Assembly: GCF_042453785.1 (NCBI RefSeq)
Contig: NC_091668.1
Span: forward strand, 937,501 to 1,001,500
From: Malus domestica
Lineage: Eukaryota; Streptophyta; Magnoliopsida; Rosales; Rosaceae
Length of the DNA stretch: 64,000 nt
Direction of reading: 5' to 3'
The stretch's first letter is position 1. Each line of letters opens with the position of its first letter. The position numbers and the translations under genes were made by a program. Below, piece after piece: positions 1 to 64,000 of the stretch. The notes beneath the pieces are model-generated. The model made no database searches. It was not told the DNA's origin and saw nothing but the letters and a program-made list of their open reading frames with translations.

Positions 1-2168
1 AAGTCTTCTATCTTTGCCTCAGTAATGGTTGCCAAGGGTTCTACTTCGGCCCACTTTGTGAAGTAGTCCACTGCAACGACTGCGTAACAGACTTTGCCCT
101 TCCCTGCCGGCATTGGGCCGATCAAATCAAGTCCCCACTGGGCGAAGGGCCAAGGGCTGATCATAGGAGTAAGAGGCTCTGGAGGGGAATGAGGAATAGT
201 TGCATATCGTTGACATTTGTCACATGAGCGGGATACTTTGATGGCATCCTGGTGGAGTGTTGGCCAGTAATATCCTTGGCGAAAAGTCTTGTGTGCTAGG
301 GACCGAGATCCAGCATGATCTCCACAGACTCCCTCATGTATTTCTCGAAGGACGATTTCCGCCTCGGCAGGCGTAAGACACCTTAAGTATGGCAGGCTAA
401 AACCTCGCTATTGTGGCGATACCCTTGACGCGGGTTTGACCCACTGCATTGACTGCCTGGGGGCGAGCGCTATTGTGGCGATACCCTTGGTTATCGGGAT
501 AGTGTCCCTTACTCTTTTTACTGAAAGGAGAGTGGTGAGGATGGAAATCCTTCCTCTTGCCTTGAAATTGATATGTCTGTTGATTCGGTGAAGCATTATG
601 CAAGGCATGGGGAGGTGCCACTGCTGTTTGGAAAGTCGAGGTCTTCTCATTTAGGTGAGTCTGGCTTCCACCTCCCACTTGTTGATAAAGGATGGTTGTA
701 GGGGGTTTCTCCTGATATGTCTTTGCCTCGGCGGAGGCATGGTTATAAGCCTGCGCCATCACCTCAGAGTAAGTCTTCCAAGTATTGGCATTGATCATGT
801 ATTTAAAGAAACAATCATGTTGGCCTGCCGTGAAGGCTTTGAGAGCAGTCTTGTCGTCTGCCTCGGCACACCGGGAGTATTCATGGCTGAAGCGGCCAAC
901 ATACATACGTAATGACTCGTCTGGCTTCTGGCGGATAGTGTACAAGTCATCTGCAGAGTGCAAGCGATCGGTTTGGAAAATGTGTTGGGAAACAAATAGT
1001 TTCCTCAATTCCTCAAATGAGTCTACCGTCTCAGGTGTAAGACGACAATACCAATTTAGAGCTCCACTAGAGAGGGTGGAGGGGAAGAGAAGACATCGCT
1101 CTTCGTCGGTGTGCATCCGGTATGCCATGGTGGATTCAAAGAGGTTAAGGTGCTCAATCGGGTCCTCTTTTCCAGTATAAAGTTGCAAGCCAAGCTTTTG
1201 CTTTGTCTTTGCTTGAAGGGGGGTGTTGAGGATCCTCCTTGTAAGAGGGCCAGGCCTGGGTTGGTTCCAGTCAGGTATTTCAGCCTGACGTTCAGCCTTC
1301 AACTTGTTTACTTCCTCAAGAAGTTGTAGGACAAGGGGGTCCTGAGCGGAGTTATGTGTCACTGGAGCTTTCCTTCGTAAATCTCCATCTCCTCTTGGAA
1401 TTAGGAAGGTTTGATCAAGGGCATGTGATTTTTCCCTGACTCGCTGTACTGGCTTCCAGGGTATGTCTGTCGGAACACCTCTGAGTCCCCTGTACCCTCA
1501 TGTCTCTCTAGGACTTGTTGCCCCTTCCCCAAATTGGTGGCCGGCTTGGGCCGTGGCAGGGGACCGAGTCTCTCAGAAATCCTTGGGTCATTAATCTTTG
1601 AGCTTATATGGATGGAATTCTCTCGACATTGCTTCAGGAAATCCCGACAATCGCGAAAGACGGCTTTCGATCCTTCTGCCCCTTCAGCAAAGAGGTGTCT
1701 CCCTCCACTTCTCATGGTTCGGGTCGAAGCAACTGGGTTAAGAGAAGCCTCATGTTGATTATCAAGTCGAAGGATAATCTGTTCCCTATCAGGGATATCT
1801 ATGTCGAATGCATGTGACCCTCCATGTTGGAGGGCACCCAGTTGATGGTTGACTTCCACGGGGGCAACAAGCTCGCGTGTCTGAGCTTGCCTAGCTTCGT
1901 GGAGTGTCTCGAAGAGCTTCTCATATTGCTCCTGGAGGACCTCATTCCTCATTGCTATCTTGTTGTTCTGAGGTTCCAACTCATCGACTTTAGCTTGAAG
2001 AAGAACTCGTTTTCCTTCCTTCTTTCGTTGTTTCGCACTATGTGCAAGGGGGGTGTCATTCTGTGTGCTGTGGCTTCCTTCGCTTCCCATGCTGGAGAGG
2101 GATGCCTGATCAAAAGAAAGTGTACGAATGATAGAAACCAGCTTGACACAGCTGATAGAAACAGTCAC
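1..2168 (-). mobile_element. Ty3/gypsy LTR-retrotransposon fossil (Tat-like), partial
   Basis: Read on the minus strand, about 397-2168 encodes a plant Ty3/gypsy gag-like protein: a coiled N-terminal part and a retrotransposon gag core with the pattern EHLNLFES...GALNWYCRL...SFEELRKLF. The stretch at about 1-370 encodes integrase-like sequence, with a zinc-binding HxxC-type block and a catalytic-core start (GLDLIGPMPAGKGK). The gag style fits the Tat lineage. The element is broken, with more than one break and parts of the usual coding region absent, and it runs off the left edge. No LTR could be delimited. It is treated as a fossil of moderate age. Confidence 0.85.
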
Positions 2169-2549
2169 TCATCATACCTGGATTTCTGGAGTTGTACTGC
2201 TCCGATGGCTCTCCAATTTGGATATGTTGTAGTTCACAAGCTGAGGAACAACTTCAATGAAGAAAGCATGCTGATCTGAGCAAGAGAAAATAGAGTTTCA
2301 AAGCTCACAACTAATCTGACGGGTTGACAGACAAATGATAAACAGTCACTCATCATACCTGGATTTCTGGAGTTGTACTGCTCCGATGGCTCTCCAATTT
2401 GGATATGTTGTAGTTCACAAGCTGAGGAACAACTTCAATGAAGAAAGCATGCTGATCTGAGCAAGAGAAAATAGAGTTTCAAAGCTCACAACAAATCTGA
2501 CGGGTTGACAGACAAATGATAAACAGTCACTCATCATACCTGGATTTCT
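2162..2549. repeat. 181-bp tandem repeat, two full copies plus a short third
   Basis: The phrase cagtcactcatcatacctgg starts at 2162, 2343 and 2524, a constant spacing of 181 bp. The two complete units are nearly identical and the third is cut off after about 26 bp. The block abuts the upstream side of the gypsy fossil, so it may derive from its leader region. It has no coding potential that could be supported. Confidence 0.9.
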
Positions 2550-4270
2550 ATCATTCGACACTCATCAAAAGAATGTGACCCTCCACGTTGTTCCAAGACT
2601 TCCGGTTTTGTGCATCAACAGATAGAAATGGGTATAATTATTTTCTTAACATTGATTGGTGATTTGTATGAAAGCTCAAACAACTAAATTTGGGTTGAAA
2701 AACTTCCCAGCAGTTGGGGAAAAAAATGTGGATTGCGAAACAAGTATCGATCTAAAATCCAAATCTCTCCCTATTACTTGTAGCCACTACTTCTAACCTT
2801 GCATAGTAGTGCCAAAGATGAAGGGAGTGGATCAAACATAGTCATATCAAGTGGACTTGTTTTCAGATTCCACCCGATCGCCAAACAGAAAATCGTCGTA
2901 TTTGGCGATCAGGGAGAATCAGAAAAAATGTAGACTGAAGAAAAAAAATTTCCAATTACGTAAAATACATGAAATGCTGATTAAATTTGAAAAAAAAAAT
3001 TAAAAAACCAAACAAAAAAGGAAAAAAGAGGAAAGGAAGGAAGGAAAACATAGAAGATGATAGATGCATCAGAGTCATGGAAGTATGAGGTGCAACATCT
3101 CTTGCACCAATAAAATTGCAAGCTTCTCATCCCAATTAATATTTCTTTTCACTTGCATCAATATTTGTAGAACTTAGCTTGGCTGTTAAAAAATCAACAG
3201 CAGCTCCTGCTCCTCACCAATAACAGATAGACATGTGTTCAAGTAATCAATTTTTTAATCACAAATTGGATACATGTCCATCTGCAATGGATGAGGAGCA
3301 GAAACTGCTACTGACTTTTTCAGCAGACAAGTTCTGTCCATATTTATATGTAAGGAGAGAGAGTGTGAAAGAGACGGGAATTAAAATAGTATTTGATTCG
3401 GCATATTTCTCAGCGCAAGGAAAAGGCAGGTGAAGCCTTCTTATCTCAAAAGGGTAACTTCTTATTTTTTAGTACATTTATATTTTTACATTGAGAGAAG
3501 GAAGAGTTTGGTTAAGCTAGTCTAATTTGGTATCGAATTTGCTATCCACGAGATTCAAATCTAATATCTCTCACTTTTAAATGAAGAAAAATATCACCAA
3601 ATAGTAGTACTCAGCAGCGTGATATCTATTACTTATATAAGAACGCAACTAGGGTTTCATTTCCTCCTCCGTCATCTACGGCCGAGATTCTCTTGCCAAC
3701 TTAGAATTCCCATTGGGTCTATATTCTAGTTGGGCCTTTGTTTTTTTATGTAGAAACAGTTGAATGTATGTATAGGGAAATTTTGTTAAAATTTAGAATC
3801 ATCTTGATTACCTTTAACACTATAATCTATAAATAAATTTTGTAACTCAAATAGTTAAAAGTATTAACACATTAATGCCTTGATATCTACGCGCACAACA
3901 GAGAAAGGGCTCAAAGTAACGTGTTCGTTGTTTCTCGTTGTGCTAAACGAACTTTCCTTTCTCAAAATATTTAGCCACATGTACATATTTCGTTACACAC
4001 GAAAATAGTTATTGAACGAAATCCAAATTAACAATATATCAATCAAACATCGACACAATTGTAATTCCTAGACCAAAATAATTGGTCTATGACAATGTTA
4101 ATATATGGAATTGTAGGTACAATATATCTACGTACTAAGTCTCACCTTAATAATTGCTAAAACCTCATCAAACCTTTGGTTTGGCTAAAATATTACACCC
4201 CAAATAAAGTAATTAAATTATTAGGGGCAAAAAATTAAAAAAATTAAAAAAAACATTAGCCAATGCCATG
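2550..4270. other. Intergenic stretch with a SINE-like repeat
   Basis: This AT-rich DNA has no supportable gene. It contains a tRNA-derived SINE-like copy near 3515-3625, listed separately, and simple A-rich tracts near 2940-3050. The short open frame near 3233-3433 shows no recognisable protein. Confidence 0.6.
3515..3625 (-). mobile_element. SINE-like repeat, copy 1
   Basis: Read on the minus strand it carries a tRNA-type B-box-like stretch (GATTTGAATCTCGTGG) followed by a tail containing GATACCAAATTAG. The same arrangement recurs at about 15324-15449 and 58130-58242. The tRNA-derived SINE assignment rests on the B-box and repetition; no target duplication was found. Confidence 0.5.
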
Positions 4271-5743
4271 TCATCTGGAGTGGAAGCGAGATTTCTTGAC
4301 CCTACAGATTTCGAGCCTCTTCTGCCTTGCCTCAGCAGCCCTTTTCCTAATCATATCCTTGTTAACCAAGCCAAGATCAAACGGCTGGGAGGAGTTCAAC
4401 ACGATTGAATCCTTAAAACAGAGGTTAACGTGACCCCCTCGCGGGCCCACATTGAACTCTCTCCTTTGATTTTTGGCCGTTTGATCCATGATCAGCTGCT
4501 GCAGTTGATGTTGATAAAAAATCACACTAGGAGGAGAGGGAATTTGCATTTGCATTGGCATTGGATGTTGGTAAGGCTCTTGATTTGGGGCCGCTTGAGG
4601 TGGAGTCACAAGCGTGAGTTGGGTCAGTTGGCTTAATTGCATGGTTGGTTCCGGGCTTGGGTCCGTATCCAAACGCTGCTCCTCTTCCGGTTTATGGCCA
4701 AGTCTCATTAGCTGTTTAAAAAATAAAAAAACAAAAAAAGGGTAAGCCAATTAAAACACGAGAAAAATATTTTTTAAGCGAAACAAAAATATACCTCCTC
4801 TTTCCTTGCTTTCAACTCCAAATTAAGACCATCCATCTTGTCAAAGAAACGCTTCACATTCTCAAGCTCCTGCTCAAATTATCAAAAATCGAAATCAAAT
4901 AAATAAATTGAAAAAGGAAAAAGGATAATTTGGCTGAATTTTAGAAAAAGACAGAGAAATTGCTGCAAAAGACCAAAAAATAATTTAAAGTAAAATACTC
5001 ACTTGATTCCGCAATTTTTTCTTCGAAGTCAATTCGTCCACAATTGTAATCCATTCCTCTGTTTTCTGCAGAATCAATAAGAACCAAAATATATCAGAAA
5101 ACAGTGAAAAATAGTAAATAAATCAAAAATATTTAATCCGTAAATTGGAAAAAGAAGGAAAGAGATCGAACCCAGTTGCCAGAATTGCCAGAAAATCAAA
5201 ACCCATATCACAGAAAATTAAATTACAAAAATTTTATGGAAAAACAAGAATTTATTTTATTTTTGGAGTTTGAACAGAGAAAAAAAGTCGTACCCTTTTT
5301 TGACCAAGGAGTTTACTTCTCAAGTGGTCAGGCTGCTTCTCATCAGATTCACTGGGCTCGAAGCGCAGCGGCGTATCGGGGCTGGAAGTCTCCTCCTTGA
5401 CAGCATTAGGGACGGGGGGAGCCGGCGGAGCCTTGGCCGCCAAAGGCCGAGGAGCCAGAGAAGCCCAGAGTGGCAGTGAAGACAAAAAATCAGGTCCAAT
5501 CAGACGATGCAGAGTGGAAGCGCCGCCGTCGTTCTTCAGAGCGAGTGCAGATCTCTTTCCCTTGCATCCCCAGACGAGCGCGAGCGGAATCGGAAGCGGA
5601 GTTTCGAATTCGGAGATCATGTGGGGAAGATGAATCAGGATTTTCGCCACCTCTATCTCGGCGTCGCTGGCGTTCGGAAAACAGGGGAAGAGTAGAAGCC
5701 TCTGTTCCATTGTTAGTGTTTCTCTCTGTTCCATTGCTTTCAC
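4271..5743 (-). CDS. Uncharacterised plant coiled-coil protein, 342 aa, 4 exons
   Basis: Four coding exons join in phase 0: 5743-5294, 5065-5003, 4869-4795 and 4711-4271, all with GT-AG borders, giving 342 residues. Residues ~20-60 hold a conserved-looking block (DAEIEVAKILIHLPHM, then PLALVWGCKGKRSAL). A Pro/Ala-rich linker follows, then a charged alpha-helical stretch over exons 2 and 3 (~150-200: EEWITIVDELTSKKKLRNQ, ELENVKRFFDKM) that looks like a short coiled coil. A Gln/Pro/Met-rich segment and a basic C-terminus (RKRAAEARQKRLEICRVKKS) suggest a nuclear protein. It superficially resembles a degenerate bZIP but no canonical basic region precedes the helix. The start could also be Met4. 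The family was not recognised by name; the nuclear role is inference. Confidence 0.8.
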
Positions 5744-6329
5744 TTTCTCTCTCTACAATTGAAGATTTCGCAGCAATATTGCAGTCTTTGCGGCCAAAAG
5801 CACATATATATGAGCGCGACGCAGGGCGGACGACGGCGGAGGCGTTGAGAGAGTTGAGAGAGAGAAAGCAGAGAGAGTGAGTTGCTTGGAGGAGGACGGG
5901 GCTTTTTTCTTCTGTGTTTATGGGACGCGAGAGGAATAAAAATCCTTGAGGAGGTAGGAGAGTGCGACACGTGTCGAATAGATGGAGATTGAGGCCGAGC
6001 CCCTAGGGTTTATAGTCTTTGTATTTTTTTATTACTTTTTTAATGAGAGTGAGTTTTCCTTAAATCCTTTTCGCTTTTTGATTTTTCTTACTTTCTGTTT
6101 TTCGGGTCATTATTTGGGTAAGAAGGAATATGCAAGAAAATTCCTAGCCATACTAGGGCCAATTGAGGGTAAAATGTCTTGTGTTCGACAATTGGATTAT
6201 GTGTCCGTGCGGCCAAATACACAAAATTAATATCTTCTATTTTTACATTATTTTAGCCTACACAGTCTTATCTTTCAAGTCGATGCTACTGTCGTAGAAA
6301 ATGTTCTCCAATTGTGGGAGAAAAAATAA

Positions 6330-6473
6330 GGGTGATGTTATCTACACATTCATTTTTACTTTTCACACACACCTCTCAAAATTGACCGTTAGATCAAATG
6401 AATTAAAGATGATCAAATAACATAAGTTAACAGGGGTGTGTGTGAGGCAAAAAAAGTGTGCGTAACACCATCC
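6330..6473. mobile_element. MITE, ~145 bp, family A copy 1
   Basis: The left end GGGTGATGTTATCTACACA and the reverse complement of the right end GGATGGTGTTACGCACAC are imperfect terminal inverted repeats. Both sides are flanked by ATAA, a possible target duplication. A second diverged copy lies at 61587-61713. There is no coding capacity. Confidence 0.65.
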
Positions 6474-6759
6474 ATAAATAAACTTGAAACCAATTTTGTT
6501 TGCCTTCCTTCATGCAAAGCGTCCCTGTGACTCACCAAAACATATTATAAATCAAACAAAAAGAAGTTTTAATTAGTGATACGTTTATGGAAAATGATTT
6601 TCACACTTTTCCGCCTATTTTTGTCCCTTGATTTACCATTAATTTATTCATCTCGTAGGTAAAAATAAGAGAGGGTAAGAGGATAAAGAGCATTCGTACG
6701 TTAATAAACACACCAAAATTTGTACTTGTATTTATGAAAAGAAACAGGGATTTTATACA

Positions 6760-7144
6760 AAGGGATTCTTATTTTTTGGAAAAAATGAGGATTAGGTGTG
6801 GGGTCTACTACTCCACATCGGATTTCAACGATCGGAACCGTCTGTTTTGTAAGTTTCGACTCTCGATTCATAGATCATCCTTGCAAAAATTAAATTCAAT
6901 CCGAAACCATTTGCCTATTTAATTATCAAGATCAAATTTCATTATTTCTTATATAACAAAGTATTCGTTTATTTCTTTGAACCCAATTAGATATCTTAAA
7001 TATTTCCGATTTAACTAATATTTTGTAAGAATGATCTATGAGGTTCAATTTCAAAAATGGATGATTCAGATCGTTAAAGTTCAATATAGTATGGATCCCG
7101 CAACTAATTTTCATTTTTATAAAAAAATGAGAATCTCTTCCCTT
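6760..7144. mobile_element. Foldback element, ~385 bp with ~180-bp arms
   Basis: The left arm (AAGGGATTCTTATTTTTTGG, later TTTCAACGATCGGAACCGTC) matches the reverse complement of the right arm (AAGGGAAGAGATTCTCATTT, later CTTTAACGATCTGAATCATCC). Similarity runs through most of the element, so the RNA would fold into one long hairpin. No transposase is encoded and no clear target duplication was found. Confidence 0.7.
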
Positions 7145-7587
7145 AAATGTTTCAGAAAATCATAATGACGACCAAGGTAGCTGACCCATTAACTCTTGAC
7201 CATGGTATGAAAATTAAGTTAATTAAACATAAAAAATAAAATTTAAGAAAATCCTGTTAATTGGACTTAATTCTCTGGATTCCGTTACTTCCGGACCAAG
7301 GAAAAACAAAATCAGAAACAACGACGTAAAGTGCATATCATAAAATCCACCTTCCTGATTCTCCCTAATAATCTCTAGGACTTTACTTTTGTAGCAGATA
7401 AACAATTTTAACTAAGAAAACCCTAGTAAAAATCCAAACAGTACAAGATAAACCATCGATTAATCTTTGTTAAAACGTCGCTACAATCCGATTAATGAAA
7501 AGTTAATTACATCCGAATGCCGAATAATAAGGTAGCAGAACAAATGCCCCAAGGCTGTGATTGATTAATGACAAACAAATAGCACAA

Positions 7588-9643
7588 CTAAGCTGCTTGC
7601 TTCTTCTTCTTTACCATTCTGGCCACAAAGTCATCATCAGAGTCTCCCTCTGAGCTGCTGTCTTCCGTCTTCTGCTTCTTCGACTGGTTTGTTGCGCTTT
7701 TGGAGACTGGTGTTGGCTTCTTCTTATTTGAGGGCGCTGCGGGTGATGGTGTGTTCTTCTTAACAGTAACTGACTTTGTGCTCTTCTTAACAGTAACTGA
7801 CTTTGTGCTCGTCTTAACAGTAACTGACTTTGTGCTCGTCTTTACAGAAGATACGGATTTCGTTGGAGAAGTGAGCTTTTGCAGTTGACTCTTCTTCTGC
7901 TTCTTCTCAAACACTTTCTCTGCCTCCACTTTGGGTAGCAAACCATATTCCATCATCCTGAATTCACATTGAAAACTTGAAATCCATGCTTTTACAGAAG
8001 CAATCTAGGTTTAATTATACTTGGTCGGTTTCTAGTTTCAACTGCTAGAGTTGTAGCATTGCAAATAATAAAAAAGGGCGAGAGAACGAGGCTCTCGCCA
8101 TTGCAGGATCTGGGAGGATTTAAACATTCTTGGTCTTATCCCCAGTTTGGGGAGAAGCTGCCCAAGGACTTTGAATTAGAAAATGTGAAGGACATGAGGG
8201 AGGAGAGTCGTATTTAGAGGCAAGGGAGGATTGGGTTGATGGTTAGGATCATTCTACATGACCCAATGGCCAAGATTTTCCATTACGAATCCATCCTTCT
8301 GGTTGCAAAGAACCAACTTAACTAGTCTGCAACCTATAGGTTGCAAACAAGCAAAACTGGTATGAAAACCATGAATCTGTTATGTCCTTTACAAGCATAA
8401 AAGCAAAGCATAATTCAAAGTACGACCACCACTCAGACATCAACCGAACAGGCAGGTTTCAAACTGTAAATTGCAAGCTATAACTAACCTAATGCCCTAA
8501 ATGCAGCGTGCACCAAAGTAAACATTTCCCGATTTCCATACACGTTAAACAACAAGAACAAGGTTGAATAGTAGGTATCCAAACTTCTCTCAATTTTATT
8601 CGTAAACTAGGTGCAGCACGATGTAATTCATTGATTTGTAATTCAAGTTCACCGAATTGGGGACTTAAACATGCTTTCGGATACCCCAAAGCCAGCGCTT
8701 CGGTGCAAGCAGCATAGCGGTAACTAGATAACTCGCTACTCACAATAAAACACACTCCGAAACAAATTCTATTGCCTGAATGCAATGAGAAGCATAAGGC
8801 AGCTCAAATAGTATGCAGTAAACTCAGCAGTAGTTGTTTAAGCAAAACCAATTATCGGAACAAATGGGATAGCAAAGACTCACCAGAACTGCGCCATTTC
8901 GCTACTCGGAATTTGCTGGTGAAGCGACTCGTAGAATTGCCTAAGTGGGTCCTTCTGAACTCCAAAGTACAACGAAACAATCACCCAAAGAATTCCAAAG
9001 CAACATTCCAAATCCGAATTAAAGTAACAAGAGAAAAAAAGGCAGTGTTAGTGAACCTTCTCGGGAGGGTCCTTCCTCTGACCAGGCAAATCATACACCT
9101 TCTTCTCCCTCTTCTTCTTCTCCTCCGTCGCAGGCTCAGACGCCTTCCTCTTCTTCCCCTTCTTCTCCTCCTCCTCCTCCTCCTCCATTTTCTTCACCTT
9201 GCTGTTCTTGATTTCCTTCATCCAAATAACCCGCATTCGTCAGTAAAACAGTAAAACTCAGTACCTTCTCACAAACAAAACCCAAATTTGAAAAAAACAA
9301 ACAAAGCAAGAACCTTTTGGGGCTTTGAATTCGAACCCTTTCTCGGCTTCGAACCCAATTCCTCGTCGCTACCGCCGCCGTTCTCCTCCTTCATCACTCT
9401 GGCTTCTTGTTTAGGCTTCGCCTTCGCGGCCTTATCCCAATCTTCCATCTTGTCCTCCTTCTTCACCTTAGCGGCTTCTCTGCCCGTAGATTTCGCCGTT
9501 CCATTCGCATTGCCACTGCTTTTCGTGGGTTGCTTCTTCTTGCGCTCCAACGCAATCGAACCCAAGCTCCTCTCATCGTCGTCATCTTCTTCCGCTTCCA
9601 CCTCCCTCCGCGGCTTCGCGGGCTTCTCGTCCTTCGGCGGCAT
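7588..9643 (-). CDS. Lys/Glu-rich probable nuclear protein, 309 aa, 4 exons
   Basis: Exons 9643-9314, 9215-9057, 8954-8884 and 7957-7588 join cleanly (930 nt with stop) to 309 residues. The first ~160 residues are highly charged and low in complexity (EDDDDER, poly-Glu, KKGKKRK). The only well-ordered part spans the exon 2/3/4 junctions: VYDLPGQRKDPPEK, then KDPLRQFYESLHQQIPSSEM, then AQFWMMEYGLLP, which looks like a conserved core of a plant family. The C-terminal part is basic and contains three 9-residue repeats ending KSVTVK, then an acidic Ser-rich patch and a KKKK tail. A nuclear or chromatin location is inferred from composition. The family name was not recognised. Upstream DNA (9850-9950) has several GCCCAA/GCCCTA motifs typical of growth-linked plant promoters. 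Confidence 0.85.
7756..7842. repeat. 27-bp in-frame tandem repeat in a coding exon
   Basis: TAACAGTAACTGACTTTGTG begins at 7761, 7788 and 7815, a period of 27 bp. On the minus strand each unit encodes nine residues of the type (K/T)STKSVTVK. The units are almost identical, which suggests recent expansion. Confidence 0.9.
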
Positions 9644-10577
9644 CTCTCAAAATTTTCAGCGTGTGAGAAATTCGCAGGCGAAAGATGGAAACAAAAAGGG
9701 TTTTTGGAAGAAAAATAGCAGGAAACAAATCGGAGGGAGTAAAAAGCGAGGGTGTGAAATTCGATATTCAAAACAGGGAAAATTGCCCTCCCTTTTTTGG
9801 GTTTCGCGGTTTGAAACGTTTCGGGATGCATCTGAAGCCCTAATGCAATAACGGGCCGCGCTATTCAGGAAGCCCAACTTAAGCCAGCCCTAATTAAGCC
9901 CAACAACTTAAGTCCAACAAGACCCAATAGGTCCATATTTCGCCGTATCCGGTTTTTGTTTGGGGGAATGAGCGTGTTTTTATGTGTTTATGAGCATAAG
10001 TATTTCTTATATATAGTTTCTCGTAATATAATTGCTTAAAAGCATTTATTTGAAGTATATATAGTCACTCCTCTTATATTATCCTGTTTAATTATCTTGA
10101 TTTTTTCGTTTGATTTTTTAATTTGATGGTCAGAAATAAAAGGTAATGGGTGAGAGGTTAAAAGAAAAGGTGAAAATCAACTCCATTACACGTTCAATTT
10201 TATTAAAAATATCAAGTGTCTATTGAATATACACTTTGAAGTGCTTTCTTAAAAGAAAAAAAAAACATTTCATATATATTTTTCAAAAAAAAAAATTATG
10301 AGTCATAAGCACTTTCAAAGTTTTTTTCTCAAATGCAATCAGAAGTCCTTTCAAGTGTCCTAAGCCATGTTTGGTTGTCGTAAAACAATCTCAAACACGT
10401 CATAAAAACTTAATAAAAAATTTAATCACATATAACATAGCAGATACAGCACATCCAACCCTTCCCTGATCGTGAAGATTTGCAATCAACCAAGAAGCAT
10501 ATATTCTTCTTTCCCTGTTTTATGTGCTTATTATATTTTATTTTTTTGGAAAATTTAACATTTTAGTATCAAATTCT

Positions 10578-10744
10578 CTCTGACTCGAGATACTTTTTTA
10601 ATGTGTCTGGAACACGGACATATACGCTAAATGTCATTATACAAGTAGAGAGACACTTGAAAAATAAAATTCTCTTCACTTGTATAATAATGTATGACTT
10701 ACATATCTGTGTTCCGAGCACATTTATCTCTTATCCGACTCGGT
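10578..10744. mobile_element. Short foldback element with GGAACACGG arms
   Basis: The left arm (GACTCGAGATA...AATGTGTCTGGAACACGGAC...TTATACAAGT) pairs with the reverse complement of the right arm (CGAGTCGGATA...AATGTGCTCGGAACACAGA...TTATACAAGT). It is a small inverted-repeat, MITE-like element. It resembles in style, but is not clearly the same as, the pair near 46.8 and 47.2 kb. Confidence 0.55.
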
Positions 10745-10913
10745 GGGCATGTCAAAGTATCCAAAAGGAATAGATACAAAGATTGGTGGGAGATAAGAAT
10801 CTGCAACCTGAGAATTTATGCCAAAGGCACAAAGGCAACACTACTGCACTGCAAACCTCCCATATCAGACCCCACCTTAAAACCCTAGCAATTTCAAATC
10901 ATGAAAAACATAA

Positions 10914-11104
10914 AGGGATCCTCTCCGGATCTCTTCCTTCTAATCCACTAAGTTAGGGGATCCATACTGTTGAAATTTGATCCAACGGCTAAAGTTATTA
11001 TAACTTTAAAAATTAACCCCTGTGTTATAGCCGTTTGATTAAATTTTAACGGTACGGATCTTCGAACTTAGTGGATTAGAAAGAAGGGATATGGAGAAGA
11101 TTCA
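10914..11104. mobile_element. Foldback MITE, family B copy 1
   Basis: Left GGGATCCTCTCCGGATCTCT and CTAATCCACTAAGTT are mirrored on the right by ACTTAGTGGATTAGAAAGAAG. The centre holds AACGGCTAAAGTTATTATAA. Related copies lie at ~24769-24963, ~25243-25414 and ~30370-30538. Confidence 0.7.
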
Positions 11105-11193
11105 TTTCTTAAAAAACTAGCTTACTTGGGGAAAAGTTAACCTCCATTTCCCATGGTACTTTTGTATCCTCTTACTGTCTAACCTTGGAATGC

Positions 11194-11230
11194 CACGTGA
11201 CATCCCGAACCAATGATACAATGTCACGTG
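11194..11230. promoter_or_regulatory. Two G-boxes (CACGTG) in opposite flanking context
   Basis: CACGTG occurs at 11194-11199 (within GCCACGTGACA) and at 11225-11230 (within TGTCACGTGGAG), 31 bp apart. The extended cores are inverted copies of each other. The site is ~120-155 bp upstream of the ATG at 11350. Such pairs are typical binding sites of plant bZIP/bHLH factors, including ABA-responsive ones. Confidence 0.6.
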
Positions 11231-11273
11231 GAGGAGCTAAAATACGTTGCCCGAAAGGTGCTACAGTGACATG

Positions 11274-11284
11274 GGTATATATAA
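11274..11284 (+). promoter_or_regulatory. TATA box of the small membrane protein gene
   Basis: TATATATAATA lies ~75 bp upstream of the ATG and ~45 bp downstream of the second G-box, a good position for a core promoter. Confidence 0.6.
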
Positions 11285-11349
11285 TACCATCTTCATCCTT
11301 CATCTCACTCAAAAAAACCAAGGAAAAAAAAAACACTAGCAAGAGAGAG

Positions 11350-11757
11350 ATGGGTTGGTTTTTGAGTGAGAGAAAAGGAAGGAAGGGATGGATGGAGGAG
11401 ACCCTAGCCTCCGTCTCCGCGCCGCCGTCGTCTCTAGTGATGCTAGTCGGCATAGTGGTTGCGTTACTAATATTTTCATCTTACACCAGCTACAAGGCGC
11501 AGATGGAGAGAACTAAGTTCGGGTTCAATATATTTGTCTTGTTTCTGCCCTTGTTGTTGACCATTGTCGCTTACTGTTTGATCACATACGGGAACTTTCG
11601 GGTGAGGACGAAGGCGGCGGTGGCTGATAAGGCAGCTGAAGGTGGAGGAGCATCCCCTTGGGGCGTGGCCTTGTTTCTGGGGCTGTTGCTCGTTTTGGTG
11701 TCCTATCAGTCTTCTGTGCAGTCCAAGTGGTGGCCTCACTATTGGGGTACTTATTAG
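11350..11757 (+). CDS. Small three-span membrane protein, 135 aa, single exon
   Basis: The ATG at 11350 opens a 135-residue frame ending at TAG 11755-11757. After a short charged N-terminus (MGWFLSERKGRKGW) there are three hydrophobic segments: ~28-46 (SLVMLVGIVVALLIFSSY), ~57-79 (FNIFVLFLPLLLTIVAYCL) and ~103-123 (WGVALFLGLLLVLVSYQS). The loop between the second and third carries basic residues and a Gly-rich patch. The protein ends in an aromatic tail (KWWPHYWGTY). No signal peptide cleavage site is evident. It has a compact promoter with a TATA box and two G-boxes. It looks like an uncharacterised plant integral membrane family; no function is assigned. A longer in-frame start upstream exists but lies before the TATA box. 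Confidence 0.8.
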   Translation: MGWFLSERKGRKGWMEETLASVSAPPSSLVMLVGIVVALLIFSSYTSYKAQMERTKFGFNIFVLFLPLLLTIVAYCLITYGNFRVRTKAAVADKAAEGGGASPWGVALFLGLLLVLVSYQSSVQSKWWPHYWGTY

Positions 11758-12651
11758 TTAATGAAAACAACTACTTCATCATCATGATGTAACAATTAAT
11801 GATGTTCGTGGTGTTGTTTTACCCTGGAATTGTAGTTCATGATCCTGCTGTGTTATTAGTTAAGAATGAATTAGTTGTGTGGATAGTTTGGAAATATGCT
11901 CGTGAGTAGAGGTGACAAATCAATCATTTGGTTGTTAACGGACACCCGTTAAAGACCCGTTTAATTTGATATCACTATAATATATAGTTGAGATTGGTGA
12001 TGGTGATAATGGTACAAGGTGAAATCAAATTAAATTGATTTTAATGGGTACCCATCAACAATCCAGTTTGTAAAAAGTTCTTATACTTAAAAAGACTCTT
12101 TTTCAACAGCTTAACATGCCAAAATTTTATTGAAAATCCAAATCCACTAAAGAAGCAAGCGCTTTATGGCCAAAATGCAACTCTTAATTTCTTTTGCATT
12201 TGGAGAAGCTGGAAGTGGTGCAGCAGCCCCTTCTTTAGAAAGGGCTTTTACGATCCAAAAGCAGCTTTTAGTTTTTTCTGCGTAACGTAGTAGAAGTGCT
12301 TTTAGAGGCAATTACAAATAGGCCTTGAGAATAAAAATGCTATAAAGGAAAAAATAGATAAGTCTACTAAGAATCAAATTCCCGCTGATAAAAAAGAAAA
12401 AAAAAATTGTCAAAATTTACAGGATATATGTGTAAGATAACACCACATAGAAGCCTAGGATCATTTTACAGGCCAAAAGCTAAAACTGTTAAGATGCTTG
12501 ACAGATCCAATCATATATCTTACTACTTGTTAGAATTGACACATAATTTACACAAAAGCAATGAACTCTAGGAGAACACAAGACAAGCTAAAACTGAACA
12601 ACTCCACATGAAATACAGTGTGACAATCGTCGTTAGGAAAACGCAGTTGGA
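11758..12651. other. Intergenic stretch, nothing recognised
   Basis: This is the DNA between the 3' end of the membrane protein gene and the 3' end of the coiled-coil gene. The part near 12120-12320 has the AAGCAGCTTTTAG/AAGTGCTTTT character of hAT-like MITE debris, but no clear ends were found. Confidence 0.4.
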
Positions 12652-14378
12652 TTATCTTACACCGGGTGATGATGCATTCTTCAACTTGGGTACTTTAAAT
12701 CTGGATGAGAACAACTTTGGAGTCTCGGTAATGGTTATAACATCATCTGCGTTTCTCTTTGTACTGCCGATCCCCTGATCAACCAGAAAACAGAAGATCA
12801 AATATTGTAGTTTTAGCATTTGGTGCTACAAAATAGCAGAGAGAAATAAATAAGAACACATCTGATTCGAACTCATTAAAATCGGAAGTACCTTTTTGGT
12901 GTCCTTTGAAGGATGAGGACGTTGTGCAGCCGACGAATCTTTCTTCACAGTTACATTAACACTACTCTTGCCTCTAGTTCTTGTTGTACACCGGTTCAAA
13001 ACAGGAGTAGACGAAGTACTTGTGGAATTTCTTAATGTTTCCAACTCCTTCGAAAGTTTCGAAATTTCCTCCTTGAACTTGTTTGAATCAACCTCCATCT
13101 TTGCAACTTTACTTATTAATATTCCAATCTTGTCATCCTTTCCATTACTTGAGGACTGTAACTGCTCCATACTGGCAAGAAGAGTTTGAATCTTTGCATT
13201 CGCCTGCTCGAGTTCAGAATTCTTGCTATTCAGTTTAGTTTTGTAATCATTTTCCATAAGGTCGTACTGATGCCATGCAAAGCTCTTTTCGGAAGCAAGC
13301 TTATCACATTGCTGCTTTAAGGTGGTATTTTTGTTGGAGTGTAGGTCAAACCATGCTTTGAAACCTTCTAACTCACTGTCTGAGTATTCTGTAAGTACAA
13401 AAATATCAAAAATAATATCACAAAACAGCCCGAATTCCCACCCACATACAACAAGTACCCCATCATCTAAAAGAGACCCTTGCTAATTTGCTAACATGGG
13501 ATATTTTGACGGAAATATCATCGAAATTAAGACAAATTGCTACCATCATTTGTATCGGACATATGATTAACTCAAATTGCTACTCAATGAACATGTTGAA
13601 ATTGGGTTGGATTCGGGCGGGTTATAAATAAAAAAAAACCGATTGTTCAGGTTTAAGGTCGGGTTGGACATGGGCGAGTTTGGATTGGCCCAACCCAAAT
13701 ACATTGACAGGAAAAAAGACAGATTAACTCAAATTGCTACTCAAAACAAACCTAATACATTGACAGGAAAAAAGCCAGATTAACTCAAATTGCTACTCAA
13801 ATCGACATGGAACGCTATAAACATTCTAAACCCAAGTTTTCTTGTGTTTCGAAAACAGAATTCTAACGAAATCAAACACAATCTACAGAAAATCATGCTT
13901 ATAAAGTAACAATATTTTTTGCATATATGAAAAAAAATACTCACCTAACTTGAGTTTCGCGATATAAGCCTCTTGTTGCTTCATACTAAGAGCCCACCCT
14001 AACTTAGCCGCCTCAACGGAGCCTTCCATTTCTTTCAATTCCAAGTCCACCTTCATCTACACACAAATTCACAAGAAACCCACAGAAATTTTCAATTCCA
14101 AACCCCCAAAATAAAATTCGTATGTCAATACACGAAACCCTAATTTTACGAAATTGAAAAATTGGGGAAAATACCAGGCGGATTTGATCTCCCAAGAGAT
14201 GAAACGCGGAGATCCACTTCTCTTCTTGCACTCTGACGTGATCTTTGAAGACTTTTCTGTCGCCGGCCATCGTCTCGAGGTTCGATTGCTGAGACCGCAG
14301 CATCTGTACCAGCGCGTTGAAGATGTTCTGCCAGTTCCGGCGCTGAGAGGCGGAGTCCGGAAGCTCTTTGGTGCCCAT
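12652..14378 (-). CDS. Uncharacterised coiled-coil protein, 311 aa, 4 exons
   Basis: Exons 14378-14175, 14056-13945, 13388-12892 and 12774-12652 join to 936 nt including the stop, 311 residues. Exon 1 has an ordered N-terminus (NWQNIFNALVQMLRSQQSNL, then VQEEKWISAFHLLGDQIRL). Exon 2 continues as a helix (EMEGSVEAAKLGWALSMKQQ). Exon 3 is a long heptad-like helix (~106-220, for example NSELEQANAKIQTLLASMEQ and KEEISKLSKELETLRN), followed by a Ser/Thr/Lys-rich tail and a final basic segment (FSSRFKVPKLKNASS). Lack of membrane or signal segments suggests a soluble, possibly nuclear, structural protein. The start at MGTKELPDS is preferred over in-frame upstream Mets because it follows a 5' leader. 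The family was not recognised. Confidence 0.82.
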
Positions 14379-14600
14379 TTGGGAAGAGAAATTGCAGAAG
14401 AAGAAGAAAAAGATCGGATCTTTGGAGAGCGAAGTTTTGGAGGAGAAGAAGAAGACCGTTGGAGAGAGCACTACAGAGTGTTAAGAGTTGCGAGTTGTCA
14501 ATGAGGGAGCTTTCAATCTCAACGGTCGGGAAATATAAAAAAGGGTATCGTGTTTTGAAAGCGAAGCGGTCTATCAAATGAGATGAGGGGGTGAGTTGGA

Positions 14601-14633
14601 TTGGGCTGGGCTGGGCTGGGCAGAAATCGGGCC
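14601..14633. promoter_or_regulatory. Clustered TGGGC (site II-like) motifs
   Basis: TTGGGCTGGGCTGGGCTGGG is followed shortly by CGGGCC, ~225 bp upstream of the coiled-coil gene start. TGGGC(C/T) repeats are known plant site II elements bound by TCP factors in growth-linked promoters. The role here is inferred from position. Confidence 0.45.
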
Positions 14634-14639
14634 GTTAAT

Positions 14640-16066
14640 CAAGTAATGAGTCAGTTAGAAATTGATTTTTTTTTTAAATGTATCTTGATGAGGAGTGCAA
14701 AATGATTTTTTTGAAATGGATATCGAGTATCTCTTGGAGTATCCTAGAGTTATAGTTGTTGAGTGGTGAGCACTACTATAAATCTTCAGTAACTCTTGAT
14801 TGTCGATATTGACTGAACTGTCTTGGTTGTCAACAGACATCAATCGATTAAGGTGAGAACATGAATTTAGCACTCAATGAAAATATCAATTGTTGAAACC
14901 AAATTTCCGCACCATCGTAAATGGTTAAAATGTGCAAATCTAACCACCTACAAACAAGCCCAAACAACCGTAATAGTAAGGATGCGGACTTTTAATTTAG
15001 AAATACTTTTTTGTAGTTGGAAGAAATAAAACTATTTGGAATATTATTAAACTTGCCGCCAGATCTTACATTGGAAATTTGTCATGAAATATACGTCGTG
15101 GAACCTGCTCTTGATTATTTGAAACTTATCAATTAAAATCTTGGAAGCTATCTAAAAATTAATTTTCTTTGTGTATGATTTGCTTACAATTTTCGTGGAC
15201 GAATGACTTTGGACAAGTTCTCTAACTCATTAAGCCTAAGGGTTGTTATCAATATTTTGTTTATTATTATAAACGGCTTTATTATTTTTTTTTTTTGAGT
15301 AAAAGATATTATTGACACTAAAAGGTGATGGAGTAGGCTAAGCCGCATCTAACAATAATATGGTTCAAATTCGTCTTTTACGAAAATCGAACCTAAAACC
15401 TCTCACTTACAAGTGAAAATGAATATCACTATACTATAGTACTAAGTGACGACTTTATTATATGTTAGTAAATGTACCATATACAAAAAAATGAGAATAA
15501 AACTCATATTTTGCATACCTATTTCCATAAGCTAAATATGCTATTTTTGGCAATTCCTCGTGGACAACTGTCAACTGACATGCTTCCTACTTCCTATATC
15601 CCATTTTTTTTCTTTAAATTTTATTATTATTAACCAGATGGGGAGAATTCAAAACTATTACAATAATTTAAGAAATAAAGAGTTTCGAACCTGAGACTCA
15701 TGGATGAAAATCCAACATCCTATCTGCTAGAATATCGACCACATGCTCCTAGATCCCACCTTCTTAGTCTTAAAAATCTCTTTTAAACAAACAATTCACT
15801 TAGATCTTCAATTTTGTAACTTGTTCCCAAAAGAAAAAAAAAATGTTGCTTAAACCTTGATCTCTGGATCATGGAAATAAAAATTAAAACAAAGGAAAGA
15901 AAATGTTAAAATTTATCGGGAATATTTCGTTAAAACTCTCTATAAATGTTGATTTGGTCCGGCAGCCTCTGGACTTTGGAAATATGACAACCATAAACCA
16001 TTCGGGCTACACAAAAATAATAAAGACAAAAACGAGGGGAACAACCCAAGATGCCGACGGATTTAC
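14640..16066. other. Intergenic stretch with SINE-like debris
   Basis: No gene is supportable. A SINE-like copy lies at ~15324-15449. A second tRNA-like B-box remnant (GGTTCGAAACTC on the minus strand) lies near 15690. The remainder is AT-rich and featureless. Confidence 0.5.
15324..15449 (-). mobile_element. SINE-like repeat, copy 2
   Basis: On the minus strand it reads TAGTACTATAGTATAGTGAT, then CACTTGTAAGTGAGAGG, then the B-box-like GGTTCGATTTTCG, then GGCTTAGCC. This layout (Pol III-type B-box inside a ~130-bp unit) matches copies at 3515 and 58130 and is typical of tRNA-derived plant SINEs. Confidence 0.6.
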
Positions 16067-16381
16067 CTAGATTGCCAACTTCCGTCCACATTTAACTACA
16101 ACGCCATTTTCTTGCGTCTTGTACTTATCTTTGAAGTATCGTTGAAGATTATGAATGTCGTCGATTCGATCAAAAACTATGAGACCGTTTGCTTCCCCGC
16201 TGCCAACTTTTTCATCCTCCCCAATTCGCTCCACCATATAAGTTGCCACATTGCTCGCATCATCAGCAGGGCGAGCAGCCATCTTCTTCCCTTCGTTAGC
16301 TTTTCTGCTTCGTTTTTGGTAAGCAAAAGTTTTACTCGACGACTTATACAAGAAAAAAGTAAAGGAATTAGTTGCTTTCAA
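16067..16381 (-). CDS. Small orphan reading frame, up to 104 aa
   Basis: This is an uninterrupted frame upstream of, and divergent from, the invertase gene. From an internal Met (MAARPADDASNVATYMVER) it would encode ~71 residues with balanced composition and codon use that look coding: ERIGEDEKVGSGEANGLIVF, then DRIDDIHNLQRYFKDKYK, ending CGRKLAI. No domain, signal or membrane segment was recognised. It may be a real small gene, a leftover exon of a lost gene, or chance. The facing TATA-like tract near 16404-16425 lies between it and the invertase. Confidence 0.4.
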   Translation of the reverse strand: MKATNSFTFFLYKSSSKTFAYQKRSRKANEGKKMAARPADDASNVATYMVERIGEDEKVGSGEANGLIVFDRIDDIHNLQRYFKDKYKTQENGVVVKCGRKLAI

Positions 16382-16403
16382 TATCCATCAACTTTACGTG
16401 CTA

Positions 16404-16425
16404 AATCTACATTATATATATTTTT
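16404..16425 (+). promoter_or_regulatory. Probable TATA region of the invertase gene
   Basis: ACATTATATATATTTTTTT lies ~110 bp upstream of the invertase ATG at 16530, a plausible core promoter position. Confidence 0.4.
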
Positions 16426-16529
16426 TTGTGATGAACTCATGCGGTCAACCTATGCAGATTCTTGAACCCTAGATTTGATACCGAAATCGCCGTTTTCAAT
16501 CGATATTCAAGGATCGAGAATCGGAAGAG

Positions 16530-19241
16530 ATGTATCCAGTTAATGGGGATCATGCTTCACAAAATGGGAATGCGAGAACTCACGAGCCGCCTGTTTTCGA
16601 AATCGGAGAAGACTACGATTTTCTGAGGTTGCTGGACAGGCCTAGACCGGTAAGCGTGGAGAAGAAGAGATCATTCGATGAAAGGTCGTTCAGCGAGTTG
16701 TCTTTTTTGGGGAGTCCTAGACCAAGCTTTGACACCAATCCCATGGTTTCCGATGCCTGGGAAACCTTGCGCCGCTCTGTAGTTCACTTCCGTGGCCAGC
16801 CTGTTGGAACCCTTGCCGCCGTCGACCATTCGGTCGAAGAACTTAACTATGATCAGGTAAACTTTTAATTAAAAATAGAACTGGAGGGACACTACGGACT
16901 GAAGCTTTAGAGCTCGTTTAAATGTACTTTTAAAATGTATGAAAGCATTTTTAGAAAAAATATTCTTAGGTTTCAAAAGTACTTTAAGTGCTTTCTGAAA
17001 GAAGCACCAGTTATGTGCTTCTTCTGGAAAGCACTTTAAGTGTTTTTTCAGGATTTACTTGTATTTTTATTAAGAAAAGTACTTTAAGTGCTTTATGTAA
17101 GAAGCACCAGTTATGTGCTTCTTCTGAGAAGCACTTTAAGTGTTTTTCCAGGATTTACTTGCATTTTTACTAAGGATTGGTTCTAAAAACATTTTCACCA
17201 AAAGCGTTTTTAGTCATTTTAAAAGCACATACAAACGAGCTCTTATATAAACTATATATCATAACATAACCAGTTCCTTTTGTGTATACTTCTCTCGAAT
17301 TAATGTTACAAATTTATTTCATGCTTTTCTTAGTAATCTTTTTGTATAGGTGTTTGTTAGAGATTTTGTGCCAAGTGCATTGGCATTTTTGATGAATGGA
17401 GAATATGAGATAGTGAAGAACTTTCTTTTGAAAACACTTCGCCTGCAATCACTGAAGAAATTTGTGGACCAATTCAAGCTAGGAGAAGGGGTCATGCCGG
17501 CGAGCTTCAAAGTGCACCATGACCCCATACGAAACTACGAAACCATAACTGCGGATTTTGGCGAGACCGCAATCGGAAGAGTGGCTCCGGTCGATTCTGG
17601 ATTCTGGTGGATCATATTGCTTCGAGCTTACACAAAGTCGACCGGGGACTCTTCGGTCTCCGAAATGCCCGATTGCCAAAACGGCATTCGCCTCATCCTC
17701 GATCTCTGCCTCTCAGAAGGATTTGATACCTTCCCTACCCTGCTCTGTGCTGATGGATGTTGTATGATTGATCGCAGAATGGTTAGTTTACTTGCCCATT
17801 TTATCAGACGCCTTCAGTGCGCTAATTACTAATTAGTCATATTTTGCTTTAGTTATAATCTAAACCCTACATCCATTCTTTATCAATGGACACTTAGTCG
17901 ATAGTAGCGATCAAGAAAAATCGGCTAAAATAATTATAAATTACATCTTAATCGTTAAACTGATCAAAATTAATATTGACAATGTATCGATTTGATATCG
18001 ATAACGTAACGAGAAGAGATTAACCACTCGTCATATGATATGATTGATTAGTCATGTCATGGTTTTCTTCTTTTAAGTAAGAAGTTCATTTTTATTTTAT
18101 TAAATAATAGATTGTCGATATTGCATATATTTCATTATCGATTATATGTGTAACAAAATTTATGCCGACACGTTTCATTAGCATCTAATATCGACTTCTG
18201 GCGTAGAGAATTTTTGTTTAATCAAAATACGATATGATGTGTATTGCAGGGTGTTTACGGATATCCAATCGAAATTCAAGCACTGTTCTTCATGGCATTA
18301 CGATGCGCACTGGTTCTGCTCAAGCAAGACAACTGCGGCAAAGAATTCGTAAACCGCATAACGGACCGCCTCCACGCCCTGAGCTACCACATGCGCAGCT
18401 ACTTCTGGCTGGACCTGAAGCAGCTCAACGACATCTACCGCTACAAGACGGAGGAGTACTCTCATACGGCAGTGAACAAGTTCAACGTCATGCCGGATTC
18501 GCTGCCCAATTGGGTGTTCGATTTCATGCCGAGCCGCGGCGGTTACTTCATTGGGAATGTGAGCCCGGCCAGAATGGATTTCCGGTGGTTCTGTTTGGGT
18601 AATTGCATGGCGATTTTATCGTCTTTGGCGACGCCGGAGCAGGCATCGGCGATCATGGATCTCATTGAGTCGCGGTGGGATGAGTTGGTCGGAGAAGTGC
18701 CGTTGAAGATTTGCTATCCAGCAATAGAAAGTCATGAGTGGAGGATTGTTACTGGCAGTGATCCAAAGAATACTAGGTGGAGTTACCACAATGGAGGCTC
18801 TTGGCCAGGTGAACTTATCGCCTATTCACTTATTTGAAACTGCTTTTGTACAAAGTACTTACTCATAAGCGCCTTGTTAAATGGCAAATGAAATTTGACG
18901 GAAAATATGTTACGTAAAATAATTTTATTTTTGTGATTGGCGCAGTGCTGCTGTGGCTGTTGACGGCGGCATGCATAAAGACGGGGAGGCCCCAAATAGC
19001 GCGACGTGCGATCGAGCTGGCGGAGAGCCGGTTGTCGAAAGACGGCTGGCCGGAGTACTATGACGGGAAGCTAGGGAAGTACATGGGGAAGCAGGCACGG
19101 AAGTACCAGACATGGTCGATTGCCGGGTACTTGGTGTCGAAGATGATGCTGGAAGACCCGTCTCATTTGGGCATGGTAGCATTGGAGGAGGACGAGCAAA
19201 TGAAACCCCTAATAAAAAGATCTGCTTCATGGACCTCTTAA
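16530..19241 (+). CDS. Alkaline/neutral invertase (GH100), cytosolic type, 537 aa
   Basis: The enzyme hydrolyses sucrose to glucose and fructose in the cytosol. Coding exons are 16530-16856, 17350-17781, 18250-18808 and 18946-19241 (1,614 nt). Family blocks appear in order: [21 protein letters not shown] across the first splice, [39 protein letters not shown] with the conserved acid Asp, [40 protein letters not shown] with the conserved Glu, then [16 protein letters not shown], and a C-terminal Trp-rich helix block ending KRSASWTS. The length matches the cytosolic clade (~540-560 aa). The N-terminus lacks a transit peptide, so a plastid or mitochondrial form is unlikely. The conserved Ser-rich N-terminal part ([18 protein letters not shown]) is a feature of this clade. 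Intron 1 carries a MITE. The gene looks intact. Confidence 0.96.
16910..17242. mobile_element. MITE in invertase intron 1 with an internal 100-bp tandem duplication
   Basis: The terminal repeats are left GAGCTCGTTTAAATGTACTT and, on the reverse strand of the right end, GAGCTCGTTTGTATGTGCTT. TTA flanks both ends, consistent with a 3-bp PIF/Harbinger-style duplication. Inside, AGTACTTTAAGTGCTTT starts at 16978 and again at 17078, and each 100-bp unit contains its own small hairpin (AAGAAGCACCAG...CTTCTTCT). Confidence 0.7.
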
Positions 19242-20529
19242 ATGTCTTTTTTTTTCTTTTCAATTTTCTTGCTGTATTTATGCAAATGTGTGTTACAATA
19301 TTGTAAGCAAACACTTTTGGCAATAATCGAAGACCAACTTGTGTTGGTGTTGTGGCGTGGAAGTCTACTGCCACAAGCAAAACTGGAAACGGGTCTTGAC
19401 TTTGTGGGTTGCATGCCATTTCGCATGGTTTTCTTTTTTTGGAATTTTAACGAAAAACTCCCGGTATTTTTTATTTTAACGAAAAATTATATTTTTATGT
19501 TAAAAGTCAATCATGATACTATTCACTTTACCCTTTATTTTGTCCTTATCGTTAAAACTCAAAGTTTTCAAACCCTTTTAATTAGTTTTATTTTATTTTT
19601 AAAATTTATTTTATGCATTAAATGGCAAATGTGTATTAGGTAAAAATGAATACTATTAAGCTATAGTTCTAATAGCGAGTCGTTAGGTGATTTGTGTGTC
19701 TATACTAAGGGTTAAAAGGTAACAAGGCTGGGTTGATCACTTTGGTTTGGTGAGAATTATGGTTAAACATAATAATGGTGGTAGTGATTTTCATATTTTC
19801 GTTTTTTCTTGTGCAGTCTCTCCTTGTGTTTAATTGATTTTTTATATTTAATTTGTTCAATCTAAAGATTAATTAATAAATAAAAGTGTAGTCTCGAGTG
19901 ATGAATCGTAAGGGAGAAGAACAAATAATGTTTTCGTTTGACATATATTAATTTCTTTTGTAACATGTGTTGTTACAATAAGTTGTCGTCCATTCAAATC
20001 ATAACGATTTTTTTCCTTTCCCACTATTTTACATCTTTCCATTTGTAAGCAAATTTACAAGTTCCAAGTAAAACCATAATGTTTAGGCAAAGAAAAAGGT
20101 AAACTGTAATCACTCATTGTTGAGTGCATTTTTACTTTCTCACATTGATTAATTGTTGTTAAATTAGTTTAAATTTCAAGACGTTTTAAATTAGTTAAAC
20201 TAAATTAATCTAATGGTGAATTACCTTCTTCCTGGTTTTTCTCATCTGCATGACCCCATTACCTTTAAAATAAGCACCCAATTAACCGTAAAACGAAATG
20301 AACTTTTCCCTCCGTTTTATCTCCTCTGATGTCGTTTTACGGCTGGCGGGAACGAGTGAAAAATCGGTGGTGTCGTTTTGTTCCGGAAGCGCTTGGCGTA
20401 CGTGTCGTTTGCGTGATGGAAACTCCAATGAGGTGGAAAGCGGAAGGTGCAGAAGAAGAAAGTCCCCAACAAATTTTCAAGTCAAATACTTCCTCCTCCT
20501 TCACGTTTCAGAGTCGCACGCAAAGCACG
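19242..20529. other. Invertase 3' region and F-box promoter
   Basis: A family C MITE copy lies at ~19441-19589. The remainder is AT-rich with no supportable gene. The last ~200 bp is the leader region of the F-box gene. Confidence 0.5.
19441..19589 (+). mobile_element. MITE, family C copy 1
   Basis: It begins GGAATTTTAACGAAAAACTC and continues through ACTATTCACTTTACCCTTTA and TTTTGTCCTTATCGTTAAAA. It matches copies at 28257, 36785, 39658 and 51620. Confidence 0.8.
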
Positions 20530-22418
20530 ATGGGCTCTCTTCTTCCCCTCCACGTTCCGGACGATATTGCTCTCCAAATTGCTTCCTTGTTACCGGTGAG
20601 CCGAAGCTCCTCGATCGTTTCGTTTTCTTCCGATGGTTGTAGATATTAATTTTGTGTGTGTTTTTTGTTTTTCATTTGAATTTTTGGAAACGAAGGTGTG
20701 GGATTTGTGCGCGTTGGGCAGCTGTTCTCGGTTTTGGAGGGAGCTCTGTAAGTCGGATTGCGTATGGGAGTGTCTGGTACGACGGCGATGGCCTCTTCTG
20801 GAATTTTCCGATCATGGGTCGTCTTCTTCTTCTTCCACTGCAATCGAAAAGCCCACGTCCATGGTAATTTCCCAATCGTCAATCAATCAAATTATTTGAT
20901 CAATTGAAAATTTGAGCTTGTGGCGTGATCAATCCCTAATGATTATCCATGATTTTTTCGGAGAAGGAAGTACGATTTTCACGCAGAAGCCCTCGATCTC
21001 ATTACGTTTTAGAGAAAAACACTTGAAAGTTCGATTCTTTAGATAAAAGAAACCTAAAGCATATGTTGTAAGTCAATGGTGTTTGTTATACTCTTCTGGA
21101 AATTCATGATTTCTGCAGGGGTGGAGGAGCTTTTACATCGAGCTGCACAACGAGAAGGCCGCGATTGCTGCCGCGGTGGTTCAATTCGTGGAGAAATGCT
21201 CGTCGTCTGAATCCCTTGAGGTTGGAGAGTATCAGAAGGCGATGCGAAATTTGAACCAACTGCAATTTGGATATCAGGATGTGGAAATGTTTCTTTTCAA
21301 ACCAAAGCTTACCGTGCTTGTTAACCTACTTGGTTTGCACTACTGCCTGAATTGGCTGAGAGTACCGGTATACACTTCATCACCCTCTCCGCTGATTAAT
21401 TTTCCGTCGGAATCTACGTTTCCAACTCGTTTATTTTTCGATGAATTCGCATTAAGGCCACTAGCGACCGTACATCGTCCAGTAAAGTGATCCTTAAACG
21501 TATATTATCATCCTTACCTAACCTTTTGGGAGCTCACTGGCTTCGGTTCCGTAGGAACTCCGAAGTTAAGCGAGAAGGGGGACAGAGCACTCCCAAGATG
21601 GGTGACTCATTGGGAAGTTGCTCGTGAGTTCCCATAAACAAAACTGTGAGGGCGTGGTCCGGCTCAAAACGGATAATATCGTGCTATGTGGTAGACCGAG
21701 CCCGGGAAGTAATCCGTCCCGGGCCGGGATGTGACAGTTGAGACTGTGAGGAAAGGGATATGATACTTCTAAGATGATACAATTCATTCTGCCATTGTCG
21801 TGCTCGTTTCCTTTCAGCGATTTTTCTGTGCTTTTCCATGTTATAAGACGATACATTTTGTTCTGAAAATGTATGCAGTTCTTGATTTCTCTTACCCTCT
21901 CCACTGAATAATTTTCCGTAGGAATCTACGTTTCCAACTCGTTTATTTTTCGATGAATTTGCATTGAACCCTAAACCGAATTACTTCTGTGCTTTTCCAT
22001 GTCATAAGACGATACATCTCGTTCTGAAAAATGTACGCGGTTCTTGATTTCTCTCAGCCATATTATACATTCTGGAAAAACCTGCTATTGATTTTAGATG
22101 CTTATAGTAGTTTAATAACATAATTTGCAGGCTGAATGTGTCCTGAAGGCGCTCCAGAGTAGCAAGATATCGGAGCGGCAAGTTTGTGTAAAATGGTGGA
22201 CGCTTGGGAGATGGTCACATGGCTACCGCATGCGGGATGAGTTATGTTCCCGGTGCTTCACTCTGTTGGATTTTGGATTGGCCAAACAAGAGGAGGTTCT
22301 CGCGGTGCTATATCGAGGCGCCGTTCATGAGGTATTACGCGTTCAGATCTGTGTTGCCGATCCCTCAAGTACATCTTGGTCATGCCAAGGAGCACGCAGA
22401 GAGGGGAAGAAGACTTGA
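20530..22418 (+). CDS. F-box protein, 256 aa, 4 exons
   Basis: Exons 20530-20595, 20696-20863, 21119-21367 and 22131-22418 all join in phase 0 (771 nt). The F-box spans ~residues 5-50 (PLHVPDDIALQIASLLP, then VWDLCALGSCSRFWRELC, then VWECLVRRRW), the part that would bind a SKP1/ASK adaptor in an SCF ubiquitin ligase. The C-terminal two thirds has conserved-looking blocks (GWRSFYIELHNEKAA, LQFGYQDVEMFLFKPK, RQVCVKWWTLGRW, HEVLRVQICVADPSSTSW) but no LRR, kelch or PP2 repeats that could be identified, so the substrate-binding part is of unknown type. An in-frame upstream Met would lengthen the N-terminus; the ATG before GSLLPLHVP is preferred. Intron 3 contains an LTR fossil and a local duplication. 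Confidence 0.88.
21384..22062. repeat. Duplicated ~170-bp segment in F-box intron 3
   Basis: The sequence from about 21893 to 22062 is represented also as two separated halves: ~21384-21462 (TTTTCCGTCGGAATCTACGT) and ~21810-21892 (TCTGTGCTTTTCCATG). The Cassandra-like LTR fossil lies between these halves. The simplest reading is a tandem duplication followed by insertion into the first copy. Confidence 0.75.
21487..21736 (+). mobile_element. Cassandra-type TRIM, solo LTR fossil with 5S-like core
   Basis: The stretch TTTTGGGAGCTCACTGG, GAACTCCGAAGTTAAGCGAG, GATGGGTGACTCATTGGG is the 5S rRNA-like core carried by LTRs of Cassandra terminal-repeat retrotransposons in miniature. The right end GGGCCGGGATGTGACA is the usual LTR terminus. 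Only one LTR-like copy is present, incomplete and old. Confidence 0.85.
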
Positions 22419-22881
22419 AAGTGAATCCCTAAAATCTTTGTACATGTATAATGTCTTCGTAATTGTTGTACAGTGACATTTATACCTAGCCGTACGTGTT
22501 GTGTGTATATGTATGTTTTAACTTTCTTCCGCTACTCGGTGTGTATACTCATACTTGTCTGATGTAAATCCGTATACTCGAAACATACGTTGTCAATGCA
22601 GAGACCATGAAAATGCTGGAGTTGCTTCAATAACTGCTATTACTTAGCCAAATTCAATTCACTTCCAATCAATCAAACGTTTCAAGGAGCATATCTACAA
22701 CGAGATCATCCCGGTCTTTTCCAAATCACGGGGTAAATAAACTACGAGTCACTCGAGCGTATTCCTTAACAAAATACGTACTCCCCGAAGTACGAAGATC
22801 AGCACCTGGTTGCCAGCCTGGGGGAGGATGAATTCTCCTTTCCGAACAGACAACAGAGGCATTGGAATCCAGAGAAATTCA

Positions 22882-22948
22882 GAACAAAGTTGTCTGTAAG
22901 TTTTCGATGTGGGAGTCGACGAACAAAGTTGTCTGTAAGTTTTCGATG
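22882..22948. repeat. Short tandem duplication, 39-bp period
   Basis: GAACAAAGTTGTCTGTAAGT occurs at 22882 and again at 22921, followed in both by TTTCGATG. It is a local duplication without recognised function. Confidence 0.8.
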
Positions 22949-23425
22949 GGCTTCCGACTGAATGAGATAAGATAGATGAAAGAATGTGATGAAAATTTTC
23001 ACAGGAATGAGCAATCAGCAATCAGCAAAGCCGATGGGCTGGTTGGATTGCAAAACGAAGGGAAAAAAGCGAAAGCCTAGAAAGCTGAAAATTTGAGAAG
23101 GCCCAAGAATTACGAACCACCAGTTGTTTTTCCTTTCTGCCTTGTACCGGAAGGCCCAAGATTTTGGCGGTATAAAAAAGTGCTTTGATAGTCACGACCA
23201 AAAGGAAAAAGTGCTATCGTCGTTGCTGCCAGTTGCCAATAATGCCAAATTTAGTGAGTAAAAATCTGCTTTCCAGTTCCATTTTTTAGGTCATGAAATA
23301 TCACGAAACCACAGGCTGCTCATGCAATTGAAAACTACAGGAGGAACACGACAATTGTAGCTAGCTAATCAATGTTGCCAGTCAAATTGTCATTTGGCGA
23401 TATTGTAAAATGAGCAGATCTTCTT

Positions 23426-23784
23426 AGGGTGGTTTGGGAGTGAGGTGCTTAAAAAAAAAGCACCCATGAAAAAAAGCTGTGAGGGTTTTAGATGTTTGGT
23501 AAACTGAAAAAAAAATGCTTATTTTGGAAGTTGCTGTGAGAATAAGCTGAAATCAAAGGAAAAAGCTGAAGCTGCTATTTGCAGCTTTGGAAAACTGGCT
23601 TTTTTTTCAAAGCACACGGAGCTACAGTGCTCCTTTAATGAAAAGACCAACTATCAGACTGTTTTTTTTTTTCCAAAAGCACTTTTACAAAAAAGTTTAT
23701 CAAACACTTTGCTGATTTATTTCACAGCCGCTTATTCTCACAACAACTTTTTTTCAAAGCACAGCAATACCAAACCAACCCTTA
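23426..23784. mobile_element. hAT-like MITE, ~360 bp
   Basis: The left end TTAGGGTGGTTTGGGAGTG and the reverse complement of the right end TAAGGGTTGGTTTGGTATTG form imperfect inverted repeats. Subterminal GTTGCTGTGAGAATAAGC recurs inverted near the right end. The TIR style (GGGTGGTTTGG) is typical of plant hAT MITEs; no clean 8-bp duplication was found. Confidence 0.65.
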
Positions 23785-23809
23785 GTCAGTCCTCCAGCCT
23801 CTGGCTACG

Positions 23810-24205
23810 GGAGGTGACGGATCCAGAATTTGAATTTTGTGAGTCTCATTATTAAAGGTTTAAGTTTTTTAGATAAAAACAAAACGCAAAATGCGTAATA
23901 AAATTTCAGTTTATTTACTGAGACATTTCGTCGAACGCTTGGTGAGTTTATTGTCAACAGCTTAACCAAGTTGCGCACATGTTAATAGATAATGAAATAT
24001 GACGAACCAATCTGATGAGTGCTATTAAAATAATTTGAAGAGTGTTGTTGACATAACATGCGAGAGACATTTGCTCTAACACTTAGTGCACACAAAAATG
24101 ACCGGTATCAAACATTTGCAGGGTCCTGATAAAACCTTCACTTGTATATTTTTCAAAATCTGAGTGATTCCGCGACATCTATGTCCCAATATGCATCCGT
24201 CACTT
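23810..24205 (+). repeat. Unknown ~400-bp interspersed repeat, copy 1
   Basis: It shares, in the same order and orientation, blocks with 25760-26180: GATC(C/T)AGAATTT-like start, CAGTTTATTTACTGAG / CAGTTTATTCACCAAG, TTGTTGACATAACATG / TGTTGGCGACATAATC, ACACTTAGTGCACACAAAAA / ACACTTAGTGAGCACAAAAA, and CACTTGTATATTTTTC / CACATGTATATTTTTC. The copies are diverged. No TIR or LTR was recognised. Confidence 0.7.
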
Positions 24206-24768
24206 GTTGTGTGGTCTCATCTCATTCATTTGAGATAAAGCACAAGTCCCCCTTTCTAAGTGCAGGTGTGGCCAATCGGGCACATGTACTTCATCCAAAT
24301 ATTTTATCGTGTAATTAAGAGTATATTTTCTTTTTCTTATTTCTCTTATTGATTCATATGACGAGGTTAAAGAGATAGCGATAGTCGAACAACAACGATC
24401 ACCAAAGCTAATTTGTACATAAGTAAGACAACACATAATTTCGAGCTTTGTAGATGCATCACTCTTATATAAGGTTAAATATTTGTTTGCTTGGCAAATA
24501 CTAATTACTTGATTAGATGTTTGGATGGAAAATGATTGGGTCCAAAGCCAACTAATAATCCACTACTAACCACTTCATTAGTGCCTTTTGGTTTGGTAGT
24601 CGACTCCACTTCATATATATATAAGTTGGGCAGAAGAGTCCATTATCCATCCTATCACATTTAAAAAGACCTGTCACTTTTCTGGCCAGCCAGCAAAAAA
24701 CAAGAAAGGACCATACACGGCCTAAATAAATAAAAATCCATATATAGAATGGCTTGATATTTATGGAA

Positions 24769-24963
24769 AGGGATCCTACCATATCCCTTCTTCTTAATCT
24801 ATTAAGTTCTAAAATTCGGACAATTAAAATATAATTAAACGACTATAAAAAGGGATTCATTTTTAAAAGTTATAATAACTTTAGCCGTTTGATCAAATTT
24901 CAATAATCTGAATTTCCAAACTTAATGGATTAATAAGAAGGGATTCGGAAATGATACATTTCC
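24769..24963. mobile_element. Foldback MITE, family B copy 2
   Basis: GGGATCCTACCATATCCCTT and TTAATCTATTAAGTTC are mirrored by CTTAATGGATTAATAAGAAGG. The interior has TAATAACTTTAGCCGTTTG. Confidence 0.7.
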
Positions 24964-25242
24964 ATAAATATCAACCCAATTCTATATATGGATTTTTTTA
25001 TATTCAATTACCTTAATTCTCAACTATTTATCTCAGCCACCTGATTTTAAAGCAGTACATGTATCTATCAACCCAAGATTTTTGTGTTTTCTTTTTTGTG
25101 CAGGCCTGGAATATAACTTTAAAATTCACCTTTTTAAAGTTATATTTCAGAGTTTCGAACGCTATTCTAATTTATCTTTATTTCTGAGTTAAATCAAGTG
25201 AATTCTATTCTAATGTATATTCGGTTATGTCAAGAGATTTGG

Positions 25243-25414
25243 CTTCGGATCTCTTCCACCAAGATCACTGATCAAGTGATCCGGACCTTGAAATTTCATT
25301 CAACAGCCCACATGTTTTGATTCCTTAAAAGCTATAATAATTTTTTGCAGTTGGATGAAATTTCAAAGGTCCGAATCACTTGATCCGGTGGTCTTGGTGG
25401 AAGAGATCTTGAGA
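25243..25414. mobile_element. Foldback MITE, family B copy 3 (diverged)
   Basis: CTTCGGATCTCTTCCACCAAG and GATCAAGTGATCCGGACC are mirrored by GGTCCGAATCACTTGATCCG and CTTGGTGGAAGAGATC. The two arms remain well paired. Confidence 0.7.
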
Positions 25415-25759
25415 TGATCTTTCTTAGATATTTGTATTGAAATGAATAAAAAATGAAAAATTGATTGATTGCCCATGTCTTGCAACTTAAGCATACTTAA
25501 TAGCAAGGTTCCATAATTAACAGCTAAGCTAGATTCACTAGCTTGCTTTATATGCATAGGGAAGTCCGATAAGTCCACCTTAATTTTCTGTAAATAGTCT
25601 TCTAGACTGTGTGCGTGGTGTGTGCCTTTATCTATCTAATTCGCCATTTTGCTACGCGACAAAGAATAAGGAAAAAATGAAAACATTGAGAGTATGAATT
25701 TCACATCGAAAAAATGGGAGACTTTCATGGGCTTAAACGTAATTAGCTTACTCTCTATT

Positions 25760-26180
25760 GTGATGGATCTAGGATTTAAACTTTGGACGATTCTAGTGTT
25801 AAAAAGTCCAAGTTTTTCAAAAAGAAACAGAATGCGAAGTCTGCAAAAAAAAAAAAAAAAAATCAGTTTATTCACCAAGGTATTTCTTTAAAAACTTAGT
25901 GGGTTTGTTGTCATCAGCCAAACTATGTTGTGCATATGTCAACAGATATCGACATATGCTGAAGCAATCTAATAAGTAATATCAAGAAAATTTATCGAGT
26001 GTTGGCGACATAATCTGTGGAGATATGTCTAGCAGTCAGTATATCGAACACTTAGTGAGCACAAAAAAAACATGTACCAAACATTCTAAACATTCTCAGA
26101 AGACGTTCACATGTATATTTTTCAGATTTTAGTGGTCTTATGACCATCTTGATCCTAATGTATATCTGCTCCTGACTCTT
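25760..26180 (+). repeat. Unknown ~400-bp interspersed repeat, copy 2
   Basis: This is the direct-orientation relative of 23810-24205, described there. It contains an A-rich tract of ~18 bp near 25845-25862. Confidence 0.7.
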
Positions 26181-26490
26181 TATAGTAGAACCCAACTTCC
26201 TTCAAACAAAAAACTCATCATTAATTTTCGACGTGCATGATTACAATGAATGAGCTACTACAACCTAAGGCCAGTTGGAAAGTTCATCCTCACGAAAGCA
26301 ATACAAAACGCAAAGATGATAGCTTTACTCATCGTCCAGGCACAGGATTCCAAAAGCTTTTACAGGACTGATGCCTTATATTTTCTTTTCATGCTTTTGC
26401 CTTTTTTTTCCTTAATATTTTGGCTTCTTTATTATTCTCCGCCAATTAGCATATGCCACACGTACCCACCCAGCTGGCAAACTCCTGCCC

Positions 26491-26500
26491 TATAAATAGG
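26491..26500 (+). promoter_or_regulatory. TATA box of GASA gene 1
   Basis: TATAAATAGG lies 125 bp upstream of the ATG at 26616. It is a canonical plant TATA box. Confidence 0.75.
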
Positions 26501-26615
26501 GAAGCCATGCAAATGAAAACCACAGGGTAATACCACTACACGTTAAGCTTAGTTTCAATTAGGTTTGAGACGAATATAAGTAAGGAAATAATTAAATCTC
26601 GTTAATCAGCAAGCC

Positions 26616-27159
26616 ATGTCGGCCATCTCGACCTCATCAAGGGTTGTGATTGTTTCACTACTCTTTTCCCTTCTTGTTCTCACACTTGTCGAAGCTGATG
26701 AGAAGGTAATTATTTATTAAGTTTTCGCTTAATTATAATTAGCTACGTAGTTAATTATCTGCTAGCTTCATCTTTTGTTTTTCGTGTTTTATAAGCTAGC
26801 TTTAAGGTGATATATGCATGTTTTTATATATGCTTTGAATTTTCAGGTAAACAACAATCCAGAACAGACTTCTCTCCTCAAGAAAATCGGTAATTAAGTA
26901 AATGTTTATTTTTAGATTTTTCATCTGGACTTGTATAGTACTGCAGTGTTTGATTGAACGTAAATATATATATGTAGACTGTGGCGGAGCATGCAGTGCT
27001 CGATGTCGTTTATCATCGAGGCCTCATCTCTGCAAGAGGGCATGCGGGACTTGTTGCCAGCGTTGCAGCTGTGTTCCTCCAGGTACCGCCGGCAATCTTG
27101 AGACCTGCCCGTGTTACGCCACCCTCACCACCCACGGCGGCAGACGCAAGTGTCCTTAA
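26616..27159 (+). CDS. GASA/snakin gibberellin-regulated cysteine-rich peptide, 104 aa
   Basis: Exons 26616-26705, 26847-26889 and 26978-27159 join to 315 nt. Residues 1-~27 are a secretion signal (IVSLLFSLLVLTLVEA). A short spacer follows (VNNNPEQTSLLKK), then the C-terminal GASA domain of ~60 residues with all 12 cysteines in the family spacing: CGGAC, ARC, HLCKRACGTCCQRCSCVPPG, ETCPCY, and the end RRKCP. Members are secreted to the cell wall or apoplast, respond to gibberellin and other hormones, and act in growth or as antimicrobial snakins. The promoter has a clear TATA box. It forms a tandem pair with a related locus 1.6 kb downstream. Which of growth or defence it serves cannot be told from sequence. 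Confidence 0.95.
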
Positions 27160-27554
27160 AACAATCCTCTATCTTGAAACTCAAACAAACGTGCTCGTGT
27201 AGGGCATGCAGGTGCTGTATATGTGGGAATTGAAGGTGTTCATGCCTTCAGGTGAATAAATAATATGTTTCGAAATAAATAAAAATGTCACTTTGTGTTA
27301 TTAAAGCTACATAAATTGCTTGTAAGTATGTTATTCTTTTTCTTCTTGTTCAAATATGACTCTTCCATTTCGATGTTGTTAGTAAAACGTCATGAAAAGG
27401 TATCCATAAGGAATTTATTTTTGGGGCCATAGCTCACGATGATCATGCACTTTTTACAATGGACAAGCCTTGTTCAATTTGAGCACCATCCGACCTTATA
27501 CAAGTACAACATACATTCGATGACTTTTGTAAGAGTGGAATGACTATCTTTTGA

Positions 27555-27733
27555 AGATCTGTGAATCGTGTCCGTTCATCATACATTGTGCGATTAGTTT
27601 TTGTCAAGTATTTTTGTGTTTAATTTAAAAAATAAAATTTAAAAAAATTTATGATCGCACGATGTATAATAAACGAAAAAAAAGGACAAATTCTCGAGAT
27701 TCTTATGAAAAGAATCAGGCGAGGATCCGGATT
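27555..27733 (-). mobile_element. MULE-type MITE, family D copy 1
   Basis: Compared with the reverse complement of 59490-59715 it shares, in order, GTTCATCATACATTGTGCG / ATTCATCGTATATCACGCG, TTTTTGTCAAGTA / TTTTCGTCAGGTA, CACGATGTATAATAAACG / TACGATGTACAATGAAC, and GAGATTCTTATGAAAAGAAT / GAGATTCTTACAAAGAGAAT. The ends are less clear than in the 59-kb copy. Confidence 0.6.
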
Positions 27734-28256
27734 CGATCACGAGGACTGAGCTGTCCATAAGGAAAATTTTGGACCATATGGTCTCTCACAAGTCAATGCA
27801 GTTGAAGTTGAAATTGACGTGCCCACTTTACTCAAAACTGAAAAGCCTAAATTATATCATGGGCCTTATTTTCAGTGACCCAGAGCCCAATCCCGCCCAT
27901 TTTGCATAATTAACAAGCTGAAACTCGAATTTGTAAGTGCCGAAACCCTGACGACAGAAACGTCTGGATTGTGAGGCAGATGCAAGTAATTCTTAGTCAT
28001 ACAGACACAGTGCTTAATTTGTTACTCAATTAGGATGTGACCAAAATTATGACCTGGATTAAGTTAATTAAGCAGTTTAACAACTCTTAAAACTGTCTCC
28101 TTCCATACACTTACATTTATACGTATACTTGTACCTCACTCAATTCTCATGCATGCATGCATACTTGGACAATTTATTGCATTAAACTCATTTAATATCA
28201 CCATTGAATTTTTCATGTTTTTTATTACTGTAATGCTAGGGAAACTATTTATTTAA

Positions 28257-28408
28257 GGGAACTTTAACGAAAAGCACCCGGTACTGTTCACTTTAACGAA
28301 AAACCACATTTTTACACTAAAAAGTCAATCCTGGTACTATTCACTTTACCCTTTATTTTGTCCTTATCATTAAAACTCAAAGTTTTCAAGTCATTTTCAT
28401 TAGTTTTC
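28257..28408 (+). mobile_element. MITE, family C copy 2
   Basis: It begins GGGAACTTTAACGAAAAGCA, has CCCTTTATTTTGTCCTTATC inside and ends CATTTTCATTAGTTTTC. The reverse complement of the end (GAAAACTAATGAAAATG) resembles the start, an imperfect TIR. Confidence 0.85.
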
Positions 28409-28628
28409 TTTTTATTTAAACCATATTTTGTAACTCATATAACGTGATTTTGTAACCCGTAGGCCTTGCATGGTTCCGTCCTCATACGACAATTCTTGTA
28501 ATTGTGTTCATGCATGTATTCGTGTGTGTTATTGAATTTTTGCTATCAGTTATGTTTTAAAAAAACTTTGTCATCGCGGTGTCACTGAATTCAATGACCT
28601 CATATCCCATAACCCTCATGAACGTCTC

Positions 28629-28636
28629 TATAAATA
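28629..28636 (+). promoter_or_regulatory. TATA box of GASA locus 2
   Basis: TATAAATA lies 107 bp upstream of the ATG at 28736, the same arrangement as in GASA gene 1. Confidence 0.7.
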
Positions 28637-28735
28637 TCACACCAGTTTTTCACTTTCAAACCACACATATTCTCAGTTCTCTAACTCTGCATATCCTCCG
28701 AGAGACTGAATATTTTCAAATACTCCAGGGCCAAA

Positions 28736-29173
28736 ATGATGTTGAAGGTTCCGATCGCTCACGTTCTTGTTTCTCTTCTCGTTCTTCACCTCGCCGCTGA
28801 TTCCAGTGAAACTGTACATTATTACACTACTTAATCCTGTTTTTGTAGTATTATGTTCAAAGCTTTTGACTAACTCAGGGTGACGCATTTCAGGTGCCCA
28901 CAACCTTCGCTGCAAACCTTCCTCCTCATCCAAAAATAGGTATTAGTTAATTAATTAACTGCTATATACTTTACACTAATCAAACCACTTAATTATATGC
29001 TTATATAACTAAACATGGCAATATTTACAGCCTGTGATGGAGCTTGTGCTGTGAGGTGTTCAAAATCGTCGAGGCCTAATCTGTGTCATAGGGCATGCGG
29101 GACGTGTTGCAGTAGATGCAATTGCGTTCCGCCTGACACTTTCAACAACTATGACGTATGCCATTTGTTATAG
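28736..29173 (+). pseudogene. GASA/snakin-like locus 2 with an altered C-terminus
   Basis: Exons 28736-28813, 28894-28939 and 29041-29173 follow exactly the exon pattern of the neighbour. There is a signal peptide (AHVLVSLLVLHLAA), a short spacer and a GASA domain with CDGAC, VRC, NLCHRACGTCC and RCNCVPPD. The open frame then closes at 29171-29173, after the tenth cysteine. The family's usual end (MTTREGEHKCP) is still readable just downstream, ending at 29213, but in another frame. The predicted product lacks the last two cysteines, which are normally disulfide-bonded. It is probably a pseudogene, or a truncated allele in this assembly; TATA box and splice sites look intact. Confidence 0.7.
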
Positions 29174-29638
29174 AGACATGACCACTCGTGAAGGAGAACA
29201 CAAATGCCCTTAGAGGTTAATGTATCAAGTTTCTCTTTATTCGTCAACTGGACAATACGTCATATGTCAATCTGGCGACATAAATAAGAAACAAATACGA
29301 TTTTGATTTTATTTACTGATTTGAATTTGAATTACTGACAATTAAATCATAAAATTCTAGCGCATGACGAATATTGTTAGGTCCATAAGCCTAATCAGTT
29401 GGAACCTCTTGGATCAGATGTATGTAGGGATTTGGAGGCCCAATGGACCAGCGCCAGTTCACATTTTTATCCAACTTTGTGGTACGCGTTATATGGTCCC
29501 AACAAACATGCAAATGTCTCGTATGATCACACTGACACCGTTCCACATTTGGCGTGGGGTTATTTAGTCTGGAAGAGGATTATCTCCTGGTCGTAGGATT
29601 CTCTCCTGGTCGTAGGATTTTCATATCTTAATCATTTA

Positions 29639-30045
29639 GAGAGTGTTTGGTATGCCGGATAATACACCGGATAATACTATTTAATACTATTCGGTGTTTG
29701 GTGTCATTTCGTATTAAATTAGCACCGGATTATTTATGCGGTCCGGTCTATTTAATATGACGTACGCCGGATAACTTATACACTCCAAATCGTTGGTATT
29801 AATTAGTCGGGTCGCTGAAAACAAAATCAAGCTGGCTCTTTTTCCATCTCTCTTGCTAGTTTTAAATTGTGAAACTCAATGCCATAAATTTTCTTCAAAA
29901 TGAATTGAGTTTTTAATCCGGGATTGCACCAAACGCCCGATTAAATAGTCAATACGCTTGACTAAATAGTTAATGCTATCCGATGACAAATTATCCTATC
30001 CAACTGAAATAGTTAGTACAGTCCGAACTCCCAAACGAGATCTTA
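29639..30045. mobile_element. hAT-like non-autonomous element, ~400 bp
   Basis: The left end GAGAGTGTTTGGTATGCCGG and the right end (reverse complement AAGATCTCGTTTGGGAGTTC) have the GTTTGG motif of hAT-like ends. GGATAATACACCGGATAATA recurs as short subterminal repeats (CCGGATAA). The boundaries are approximate. Confidence 0.5.
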
Positions 30046-30369
30046 TTATACATCGTATAGTCAATTTTTTTTTCAGGTACTATTTGTGTTTCATTTTTTT
30101 AAATAAAAAAATCAAATAATTTTTAGCTGCATGACACATGATAAATGACTAAAATGTAAAGATTCGATCCGAATAGAATCCAAATCCATCTGGTCATTCG
30201 CCTTGAATGACAACGAGTCACACAAGAAACATGACTCCGCCCACCAAATAAAAAACAAGAAACATGACTCCCCCCCTAATTCCATCAAATAAAAATCGCC
30301 GGCTACGCACAAGAAACATTACTTTCTCTCTAGAATTGGACATATATACATATAGATACACACATGTGG

Positions 30370-30538
30370 ATGAATCCCTTCACTTAATCTTCCTGATTAA
30401 ATAATTCGGATATTTGAAATTTAATCAAACGGCTAAAATTATTATAACTTTTAAAATAGACCCGTATTTTTAATTTGGATCAAATTTCAAGAACTCAGAT
30501 TGTTTGATGAGGAGGATTAGGTGGAAGGGATTCTGATC
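30370..30538. mobile_element. Foldback MITE, family B copy 4
   Basis: ATGAATCCCTTCACTTAATC and TTGAAATTTAATCAAACGGC are mirrored by GATTAGGTGGAAGGGATTC. The centre has CTAAAATTATTATAACTTTT as in the other copies. Confidence 0.7.
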
Positions 30539-31960
30539 CCTTGCAGCTGCTTTCACATCCGCAGATTTTAGTGTCACTCAGTCACACTCACAGATTGATA
30601 CACCCGTTTTGTACAGTCAGACACTAGTCGCCCTGCACACTGCAATCTACAATTCCACTCTTCCTTCCCGTCCTTCTAACTGAGTCGCGTTGTATACGCA
30701 CATTGCATGTGTACGTATTCGTAGAGCTACGGTATATAATACGTACATGTACATGGGGTGTGGGTGCGAAAATATAATCTGTGGGTGTGGGAAGAGGGAG
30801 GTACAGAGAGAAGGTACGGAGAGAGAAGCACAACGTTTCGTACGGAGAATTTTCTGATGCCTCCACGAGGAAACGTAACAACCATCGGATTTAAGAAATT
30901 TGGGTTTCACAGGGGAGGGAGAAAGCGATCGGACGGCCGAGCGCGGCGGAGGTGAAGTGGTAGGGTAGGGGTGGGGTGGGAGGTTTATCTGATGTAGGAT
31001 GCCACGCGGGATATAAAGTTGCCCCGGTCCATCAAAAGATGGTGTGTGATCGAACGGCTGCGAGGGGACCGCAGACTGATAGACAGTGTGTGTAAGCCGT
31101 CGATGGTGGAATGACGTGAGGAGGGAGAGAAAGCATGGAAAAAAGCCTCGGTCTTTCCGTCTTTTGGGAAGCAAGTTCGTGCTTTCTGGCTTCTGCGTTT
31201 GGCTTTCTGCTTTTCGTCTCTCTGTTCTCTCTCTCTGGTTTTCCAAAATTCAAGCTTCGGTCTTTCTGGCTTCTTCGTTTGCCTTGAGTTTCAACGTTCC
31301 CCATAAATGCTTTTGGGTGAAGCTGATGAATTCAATGAATGGGTTCGGATCATAAATAAAGGGAGAAATTGTTGGATTTAATTTGGTGGGTTTGGGTGGA
31401 AGAAAATTGGGTTTCTAATCGAATCGAGAGCATTAATTGTTTCTCCTTTAAATTTCAATAAATTAAATGCGATCTAACTCTCCTCTCTCTCCATTTGACA
31501 TTGTTCTCACGGGTCTCTCAGTCGCAGACACCCTTATTCTTCCTTTTCTCTTTACCCTTTACGTCTCTCTCTCTAGGAAGAACCTGATTCTCTGGGCACG
31601 AGGAGGGGAGCGAAGTGCTTTGCATTTCAGTGGCTTTTTTACAAATCGCTTTGCCTTTAATCGCTTTTACTTTTGTCTTCTTCTTCTCATCCTCCTCTCT
31701 GAATCTCCTCTGTTTCTGCTACTGCTTATTTTCTGAGCTCTCTTCACTCCCGCAGAAAAAAAGGAGAGATATCTGGCAATCGATCGAAGCAACTGATAAA
31801 TCGTCGATTTTCTCTGTTTTTGCTAAACAAATATAATAAATAAAATAAAACCAAACCCCACTTTTTCGGTTCTCTTTCCGGCGACCTTTTCGTTTCGCTA
31901 AATAGCCATCGATACCCACAAAAAGAAGCATATTATAATATAATAAAAAACTAAACACGA

Positions 31961-32013
31961 AGCTCTCTCTCTCCTCTCGCTCTCGCTCTCGCTCTCTCTT
32001 TCTCTCTCTACAC
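31961..32013. repeat. CT-rich microsatellite in a gene leader
   Basis: CTCTCTCTCTCCTCTCGCTC continues as (CT)n to ~32010. It lies ~700 bp upstream of the ATG of the 679-aa gene, probably in its 5' leader or promoter. Confidence 0.8.
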
Positions 32014-32707
32014 GTTGTTCTCGCTCACTTTCTTCTTCAGCACCTTTGCCTCCACCTCATTACCCCATTCCAGCATCTGGGTTCTGTTTTCTCTTCGTTT
32101 TCCTCACCTGGGTTTCTTCCATTTCATCGTTCTGCGATCCAAGTTTGAAGATTTTAGAGAGCTGAGCTCAAAATTTGCAGAGAGGCGAAGGATCTGTTCC
32201 TCGAGCTCAATCCGACGGTCCAGAATCCTTCAAATCCCAGATGTTAGTACCGCCTGCCACCAAGCATCGAGACGTGAGACGTGGAGGAGGAGCCACTCGC
32301 TTCAAGCAATCTTCTGGACCCAGCAACACCACCACCAAGCTCTTTCCTAGTAAAATACTAAAATCCCAATAAATGTTTCACCGTTTTCGAATTTTTGGTT
32401 TTTTCTCAGCTGGGAACATTCCAAAAAACGGCCGAGAAAATTCCAAAAGCCGCTTGATGGATACTTGTCTTTATCTGTGTGGCTTTCTGATAAGAGCCTT
32501 GCAGATAATGCGTGCCTCCTTCCCTTATAATTATCACCACTATTTTGTCTGAGTAGTTGCTGTTCATTTATTTTGTTCTTCTGAAATTTTGAAGGTTTGG
32601 ATGGTGGTGGGGACTTTGTTCTCTCTGGAAAATCAACGAAGAAAGAGAGGCTCAGAAAATTGAGTGCTCTTGGTACTGCAAAAACAACGAGCTTTCGAGT
32701 GTGCGAA

Positions 32708-35700
32708 ATGGGTTGCGACGTGCCTGACAGAGACGATGAGCTCCCCACTAGGAGATTTAAGCTTCCCAGAAAGGTTTGCTTACTTCTATCGATTACCCAA
32801 AATCTTTGATTCGTGTTATTATTCCTCTGTTTTAAATTTTCCTTTTTTCTTCCCCAGTTCTTTGATGATTGCAATGGCGTTGATCTTGCCTCCGTTCCAC
32901 GGAAGCTCCGCTCAGGTATGTGGGTTTGAATTAACAGTGGAAAATTTTGCTCTTTTATCTTTGTTTTTAATTTCAACGCTAAATTTTCCATTTTTTAGTT
33001 AATTATTTTTTGGTTTAATTATTTGGGATTTGATTTCTTTGGTGGGTCTTCTGGGGAGTTTTTCGAGTTTGTTTTACTTTGGTTTAAGATATAATAATTC
33101 TGGATTTGAAGTGAAGCAAAACCGAAGCTTTCCGCTTTTATTTTCTTTTTCGGGAAGCAAGCTTTCCACTTTTATTAATTATTTATTATATTTGGGTATG
33201 AGATTTTGCCCTCCTTTTGTTTCTGTAGTTTTACTTTTCCAAAAGAGATACTTTAATGGCTTTCAATGATTCGGGTCCCTTTCGGATTTTGGGGAATTTA
33301 AAAAAAAAAAATGGAACAGTTCCTGTTTTATTCTGTTGTATGAAGTATGAATGTCTTGTACCTTTTTGAAATTGTTTATGCACTTGCAGCAATGAAGAAA
33401 CGCAATCGTGAATCTGCATCTCTGGCCCGGTCTTTACCAAATGCAAAGAAGGTGAACCATACAATGAGTGGAATCAAATCTCCAAAAGGGGATGGTGTAA
33501 ATAAGTCCAAACCATACTTGGTAGTCATCTCTGTCTGCTGTTTCGATGTTTTCGTTGTGTTTGCCTTTTCTGTTTGCAACTCTAATGCATATACTCGAAA
33601 TTACTTGTGAAGAAACAAGGAGGCTCAGAAATCACCAAAGATGAGGAAGAAGTTGTGGAGACGTTGTATGCTTTGGCCGGACTGTTTCCCAGAAACGACG
33701 CAAATGATAATAGTAAAGTAGACTGTGAATCGTTAGATGCCAATCCTTCGGCTTTGCCAGAGTCAAAGGAGAGTTTGACACCTGCATTTGAAGGTTGATT
33801 TGTAATTCACTTCTTAGAAATCTTCTTTTTCTTAAATATATGCCATTGTGCCAGACTGTTAATGTATGTGGTGGAATTGGTTTCTGCAGTTGGAAATGAT
33901 AAATCGGGTTCAGACTCCCTCTTGAGAGCTACCAAGGCCGCCGGTCCATCAAATGTAGAAAGATTAGCAAAAGAAAATGATCAAGTTGATTGTTTGAACA
34001 AACCCAGTACTCAACCAGAGCCTGAATCACCTAACAGCAGGAAATCAAGTATAAATTCAGATAATTCAGTTCCTCAAAATCTGAATGTTTCGTCGTTGTC
34101 ACTGAAAGTTGAGGGGTGCAATGAAAGGCCTGCTACAAGCAATGCTGTCAACTTTTGCATATCTGATATAAGTCTGGATAGTCGGTGGGTACTCTTCAAC
34201 TTAATTCTGGCTTCCATCCCTGTATTCTATTTCATTGTGTGTTTGTGTGTCCGCCTATCTGTTTCGTTTTTAAGCATTATCATATTTCTAATCTCCCAGC
34301 AGGTTAAAGCAGCCTGTGCAAGAGTTGTCCTCAATTCCTGAGAGAAAACCAGTAATAGCACTGGAGCTGGTAAGCATTAACTCATCAAGTCTAAGTCAAA
34401 TATCATTTGGTGAGATCGAGATCGGTTTGATTTTAAGATTTGGATTACTCTTCAGAGCACAACTGTTGGGGGTCAAGTTGTACCGCACGATACGGAGGAA
34501 ACCAAGAAAAATGGTATAGTTCTTGTTTGCTGATAAGTCTTCACTATTGGTTTTAATTTCACTTTCACTTGTGAAAAGCCGTGTTTTAGTATTGCATTGC
34601 ATATCAATTTCTTCAAGATGACATAATCTTTGGTTCTTTGATTCAAAGGTCCAGTATTGTGGCCTGGCTTGTCTTCAAGTCTCTCTCATGGTGCTAGGAA
34701 TGATAGTCCATCATCATCGTCACAGTAAGTGTCTTCATTCCTGAATAAATTTTCTAGATAAGTTTTATTTCTCTGTATTTTCCCGTTTCTCATGCTTTTT
34801 ATCCGTTCAAGGTCTCCTGCTGCTAAAATTCCGCACTGGCTGGATGCTGCCTTGTCTACCTCGAGAGCTTTGGTCCAAAATGGTTCGTCTTTTGGAAAGG
34901 TGAAGAGAGGAATTTCAATTTTCTAATGATTCCATTGTATGATTATCGGCTATTTTAACAATTCAATATGCGCCACTCTTTTCTTCTCAAATTTCAATAC
35001 CATGTGAAGCTTCTGATTGAGGGTATGGTGGACTATCAACTATACAGGTGACTACTGTTCTCAATGGTAGAAGGTCGTGTAAGAAGTGCGCAGCTCATGT
35101 TTACATAAGTCACTTAATTCAGGCTTTACAAAACTCCGAGTGTAAAAATAAGATACAGCTACAGCCTAATCAAAGGAGACCACATGAAGGATCAAAACAA
35201 GTGTCTTTTCTGGGAGTTAATATCAATGCCAAATCGAACAATGGTTTAAATGGGATTGTTTCTACTAGTAGTATAGGTATTTCTATTTCTGAAAAAAATT
35301 CAACCGTAGCTAAGAACGGTACACTGCAGCAGACAAGACTCCATCAAGATCAGCCACAGTTCGCTATGGGATCTTGGGCATACACTTCACCAAAGCAGGT
35401 AAAGCTTAGTGTTGTAATTGCTATTTGTTCATCGCAGGGTTTTGATGATGTTCTCACTGGTCTCATTTCTTGCAGAGTATTGATTTCCTGTCATTGTCAG
35501 CTGGAGGTGGTGGCTCAGAAAGTAATAATGGTTTTAGCAGATCTAGAAACGGGATGGAGCCATCATCACAATCCCAAGCTACTTATATCCATCCTCTCAT
35601 GCAACGTCACACACTCATTCCTTTCTCTTTGACCCCGTCTCAGTACAGCTCCTCCGCTCACCCTAACAATCCTTCACTGTCGCAGCAGGTTTTTCCGTTC

Positions 35701-36390
35701 TCCTTTAATTGTTTTCTTTTTATTCCAGTTCTTCTGTAAAGCTTAGATTCACTTTAATAGAACCAGGATTTAATCTTATACGCAACGGGGAGGTTGAGAG
35801 GGACAACTGAGAGTTATCCTAATCATCTTTGACAAATTAAGCAGACCTTTTACTATTTTAGACCTATAGTAATAGTGTTGAATATAAACATTGAATGCAA
35901 AGTACTAAAATTACGAAATAATACTTAATTGTAGGGCCAGATGCAGGTATCTCCATATCATGGCAACCCATTTTGTGGTCCTCAAGCAAGCCCCACAGCC
36001 TCGACAAAGCAGCAACCTCAACAGCAACATCTACAGCTCCAACAGCATCAGCAGAGGCTTTGGGCCGCTCACTTAGCCGCTCAGTACAGGCCGGTGGGAA
36101 CTTCAGCGCCCGCAGTTCATGTTCCCGGTTGGCAAAATGGAAGGCAGGATATGATGCTGATTCCATGCAGCCAAGGTCTAATGTCTCCATCCCCTGCAAC
36201 ACTTGAACTTGTTGGTCCCAAGTACGCGCCACTGTCTCAACAACAGCTAATGGCTGTCACTTCATCTTTTCCTCCCGGCAGGGTAAAAAGACAGGAACAC
36301 CACCTACCTTCTGTGTACGAGGAATCTGGAGGTGGATTTCGTGCTGGAAGTGCAATGCCACTGCAGTTGCTCTGCAGCGAGTACCTCTAG
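32708..36390 (+). CDS. Conserved plant protein of unknown function, 679 aa, 12 coding exons
   Basis: Coding exons: 32708-32773, 32858-32915, 33390-33520, 33613-33793, 33890-34184, 34303-34369, 34456-34513, 34649-34724, 34812-34899, 35048-35398, 35476-35688 and 35935-36390. Together they make 2,040 nt, 679 residues, with matching phases. The N-terminus looks constrained (CDVPDRDDELPTRRFKLPRK, FFDDCNGVDLASVPRKLRSA, then MKKRNRES). A second ordered block is EEEVVETLYALAGLFPRND; a third is KIPHWLDAALSTSRALV with RRSCKKCAAHVYISHLIQAL, containing a CxxC. The C-terminal third is Gln/Ser/Pro-rich (QQPQQQHLQLQQHQQRLWAA). It has no signal or membrane segment and is probably nuclear, by composition only. 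From memory its neighbours match Arabidopsis At1g75730. In-frame Mets at 32597 and upstream leader exons leave the start uncertain. Confidence 0.85.
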
Positions 36391-37723
36391 TAAATTCTAT
36401 TGGGAAGTAGCTGGTTCGTAAATTATTTCATTCTTTCTTCTGTTAAGAAGTGGGGACTTGCTGCTTAACTTTATCGCGACTCAATAAGATATGAACATGT
36501 ATAAATGATCACCCGCCATTTCGGCCAGGGCTTGATAAGCTGGGGCATTCGGCTGGTAGGGAAATTGCCCTAGACTATTAGGCCATTGAGGTTTTGTAGT
36601 AATCGTTTCATGAACATATTGGGGGGCACATTGTTCATCTTTTACAAAGAAGATAATAGAAAATTAGAAATGTTTGTGCTCTACAAAGTACTCGGTCGTA
36701 TATTGCATTGGGGATCCAATCTGGCTTGTGTTTCGGAAAATGGCTTCAGCTTTTCTAAATCAAAGCAGAGCCAATAATCTGAAAGGAAAACTGAAGAAAA
36801 GGGTTTGAAAATTTTGAATTTTAATCAAAAGGACAAAGATGTGGTGTAAGTGAATTGTACCATAAGTGAATTTTTGGAGTAAAAATGTTATTTTTGTTAA
36901 AAATGAACAGTTCCGAAAGTGCTTCGTTAAAACTCCCTTCAAAAGACTTGGGAATAAAATTTAGCTTAGGAAGATTTTGGTATTTTTGGTGATGTTTGGT
37001 CTCTTTCGTAGGTCCCTTCGTTTGTACAACGTTGTCTTGCACTAAAAGGACGTGATCTGATTTCAAAAGCATATTTCGTTTTCAATCCTCAAAAAGAGAC
37101 ACCTACCTTCCTTCCACAACAACGATATCTCAAATCAGTAACGCATTGTCGATCTCACAACATAAGAATATGCAGGTTAATCAATGGATTTCACCCGAAA
37201 ACGTCCAGTTTTCCACGGGGTTAAACATTGCTTTGTTACAATTCAAGTTAAACACCTGTAGAACTGCAGAGGGATCGAAAGGTCCCCGCGAAATGCATTC
37301 AGCAATACCGTTGGTTCGCACAGCAGGATAGGAGCTCTCACCTTAGCAACCGAAGCCAACATAACACGACCCCTGTTCCAAGAAATGTCAAAGAAAACTG
37401 ATTTGTCTGCTAACTTACATATACCCATTGTTCCATGTAAACTACAAAAGTGCCTATATGGAAACAGAAAAACTGAAAAATATATACCGTTGGTCGTGTA
37501 TATGCCTTCAATTATATGAATATGTATTTCAAACACAAATGCCAAAATGGGGGATATACCGGGTACAAAGGAGATACGAAAAAGAGAAACCTTCAAGTTC
37601 AATTGAGGTTTACTACCGAACGGAATTCACATAAGGAATGGTGATACAAGAATTGACTGAAACAATCTGCAGAAACAAAGCACCAAACTTCAATCCTAAA
37701 AACTTGTCACACAAGGATAATCT
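36391..37723. other. Convergent 3' regions, one MITE
   Basis: The 3' UTR of the 679-aa gene and that of the AP-2 sigma gene face each other here. A family C MITE (36785-36938) lies between. No further gene is supportable. Confidence 0.5.
36785..36938 (-). mobile_element. MITE, family C copy 3 (diverged)
   Basis: GGAAAACTGAAGAAAAGGGT starts the copy, TTTTAATCAAAAGGACAAAG follows, and it ends TTCGTTAAAACTCCCT. It is in the opposite orientation to the 28257 copy. Confidence 0.75.
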
Positions 37724-39322
37724 TCACTCTAGTTTTTCGAGTTCCCCCATTCTCTCTATTATCGCCTGCAAGAACAACAAAAAATTCATGAAACCAGATA
37801 TCTTTGATGTTGTATGTTTGCATTGCAGATAACCATATACCAAATTCAGACCACAAATGATACCAATGATTACATAACATCAGTATAAACACGACGAGGC
37901 ACAAAAGCAAAATCGTTACTGGGAAATAAATAGAGCTATGTAGCCAAGTTGGAGTGAGGATTTTGGTTTCTTGGTGTACTATACAAAACAAGACAAGAGC
38001 TAGTGGGGAAAGAACGAGAAGACACATGAGGGCAAAGAAAGGCAGAGACTTTCTTTCACAAAATTCTGATACATGATGATTAACGATAAATCAGATCAAA
38101 GGGTCCCCGGACCAAAATGGATAACGAAAAACCAAGGTTTCTGTTGCCGTCCCCATTCTAACAGCATACAAACGCAAAACGCAGGAGAAACAGAAGAAAA
38201 GCTACATTGATGACAAAACTTCACAAGAAAATAATTCGTAGACATTCTCATGGTCTTACCTTCTTGCTTGTTTCTTGGAGCTCTCCAGCAAGAATGAACT
38301 CATCAAGTATCAGATAGACCTTCCATAAATGAAAACGGAAAACATTAATCAGTAAGATAACAAACAACCACACCCATATATACTCACGAGCGGAGAAGAA
38401 ACTCTGCAACACCAAGGTATTTACAACTTTAGGTACTGGCATCTATCATGCAGCCTGACTTGGTTACCGCCTAACATCAACTGACAGAGAGAAAACCACA
38501 AGGTACGGTATAATGTTGGAGGAGAAAACAACGGGCTTGAATTCGCAAAATCAACGGCTTCCAGCAGTATGGCCGATTCATTATTTCATATAATCTACTC
38601 CTACCACTATCCAAGTTAAGTTTCGCGAATATAATCAGCGCGGGGTGACTACTACTACCTCGGGAACTAAATACGAAAGAAGATAATCACATCAAAACGA
38701 AGGCGAGTACAAGCAACGGACCTTGTGAAAGTTAAAGACCAAATCGAGCTCGCAAACATTGCTGAAAAAATGATCCAAAATTTCAACGAACAGATGAATG
38801 CATTCCAAGTATGCCAGTTCATTGTCAGTTATATCAACACACAGTGAGAAAAACAACCCTGCATATCTCCTGTATATAACCTTGTGTGTACGGAACTGCA
38901 AATTAATTTAGAAAATTAAATCTTTGGTTTAACCAAACTATTTTAAAAAATCCCAACAAAAAAAAACAAATTAAATTACAAACCTCGACGAAATTTGTGA
39001 ACTTGGGATCTCTGTTGACCACCAAACGATGAACCTGCAAGTACCATCGAATTCAAAAACCCTAGAAATTTCGAAACTTGAAGCGCAAATTACAATTAAA
39101 AATTTAATATCAATTGAAATAAAGGGGAATTAGGTGTGGATCATACCTCGTATTCGACCTTGTGCTTCTCAGAATCCTCGAGAGGAACGTAGTACTTGGC
39201 TAACCGGGTCTTTCCCTGCCGGTTCTGTAACAGTATGAATCGGATCTGCCATACGAATCGGATCGGGTCAGATTTCGAAATCGAATCAAATAATACTGGA
39301 AATGTTTAGAGAGGAGTACCAT
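37724..39322 (-). CDS. AP2S: AP-2 clathrin adaptor complex subunit sigma, 142 aa, 6 exons
   Basis: This is the small subunit of the AP-2 adaptor, which selects cargo for clathrin-mediated endocytosis at the plasma membrane; sigma with alpha binds acidic dileucine sorting signals. Coding exons on the minus strand: 39322-39320 (the ATG alone), 39245-39147, 39034-38984, 38895-38722, 38319-38260 and 37765-37724. All join in phase 0 to 142 residues, the normal family length. Diagnostic blocks are [88 protein letters not shown] and [20 protein letters not shown], ending GELEKLE. Identification is near certain from sequence conservation. The isolated start codon at the exon 1 border is notable. Intact. 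Confidence 0.97.
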
Positions 39323-41286
39323 TGTCGAAGCAAAATTGAAGAGAAATTAACAGCAGAGGAACCCCAAACTTCGGGACGAAAGCTACCAACTTTTTTTTTT
39401 ACTTTTGGTTTCTTTGTGCGATGTCGTTTCGGAGTTCCAATGAGTAGCGGGGCGGGTAAGAGAGGAGGAAGAGGGAGAGGGAGCTGGCGTAACTTGGGTG
39501 ACGGTCTTGGTCAACGTAGACATCCAACGGCTAATTTGAATTGTTCAAGTTTTGTGTGATCCTGAAATACCGTCATCATGTGATATAACTAATTCATTCA
39601 TTTAAAACTCTTGGATTTTGTTGTCGGTCCATCTTAGAATCACACAATAATTGATTAGGAAAACTAATGAAAAGGGCTTGAAAACTTTGAGTTTTAATGA
39701 TAAGGACAAAATAAAGGGTAAAGTGAATAGTACCAGAATTGACTTTTTAGTGTAAAAATGTGGTTTTTCATTAAAGTGAACAGTACCGGGTGCTTTTCGT
39801 TAAAGTTCCCTTTTATTAGCAACTTATAAAATGAATGACAAAATGAAGATTCTAAACCAATTACTAATACCACGCTCAGTAAATATTCTATATTCTGGAG
39901 GCTCAAACCAATTACTTGAGAAATCAAAATTCTTGCTAGTGATTTCACTAGAGTTTCTCTGTTATCAAAATGCTTGCTAGCGATTTCACTAGGTTTTTTG
40001 GATTTCCAGAAAGGCAAATTTCGTTACACATGTTATTACTGAAATTTGATTGTCTAAATTTAGATTGTGAAAGGAAATTTATCTTGTAATCTTTTCTAGG
40101 TATTTGAAAGTTTGCAACTGGCAAAATGTTCCCAACAGTTTTCGGCTAGCCAAACAGCTAACTTACTTAACAACAATCAGTAGTTAAGTCATAACCACGA
40201 TAATACTACTCTAAGCTACATTACAAGAGGAGCTTATTTACCCACACAATCCACCACTTAAAAGCTCAATTTAAGTTACTTAATCAGATAGCGTAACTTT
40301 ATTTAAATTTAACTCTCCATCTATTAATTAGAAAAATTTAAAATATCGTCAAATTTGTGATTAAGATGAGTGTTTGGACAACAATTGGGACTGGACTGAT
40401 AAAACAATGTCGACTTGTGGATGCGAGACGCAACAACGATCTGCGCTTGGTGCTGTTAGGTCGAAATCGGAATGCTTGCAACATGTTTTTTCAGTTTTTT
40501 AGTATATATCCTGTCCTAATATGCTTACCGTGACTTGGACCGCCAGCATTTCCTTTTTATATGTTCTCCTGTCCCATCAAATATTATTTTTTGTAAAACA
40601 CAAGGTAAATGAAGAGGAATCTGGCCAAGCTTAAGATCTTGTTAATATGGTTATTGATAATGATTAGTTGAGAGTGATTGATGATTCTCCTAAACCGTTT
40701 TATTATTGGCTTAATTATTCTCCTTTTGAAATTCTCAAATTTTCGTCAACCTTGAGTTGTGGCCGCCGATCAGATTTGATAAATTACTGTTCATGTGTAC
40801 CCTTTAATCCGTTCATTGGGTGCTAAAAGGGAGATTCATTGGGTGCTATATGGGAGAAGGGATTCCACACGTTATTCGCTAAACAATTAATACGATGTCA
40901 TGTGTTTTTATATTTTTACATGACAGAGTCATTAATCTGGAATGTCGCAGTAAAACATCAGAATATGTAAACGCTACTACTACTTGTGGATTGTAGTCCA
41001 TGTTGGTAGGCAAGCCCAATACTAGAAGAGTTGGGTTGGAATTGGTGGAGTTTGTTCTGTTGGTGTGGGTGTGTTGGGGCATTTGGCGAAGAGTCTCTCT
41101 CTATTGCCGAAGTCCACGGAGCCACCCACCCACCGCCTTTCGCATTCACAGATATGAACAGATATCTAGTGAAGTGGACGCGAAGAAACGAATTCAACCT
41201 CCCCAGTCCCTCCTATAACACCCTCCCTCCCCCTGTGAGTCCCTCTCTCTCCCCCTCACTTGTAAGCTGTCAATCTAACCAACCAC
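39323..41286. other. Intergenic stretch with one MITE
   Basis: The AP-2 sigma promoter lies at the left and a family C MITE at 39658-39810. From 39811 to ~40980 nothing is recognised. The last ~300 bp is the WEB gene promoter region. Confidence 0.5.
39658..39810 (-). mobile_element. MITE, family C copy 4
   Basis: GGAAAACTAATGAAAAGGGC starts the copy and CGGGTGCTTTTCGTTAAAGT with TCCC ends it. This is nearly the exact reverse complement of the 28257 copy and among the least diverged members. Confidence 0.88.
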
Positions 41287-41290
41287 CCCA

Positions 41291-41320
41291 TCTCTCTCTC
41301 TCTCTCTGTCTCTCTCTCTC
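41291..41320. repeat. CT microsatellite in the WEB gene leader
   Basis: (TC)n with one G interruption lies ~85-110 bp upstream of the ATG at 41403. It is likely in the 5' UTR. Confidence 0.8.
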
Positions 41321-41402
41321 AAGTACTACTAGTCCAAATAAAAAACACATTCTTTCCTTTCATTATTTCAACCCTAGGAGTGCACCATTTTCCAAAGTGA
41401 AC

Positions 41403-43081
41403 ATGGAGAAAGAAGTAGGAGGAGGAAGAGGAGGAGGAATGCAAACGACGAGGACAAGGAGGGCGGAGATTGATACGAGGCGACCCTTCCGCTCTGTCAA
41501 AGAGGCCGTTGCGTTGTTCGGAGAAAAAGTTCTTGCCGGAGAGCTCTATGCCTCCCAGCTCAAACAGGTGCATCATTCATCATCAACCTTCATCACATTT
41601 CAATTTCATATCCTCCACCCGTTATATAACACATGTTCCCCTTAATTTATTTAACCACATTGATAATTGCATTAGGGTCATCAGCTAGGTTAAGGGTTAC
41701 TACTTATGTTAACTAGCTTAGCTATCATGCATGTAAGTTTTTTTCCGAAATTTTTTCGTAATTTGTACACATTTTTAATAAAAAATTTGTATTTCTACAA
41801 TTCATATATTCTATCGTATTGTATTGTAATCAATATTTGTATGTATTCGTGAATCTTAGATTTCAACCTCTGCAAAATGTAATTTCTTTGTTGGTCTTGC
41901 TAGAAGCTGGTCAATCATATATGCTTTTTGCTTGTGGCTGAGTACAACTTGCCCTTAATTATCATGTTTGGTGGAATATATAAAGCTAAATATGTATAGT
42001 TTGATATATTTAATTATGAGACTATAAGCAAAGAACGCTAATCATCACAAGGCCTAATTCCTTATTAATCGGCTTTTTAGGGAATCTAATCTTCTTGGCT
42101 TTCATATGAAGAGATGCCAAGTTATATGCTATGCACTTGCACTATCCCTTCCTTTTCTTTTTAAATAAAATTAACTAATGTTTATTTAGACTTTAGGAGG
42201 GCTCACAAGCAAGCAAAGCAAGCATCCATGGTTCCTTTACTATTTGTTGCACTATCAAATATCAGTATGACTCTTAATTGCAGAGATTCTAGAGTTGAGA
42301 CTTTCGTGTCACGTCACTCGCACGCACAAAACACATACAAAGAGGATATTTGCAAATTTGGTTTCACAAGGACCATTTTGAATGGATCTAAATGCAGGAA
42401 GATCACGTTGTGTGTGACTGTTAAAGTACAAGTGATGTGACATGAAAATCATTATACTGAAAATTTCTCCCCAAACTGTTTTACTTACATATATTTGACT
42501 GATACAATTAAAATTTTAATTAAGGGATGCATTTGATTTCGATGCTAATTGGTTTTTTTTGTAACATGATCCGTATATAGATGCAGAATGAAGCAAATAG
42601 AAATGGGCATAACCCTGCATTATCCAGAATTGGAACTGTGACAGCAGAACTAGAGGACACAAAACAAAGCCTCCAGAAAGCCAGAGAAGAAAGTGAGCTC
42701 ATGGAAAACTGCCTCTCTTCTCTAAAACAGGAGCTCGATCTCACAAAGCGAGAGCTCCAGCAACTGAAGGAACGAGAGTACGAAAAACACTTCATAGAAA
42801 CCGAGATTGAAGACGTCAGGACATTCGACGAAGACTCGACCAAGTTTGAAACCAAACCACAAGCATCTAGTGAGGAAGATGAAAGTTTTGAGTTCCAAAA
42901 GAAAAGGTATGTGACATTTGCAAATCCACCTTCCCTTGCGAAAGTGATGATTGCGCCGGGAGGGGTTGAGGAAACACTGGAAAGACACCCTTCTCTCAAG
43001 AAAAAGAAGAAGCCCTTGATTCCTCTGATTTCAGGGATCTTTTCTAAGAAGAAAGGAAGCTCGCCAGTCGCTTACGCTTGA
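41403..43081 (+). CDS. Short WEB-family coiled-coil protein, 221 aa, 2 exons
   Basis: Exons 41403-41567 and 42581-43081 join in phase 0 (666 nt). The N-terminal signature [20 protein letters not shown], then [15 protein letters not shown], is typical of the plant WEB/DUF827 family (WEAK CHLOROPLAST MOVEMENT UNDER BLUE LIGHT relatives). A coiled coil follows (~65-115: [39 protein letters not shown]). The C-terminus is basic and ends in [20 protein letters not shown]. The short form matches small members such as Arabidopsis At1g75720 (from memory). WEB1/PMI2 themselves act in chloroplast photorelocation; whether the short members do is not known from sequence. The intron is ~1.0 kb with nothing recognisable in it. 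Confidence 0.88.
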
Positions 43082-44263
43082 TGCAACATACATGCACGCA
43101 CATACTTCTTGGTTCCAAGAAGAATGCATCCCAACTCTTTTCACCCTTTTTTTGCACAAGTGTATTTTCTATGTTTCAGTTCTTTTAATCCATTGCACAT
43201 CTAGCTCGAGATAAGATTAAATTGTAACGTTGTATGTCGATTTGTTATACCACGTGACTGTATTCCAGTACTGCATAATAATTTCTCAACGAAAATACCT
43301 AATAAATCAGCATCCTTGAATGGAGTACCTAATAATTTAGTGTGCTTGATACCCTTTAAGCTTGCTGTTATGTTCCTTTTCATTTTCATTCTTAAACTAG
43401 TGACCTTTTTTATTTTTTATTATTTGAGTAGTGTATCCTTTGGTCAATTGAATGGTCCTTGATGAAATGGACTTTAATACAACGGGCCATAAAAACATAG
43501 GGCTCGAGCCACTGGACCAGGACCAGCCTAGTTATAGATGGACAGCCCGCAACAATATGTGCTTTGAGTCCTTGACATCTGACGACAAATACAGAGCATG
43601 ACAGAAATTTCGATAAAATTGTCTAATTAGAGTACCTCTTAAACTGGATAGAATCATCATGGAGTAAGATCTAATTAGAGTAGCTTTCAAACTAGATAGA
43701 ATCATTACGGAGTAAGATGAGACCAAAGCACAAAGAATATCATGCTTTTGTAAGAGATTCCTTTTTAATAACATGGTCATGGTGTTCTAATGAAAATTTT
43801 CTCCTCTCAAATTGGCTAGAAACAATAGTCATTTCGCTTTTTAGGATTTTTTTTTTCTTTCAAATTCAACCCAGCTCTAGTGAAAATAGTACAATGAGAT
43901 ATAATTTAAACAAAACTAATGCATTCATTAAGAAAAATATGGATATGTTTAGTAAAGGTTGTTTTAATTTTCATGAATACATTGGAGAAAGTATAGCGCA
44001 AGCAAACTGAAACAGTACGTTGTAGGTTTAAATCCCACATTGTAGGAGACATGAATGGCAAACAAATCATATATTTAACGTGCAACTGGATAAGAGCGTT
44101 TATCGTTACACCGAAGTCACAGTACATGTTATTTTGATGCGCTTGGGATGAAAACAAAGATTGCAAATTAATTATAAGAAAAAATGAGGCAAATATTAAA
44201 CACAAGTAGTAACCAAACCATATGTGATATGTGATATTGAGATTGATGCATGGGAATGATATA
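43082..44263. other. Intergenic stretch, one short duplication
   Basis: A ~57-bp imperfect tandem duplication lies at ~43619-43720 (TCTAATTAGAGTA, then ATAGAATCAT and CGGAGTAAGAT in each unit). The rest is unremarkable AT-rich DNA. Confidence 0.5.
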
Positions 44264-44707
44264 TCAAACCATAACGTTGAATTCTCCATCATTTAAACTG
44301 CCCTCTTGGCTAGAAGATGACTTGTTAAAGAACTCGATGCAGTCAGCGATGGCCTCGTTGTAATGCGAATGCGACGAGTAGTGCGAGCTGCATGAAGTCT
44401 TCGGAGGCTCAAATCTGTCACAGCTGCTGTTCCTTTGCCTGGTAGTGCTCGTAGCTCCCGACGACGACGTGCCTCTGGCCGATCGAGACGGGACAGAAAA
44501 CACGAGCCTCATTATTATCTTCCTGAGGCGGTTGAAGATTTTCATCGCAGACAAGTTCAGCTTGGGAGGTTGACGATGAGGGTCTGAGCTTTGGCGATGG
44601 AGGAGGGTTTCTTGACCTACTTGTATAATAAAGCTGTGGTTTCTTGGAATATTATGCAGCATTGTATTCTCTGTGATTTTATCCTCCGGGAAATGGAATG
44701 CTATCAT
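44264..44707 (-). CDS. Small intronless uncharacterised protein, up to 147 aa
   Basis: A single open frame on the minus strand starts at 44707, or at the Met 15 residues in (MLHNIPRNHS). The middle is Ser/Arg-rich and basic (FNRLRKIIMRLVFSVPSRS). The C-terminal signature SSHYSSHSHYNEAIADCIEF, then FNKSSSSQEG, looks like a conserved plant motif with a short acidic helix. Composition and codon use look coding, and an upstream TATA-like tract lies near 44727-44736. No domain, signal peptide or membrane span is evident. The family name was not recognised and no function is assigned. Confidence 0.7.
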   Translation of the reverse strand: MIAFHFPEDKITENTMLHNIPRNHSFIIQVGQETLLHRQSSDPHRQPPKLNLSAMKIFNRLRKIIMRLVFSVPSRSARGTSSSGATSTTRQRNSSCDRFEPPKTSCSSHYSSHSHYNEAIADCIEFFNKSSSSQEGSLNDGEFNVMV

Positions 44708-45659
44708 GGGAGGGTGTCTGCCTTATACATATAAAATGGGAGAGAGAGATGAGGGTGTGAAGTTTCAGGGAGATTTTTCAATGTGTCAGAAATACAATTC
44801 AGTAAATTAAGTGTCATAATACAATTGGTTCGAAACTTGAAAAAAATATTTTAATTAATTGTATTATGACACTTAGTATATCGAACTATGTTTTCGGCAC
44901 ACTTAAATTTTTTTCGAAGTTTCATGGTGTTGATGTTATTCTATATATTTGGGAAATTAAAACTCTCTCAAGCCTCAAGGATGATGATGAGCATGCACAT
45001 TCGGAGTAGGCAATGGCGTTCTCCATGTGCTAAAATCATTTGAATGGGCTTCACTTGTCCTCATGAGATGAGATACCTTTTGTTAATTAATCACAACAAA
45101 AGCCTTCCTAAATTATATATGATTAACCTTCAACTTAATTAAAACGCTAGAGTTCAACCTAATTTTCCACTTCTTACTTGCTCATGATTCTTTTCAAGGT
45201 GATTAACTGGTTTAACACACACTGAATTTTATAAGGCGCGCATGTATCTGGAACTCGTTAGTGTTTCTTCATAAAACACTTTTATGACCTGAAAAGCACT
45301 ACTAAGTAGATGCTTTTGATTGCACTTATCCACAGCCTAAGTAATACTCAAATTAATGAGAAACAGGTAAATGATTATTTGACTCATGTTCATTAGTGAG
45401 TAAAAGAGACATGCCAAAAATTTACCATTCATTTTTTTAGCTTTATATTAGCTAGGTACCTGCTTGCCTGAGGAAAGCTAACCCTAATCATTGCCTTTCT
45501 ATTAGTCAATTCAACACAATAAAATCAAAAGATGTGAATCAGTTTCTAGCTCAAGTTCATATCCAAGTGGTCCATACCCTGTCAGTTTCTAGCATCACAA
45601 ATGGTCCTGCAAAAGCAAAAGAAACGAAGATAATTAATAATTGTTTATGGTAAAACAAA

Positions 45660-46140
45660 ATAAGAAGTATTCGTTGATTTGTCTCTTGAACTTTTATAGA
45701 GTCGTCAAATTTTTTCTTTAATTTTAATTTTAACCGATTACCTTCTGTACTTTTAAAATTAGCCAATTTTCACCTTGAACTATCCCCATGATTTTTTTAT
45801 AAATAGTCAATTTCTCCTCTTGCGTTAGATTATAAAATTTTCATCCAATGCTTCATTAATCTAATTTTCATCATTTTTGCCCTTATACAGTTGGCATGCA
45901 TGTGTTGTCCGTGAGATCAAGATGGATTAAATATTGGATGAAAAATTTTAAAATCTAACACTGGGAGAAAAATTGGCTATTTATAAAAGTTCAAAATGGT
46001 AATCAGCTAAAATTAAAGTTTAGGAGGGGAAATTGGCTAATTATAAAATTTCAGAAAGGTAATCGACTAAATTTAAAATTCAGGAAAAAAAATGACCATT
46101 CCATACAAGTTCGGGAGGAAATGAACAAATATGCCAACAA
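45660..46140. mobile_element. Large foldback element, ~480 bp
   Basis: The left arm reads TTAGCCAATTTTCACCTTGAACT and TAAATAGTCAATTTCTCCTC with GTTAGATTATAAAATTTTC. The reverse complement of the right arm reads TTAGCCAATTTCCCCTCCTA and TAAATAGCCAATTTTTCTCC with GTTAGATTTTAAAATTTTTC. The arms carry internal short repeats (a motif like CGATTACCTTTCTG-AATTTTA occurs more than once). No coding capacity. Confidence 0.65.
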
Positions 46141-46756
46141 GAAAATGGGTATATTATTAGGAAAGATGATGAGCTTGTGAAGAGGGATAATTCAGATGAT
46201 GTGGAGGGCCAGGGTTTGTTCTAATGATTTTCGCACAACATCATAATGGTGTTTAATTGGTACTTTCTTCCTTAAAGTAAAGAAAATGTATTAATCATGA
46301 GCTAAGCAAGCACCCGTCCAATGAACTTGATAACCAGACTAAATGAAGTCATCCCTTAAACAAAAAAAATTAGTTCCAAATACCTTTTCATAATTGTGTT
46401 GTTAATTGTTAATACAAACCAGACTAGGTGAGGTGAGAGGAACCTCTGATGGATTTGATAGAATTTCTGATTTTTTTTTTTTTTTTTGTTGTTGCTACTT
46501 TTAATGACAAAATATGTTTGTTTGGGCTGTAGGTGTCCGCTATCAACTGAAAACCATAATGTGTTTTGTTTATGGTCTCCGGATGAAGCGTATTTTTGGG
46601 CCTGATAGCGGGGCATGAGGAAATTTCGAAAATACACCTAGGGTGTCCAATGCAGAAGGATATGAGTATGACAATTGACAAGGAAAATCAAACGATAATT
46701 TTTTCGTTGGAAAACAATATTCTCATTTTTGTTGTCATTAGTTAAGATGTGGGGTG

Positions 46757-46930
46757 GAGAGATTTTTCAGTATGATCGGAACACGAGATGGTAGATCATG
46801 TGTCACTATACAAATTGTGGGATATGTGTGTTAAAAAATTAATAACTTTAAAAATAAAATTTCTTACCACCTATATGAAAACACGTGGTGTATCACCCGT
46901 GTTCCGGTCACGATGAAAAATTTCTCGTGG
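46757..46930. mobile_element. Foldback MITE, family E copy 1
   Basis: GAGAGATTTTTCAGTATGATC and GGAACACGAGATGGTAGATC are mirrored by GGTGTATCACCCGTGTTCCGG and TCACGATGAAAAATTTCTC. The same ends occur at 47166-47326. Confidence 0.75.
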
Positions 46931-47165
46931 GGGTGTTCTAACATTTTACGAGGTGGGTATTAACTTGGCTATAGTGCTATTGCTGATATATCACGACCCG
47001 AATATTCAACTAGAACACTGAAATCGAGGTATGTTGGCCGACACTTAAAAGGTGATGAAGTCATAATCTGAAAATGAGTAATGCTATAAATTAATACCAC
47101 AATGTAGAACTAAACTAATTACTCAAACATAGGGCGAAGCGCCTAAATGATTCGAAAAAGAGAAA

Positions 47166-47326
47166 ATTTTCATTGTGACCGGAACACAAGTGGTACACCA
47201 CGTGTTTTTATATAAGTGGTGGGAAATTTTATATTTTAAGTTATTAACTTTTTAACATACATATTTCGCTATTTATATAGTGACACATAGTTTACCATCC
47301 CGTATTTCGATCACACTGAAAAATCC
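47166..47326. mobile_element. Foldback MITE, family E copy 2
   Basis: AATTTTCATTGTGACCGGAAC and GTGGTACACCACGTGTTTTT are mirrored by CATAGTTTACCATCCCGTAT with TTCGATCACACTGAAAAATC. It lies 240 bp from copy 1. Confidence 0.75.
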
Positions 47327-48139
47327 ATCTTTGAAAAGAGCGTAACAGGAATAGAGTCTCGCCGAAAACCCGATAGTAAACAGAAACCCCCATAATGCGA
47401 AAAGAGCCGAGAGGATGCATCTGAGTTGATGGATATTAAGCTGGTTAATAATACTAATCAAACATCTGCTGGCCCCGGCTGATCTCTCTTCTACAATAAT
47501 TCAGTATATTAAGAATTAAACCAATTAATTAGTTCAAGTGTAGAAAGCGATCGACCTCGGTTGATAGACTTCCAATAATTATCAACCTGTCAATGCATGC
47601 TAATCTACTAATTAATTTATTGAGGAAATGGGATGAATGGTCCCTGAACTATGCTCGAATTGTAGATTTAGTTCCTAAACTAAAAAATCATTAGATTTGG
47701 TCCCTAAACTTAACAAAATGTATAGCATTGGTCCCTCTATACTAACACCGTGAGATTTTCCGTTAGTTTGATGACGTGGTCTTTGTGGGCTCCATATTTT
47801 TGTTCACTAAATGCCATGTGGCTTAAAAATTCAAAATAAAAATAAATACAAACATAGAAAAAGAAAAAAAAATAAAAAAGTAAAAGTTTTCTCTCTCTCT
47901 CTCTCTCGTCTTCCCTTCTGCCTCGCCTCCTCCAAACCCCAGCTGAGTTCGTGATCGTAGAACCCCATCAGAGACAACTCCAGCAAATTACCAATGATCA
48001 GATACAAGCACAGCGGAAAAAAAAACCCCGAAGATCGAAACAATTATTGAAACCCAGAAAAGATTATCAAAAGTGAGAAGATTTCGTTTGTATTTATTTT
48101 TTTAGTTTAGGGAAGACGGGAGAGAGAGAAGGGAAGGGA

Positions 48140-48271
48140 AGAAGGGAAATTGCGTTTGAATTGTTCGGCTGCACTTCTTCTTCTCCTTCATCGGCTCGCC
48201 AACAACCAGTACCCACCTCCAACCTCCATAGAAGAAAGAGAAGAAGGGAAATTGCGTTTGAATTGTTCGGC
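48140..48271. repeat. Direct repeat inside the Pack-MULE
   Basis: GAAGGGAAATTGCGTTTGAA, followed by TTGTTCGGC, occurs at ~48140-48168 and again at ~48243-48271. The repeat is either inherited from the captured promoter or made during capture. Confidence 0.8.
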
Positions 48272-48361
48272 CCGATCGGGTGCTGCGCAAGGGGACACGT
48301 GGAAGCAATCGGTCGATGCATAGGTGTGAGAAGTCAAAAGTCAAAGGCTTGACTGAGAGAG

Positions 48362-48491
48362 ATGCCGGAGGAGGATTTGGTGGACATAAAGTTCCGGCTG
48401 TACGACGGCACCGATATCGGGCCGTTCAGCTACTCATCAGCCTCCACCGTCGATATGCTCAAGCAGAGGGTCGTCTCTGATTGGCCCAAAG
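48362..48491 (+). pseudogene. MUB (membrane-anchored ubiquitin-fold) exon 1 fragment
   Basis: The ATG at 48362 starts MPEEDLVDIKFRLYDGTDIG, then PFSYSSASTVDMLKQRVVSD and WPK, ending at a splice-donor-like AAAG|GTTTTC. This is the first ~43 residues, the first half of the ubiquitin fold, of a plant MUB protein. The remaining fold and the C-terminal prenylation CaaX part are absent because the transposon arm follows. The reading frame is intact up to the donor, so capture was probably recent or the piece was lightly constrained. An ACACGTGG G-box-like motif lies at ~48293-48300 in the captured upstream DNA. It cannot encode a functional MUB alone. Confidence 0.88.
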
Positions 48492-49193
48492 GTTTTCTCT
48501 TTGCCACTTGTTTCTTACAACTTAATTTCCATGTCATTTTGTTTGCTATGAAGTTTCTTCGATTTAATTGGGTTCATAAAATTCCGAATTTGTGAGTTGA
48601 TTTGGGTTCGGAATTCGATTTATGTCAATCTGGGTTTGAAATTTCAGTTCTTGGCAATCAGAATTTTAGCAAATTTTGATAGAATCTGTTCAATTGAATC
48701 TTGAGCTAGATTTCATAATAATCAGATGAGATCCCAACATAATTTTAATTTGGGAAATCAGAATTTTGGTAGAAGTTGTGGATTCAGTCACAAATTTGTT
48801 TCGATCTTCGGGGTTGTTAATCTTTTTTCTTTTTCTATGTTTGTATTTATTTTGATAATCTTTTCTGGGTTTCTTGAATTTTTTGAGGCAGAAGGGAAGA
48901 CGGGAGAGAGAGAGAGATAACTTTTACTTTTTTATTTTTTTTCTTTTTCTATGTTTGTATTTATTTTTATTTTGAATTTTTAAGCCACATGGCATTTAGT
49001 GAACAAAAATATGGAGCCCACAAAGACCACGTCATCAAACTAACGGAAAATCTCACGGTGTTAGTATAGAGGGACCAATGCTATACATTTTGTTAAGTTC
49101 AGGGACCAAATCTAATGATTTTTTAGTTTAGGGATCAAATCTACAATTCGAGTATAGTTCAGGGACCATTCCTCCCATTTCCTCTAATTTATT

Positions 49194-50247
49194 AGTAGCT
49201 GAGTTATTAGCTAACACTAATTAGTATAAGTACGATTAGTTGGACTGCCAATTAGGCTGTAGAAGAAAGTTTGGCACGAGCCTTAATTAATTAGAAATTA
49301 CAGTTTCAGTATGGACTATGGACCGCCACTGATCTATCATTAACATGATTGTACGTGCAAGATTTGTCAGTAATCTCAACGAGGATTACATTAAACATGA
49401 TTTTTGCAAAACCCTAGCTACTTGTTTCCAATTATATATACTATCCGCCATAACTATTTTAACTTTGTTTTAATCTTGCAATGAGCGATCACTACGTTGA
49501 TGCCATAAATTTATCGGCTTTTGCACACTTCAATTCAAACACTCCAAACAATGAGAAGTAATAGTGAGTGTGCATCTACTCGCGGATGTTGCATGTGCAT
49601 GCAATTATCATCTGTCAACTATATATGCATTGTTTTATTACTATCGTGATGTTTCAATACAATAATATTATACATACGTATTTATCACTGTGATAACAGT
49701 GAACTTGTTCTACACCAGTTAATTACTTTGGAGTTGGTGATGACGAAGTTCGTGACTTGGTGAGTTTTTGTTTATTGGTCAAAGTCAAACATGAACGCCT
49801 CCATCAAGACATAACTACATGTAGTAATAATTTAAGAGAAATGTTAGGTAGACTAATTTTTTAGATCACATTATAAACCACCACACTATGTCATATAATT
49901 TAAATAGACAGTTTCTCTAGTATTACCCATAATTTAAACAAAGAATCCAACCATCAACAACAACAACTAAATCATATAATCTACAAAATACGATTCAAAT
50001 AAATAATCTCTCCAGAATTACCATGCAGTAAATACAAAGATTATCTCACGTGTGGCCCTTATTATTAGTCTTGGACTCCTGGCTATTGGTCATGGCTTTC
50101 AAGTGTGAGTAAGACCTCTCATAAATTTAAACGTGATGACTCGTGTAAGGAGACCCAGCACGAAATAAAGACTAGTTCTTGGTTTAGGTGTGTGATTTAG
50201 ACACAGATGATATAAGCTAGCCAGGCATCCATTGAAGATTGACAGAT

Positions 50248-50308
<61 letters not shown>

Positions 50309-50897
50309 TATTATATTATACGTAGACACTTACGTTTTGAATGTTGCATAGTTGCTTTGAATATTCATCGATCACATGAATTTTCATTGTTTTCAGCAGA
50401 TTAAAAACATAAAAAAGGACAAAAACAAGATAGTTTCTAGATACACTAATTTTAAATTAGCTTGCCCATATGATAAAACAGTTTAACAAATACACTTGGA
50501 GTTTAGCAGTTGAACTAAAGCTGCTAAATCCATTAAACAAACCTATAATCTAAACAAAACCAAAAACAAAAAAAAGGTAGGCCTCATTAGCATCACCATA
50601 TGAAAATGATACAGAAAAACATGTATATACACGAACACATAAAAAAAATGAAAAAGAAATAAAGTAGTAGATGTTAGCAAAGTTGACCCTTGATATTAGT
50701 CGATACAGCATGCTCGAAAAAGAACTTTCTTTCAACGAGATAACATTGTGATGGTATTCTAGGTCAATCACCATTATATCAGAATGTATTTAAATTCACC
50801 GTGATGTATGATTGACTTAGTATACCGTATCAATAACATATACTCACAATGTAATGAAGATAACTAACGCATGATACGACTTTAACTACGACGTTAA
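49194..50897. other. Intergenic stretch with a long AT microsatellite
   Basis: Apart from (AT)n at 50250-50302 no element or gene is recognised. The right end is the 3' region of the C2H2-like gene. Confidence 0.5.
50250..50302. repeat. (AT)n microsatellite, ~53 bp
   Basis: This is an uninterrupted AT dinucleotide run followed by a degenerate TATTATA stretch to ~50320. Confidence 0.95.
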
Positions 50898-53566
50898 TCA
50901 CGACTCCATAGCCTTGTAAATGACTACGAAGCATGGGAGGATGGCCTTCGGATTATAAACAACAAGTTCCTCGAGATTGGAGTAGATTCCAGCGAATCCG
51001 GCTACAGAATCGTAGGAGCCAGCAGCAGCCGGCAACTGGGACAAGCCATCCTCCTCCGGTGGCGCATCGTCCGCAATGCGCCTGACCCTGCCAGCAATGA
51101 CACGGCACACCAGCATGGCCCTGCGCCCGTCCGTACAATTAAACGAGTCGTGAGCCCTACCGCTGCTGGCAGTGGTCCGCACTCCCTTGCTCCCACCACC
51201 TTGATCACCTTCCGCCACTGCTTTGCCTTGAAAGCCGTGACGGATGATCGTGCACACTCCGCAGCCAGGTACGGAGTCGCACAGGCTGGATGAGCCACGT
51301 GCGCCGAGCGTGCACGAGATGCTGGTGCAGTGGAACCGCAACAGCTCGTTCCCGTCTGCCGCGCACCTAGGGTTCTTCCGCGTGCTTGTCAGCGCACGGT
51401 TCTTCACTGCATCACGGCAGTCCTCGAACCGTTGAATCGTACGCTGCGTGTTTTGTACCTTTAGTATGCGTTCGATATTGCAGAAGGGGGTGTCTTTCTT
51501 GAGCCAGCTTGATTTGAAGATTATTTCCACGATATTTCGGCCGGAATCTTCGACGCCAAGCTCCGATACTGTACAAATACAAGTTAAGATATTATTACTT
51601 TTAGATACTTTTATATTAAAAGAAACTAATGAAAAATGTTTGAAAACTTTAAGTTTTAACGATAAGGACAAAATAAAGGTTAAAATGAATAGTAACATGA
51701 TTGACTTTTTAGTGTAAAAATATAATTTTTCGTTAAAGTAAATAGTACAATGAGTTTTTCGTTAAAATTCTCTTTATATTATGGAATCTTATTCAAATAT
51801 GGTAAAGTTATAGAATTTGTAAAAGAAAATGATTCCTATTAATGATAGTATTTATTTTCTACTTGTCGGTGGGGTCGTGATGGTTGAGTTTTGAGTATTC
51901 GCCGTCACAAGTGGGGTAAATGATGTAAGAGAAAACTTTCAATGTCCGGGAACATAACCAGTAAACCAAATATATTAATACATAATTTCAACTTGATGAA
52001 TCGGATTATATTCTCGACATATTAAAAAAATTCTTATAAAAAACAAAATATACATGAAAACAAGTTACAATTAAACGACGTTCAAATTATCTTAATAATA
52101 CGTCGTTATATTAACTTTACATAAAACATTGTATGGTATTATTAGGCGAGATACAAGTTCATCTCCCAGTTATTTAAGGCAGGCCACCTTACAACAGAGA
52201 ATCATTTATTCGGTTTGTGCATGGACAGCTGTAGGTTTGTACTCAAGTTGACCGCCTTTATGATTAGTTATATGCCAGATGCAAGACTCGCGGTAAATTA
52301 AGAAGCACAATTTTTTATTCATGCACGAAAAAAAAATTCATTTGATTATTTTCTCAATTTTACCAGTATTTTTTTTTAATAAAATGATATTCAAAATCGC
52401 TCGAACTTACGAAAAATAAAATTCAAATTAACAATATGAAGATATATACATTATTTTAGCTAACTGATCTAAAACACAATTTTAACTCAAAATTAGCTTG
52501 TAAGAGTGCACAAAGTTTTAGCCAAACAAAGAGGCTATCAATAAAATATCAGAAACTATATATGGAGACGTGGTTGCGTGCACTTTATCACATATATAGC
52601 CATACAAACTCACTATTTCTATGTAAAAAAATTTAAATAACATATGATGGAAATTTGAAAGAATAAATCATGAGAAAAGTATATTGCCTATAAAATAAAT
52701 AAACCATGAAATAATTAAAGGAAATTCAGCATGAAAATGATTAATTTCGTGTGAAAAATAGATTATGTAGTACCAGCATGGCGAATTGCTTGGTGATGCT
52801 CCAAACTCTCCACCTTTGGGAAGATCTCTCCACACTGAGAGCAAGCACAAATAGTAGACCTAGGAACTGGGTACCTGTATAAACATAAGAGTATTTTAAT
52901 TTATTTTTTTTCTAAGTGGTATTTTAGACTATATTAAAATCTAAATTACGGGGACAAAAACTCGAACTTCAGTGAAAAAATGAGCATACTACTAAGTTAG
53001 CTAAATTAAGGTTTATAAATAAAAAATGTGCAAATTAATATCTACCTGCTAGGGTCAACGATCATGTGGCACTCGTAACACCCAGAGAGCTTCCGGAATT
53101 GCATTCCTCTGGAGGATGATGACGTCTGGTAAGCAGCAGAAGAACCAGAACCGTTGGATCTGATTGACCGAGTTGCAGGTTTCCGAGCCAGTAACCCGGT
53201 TTCCTGACCCAGAGTGCTACTCTCGGGCGACGAGCTGTCACCTCTGTGAACGACCCTAGTGTTCCCATGAACGACATCTCTGAAGCTGCATATGGAGCTG
53301 CAGGATGACCCCACCTTCGAGTAGCCTCCACCGTGGCTGGCAGCTGCGCCACCGACAATATTATTTTTCGATGGGTCGTGTACTCTAGACCCTTCGATCT
53401 GTTTACAGGTCAGGAGGTTCTTGATGTGGTCCCATGAGGAGGAGGAGGATGGTGGTTTTTGCTGCTTTTTGTTGGTTGAAGACGACTGCTTTTGCCTGCG
53501 TTTTGATGGTGGCGTTTCTTTCTTCTTGGGCTCTGTGGCCTCTGGTGCAAAAGGGAAGAGAGCCAT
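50898..53566 (-). CDS. C2H2-like zinc-finger protein with PARP-like C-terminal region, 430 aa
   Basis: Exons 53566-53046, 52874-52774 and 51568-50898 join to 1,293 nt. The N-terminus is basic and Ser-rich (PSKRRQKQSSSTNKKQQKPP), then WDHIKNLLTCKQIEGSRVHD. A Cys-pair block GCYECHMIVDPSR precedes the zinc finger encoded mainly in exon 2: ICACSQCGEIFPKVESLEHH, then QAIRHA (Cx2C...HxxxxxH type). Exon 3 holds a long conserved region: NIVEIIFKSSWLKKDT, ERILKVQNTQRTIQRFEDCR, DGNELLRFHCTSISCTLG, GCGVCTIIRHGF, RAMLVCRVIAGRV, SYDSVAG, NLEELVVYNPKAILPCFVVI. This last part has the fold pattern of PARP catalytic domains, though ADP-ribosyl transfer should not be assumed. It matches, from memory, Arabidopsis At1g75710/At1g62520-type proteins. 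Probably nuclear. Confidence 0.9.
51620..51771 (-). mobile_element. MITE, family C copy 5, in an intron
   Basis: GAAACTAATGAAAAATGTTT, then AACGATAAGGACAAAATAAA, ends at TTTTTCGTTAAAATTCTC. It sits in the second intron of the C2H2-like gene, ~50 bp from exon 3. Confidence 0.8.
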
Positions 53567-53639
53567 AGGAAGAAGTAGATCACCGAGAAATTAAAGAAGT
53601 GATATTTCAGAATTGGAGAACGAGGTCTCTGCTCTTTTC

Positions 53640-53647
<8 letters not shown>

Positions 53648-53684
<37 letters not shown>
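53648..53684. repeat. (GA)n microsatellite in the C2H2 gene leader
   Basis: An uninterrupted GA run of ~36 bp lies ~80-120 bp upstream of the ATG at 53566 (minus strand), most likely in the 5' UTR. Confidence 0.9.
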
Positions 53685-53688
<4 letters not shown>

Positions 53689-55832
53689 TAAGACTTTTTT
53701 GAACTTTGATTAGCTTTGTGTAGTGGAGCTGTGGAAGACGGATCCGAGATGGGTAAATAACTAAAACCAAAAGCGCATCTGAGGGTTTGGACAAACTTTT
53801 CTATATATGCAACATGTAAACTGCTGATTTAGTCTCTAATTAAATTATTATCGGGATTAAAAATTAAAAATTAAATTTTTTTTTTCAAAAAAACCAGTCC
53901 TTAAACTAATATAATCTGCCAATTACATCATAATATTATATTTGAAGTTATTCTATTCAATTTTTCTTCTATTTAAGTTACGTGACTTGCATGTGACACA
54001 TTTTAAAAGGTAAACTGATAATTTTTCATAGTTTAAGTACTAATTTTTTCAAAGATATAGTGTATGGAGTTAACCTTGAGGGTAAATTAGACTTTAGATT
54101 CGTAAATTATATGCAACGTTAAGGGCTTACAGGCAAGACAAGACGATGCCCTTTAAAATGTGTCATGTGACTTAAGTTGACGAAAAATTGGATAAAATAG
54201 ATTTTATATAATATTAGGGATGAAATTAGTAGTTTAATGAATTAAGGGACTTGTTTTATCCAAAAATAATGCAGGGGCCTAATTTTCATTATAGTGATAA
54301 TTCATGCAGTTCACCCTATGTAATAACAACTACAAAACGGTCACTTAGTGTTACAATTTTTGTGAGTTTCATATAGGTAGATGATACAATAGATATATTT
54401 TATTTTTAAGATGTATATTAATAAAAAAATTCACATTATAATTTAAGTGAAATAATAACACTGCATGACATGATTCATATAAACGTTACTCATAATTTAG
54501 GACAATTGATCAAAATCAAATCTTTATACTAGTAAATTAATATAAATAAGATATTCTCTTGTAAAAAGAAATATTATTATTCAGACGCACAAAATTGACA
54601 TTCTTGTTAACACACAGTTTTATATTGCATGTGAGACTTGTGAGGTTACACTCTCTCTAATATAAGTGGGTGTCACATATAATGGTAGGATGCACCCTCA
54701 TTAGATAAAATATGACCTTTTTTTTCTAATTAGTTTTATGTTGAGAAAATTCTACTGTGCTTAATCGTGGTATGTACCAAAGAGTGGAGGATCAATATTA
54801 TTGCCTTTTTTGGTAATAAAACATTTTAATCTTCTTTTTCTGGATTTCCTACTATGTTTGTCTAATGTACAATGAAGTAGAACCTTTAAAGCATAAGGAG
54901 GTTAACCTTGTCATTAAGTCGACTCAATCAACGGTTGATTGAGGGGTACTTGAGTACGGTGGGCCAGAAGAAGCAAAGAAGGATAGAATACATTTTCATG
55001 TGCGGTGTGGTTAGTCGGCTTGTCGTGGATTTGGAGATCAGATGTGCTTGTATGCTGTCTTGTTGGAGCCTTTCTCTTGTGCTTTTTTGGTCTTTTGTTT
55101 ATTCTCTTATTCAACTCACTTTCTTCAACTTCATTTGCACTGAAAGTTGAAAGTTTTGTTTGGATGGGCCGAATAGATATCATTTTCGGACCTCTCGTAG
55201 CTCCAGAATCAATAGAATTAGATCACTCATATGAAATTATGCGGTCATTATTAGCCTATTCAACCAATTCACTTCACACAAACTAAGAATTCAAATCTCT
55301 CTTTAACGGCCTGGATCTCCTGGTCCTTAAGCTCTGAACACAGAAATTCGAAGAAGATTCAATTTTGGATGGGCCATTTTTGGATTGAAAAAGTTGAAAC
55401 TATCCACATGCTAACGGTGAGAGAAACTTGTATATAGAACTTATCTCAGTTATAAGAGAAGAGTGAGATATAGAGGATGAATATCTCTGATTGTATGTAA
55501 GAATCTATCAAACCGATGTTACGCATTTAATTTGAGTTAACCTAAACAGAATGTAGAACCGTGCAGTCTTGCTGGCTTCCGAGCCTCTCTAACCATGTAA
55601 CTAAGCAAAAGAGAGGTACGTAGTTTGTTACCTAACCTTCAATTTATTTTGGCCGAAGTTCTTCTTACTTGACGAGGAATCAATAACAGAAAATTATGAA
55701 TGAAAAAAACTTGACAAAAATTTCTCAATACGAGATTTGTGAAGCATGAAACATGTACAATTAATTCATTTACAAGTGGTGATGTGTATGTATGACTGTT
55801 TTACCTATAATTTGTCCTTCATTAGTCACTAA
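53685..55832. other. Intergenic stretch with one large foldback
   Basis: A ~500-bp foldback lies at 53817-54315. From there to 55832 no element or gene is supportable, although a few open frames occur near 54.9-55.3 kb. Confidence 0.5.
53817..54315. mobile_element. Large foldback element, ~500 bp
   Basis: The left arm TTTAAGTTACGTGACTTGCA, TGTGACACATTTTAAAAGG is mirrored by the right arm, whose reverse complement reads CAATTTTTCGTCAACTTAAG, TCACATGACACATTTTAAAG. The outer parts (AAACTGCTGATTTAGTCTCT against GAACTGCATGAATTATCACT) pair more weakly. It is non-coding; the ends are approximate. Confidence 0.6.
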
Positions 55833-58062
55833 GGCCACCTCCAACCGAAGGTTGGCCAGATGGCTCGAAGATGGTTTGCTTTAGCCCTCTGACCCTCTAA
55901 TAAATTAATATTTTAATGAACAGTACATGACCATATTTCTTATCATCTCCAACCGAGGGCCAAAGGGCCATAGGGCTCGTTTTAGCCCTTTCACAGAAAA
56001 CCGTCTTCAACCGAGGGTCATAGAGCCATAGGACCAAACATAATTTATTATTTAAAAACTACAACTTAAATTCAAATGCAACTAGGGGTGGGCAAACAGG
56101 CCATGGACCCGCGGGTAGGGACGGGTATAAGCGGTTCGGGGCGGGTACGGGGCGAGTACGGGGCGGGTCCAATTTTTTAAAATCTGAAACAGGACGAGGC
56201 GGGGCGGGGCGGGTCCATGTTAATTGCGGGGCGGGGTGAGTTCTAACTACTGAGGAAACGGGTCCCCGACCCGGACCGTTTCCACCGTAAAAAATCTGAG
56301 ATTTAACCTGTTCGTCCAAAAATTTCTCTCTCTCAGACATAAACTCTCCCTCTCTTTCATCTCTATCCCTCGCCTCTACAACTCAATCTCTCGCCCCTCT
56401 TATCTCTGCAAGTCTAAAGTTTATCTCTCAGACCTCGGTCGCACTGAGACTTTCCCACTCCCCGAATTTAGGTTTCTGATTTGGGAAGGACTCATAAATT
56501 GGTTGTAGGGTTTTGCTGGTTTCTAGCTAGAATATTTCAGATTGCTCTGGGAAATTTAAAGGGAAGAAACTAAGTGAAGAAGAAGAAGATTGGTCAGAAA
56601 GGGATGGTTGCGTCTTATTCGTCGGGTGCACCGCTTTTCGGAATTAGAGAAGAAGATCAAAACCAGTAGATGAGGCAACAACATTCCTCCACAACACCAA
56701 CCTCATCCACCCATCTCGATTCTTAGATGACAGCACCGCCGTTGCGATCATCATCACCCCATCACCGTCGTCGCCTGCTATAATTTTGGTAATTTTGAAT
56801 TAGGCGTTTGTTATTTATGTGAATTTTTGGGTTTTTTGAATCAGGAATGATATATATTATGTTTTGGGTTCTAAATTTATGGTTGGGGAATACAAGATTT
56901 GTAGCTGTCACAATGAAGGTTGTGGAGGAATATCCCTTTCATTTGTTTTTCATTTGATATATGTGTGTATGTTCTTTAATTTTGGTTTCACTGTTTGGTG
57001 CAATAGGATCGAAATTGAAATTGAATATCCCTTTCATTTGTTTTTCGTATTGTTTTCATTCCACTGTTGGCTGTTTTGAATAATTCACTGACATATTTTT
57101 CAATTTGATGGAAACATTCCACCATGAGGATGATCCAATGGTGGCTGCAATCTCGTGGGTGCTCTTTGGAGGATGATCCAGTCTTCTTTTCATCCATTTA
57201 TGGGGTTGTGATCAACTTGAATTCTGGTGGCTGTTGGAGGCTCGGTATGCAGCACTCTGGCGACAGCAGTGGATGCAGGCAGTTAGGGTTTGTTCTAGGT
57301 TGCGCTCAAAACTTTGTTTTGGGATGCTTTGCTGTTTGCTTTTGGGGTCCATTTTTGTTGTCTGTAATTGGGCCTCATGTTGTGTGATTATTTTTGTGTT
57401 GTTATTGAAGTTTCTTTGACCCAAAAAAAAAAAAAAGTTGGACCCGTCCTAAACCGACCCGTTTGAAACGGGTAGGGTTAGGTCCGGGTCCAAAATTCAA
57501 AATGCTTCTACCCGGCCCGCCCCGGCCCATTACATTTTAAAACGGGTAGGCCAGGTTCCTCAAAATTTGGGCCCGGCCCGGCCCGTGCCCACCCCTAAAT
57601 GCAACGGCTAAGTAACGTCAGCTAGCCGTTTTATGTTTTATGTTGTTAAATGTTTTTAAAAATGTAGTTTAAGTTTCATGTTGTTAAATGTTTGTTTTAT
57701 GTGTATAATTTTTATGTTGTTTAATGTTATTTAATGTTGTTTAATAATATTTAATGTTGTTTCATGTTATTTAATGTTATGTAATGTTTAATGATTTAGA
57801 AGTTATAGGGGAAAAAATTACAAGGTTTAAAACAAATATTGTAAAATAATAATAATAATGGCTAGCTAACGTCAGCAACTAGCCTTTTCAAATTTGAATT
57901 GGAGGCCAGCCCAGGGCCGGTCGGCTGTCTGGTTTGGGCCGGTCGGTTAGCCTTATGGCCTTTTTCGTCCAGTGGGGTCCACAAACCCTCTGGCCTGGCC
58001 TTCGGTTGGAGACCGTTTTCGGGCTATTTTCGGCCCTCTGGACTCTTCGGTTGGAGATGGCC
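55833..58062. mobile_element. Inverted-repeat element with GGCCA(C/T)CTCCAACCGAAG ends, interrupted
   Basis: The left end GGCCACCTCCAACCGAAGG and the reverse complement of the right end GGCCATCTCCAACCGAAG are near-identical TIRs. Internal repeats of CCAACCGAGGG occur near both ends. Without the inserted hAT-type element the body is ~715 bp and contains TTTAATGTT-type short repeats. No transposase is seen. The flanks (TAA left, AAA right) do not give a perfect duplication. Confidence 0.75.
56083..57597. mobile_element. hAT-type non-autonomous element nested in the GGCC-TIR element, 1,515 bp
   Basis: AATGCAAC at 56075-56082 and 57598-57605 is a perfect 8-bp target duplication. The ends are a 12-bp perfect TIR, TAGGGGTGGGCA. 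The subterminal regions are rich in CGGGTA/GGCGGGTCC and CCGGCCC motifs. The interior includes CT-rich DNA like a gene leader (~56320-56440), open but unrecognised sequence, and a poly-A run at ~57422-57436 that could mark an inserted reverse-transcribed piece. No hAT transposase was recognised. Confidence 0.88.
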
Positions 58063-59480
58063 AAATAATATTTTTATTTTTTTAGTACAATGATATATTT
58101 TATACTAGGAGGAGGGGAGTTCGGAAGCCACACAATGGGCAACCTAATTTGGTATCGAATTCACCATCCACGTGATTTGAACCTAAGACCTCTTATTTAC
58201 AAGTGAAGAAGAATACCAGAAAACCTTAGTACTAAATGAGCCAGTTTTAAACACGTGTAGTTTCATTTTGAGAAATGCAAAGTAGATTCTCTCAAAAATA
58301 GGACTCTCCAAGGACCGTCCACCATCTTTTGTTTTTGGCATAACGTCTAATAATATTGGTACGAAAATTAACGTTAAACTATGAGATGACAGAGAGTCCT
58401 ACTTTTGAGAGTCATCATTTCTCTTTTCGTTTTGGATGAGGGCCTGGGAAGACACTGCCCCTAAAGCTGCGGAAATTTCCGTTAATTTGTGTGTATAAAT
58501 AATGATCAAATGGGTCCAGAATCGAAAGGGAAGAAAAAGGAAAAGTGCATGTAGCCAAAGAAACATCCTCCACCACATAAAACACGGAGAAAGAATAGGA
58601 AACTACTACTTGGATTGTAGTACCAGATTCACTCCAATTCTCTGTATAACTCCATTCCACCTTCCGATGTCTCCCACGTTCACATATGATACATCCATTT
58701 CATCCCTGAAATTAACAAGCCAGCTATTTATTTCAGCACACTCACCTGCAGAACCAGCCACATGCAAATAAACCTTCAAACTCTGCTTTCGCATGTTGCC
58801 TGATCGATGGAAGAAGAACCCCACCCGCTAAACTGACTGACCCACTACATACCAGTACAAGATCAATATGTCGCATGCAGCTCGTCCTCTACGTTACTTT
58901 TTTGAGATTCCTAGCTATGTATGAAAATCGTATGCATTTCGCATGTATGATCGATGTATCCATCCATCACAAATAAACTCGTATGTATCATCCGTCGTGT
59001 TCAGACCGCACTTAAACACGGCGACACATGAAAGGAGAAGTCGAGCAGATCGCAATAAAGAAACCCTAAACAAATAATCCGGGAAAATATTAAGGGAACT
59101 TGTGAATTTGAACATCGTTCAGGAAAGACGGAAGGCCAACCATATGCTTGGAGCAGAGTCCAGTTAAGTTAGCTGCTCTAGCTCCCCACGCGTGTGGTAA
59201 TACTAATGCATATACATGTCCAATAATTATTAGAAAAATTAAGGAGAAAATTGGGCATTATATTGTGAGCAGTTAGAAATGAGATTGGTTCTGGCCAACT
59301 ACTGCCTTAAGATAAGTAGTGTTTAAAAGTGGCGTCGGTCTCCAACTCAGGGAACCAAACCCTTCTGCATATCTCACCCGTACTCGACATAATATTAAAC
59401 AAATTTTCACCCATATATATATTATACATATTAAGGAGATTATTAAGAAAATAATTAATCAGATTTAAAGTACTAGTGCT
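58063..59480. other. Intergenic stretch with a SINE-like copy
   Basis: A SINE-like copy lies at 58130-58242. Nothing else is supportable between it and the MULE-type MITE. Confidence 0.5.
58130..58242 (-). mobile_element. SINE-like repeat, copy 3
   Basis: On the minus strand: TAGTACTAAGGTTTTCTGGT, CACTTGTAAATAAGAGG, B-box-like GGTTCAAATCACG, then ATTCGATACCAAATTAGG. It has the same order of blocks as the other two copies. Confidence 0.6.
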
Positions 59481-59489
59481 GGAGTTAGC

Positions 59490-59715
59490 GAGTGAGGATT
59501 CTCGCCGGATTCTCTTTGTAAGAATCTCGGGGATCCTCAAATCACATTTGTTCATTGTACATCGTACGGTTATATATCATTATAAAATTTTTATTTATTC
59601 AAAATTGAATATAAACAGTACCTGACGAAAATTGACCGCGTGATATACGATGAATGGATGTGATTTAAGTATCTCTGGAATCCTCACAAAAAGGATCCCA
59701 CGAGGATCCTCTCTC
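59490..59715. mobile_element. MULE-type MITE, family D copy 2, 226 bp
   Basis: GGAGTTAGC at 59481-59489 and 59716-59724 is a perfect 9-bp target duplication. The arms GAGTGAGGATTCTCGCCGG and, reverse complemented, GAGAGAGGATCCTCGTGGG continue as inverted repeats over much of the element (ACATTTGTTCATTGTACATC against ACATCCATTCATCGTATATC). It is non-coding. Confidence 0.88.
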
Positions 59716-59724
59716 GGAGTTAGC

Positions 59725-60317
59725 TAATAGCTAGCTATTATGTACATTGTTCTTTTAAACCTAAATCATTATTTGAGAGTTTCCACTCTTAATATAGCTG
59801 CTGCTTTTTGTGATAGAATCTAACACCTAATAATAATTGCTTAAGTTGAGACAATATCAGTGATATTGGTGGTGGACTATATACTTAACCAACAAAATTT
59901 ATCGTTAATCATTGTTCATTTTATAGAAATTTATTTGCTCAATATTTATATTATCTTCAGAAACTGCATGAATTGACAATGTAGATCATCATTGATAATG
60001 TTACTGGTAAATACAAGTTCATCACACAGTTTATGGCCAGCAATATCTCCACAAGTGAAGGCAGGCATGTGCCTCGTATTTTCTTATTGTACCCTATAGA
60101 ATATGTATAGTTTTCCACTCTATATAGATTCTTGACCTACGCTACATTTCAACCACTTCGATATTGTCTTGTAAGGCCATGTGCCTCTCATATATATATA
60201 TATATATATATATTACTTACTATGCTAGTACGTCGTCTGTTTGCAAGCAAAATCTTGAATAGAATCGGGTTGTGTCACATGAATAATGGGGAATGTACCT
60301 CTGGTTGTATAATATCA
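59725..60317. other. Intergenic stretch, AT microsatellite only
   Basis: An (AT)n run lies at 60190-60215. No gene or element is recognised. Confidence 0.5.
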
Positions 60318-60985
60318 CACGAAGAAAATTGAGGTTCCATAATAAAATTAATTGGAAATATATGGAGTAACTTAACTTATTTATAAGTCAATACAAGGTC
60401 TATCATCCAATCAATGTGAGACTCATTCTCAACATGCCCCCTCAGGGGTGACGAATTTTCAAGCCTAACATGTGGACAACACAACGGAATGACATGGAGT
60501 GCATGTGACCGTTTGGCTTCACATGTGGGACAACTTGCTCTGATATCATGAAGAAAGTTAAGGTTCGATCATAAAACCAATTGATAATATGGGGAGTAGC
60601 CCAATTTACTTATTTCATTTGAAGACCTAATGATTCTAACAATTGATTGTAGAGTTGATCATTCTGACCTTTCAATTCATAGATGTGGATCTCGGACCTA
60701 TGAAGGGGGATATTCCCAAAACTCACAAAGAAAAAAGGAAGTGAGTTAGACAAAAAGAGAAGAAACTTTGACAAAAAAAGAAGTAACTTGGACAAAAAGA
60801 AAGGAAGTGACTTTGACAAATTTTTTGTTGTTGATAACCTTAGACCAATCAAAATCAATATCAATCGAATATTGATTAATACGTAATCAATGGAACACTA
60901 CTTGAAAATGAAAACAACTATTCTGCTTAAAAATGAAATGTTGCAAGGTCCCTCATTCCATTAATATGGAACTCATTCGCAACGT
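60318..60985 (-). mobile_element. LTR-retroelement remnant (TRIM-like), fossil
   Basis: Two related segments (GAGGTTCCATAATAAAATTA at ~60330 and AAGGTTCGATCATAAAACCA at ~60560) flank GCTCTGATATCA, whose reverse complement resembles the tRNA-Met-type primer-binding site of plant LTR elements. ACATGCCCCCTCAGGGGTG is another typical LTR phrase. The remnant is old and broken; the family is not resolved. Confidence 0.5.
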
Positions 60986-61343
60986 TTAGAGAGTGAAATA
61001 GAGTGGCAGTGGTGGTGAGGAGGTAGTACGTGTTACTATTCTTGACTAAATTGATTAGTATAATCACACAAATGTAAAATTCATAAGACATGAGACAATT
61101 ATTCATTTAAATCAATCTTGTCAAAAATCCAACACTGTACAGAAATTAAAATTAGGAGATTTTCTTTCTTTTATTATGTGCTTATGTAGTTTATATATCT
61201 AATCTATAACTTGTGACTTGAAACCTACGAATTTCATACAAAATCCAATACAAAAAAAAAAAAAAAAGAGGAATCAGATCAACTAGGGGATAACTAATTC
61301 CATCCTAATCATCTTCATCAATTTTACATGGGTCTTGTTATTC

Positions 61344-61583
61344 ATGTTAAGTGTATAAGTGAATGGTTGAGATTAGGACATGTGTCACTTAATACTACAA
61401 TAGTATATTAGATCGTTATAACTATCAGTAGTTAATATAGTTAAAGATTGTATTGTACTGCTGTGAGTATAAAAGCTTCACATGAATCATTGTAAACTTG
61501 ATCATTAAGAAATACAAAATTCCTATTTCTCTCTCTCTCTGTCTTCTTCTACTTTCTCTCTAAAACTCTGCTTATGCTTCTAC
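61344..61583 (+). mobile_element. Possible solo LTR (copia-like) fossil
   Basis: The segment begins TGTTAAG, has a TATAAAAG promoter-like motif at ~61467 and a CT-rich leader-like end (ATTCCTATTTCTCTCTC) finishing near TACA. This is the layout of short plant copia LTRs. No matching second LTR or target duplication was found. Confidence 0.35.
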
Positions 61584-61586
61584 ATT

Positions 61587-61713
61587 TCTTCATATTTACA
61601 ATTCACACACCTCTTAATTTTTGTCCGTCCGATCAAATAAATAAAAAATGATCAAATAATAGAAACTAACAAAAAAAATAAAATTGAAAGGTAAAATGAA
61701 TTGTGCGGATACC
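61587..61713. mobile_element. MITE, family A copy 2 (diverged)
   Basis: The right end, reverse complemented, reads GGGTGGTATCCGCACAATTCA and the interior shares TGATCAAATAA and CACACACCTCT with the copy at 6330-6473. Confidence 0.55.
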
Positions 61714-61779
61714 ACCCTTATGCTTTCTTTATTTTTCATCGTATGCGATTATTGGATTGGGTTATCGGGCTGGAATCTC

Positions 61780-61968
61780 GGCCCACTACTTCAATTAACA
61801 GATAATCCGCCGGTTCCAGGTTATTGGGCCCAAACTACCCACCGCTACACCCGCGAAATGTTCGAACCTCTAATTCTCGCGGGCCTCACCGTACCCGAAA
61901 AAACCGTCGTCGTTGGAAGAAAAGGAAGCGTCGTCGTCGTCATCGCCGAACTGTGAACTAAAACCCTA
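61780..61968 (+). promoter_or_regulatory. Site II (GGCCCA) and telo-box motifs of the TRM6 promoter
   Basis: GGCCCAC lies at ~61780, TTGGGCCCAA at ~61824 and the telo-box AAACCCTA at 61961-61968, within 300 bp of the ATG at 62064. This combination is known in plant promoters of ribosome and translation genes, which suits a tRNA-modification subunit. Confidence 0.6.
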
Positions 61969-62063
61969 GCTAAGCTCACTGTCAGAGACTCAGAGCGTTG
62001 GGGTTTTAAGCTTGTAGTTGTACTTACTGCTTCCCTTCAAAATTCAGTAAAAGATACAAAAGA

Positions 62064-64000
62064 ATGGAGATTTCTGAAAGTAAGCCCCAAATCGATTCAT
62101 CTGAAAACCCTAGGTCCACCTGGGACGGTTGCTCCGTCTTGCTCGACATCAACGACGGCGACCGTTTGGTTTTCTCCCGCCTCTCCGCCGGAGCGTAAGT
62201 CATATTTTTCTCTCAGTCAAATTTGTGCCTTTTTTTTGGGGTTGTTGAGAATTCTTACGGTTGAATGCGGAATGGATGTGCAGGAAATTGAAAATTGGGA
62301 ATAAGAATTGCTCTCTGCAGCCTTTGATTGGCTGCCCCTTTGGCTCTTTCTTTCGGGTCGAAAATGGAGCCGAAGGCCCGTATTTGGCCCGGTACACTCC
62401 GTCCACGGAAGGTTTGGTTTTTAACTTTAATTTGTTCAAAATTTTGTGTTAATGTGGAATTTGGGATGATGACATTGTGTTATTTTGCTTGATATTTGCC
62501 TATTTATTCAGTTAATAATGTTCAAGAAAAAGGTGATGGTCAATCAATTGATGAGTTTAGAGATAATCGAGCATTAGTCGATAACAATAAGGCGCAGAGC
62601 CTAACCGGAGAAGACATTAACGCGATGCGACAGTGAGAACAAATTAATCAGAGATTTAGTTTGTATTTTGGGCTCCTTTTGTACTTTTTTTGGTGGACTT
62701 ATACAATGATAAATGCAGGCAGGGTGCAACGGGGGATGAAATAGTTGAAGCTCTCATTGCAAACAGCGCGACGTTTGAGAAGAAAACTGTTTTCTCACAG
62801 GTAATGTAGATCGTTCGAGTGCCACTTTGTGTTCATATGAGAAGGTGGTCTGATTTCATGTCGTTCTGTTGTCTGCAGGAGAAGTATAGGCTTAAGAAGC
62901 AAAAGAAATATGCTCCCATTGTACTTATGAGGCGCCCATTCACTAGAAGGTTACCTCTTATTTCTGGAAGCAGGAGCTTTATTTTGAAGTCATATTGCTG
63001 TTCTATTGGCAAGAACTTTCCGAAATGATTTAATTATATGCATGAAGCGCCATGATATCTCCGCAATTAGCAATTTTTTGGCTGCTGTTCTGAATGTCCA
63101 TCTATAATTTCCAAATCTCATATTCTTTTTACTCACTTCTTGTTCTTTTCTGTTTCTCTCAGTATATGTGAGGCGTACTTAAAGAAGTATCCGAATAAAA
63201 TTGGGTAAGGACTAGCCAGTTATGAGTTTTCCTCTATTTTGGTAAACTACTTTCTCATGTTATTTGCTCAGAATTTATGTATCATATGTTTGCCTTTGGT
63301 TCAGATTCTTGCGAATGGATACATTGTCTCTTCTTCTTTCCATGGCTAATGTTTCTGCAAATTCTGATGTCCTCATAGTGGATATGGTTGGAGGACTTCT
63401 AACTGGTGCTGTAGCAGAGCGTTTAGGAGGTCTGCTGCTCTCCCCAAGTTCCCTTTGCTATTTGCTGCTTTGAGTTTTTTAATTTACACAGATTTATGGG
63501 TGGTGAAGTAGTGAAACTGAAGTGAATTGGATATATCCAATTAAAATAGAGTCGGTTTGTTATGGCTACTTTGTGTGATTGCAATTGCAACATTGTTATG
63601 ACATTTCACATTTTTAATGCTTCTGTATGTTTGACAGGTACGGGCTATGTCTGCAATACATATCTTAGTGGGTCGCCTTATTCTATGGATATATCGAGGA
63701 TATTCAACTTTGGAGATGAAATTTGCAAGAGGTACATCTGCCTTTGAGTTACTTTTTATAGGAAATGTTGTCAGATGAAATTTTACACTCCTTATGTAAC
63801 CAACTTTTGAGATATTTTTGTATTTATGTTGCTTATACAGGATTGTGAGGTCTCCTCTCGCGGACCTATTATCTGTCCAAAACGGAATTGAAAAACCAGC
63901 AAGTCAGGAAGCGGAGTCTGGTAATATGGAAATTCAGTCAAATGTGAGTGGCGCTTCATTTTTTGTTTGCAGATTTCTTTGTCTTGCAGTTTCGTAATTG
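62064..64000 (+). CDS. TRM6: tRNA (adenine58-N1)-methyltransferase non-catalytic subunit TRM6, partial (5' 9 exons)
   Basis: This is the RNA-binding partner of the catalytic TRM61; together they form m1A58 in the T-loop of tRNAs in the nucleus. Exons: 62064-62194, 62284-62411, 62512-62632, 62719-62800, 62879-62949, 63163-63204, 63305-63429, 63638-63731 and 63841-63943 (donor GTGAGT), 299 residues with consistent phases; the gene continues past the window. Blocks: STWDGCSVLLDINDGDRLVF, NKNCSLQPLIGCPFGSFFRV, LTGEDINAMR with GATGDEIVEALIANSATFEK, FSQ/EKYRLKKQKKYAPIVLMRR, ICEAYLKKYPNKIG, FLRMDTLSLLLSMANV with VLIVDMVGGLLTGAVAERLGG. These follow the Gcd10/TRM6 family order: N-terminal beta domain, linker helix, start of the Rossmann-like domain. 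The subunit lacks the SAM-binding motif of TRM61 in known members. Confidence 0.93.

Follow-up and report, generated by a model that had tools for sequence, protein, structure and literature searches.

The 64-kb window, the whole stretch of apple DNA that was analysed, contains an element with long inverted ends that carries the first exon of a MUB gene (Table 1). Between its target site duplications (TSDs) the element measures 1,563 bp, and the perfect 9-bp duplication claimed for it in a sequence-only reading of the same DNA is indeed there, the two copies of TAATTTATT being identical at 9 of 9 positions and adjoining both inverted ends. The chance of 9 matches at a fixed place is ~6e-6 with the base composition of the window, and is higher in AT-rich DNA. 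The terminal inverted repeats (TIRs), 303 and 300 bp long, align over 303 columns, of which 292 are identical, 8 are mismatches and 3 contain a gap; the repeats of ~300 bp and ~97% identity that had been judged by eye were thus placed at the right coordinates, and alignment gives 96.4% identity over columns or 97.3% over aligned bases. Six of the 8 mismatches lie within the outermost 85 bp, and the next 157 bp are free of differences. The interior is 960 bp (47925-48884), exactly the length that had been stated.

Table 1. Parts of the element and of its target site, in window positions.
Feature	Position	Strand	Basis or content
Left TSD, TAATTTATT	47613..47621	.	9-of-9 repeat
Left TIR, 303 bp	47622..47924	+	alignment to reverse complement of 48885-49184
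Left subterminal stretch	47925..48072	+	two inverted exact matches to right side
Left-joint patchwork	48073..48129	+	13 unexplained nt, then three right-TIR copies
Presumed MUB 5' UTR/upstream DNA, GC-richer	48130..48361	+	composition, repeat, motifs
MUB exon 1	48362..48491	+	ATG, 43 codons and first base of codon 44
Presumed start of MUB intron 1	48492..48795	+	31% GC, GT donor; right limit approximate
Right-joint patchwork	48796..48884	+	three pieces, with 7 and 11 unexplained nt
Right TIR, 300 bp	48885..49184	-	alignment to left TIR
Right TSD, TAATTTATT	49185..49193	.	9-of-9 repeat

With the whole element as query, no second copy of its ends was found in the 64-kb window. Exact TIR patterns gave 0 matches in viral contigs (two patterns) and 0 in genome contigs (one pattern), collections in which a plant family is not expected; when the letters of the TIR ends were searched in the literature, none of the matches listed was about this transposon, as judged by title and the start of the abstract. 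Rfam and tRNA scans returned 0 matches. When the flanks are joined, the empty site CTACTAATTAATTTATTAGTAG (47605-49200) is self-complementary at 20 of 22 positions, but because 44 of the 22-mers in the window reach the same figure this near-palindrome may be chance, and we rejected it as meaningful. A further pair of inverted repeats, 46761-46926 and 47160-47325 (166 bp, 85% identical), ends ~290 bp upstream of the element; its ends were viewed and no target duplication was established, and it is perhaps another DNA transposon or MITE.

Other features lie elsewhere in the window. A retrotransposon gag frame occupies 397-1362 (PF03732, E=3.4e-13); ~800 bp from it, two direct copies of 210 bp that are 99.5% identical overlap each other (2159-2368 and 2340-2549). 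Parts of an alkaline/neutral invertase (GH100) gene are found at 17350-18837, where two frames have PF12899 matches, 17350-17832 (E=2.3e-64) and 18244-18837 (E=1.9e-93). A dispersed repeat of ~155 bp, which may be one known from apple and pear DNA, is present in five copies (19441-19612 and 28255-28429 on the plus strand; 36787-36936, 39659-39818 and 51610-51781 on the minus strand) that are 75-97% identical between pairs, the copy at 28255 starting with GGGAACTTTAACGAAAAGCACCCGGTACTGTTCA. Several hairpin-like stretches of ~160-460 bp, which are self-inverted with 66-79% self-complementarity and may be MITEs or foldback elements, lie at 24725-25004, 25248-25408, 45668-46131, 10912-11107 and 6760-7139.

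The identity of the cargo is given by the plus-strand frame 48362-48490, which is open for 43 codons from its ATG and matches Pfam PF13881 (E=1.7e-13). When the exon 1 peptide was compared with solved structures, it matched Arabidopsis MUB3 (4x57, E=3.7e-20) and 1se9 (E=3.7e-9), the latter being the structure of MUB1 (PMC4996978); over the captured residues the identity to MUB3 is 36 of 43 (84%) and to MUB1 51%. These matches bear out the description of a MUB exon 1 with an ATG, an intact 43-residue frame and a splice donor. The exon base G at 48491 is followed by a GT donor at 48492-48493 (boundary CCCAAAG/GTTTTC), so that the earlier placement of splicing "from 48491" was right to within one base, and the phase of the donor suits the next residue of MUB3, a Gly. 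Given this donor and its phase, the ~300 bp that follow the exon are presumed to be the start of MUB intron 1.

The likeness to Arabidopsis MUB3 and MUB1 extends over these 43 N-terminal residues only, whereas the remainder of the ubiquitin fold, the inhibitory loop and the C-terminal prenylation site are absent from the element. In AtMUB3 the E2-inhibiting loop, which blocks E2 charging, is reported at Pro76-Phe77 and the prenylated residue is Cys115 (PMC4996978), and because both loop and lipid anchor lie downstream of the captured residues the element is not a working MUB gene. Among the literature matches listed, in a thin search of openly licensed papers, no report of a MUB-carrying Pack-MULE was found.

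The GC content is 50% in 48130-48361, 56% in the exon and 31% in the presumed intron, compared with 36% in both 5-kb flanks. The direct repeat of ~30 bp noted upstream of the ATG was found as 36 nt at 97% identity (48134-48169 and 48236-48271), and the G-box-like motif as CACGTG at 48296-48301; three W-box cores at 48332-48354 had gone unmentioned. The pattern TATA[AT]A[AT] has no match anywhere in the element. The stretch 48130-48361 is likely MUB upstream DNA; its description as a captured promoter is a conjecture.

Given that an intact frame and a clean target site had been put forward as signs of recent movement, we considered what each can say of age. In trials with 2, 3 or 4 random substitutions (3000 each) the 43-codon frame and its ATG survived in 87, 82 and 76%, and because most randomly substituted frames stay open the intact frame says little on age or function; it is uninformative as a sign of recent movement, and we rejected it as evidence of either such movement or selection. 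The perfect TSD is real, yet it is weak evidence of youth. The TIR divergence (JC 0.027, or 0.9-1.9 My at assumed rates) was likewise rejected as an insertion age, since the arms of a MULE need not match at insertion.

Pack-MULEs are reportedly a known system from the work of Jiang in 2004, and gene-carrying plant transposons are by now well known, so that the element adds one more of that kind. TIRs of MULEs are reported to be usually 100-500 bp and their TSDs usually 8-11 bp (PMC4858842), and the present arms of 303 and 300 bp and the 9-of-9 TSD fall within these ranges. The 960-bp interior offers no room for a transposase: the stop-to-stop frames of at least 30 aa that overlap the element number 36, and the longest is 107 aa. 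Pfam scanning of the frames 47831-48043 (minus) and 48077-48352 (plus) gave no match; besides exon 1 the scan covered these two of the 36 frames, and the others were judged by length. The host gene fragment is MUB exon 1 with its donor. By anatomy, then, the element agrees with each defining feature of a Pack-MULE that was tested, as the proposal of a MULE-type element with a gene piece had it, and the feature, with an account of capture and repair attached, is very probably a Pack-MULE, a Mutator-like element that is non-autonomous, carrying MUB exon 1.

The element resembles the Pack-MULEs of rice, tomato and Arabidopsis in its long TIRs, 9-bp TSD, host gene fragment, want of a transposase and GC-richer cargo. 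In one survey such elements number 220 in tomato and 46 in Arabidopsis, and lengths of 1000-1200 bp are the commonest among those of tomato (PMC3310237), a peak near which the present element lies in size. MULE-derived genes of rice and its relatives are described as GC-rich, with GC-rich parents (PMC4858842); that the upstream DNA and exon are GC-richer than the flanks corresponds to that description and supports the Pack-MULE reading. The element is unlike known Pack-MULEs in that its cargo is MUB exon 1 (no MUB term occurs among the matches listed) and in having scrambled pieces of its own end regions at both joints.

This last feature is absent from the sequence-only reading. Where element meets cargo, on the left as on the right, the DNA is a patchwork of exact copies, 16-31 nt long and partly misordered, of terminal and subterminal sequence from the element itself. 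At the left joint three pieces copy the right TIR (48086-48101 equals 48953-48968, 48098-48113 equals 49119-49134, and 48109-48129 equals 48893-48913); they have the orientation of the right TIR and overlap one another by 4 nt (TTTT) and 5 nt (AGGGA). At the right joint 48823-48853 is a 31-nt copy of the TIR stretch 48937-48967, and two further pieces are inverted exact partners of the left subterminal stretch (48796-48815 of 48024-48043, and 48850-48873 of 48049-48072); here 48823-48853 and 48850-48873 overlap by 4 nt (TTTT). The second and third left pieces, 48098-48113 and 48109-48129, fit the right arm one base better than the left (16 versus 15 of 16, and 21 versus 20 of 21), and both arms fit equally well for 48086-48101 and for the 31-nt right piece.

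Matches of this number are rare in shuffled DNA. Comparison of the interior with the right TIR gives four exact matches of at least 14 nt, and among 500 dinucleotide shuffles of the interior 492 gave none and 8 gave one. When 48073-48133 was shuffled, three matches occurred in 0 of 2000 trials and one or more in 14 of 2000; for the two inverted matches seen between the two subterminal sides, 7 of 2000 shuffles gave one or more and 0 of 2000 gave two. Some of the patch pieces are T- or GA-rich, and single short matches and the 4-nt overlaps are weak evidence; the strength of the evidence for the patchwork comes from the number of pieces and from those of 20, 21, 24 and 31 nt.

We considered whether a decayed or deleted inner TIR gave rise to the left patchwork and rejected this, because the order 48953, 49119, 48893 is not collinear with a TIR. 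Multiple-TIR MULEs, described mainly from tomato and Arabidopsis (PMC3310237), are similar in having extra TIR sequence inside the element, but there whole TIRs stand in tandem, whereas the present element has no second full TIR beside the outer one and holds only misordered, non-collinear pieces of 16-31 nt.

Such joints are most simply explained by repeated switching of template at short matches while DNA was being repaired or replicated, and the pieces and their overlaps suggest that template-switching repair lies behind the patchwork; against this account, three junctions between pieces carry unexplained nucleotides instead of an overlap (13 at the left joint, 7 and 11 at the right). The patchwork may date from an ancestral form of the element, and may have arisen earlier or later than the capture of the MUB piece. 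The sequence of events would begin with a break inside the element, after which repair or replication would have copied up to ~670 bp of the MUB locus at the DNA level; the presumed intron start within the cargo counts against a spliced mRNA as the source. Copying would then have jumped from template to template within the arms of the element, a short stretch at a time, until the break was rejoined, and would so have left a patchwork at both joints, and after the capture a MULE transposase from another element would have recognised the TIRs and inserted the element at this site.

The mechanism by which Pack-MULEs acquire genes is called yet to be understood in section 4.2 of one paper (PMC3310237), and capture routes are the subject of a review (PMC13317346). 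A parallel comes from animal Pack-TIRs, of which 190 (67.6%) are reported to show 1-36 bp of microhomology at no fewer than one joint (PMC8277862). As in the present element the microhomologies are short, and the authors interpret them as signs of gap filling, or of fork stalling and template switching, routes that the same paper calls worth exploring for plant Pack-MULEs; the hosts differ in being animals, and the transposons in belonging to other superfamilies. Maize Ds elements with filler DNA (PMC3260210) are also similar, as DNA transposons with captured gene fragments, one including its intron, for which replication errors in break repair are the suggested cause, and differ in belonging to the hAT superfamily and in having 11-bp TIRs. 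Our literature search found no paper linking MULEs, gap repair and SDSA. It is tempting to see in the element a readable footprint of gene acquisition by a plant MULE, in which synthesis hopped between micro-matched stretches of the arms (TTTT, AGGGA, TTTT), and thus a plant case of the gap-filling or fork-stalling and template-switching route of animal Pack-TIRs; we give this proposal somewhat less than an even chance.

Another route to an element of the same kind begins with two related elements inserting so as to flank the MUB 5' region, their outer ends then moving as one unit. Tandem insertion with re-mobilisation is the course favoured in a paper that proposes it for Pack-CACTA, gives examples and suggests it for all DNA superfamilies and Pack-TYPE elements (PMC8903248), and the 8 aligned positions at which the arms differ, with 6 falling within the first 85 bp, are possible if the ends came from two elements. 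However, the short, misordered and overlapping arm copies at both joints are not predicted by such a course, which would need an additional messy deletion repair, and we regard it as an unlikely, if respectable, competitor to copying with template switches.

It is also possible to ask whether the element acts on its host, by being transcribed from its upstream DNA (G-box, W-boxes) or its TIRs to yield a chimeric transcript or small RNAs that would lower parental MUB. The ATG, frame, donor and motifs are present, and the TIR arms, when joined by a short loop, are predicted to pair strongly as RNA (mfe -505 kcal/mol). On the other hand, a simple scan found four weak acceptors between 48560 and 49184, which would give products of 44-52 residues; no Pfam match was found for 50898-51761 (minus), which is the longest frame over the next 2.6 kb; and Pro76-Phe77 and Cys115 (PMC4996978) fall beyond the captured residues. 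We consider such an effect improbable. Transcription, whether it started in the TIRs or in the upstream DNA, would yield either a truncated peptide of 44-77 residues in the readings tried (77 from the unspliced frame), lacking the functional parts of MUB, or an RNA that could pair with the transcript of the parent gene. Most likely the element now does nothing for ubiquitin biology and the exon is mobile-element cargo.

Two further alternatives concern what the inverted repeats and the exon are. The inverted ends might belong to another superfamily with target duplications of 8-9 bp, or to a foldback element, but TIRs of ~300 bp with a 9-bp TSD sit inside the published MULE range (PMC4858842), and a source other than a MULE is very improbable. 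Scarcely credible is a genuine resident MUB gene whose start is merely bracketed or interrupted by inverted repeats and which runs on beyond 49193, a continuation named earlier as one observation against capture: although ATG, frame and donor are intact, a perfect TSD lies directly outside the TIRs and tblastn with the rest of MUB1 and MUB3 found no convincing later exon, either in the following 14.8 kb or in the rest of the 64-kb window (best E 0.12, short scattered matches), and this candidate was rejected.

The reading kept is a Pack-MULE with copied arm pieces at its joints. Its MUB cargo is a curiosity and not evidence for new ubiquitin biology. Pack-MULEs move and reshuffle pieces of plant genes, and the step at which these are acquired is called open for plants in two papers (PMC3310237, PMC8277862), with a third favouring re-mobilisation (PMC8903248). 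Joints that keep non-collinear copies of the arms are a concrete and checkable footprint that may bear on that step, and are more useful than the functional suggestions.
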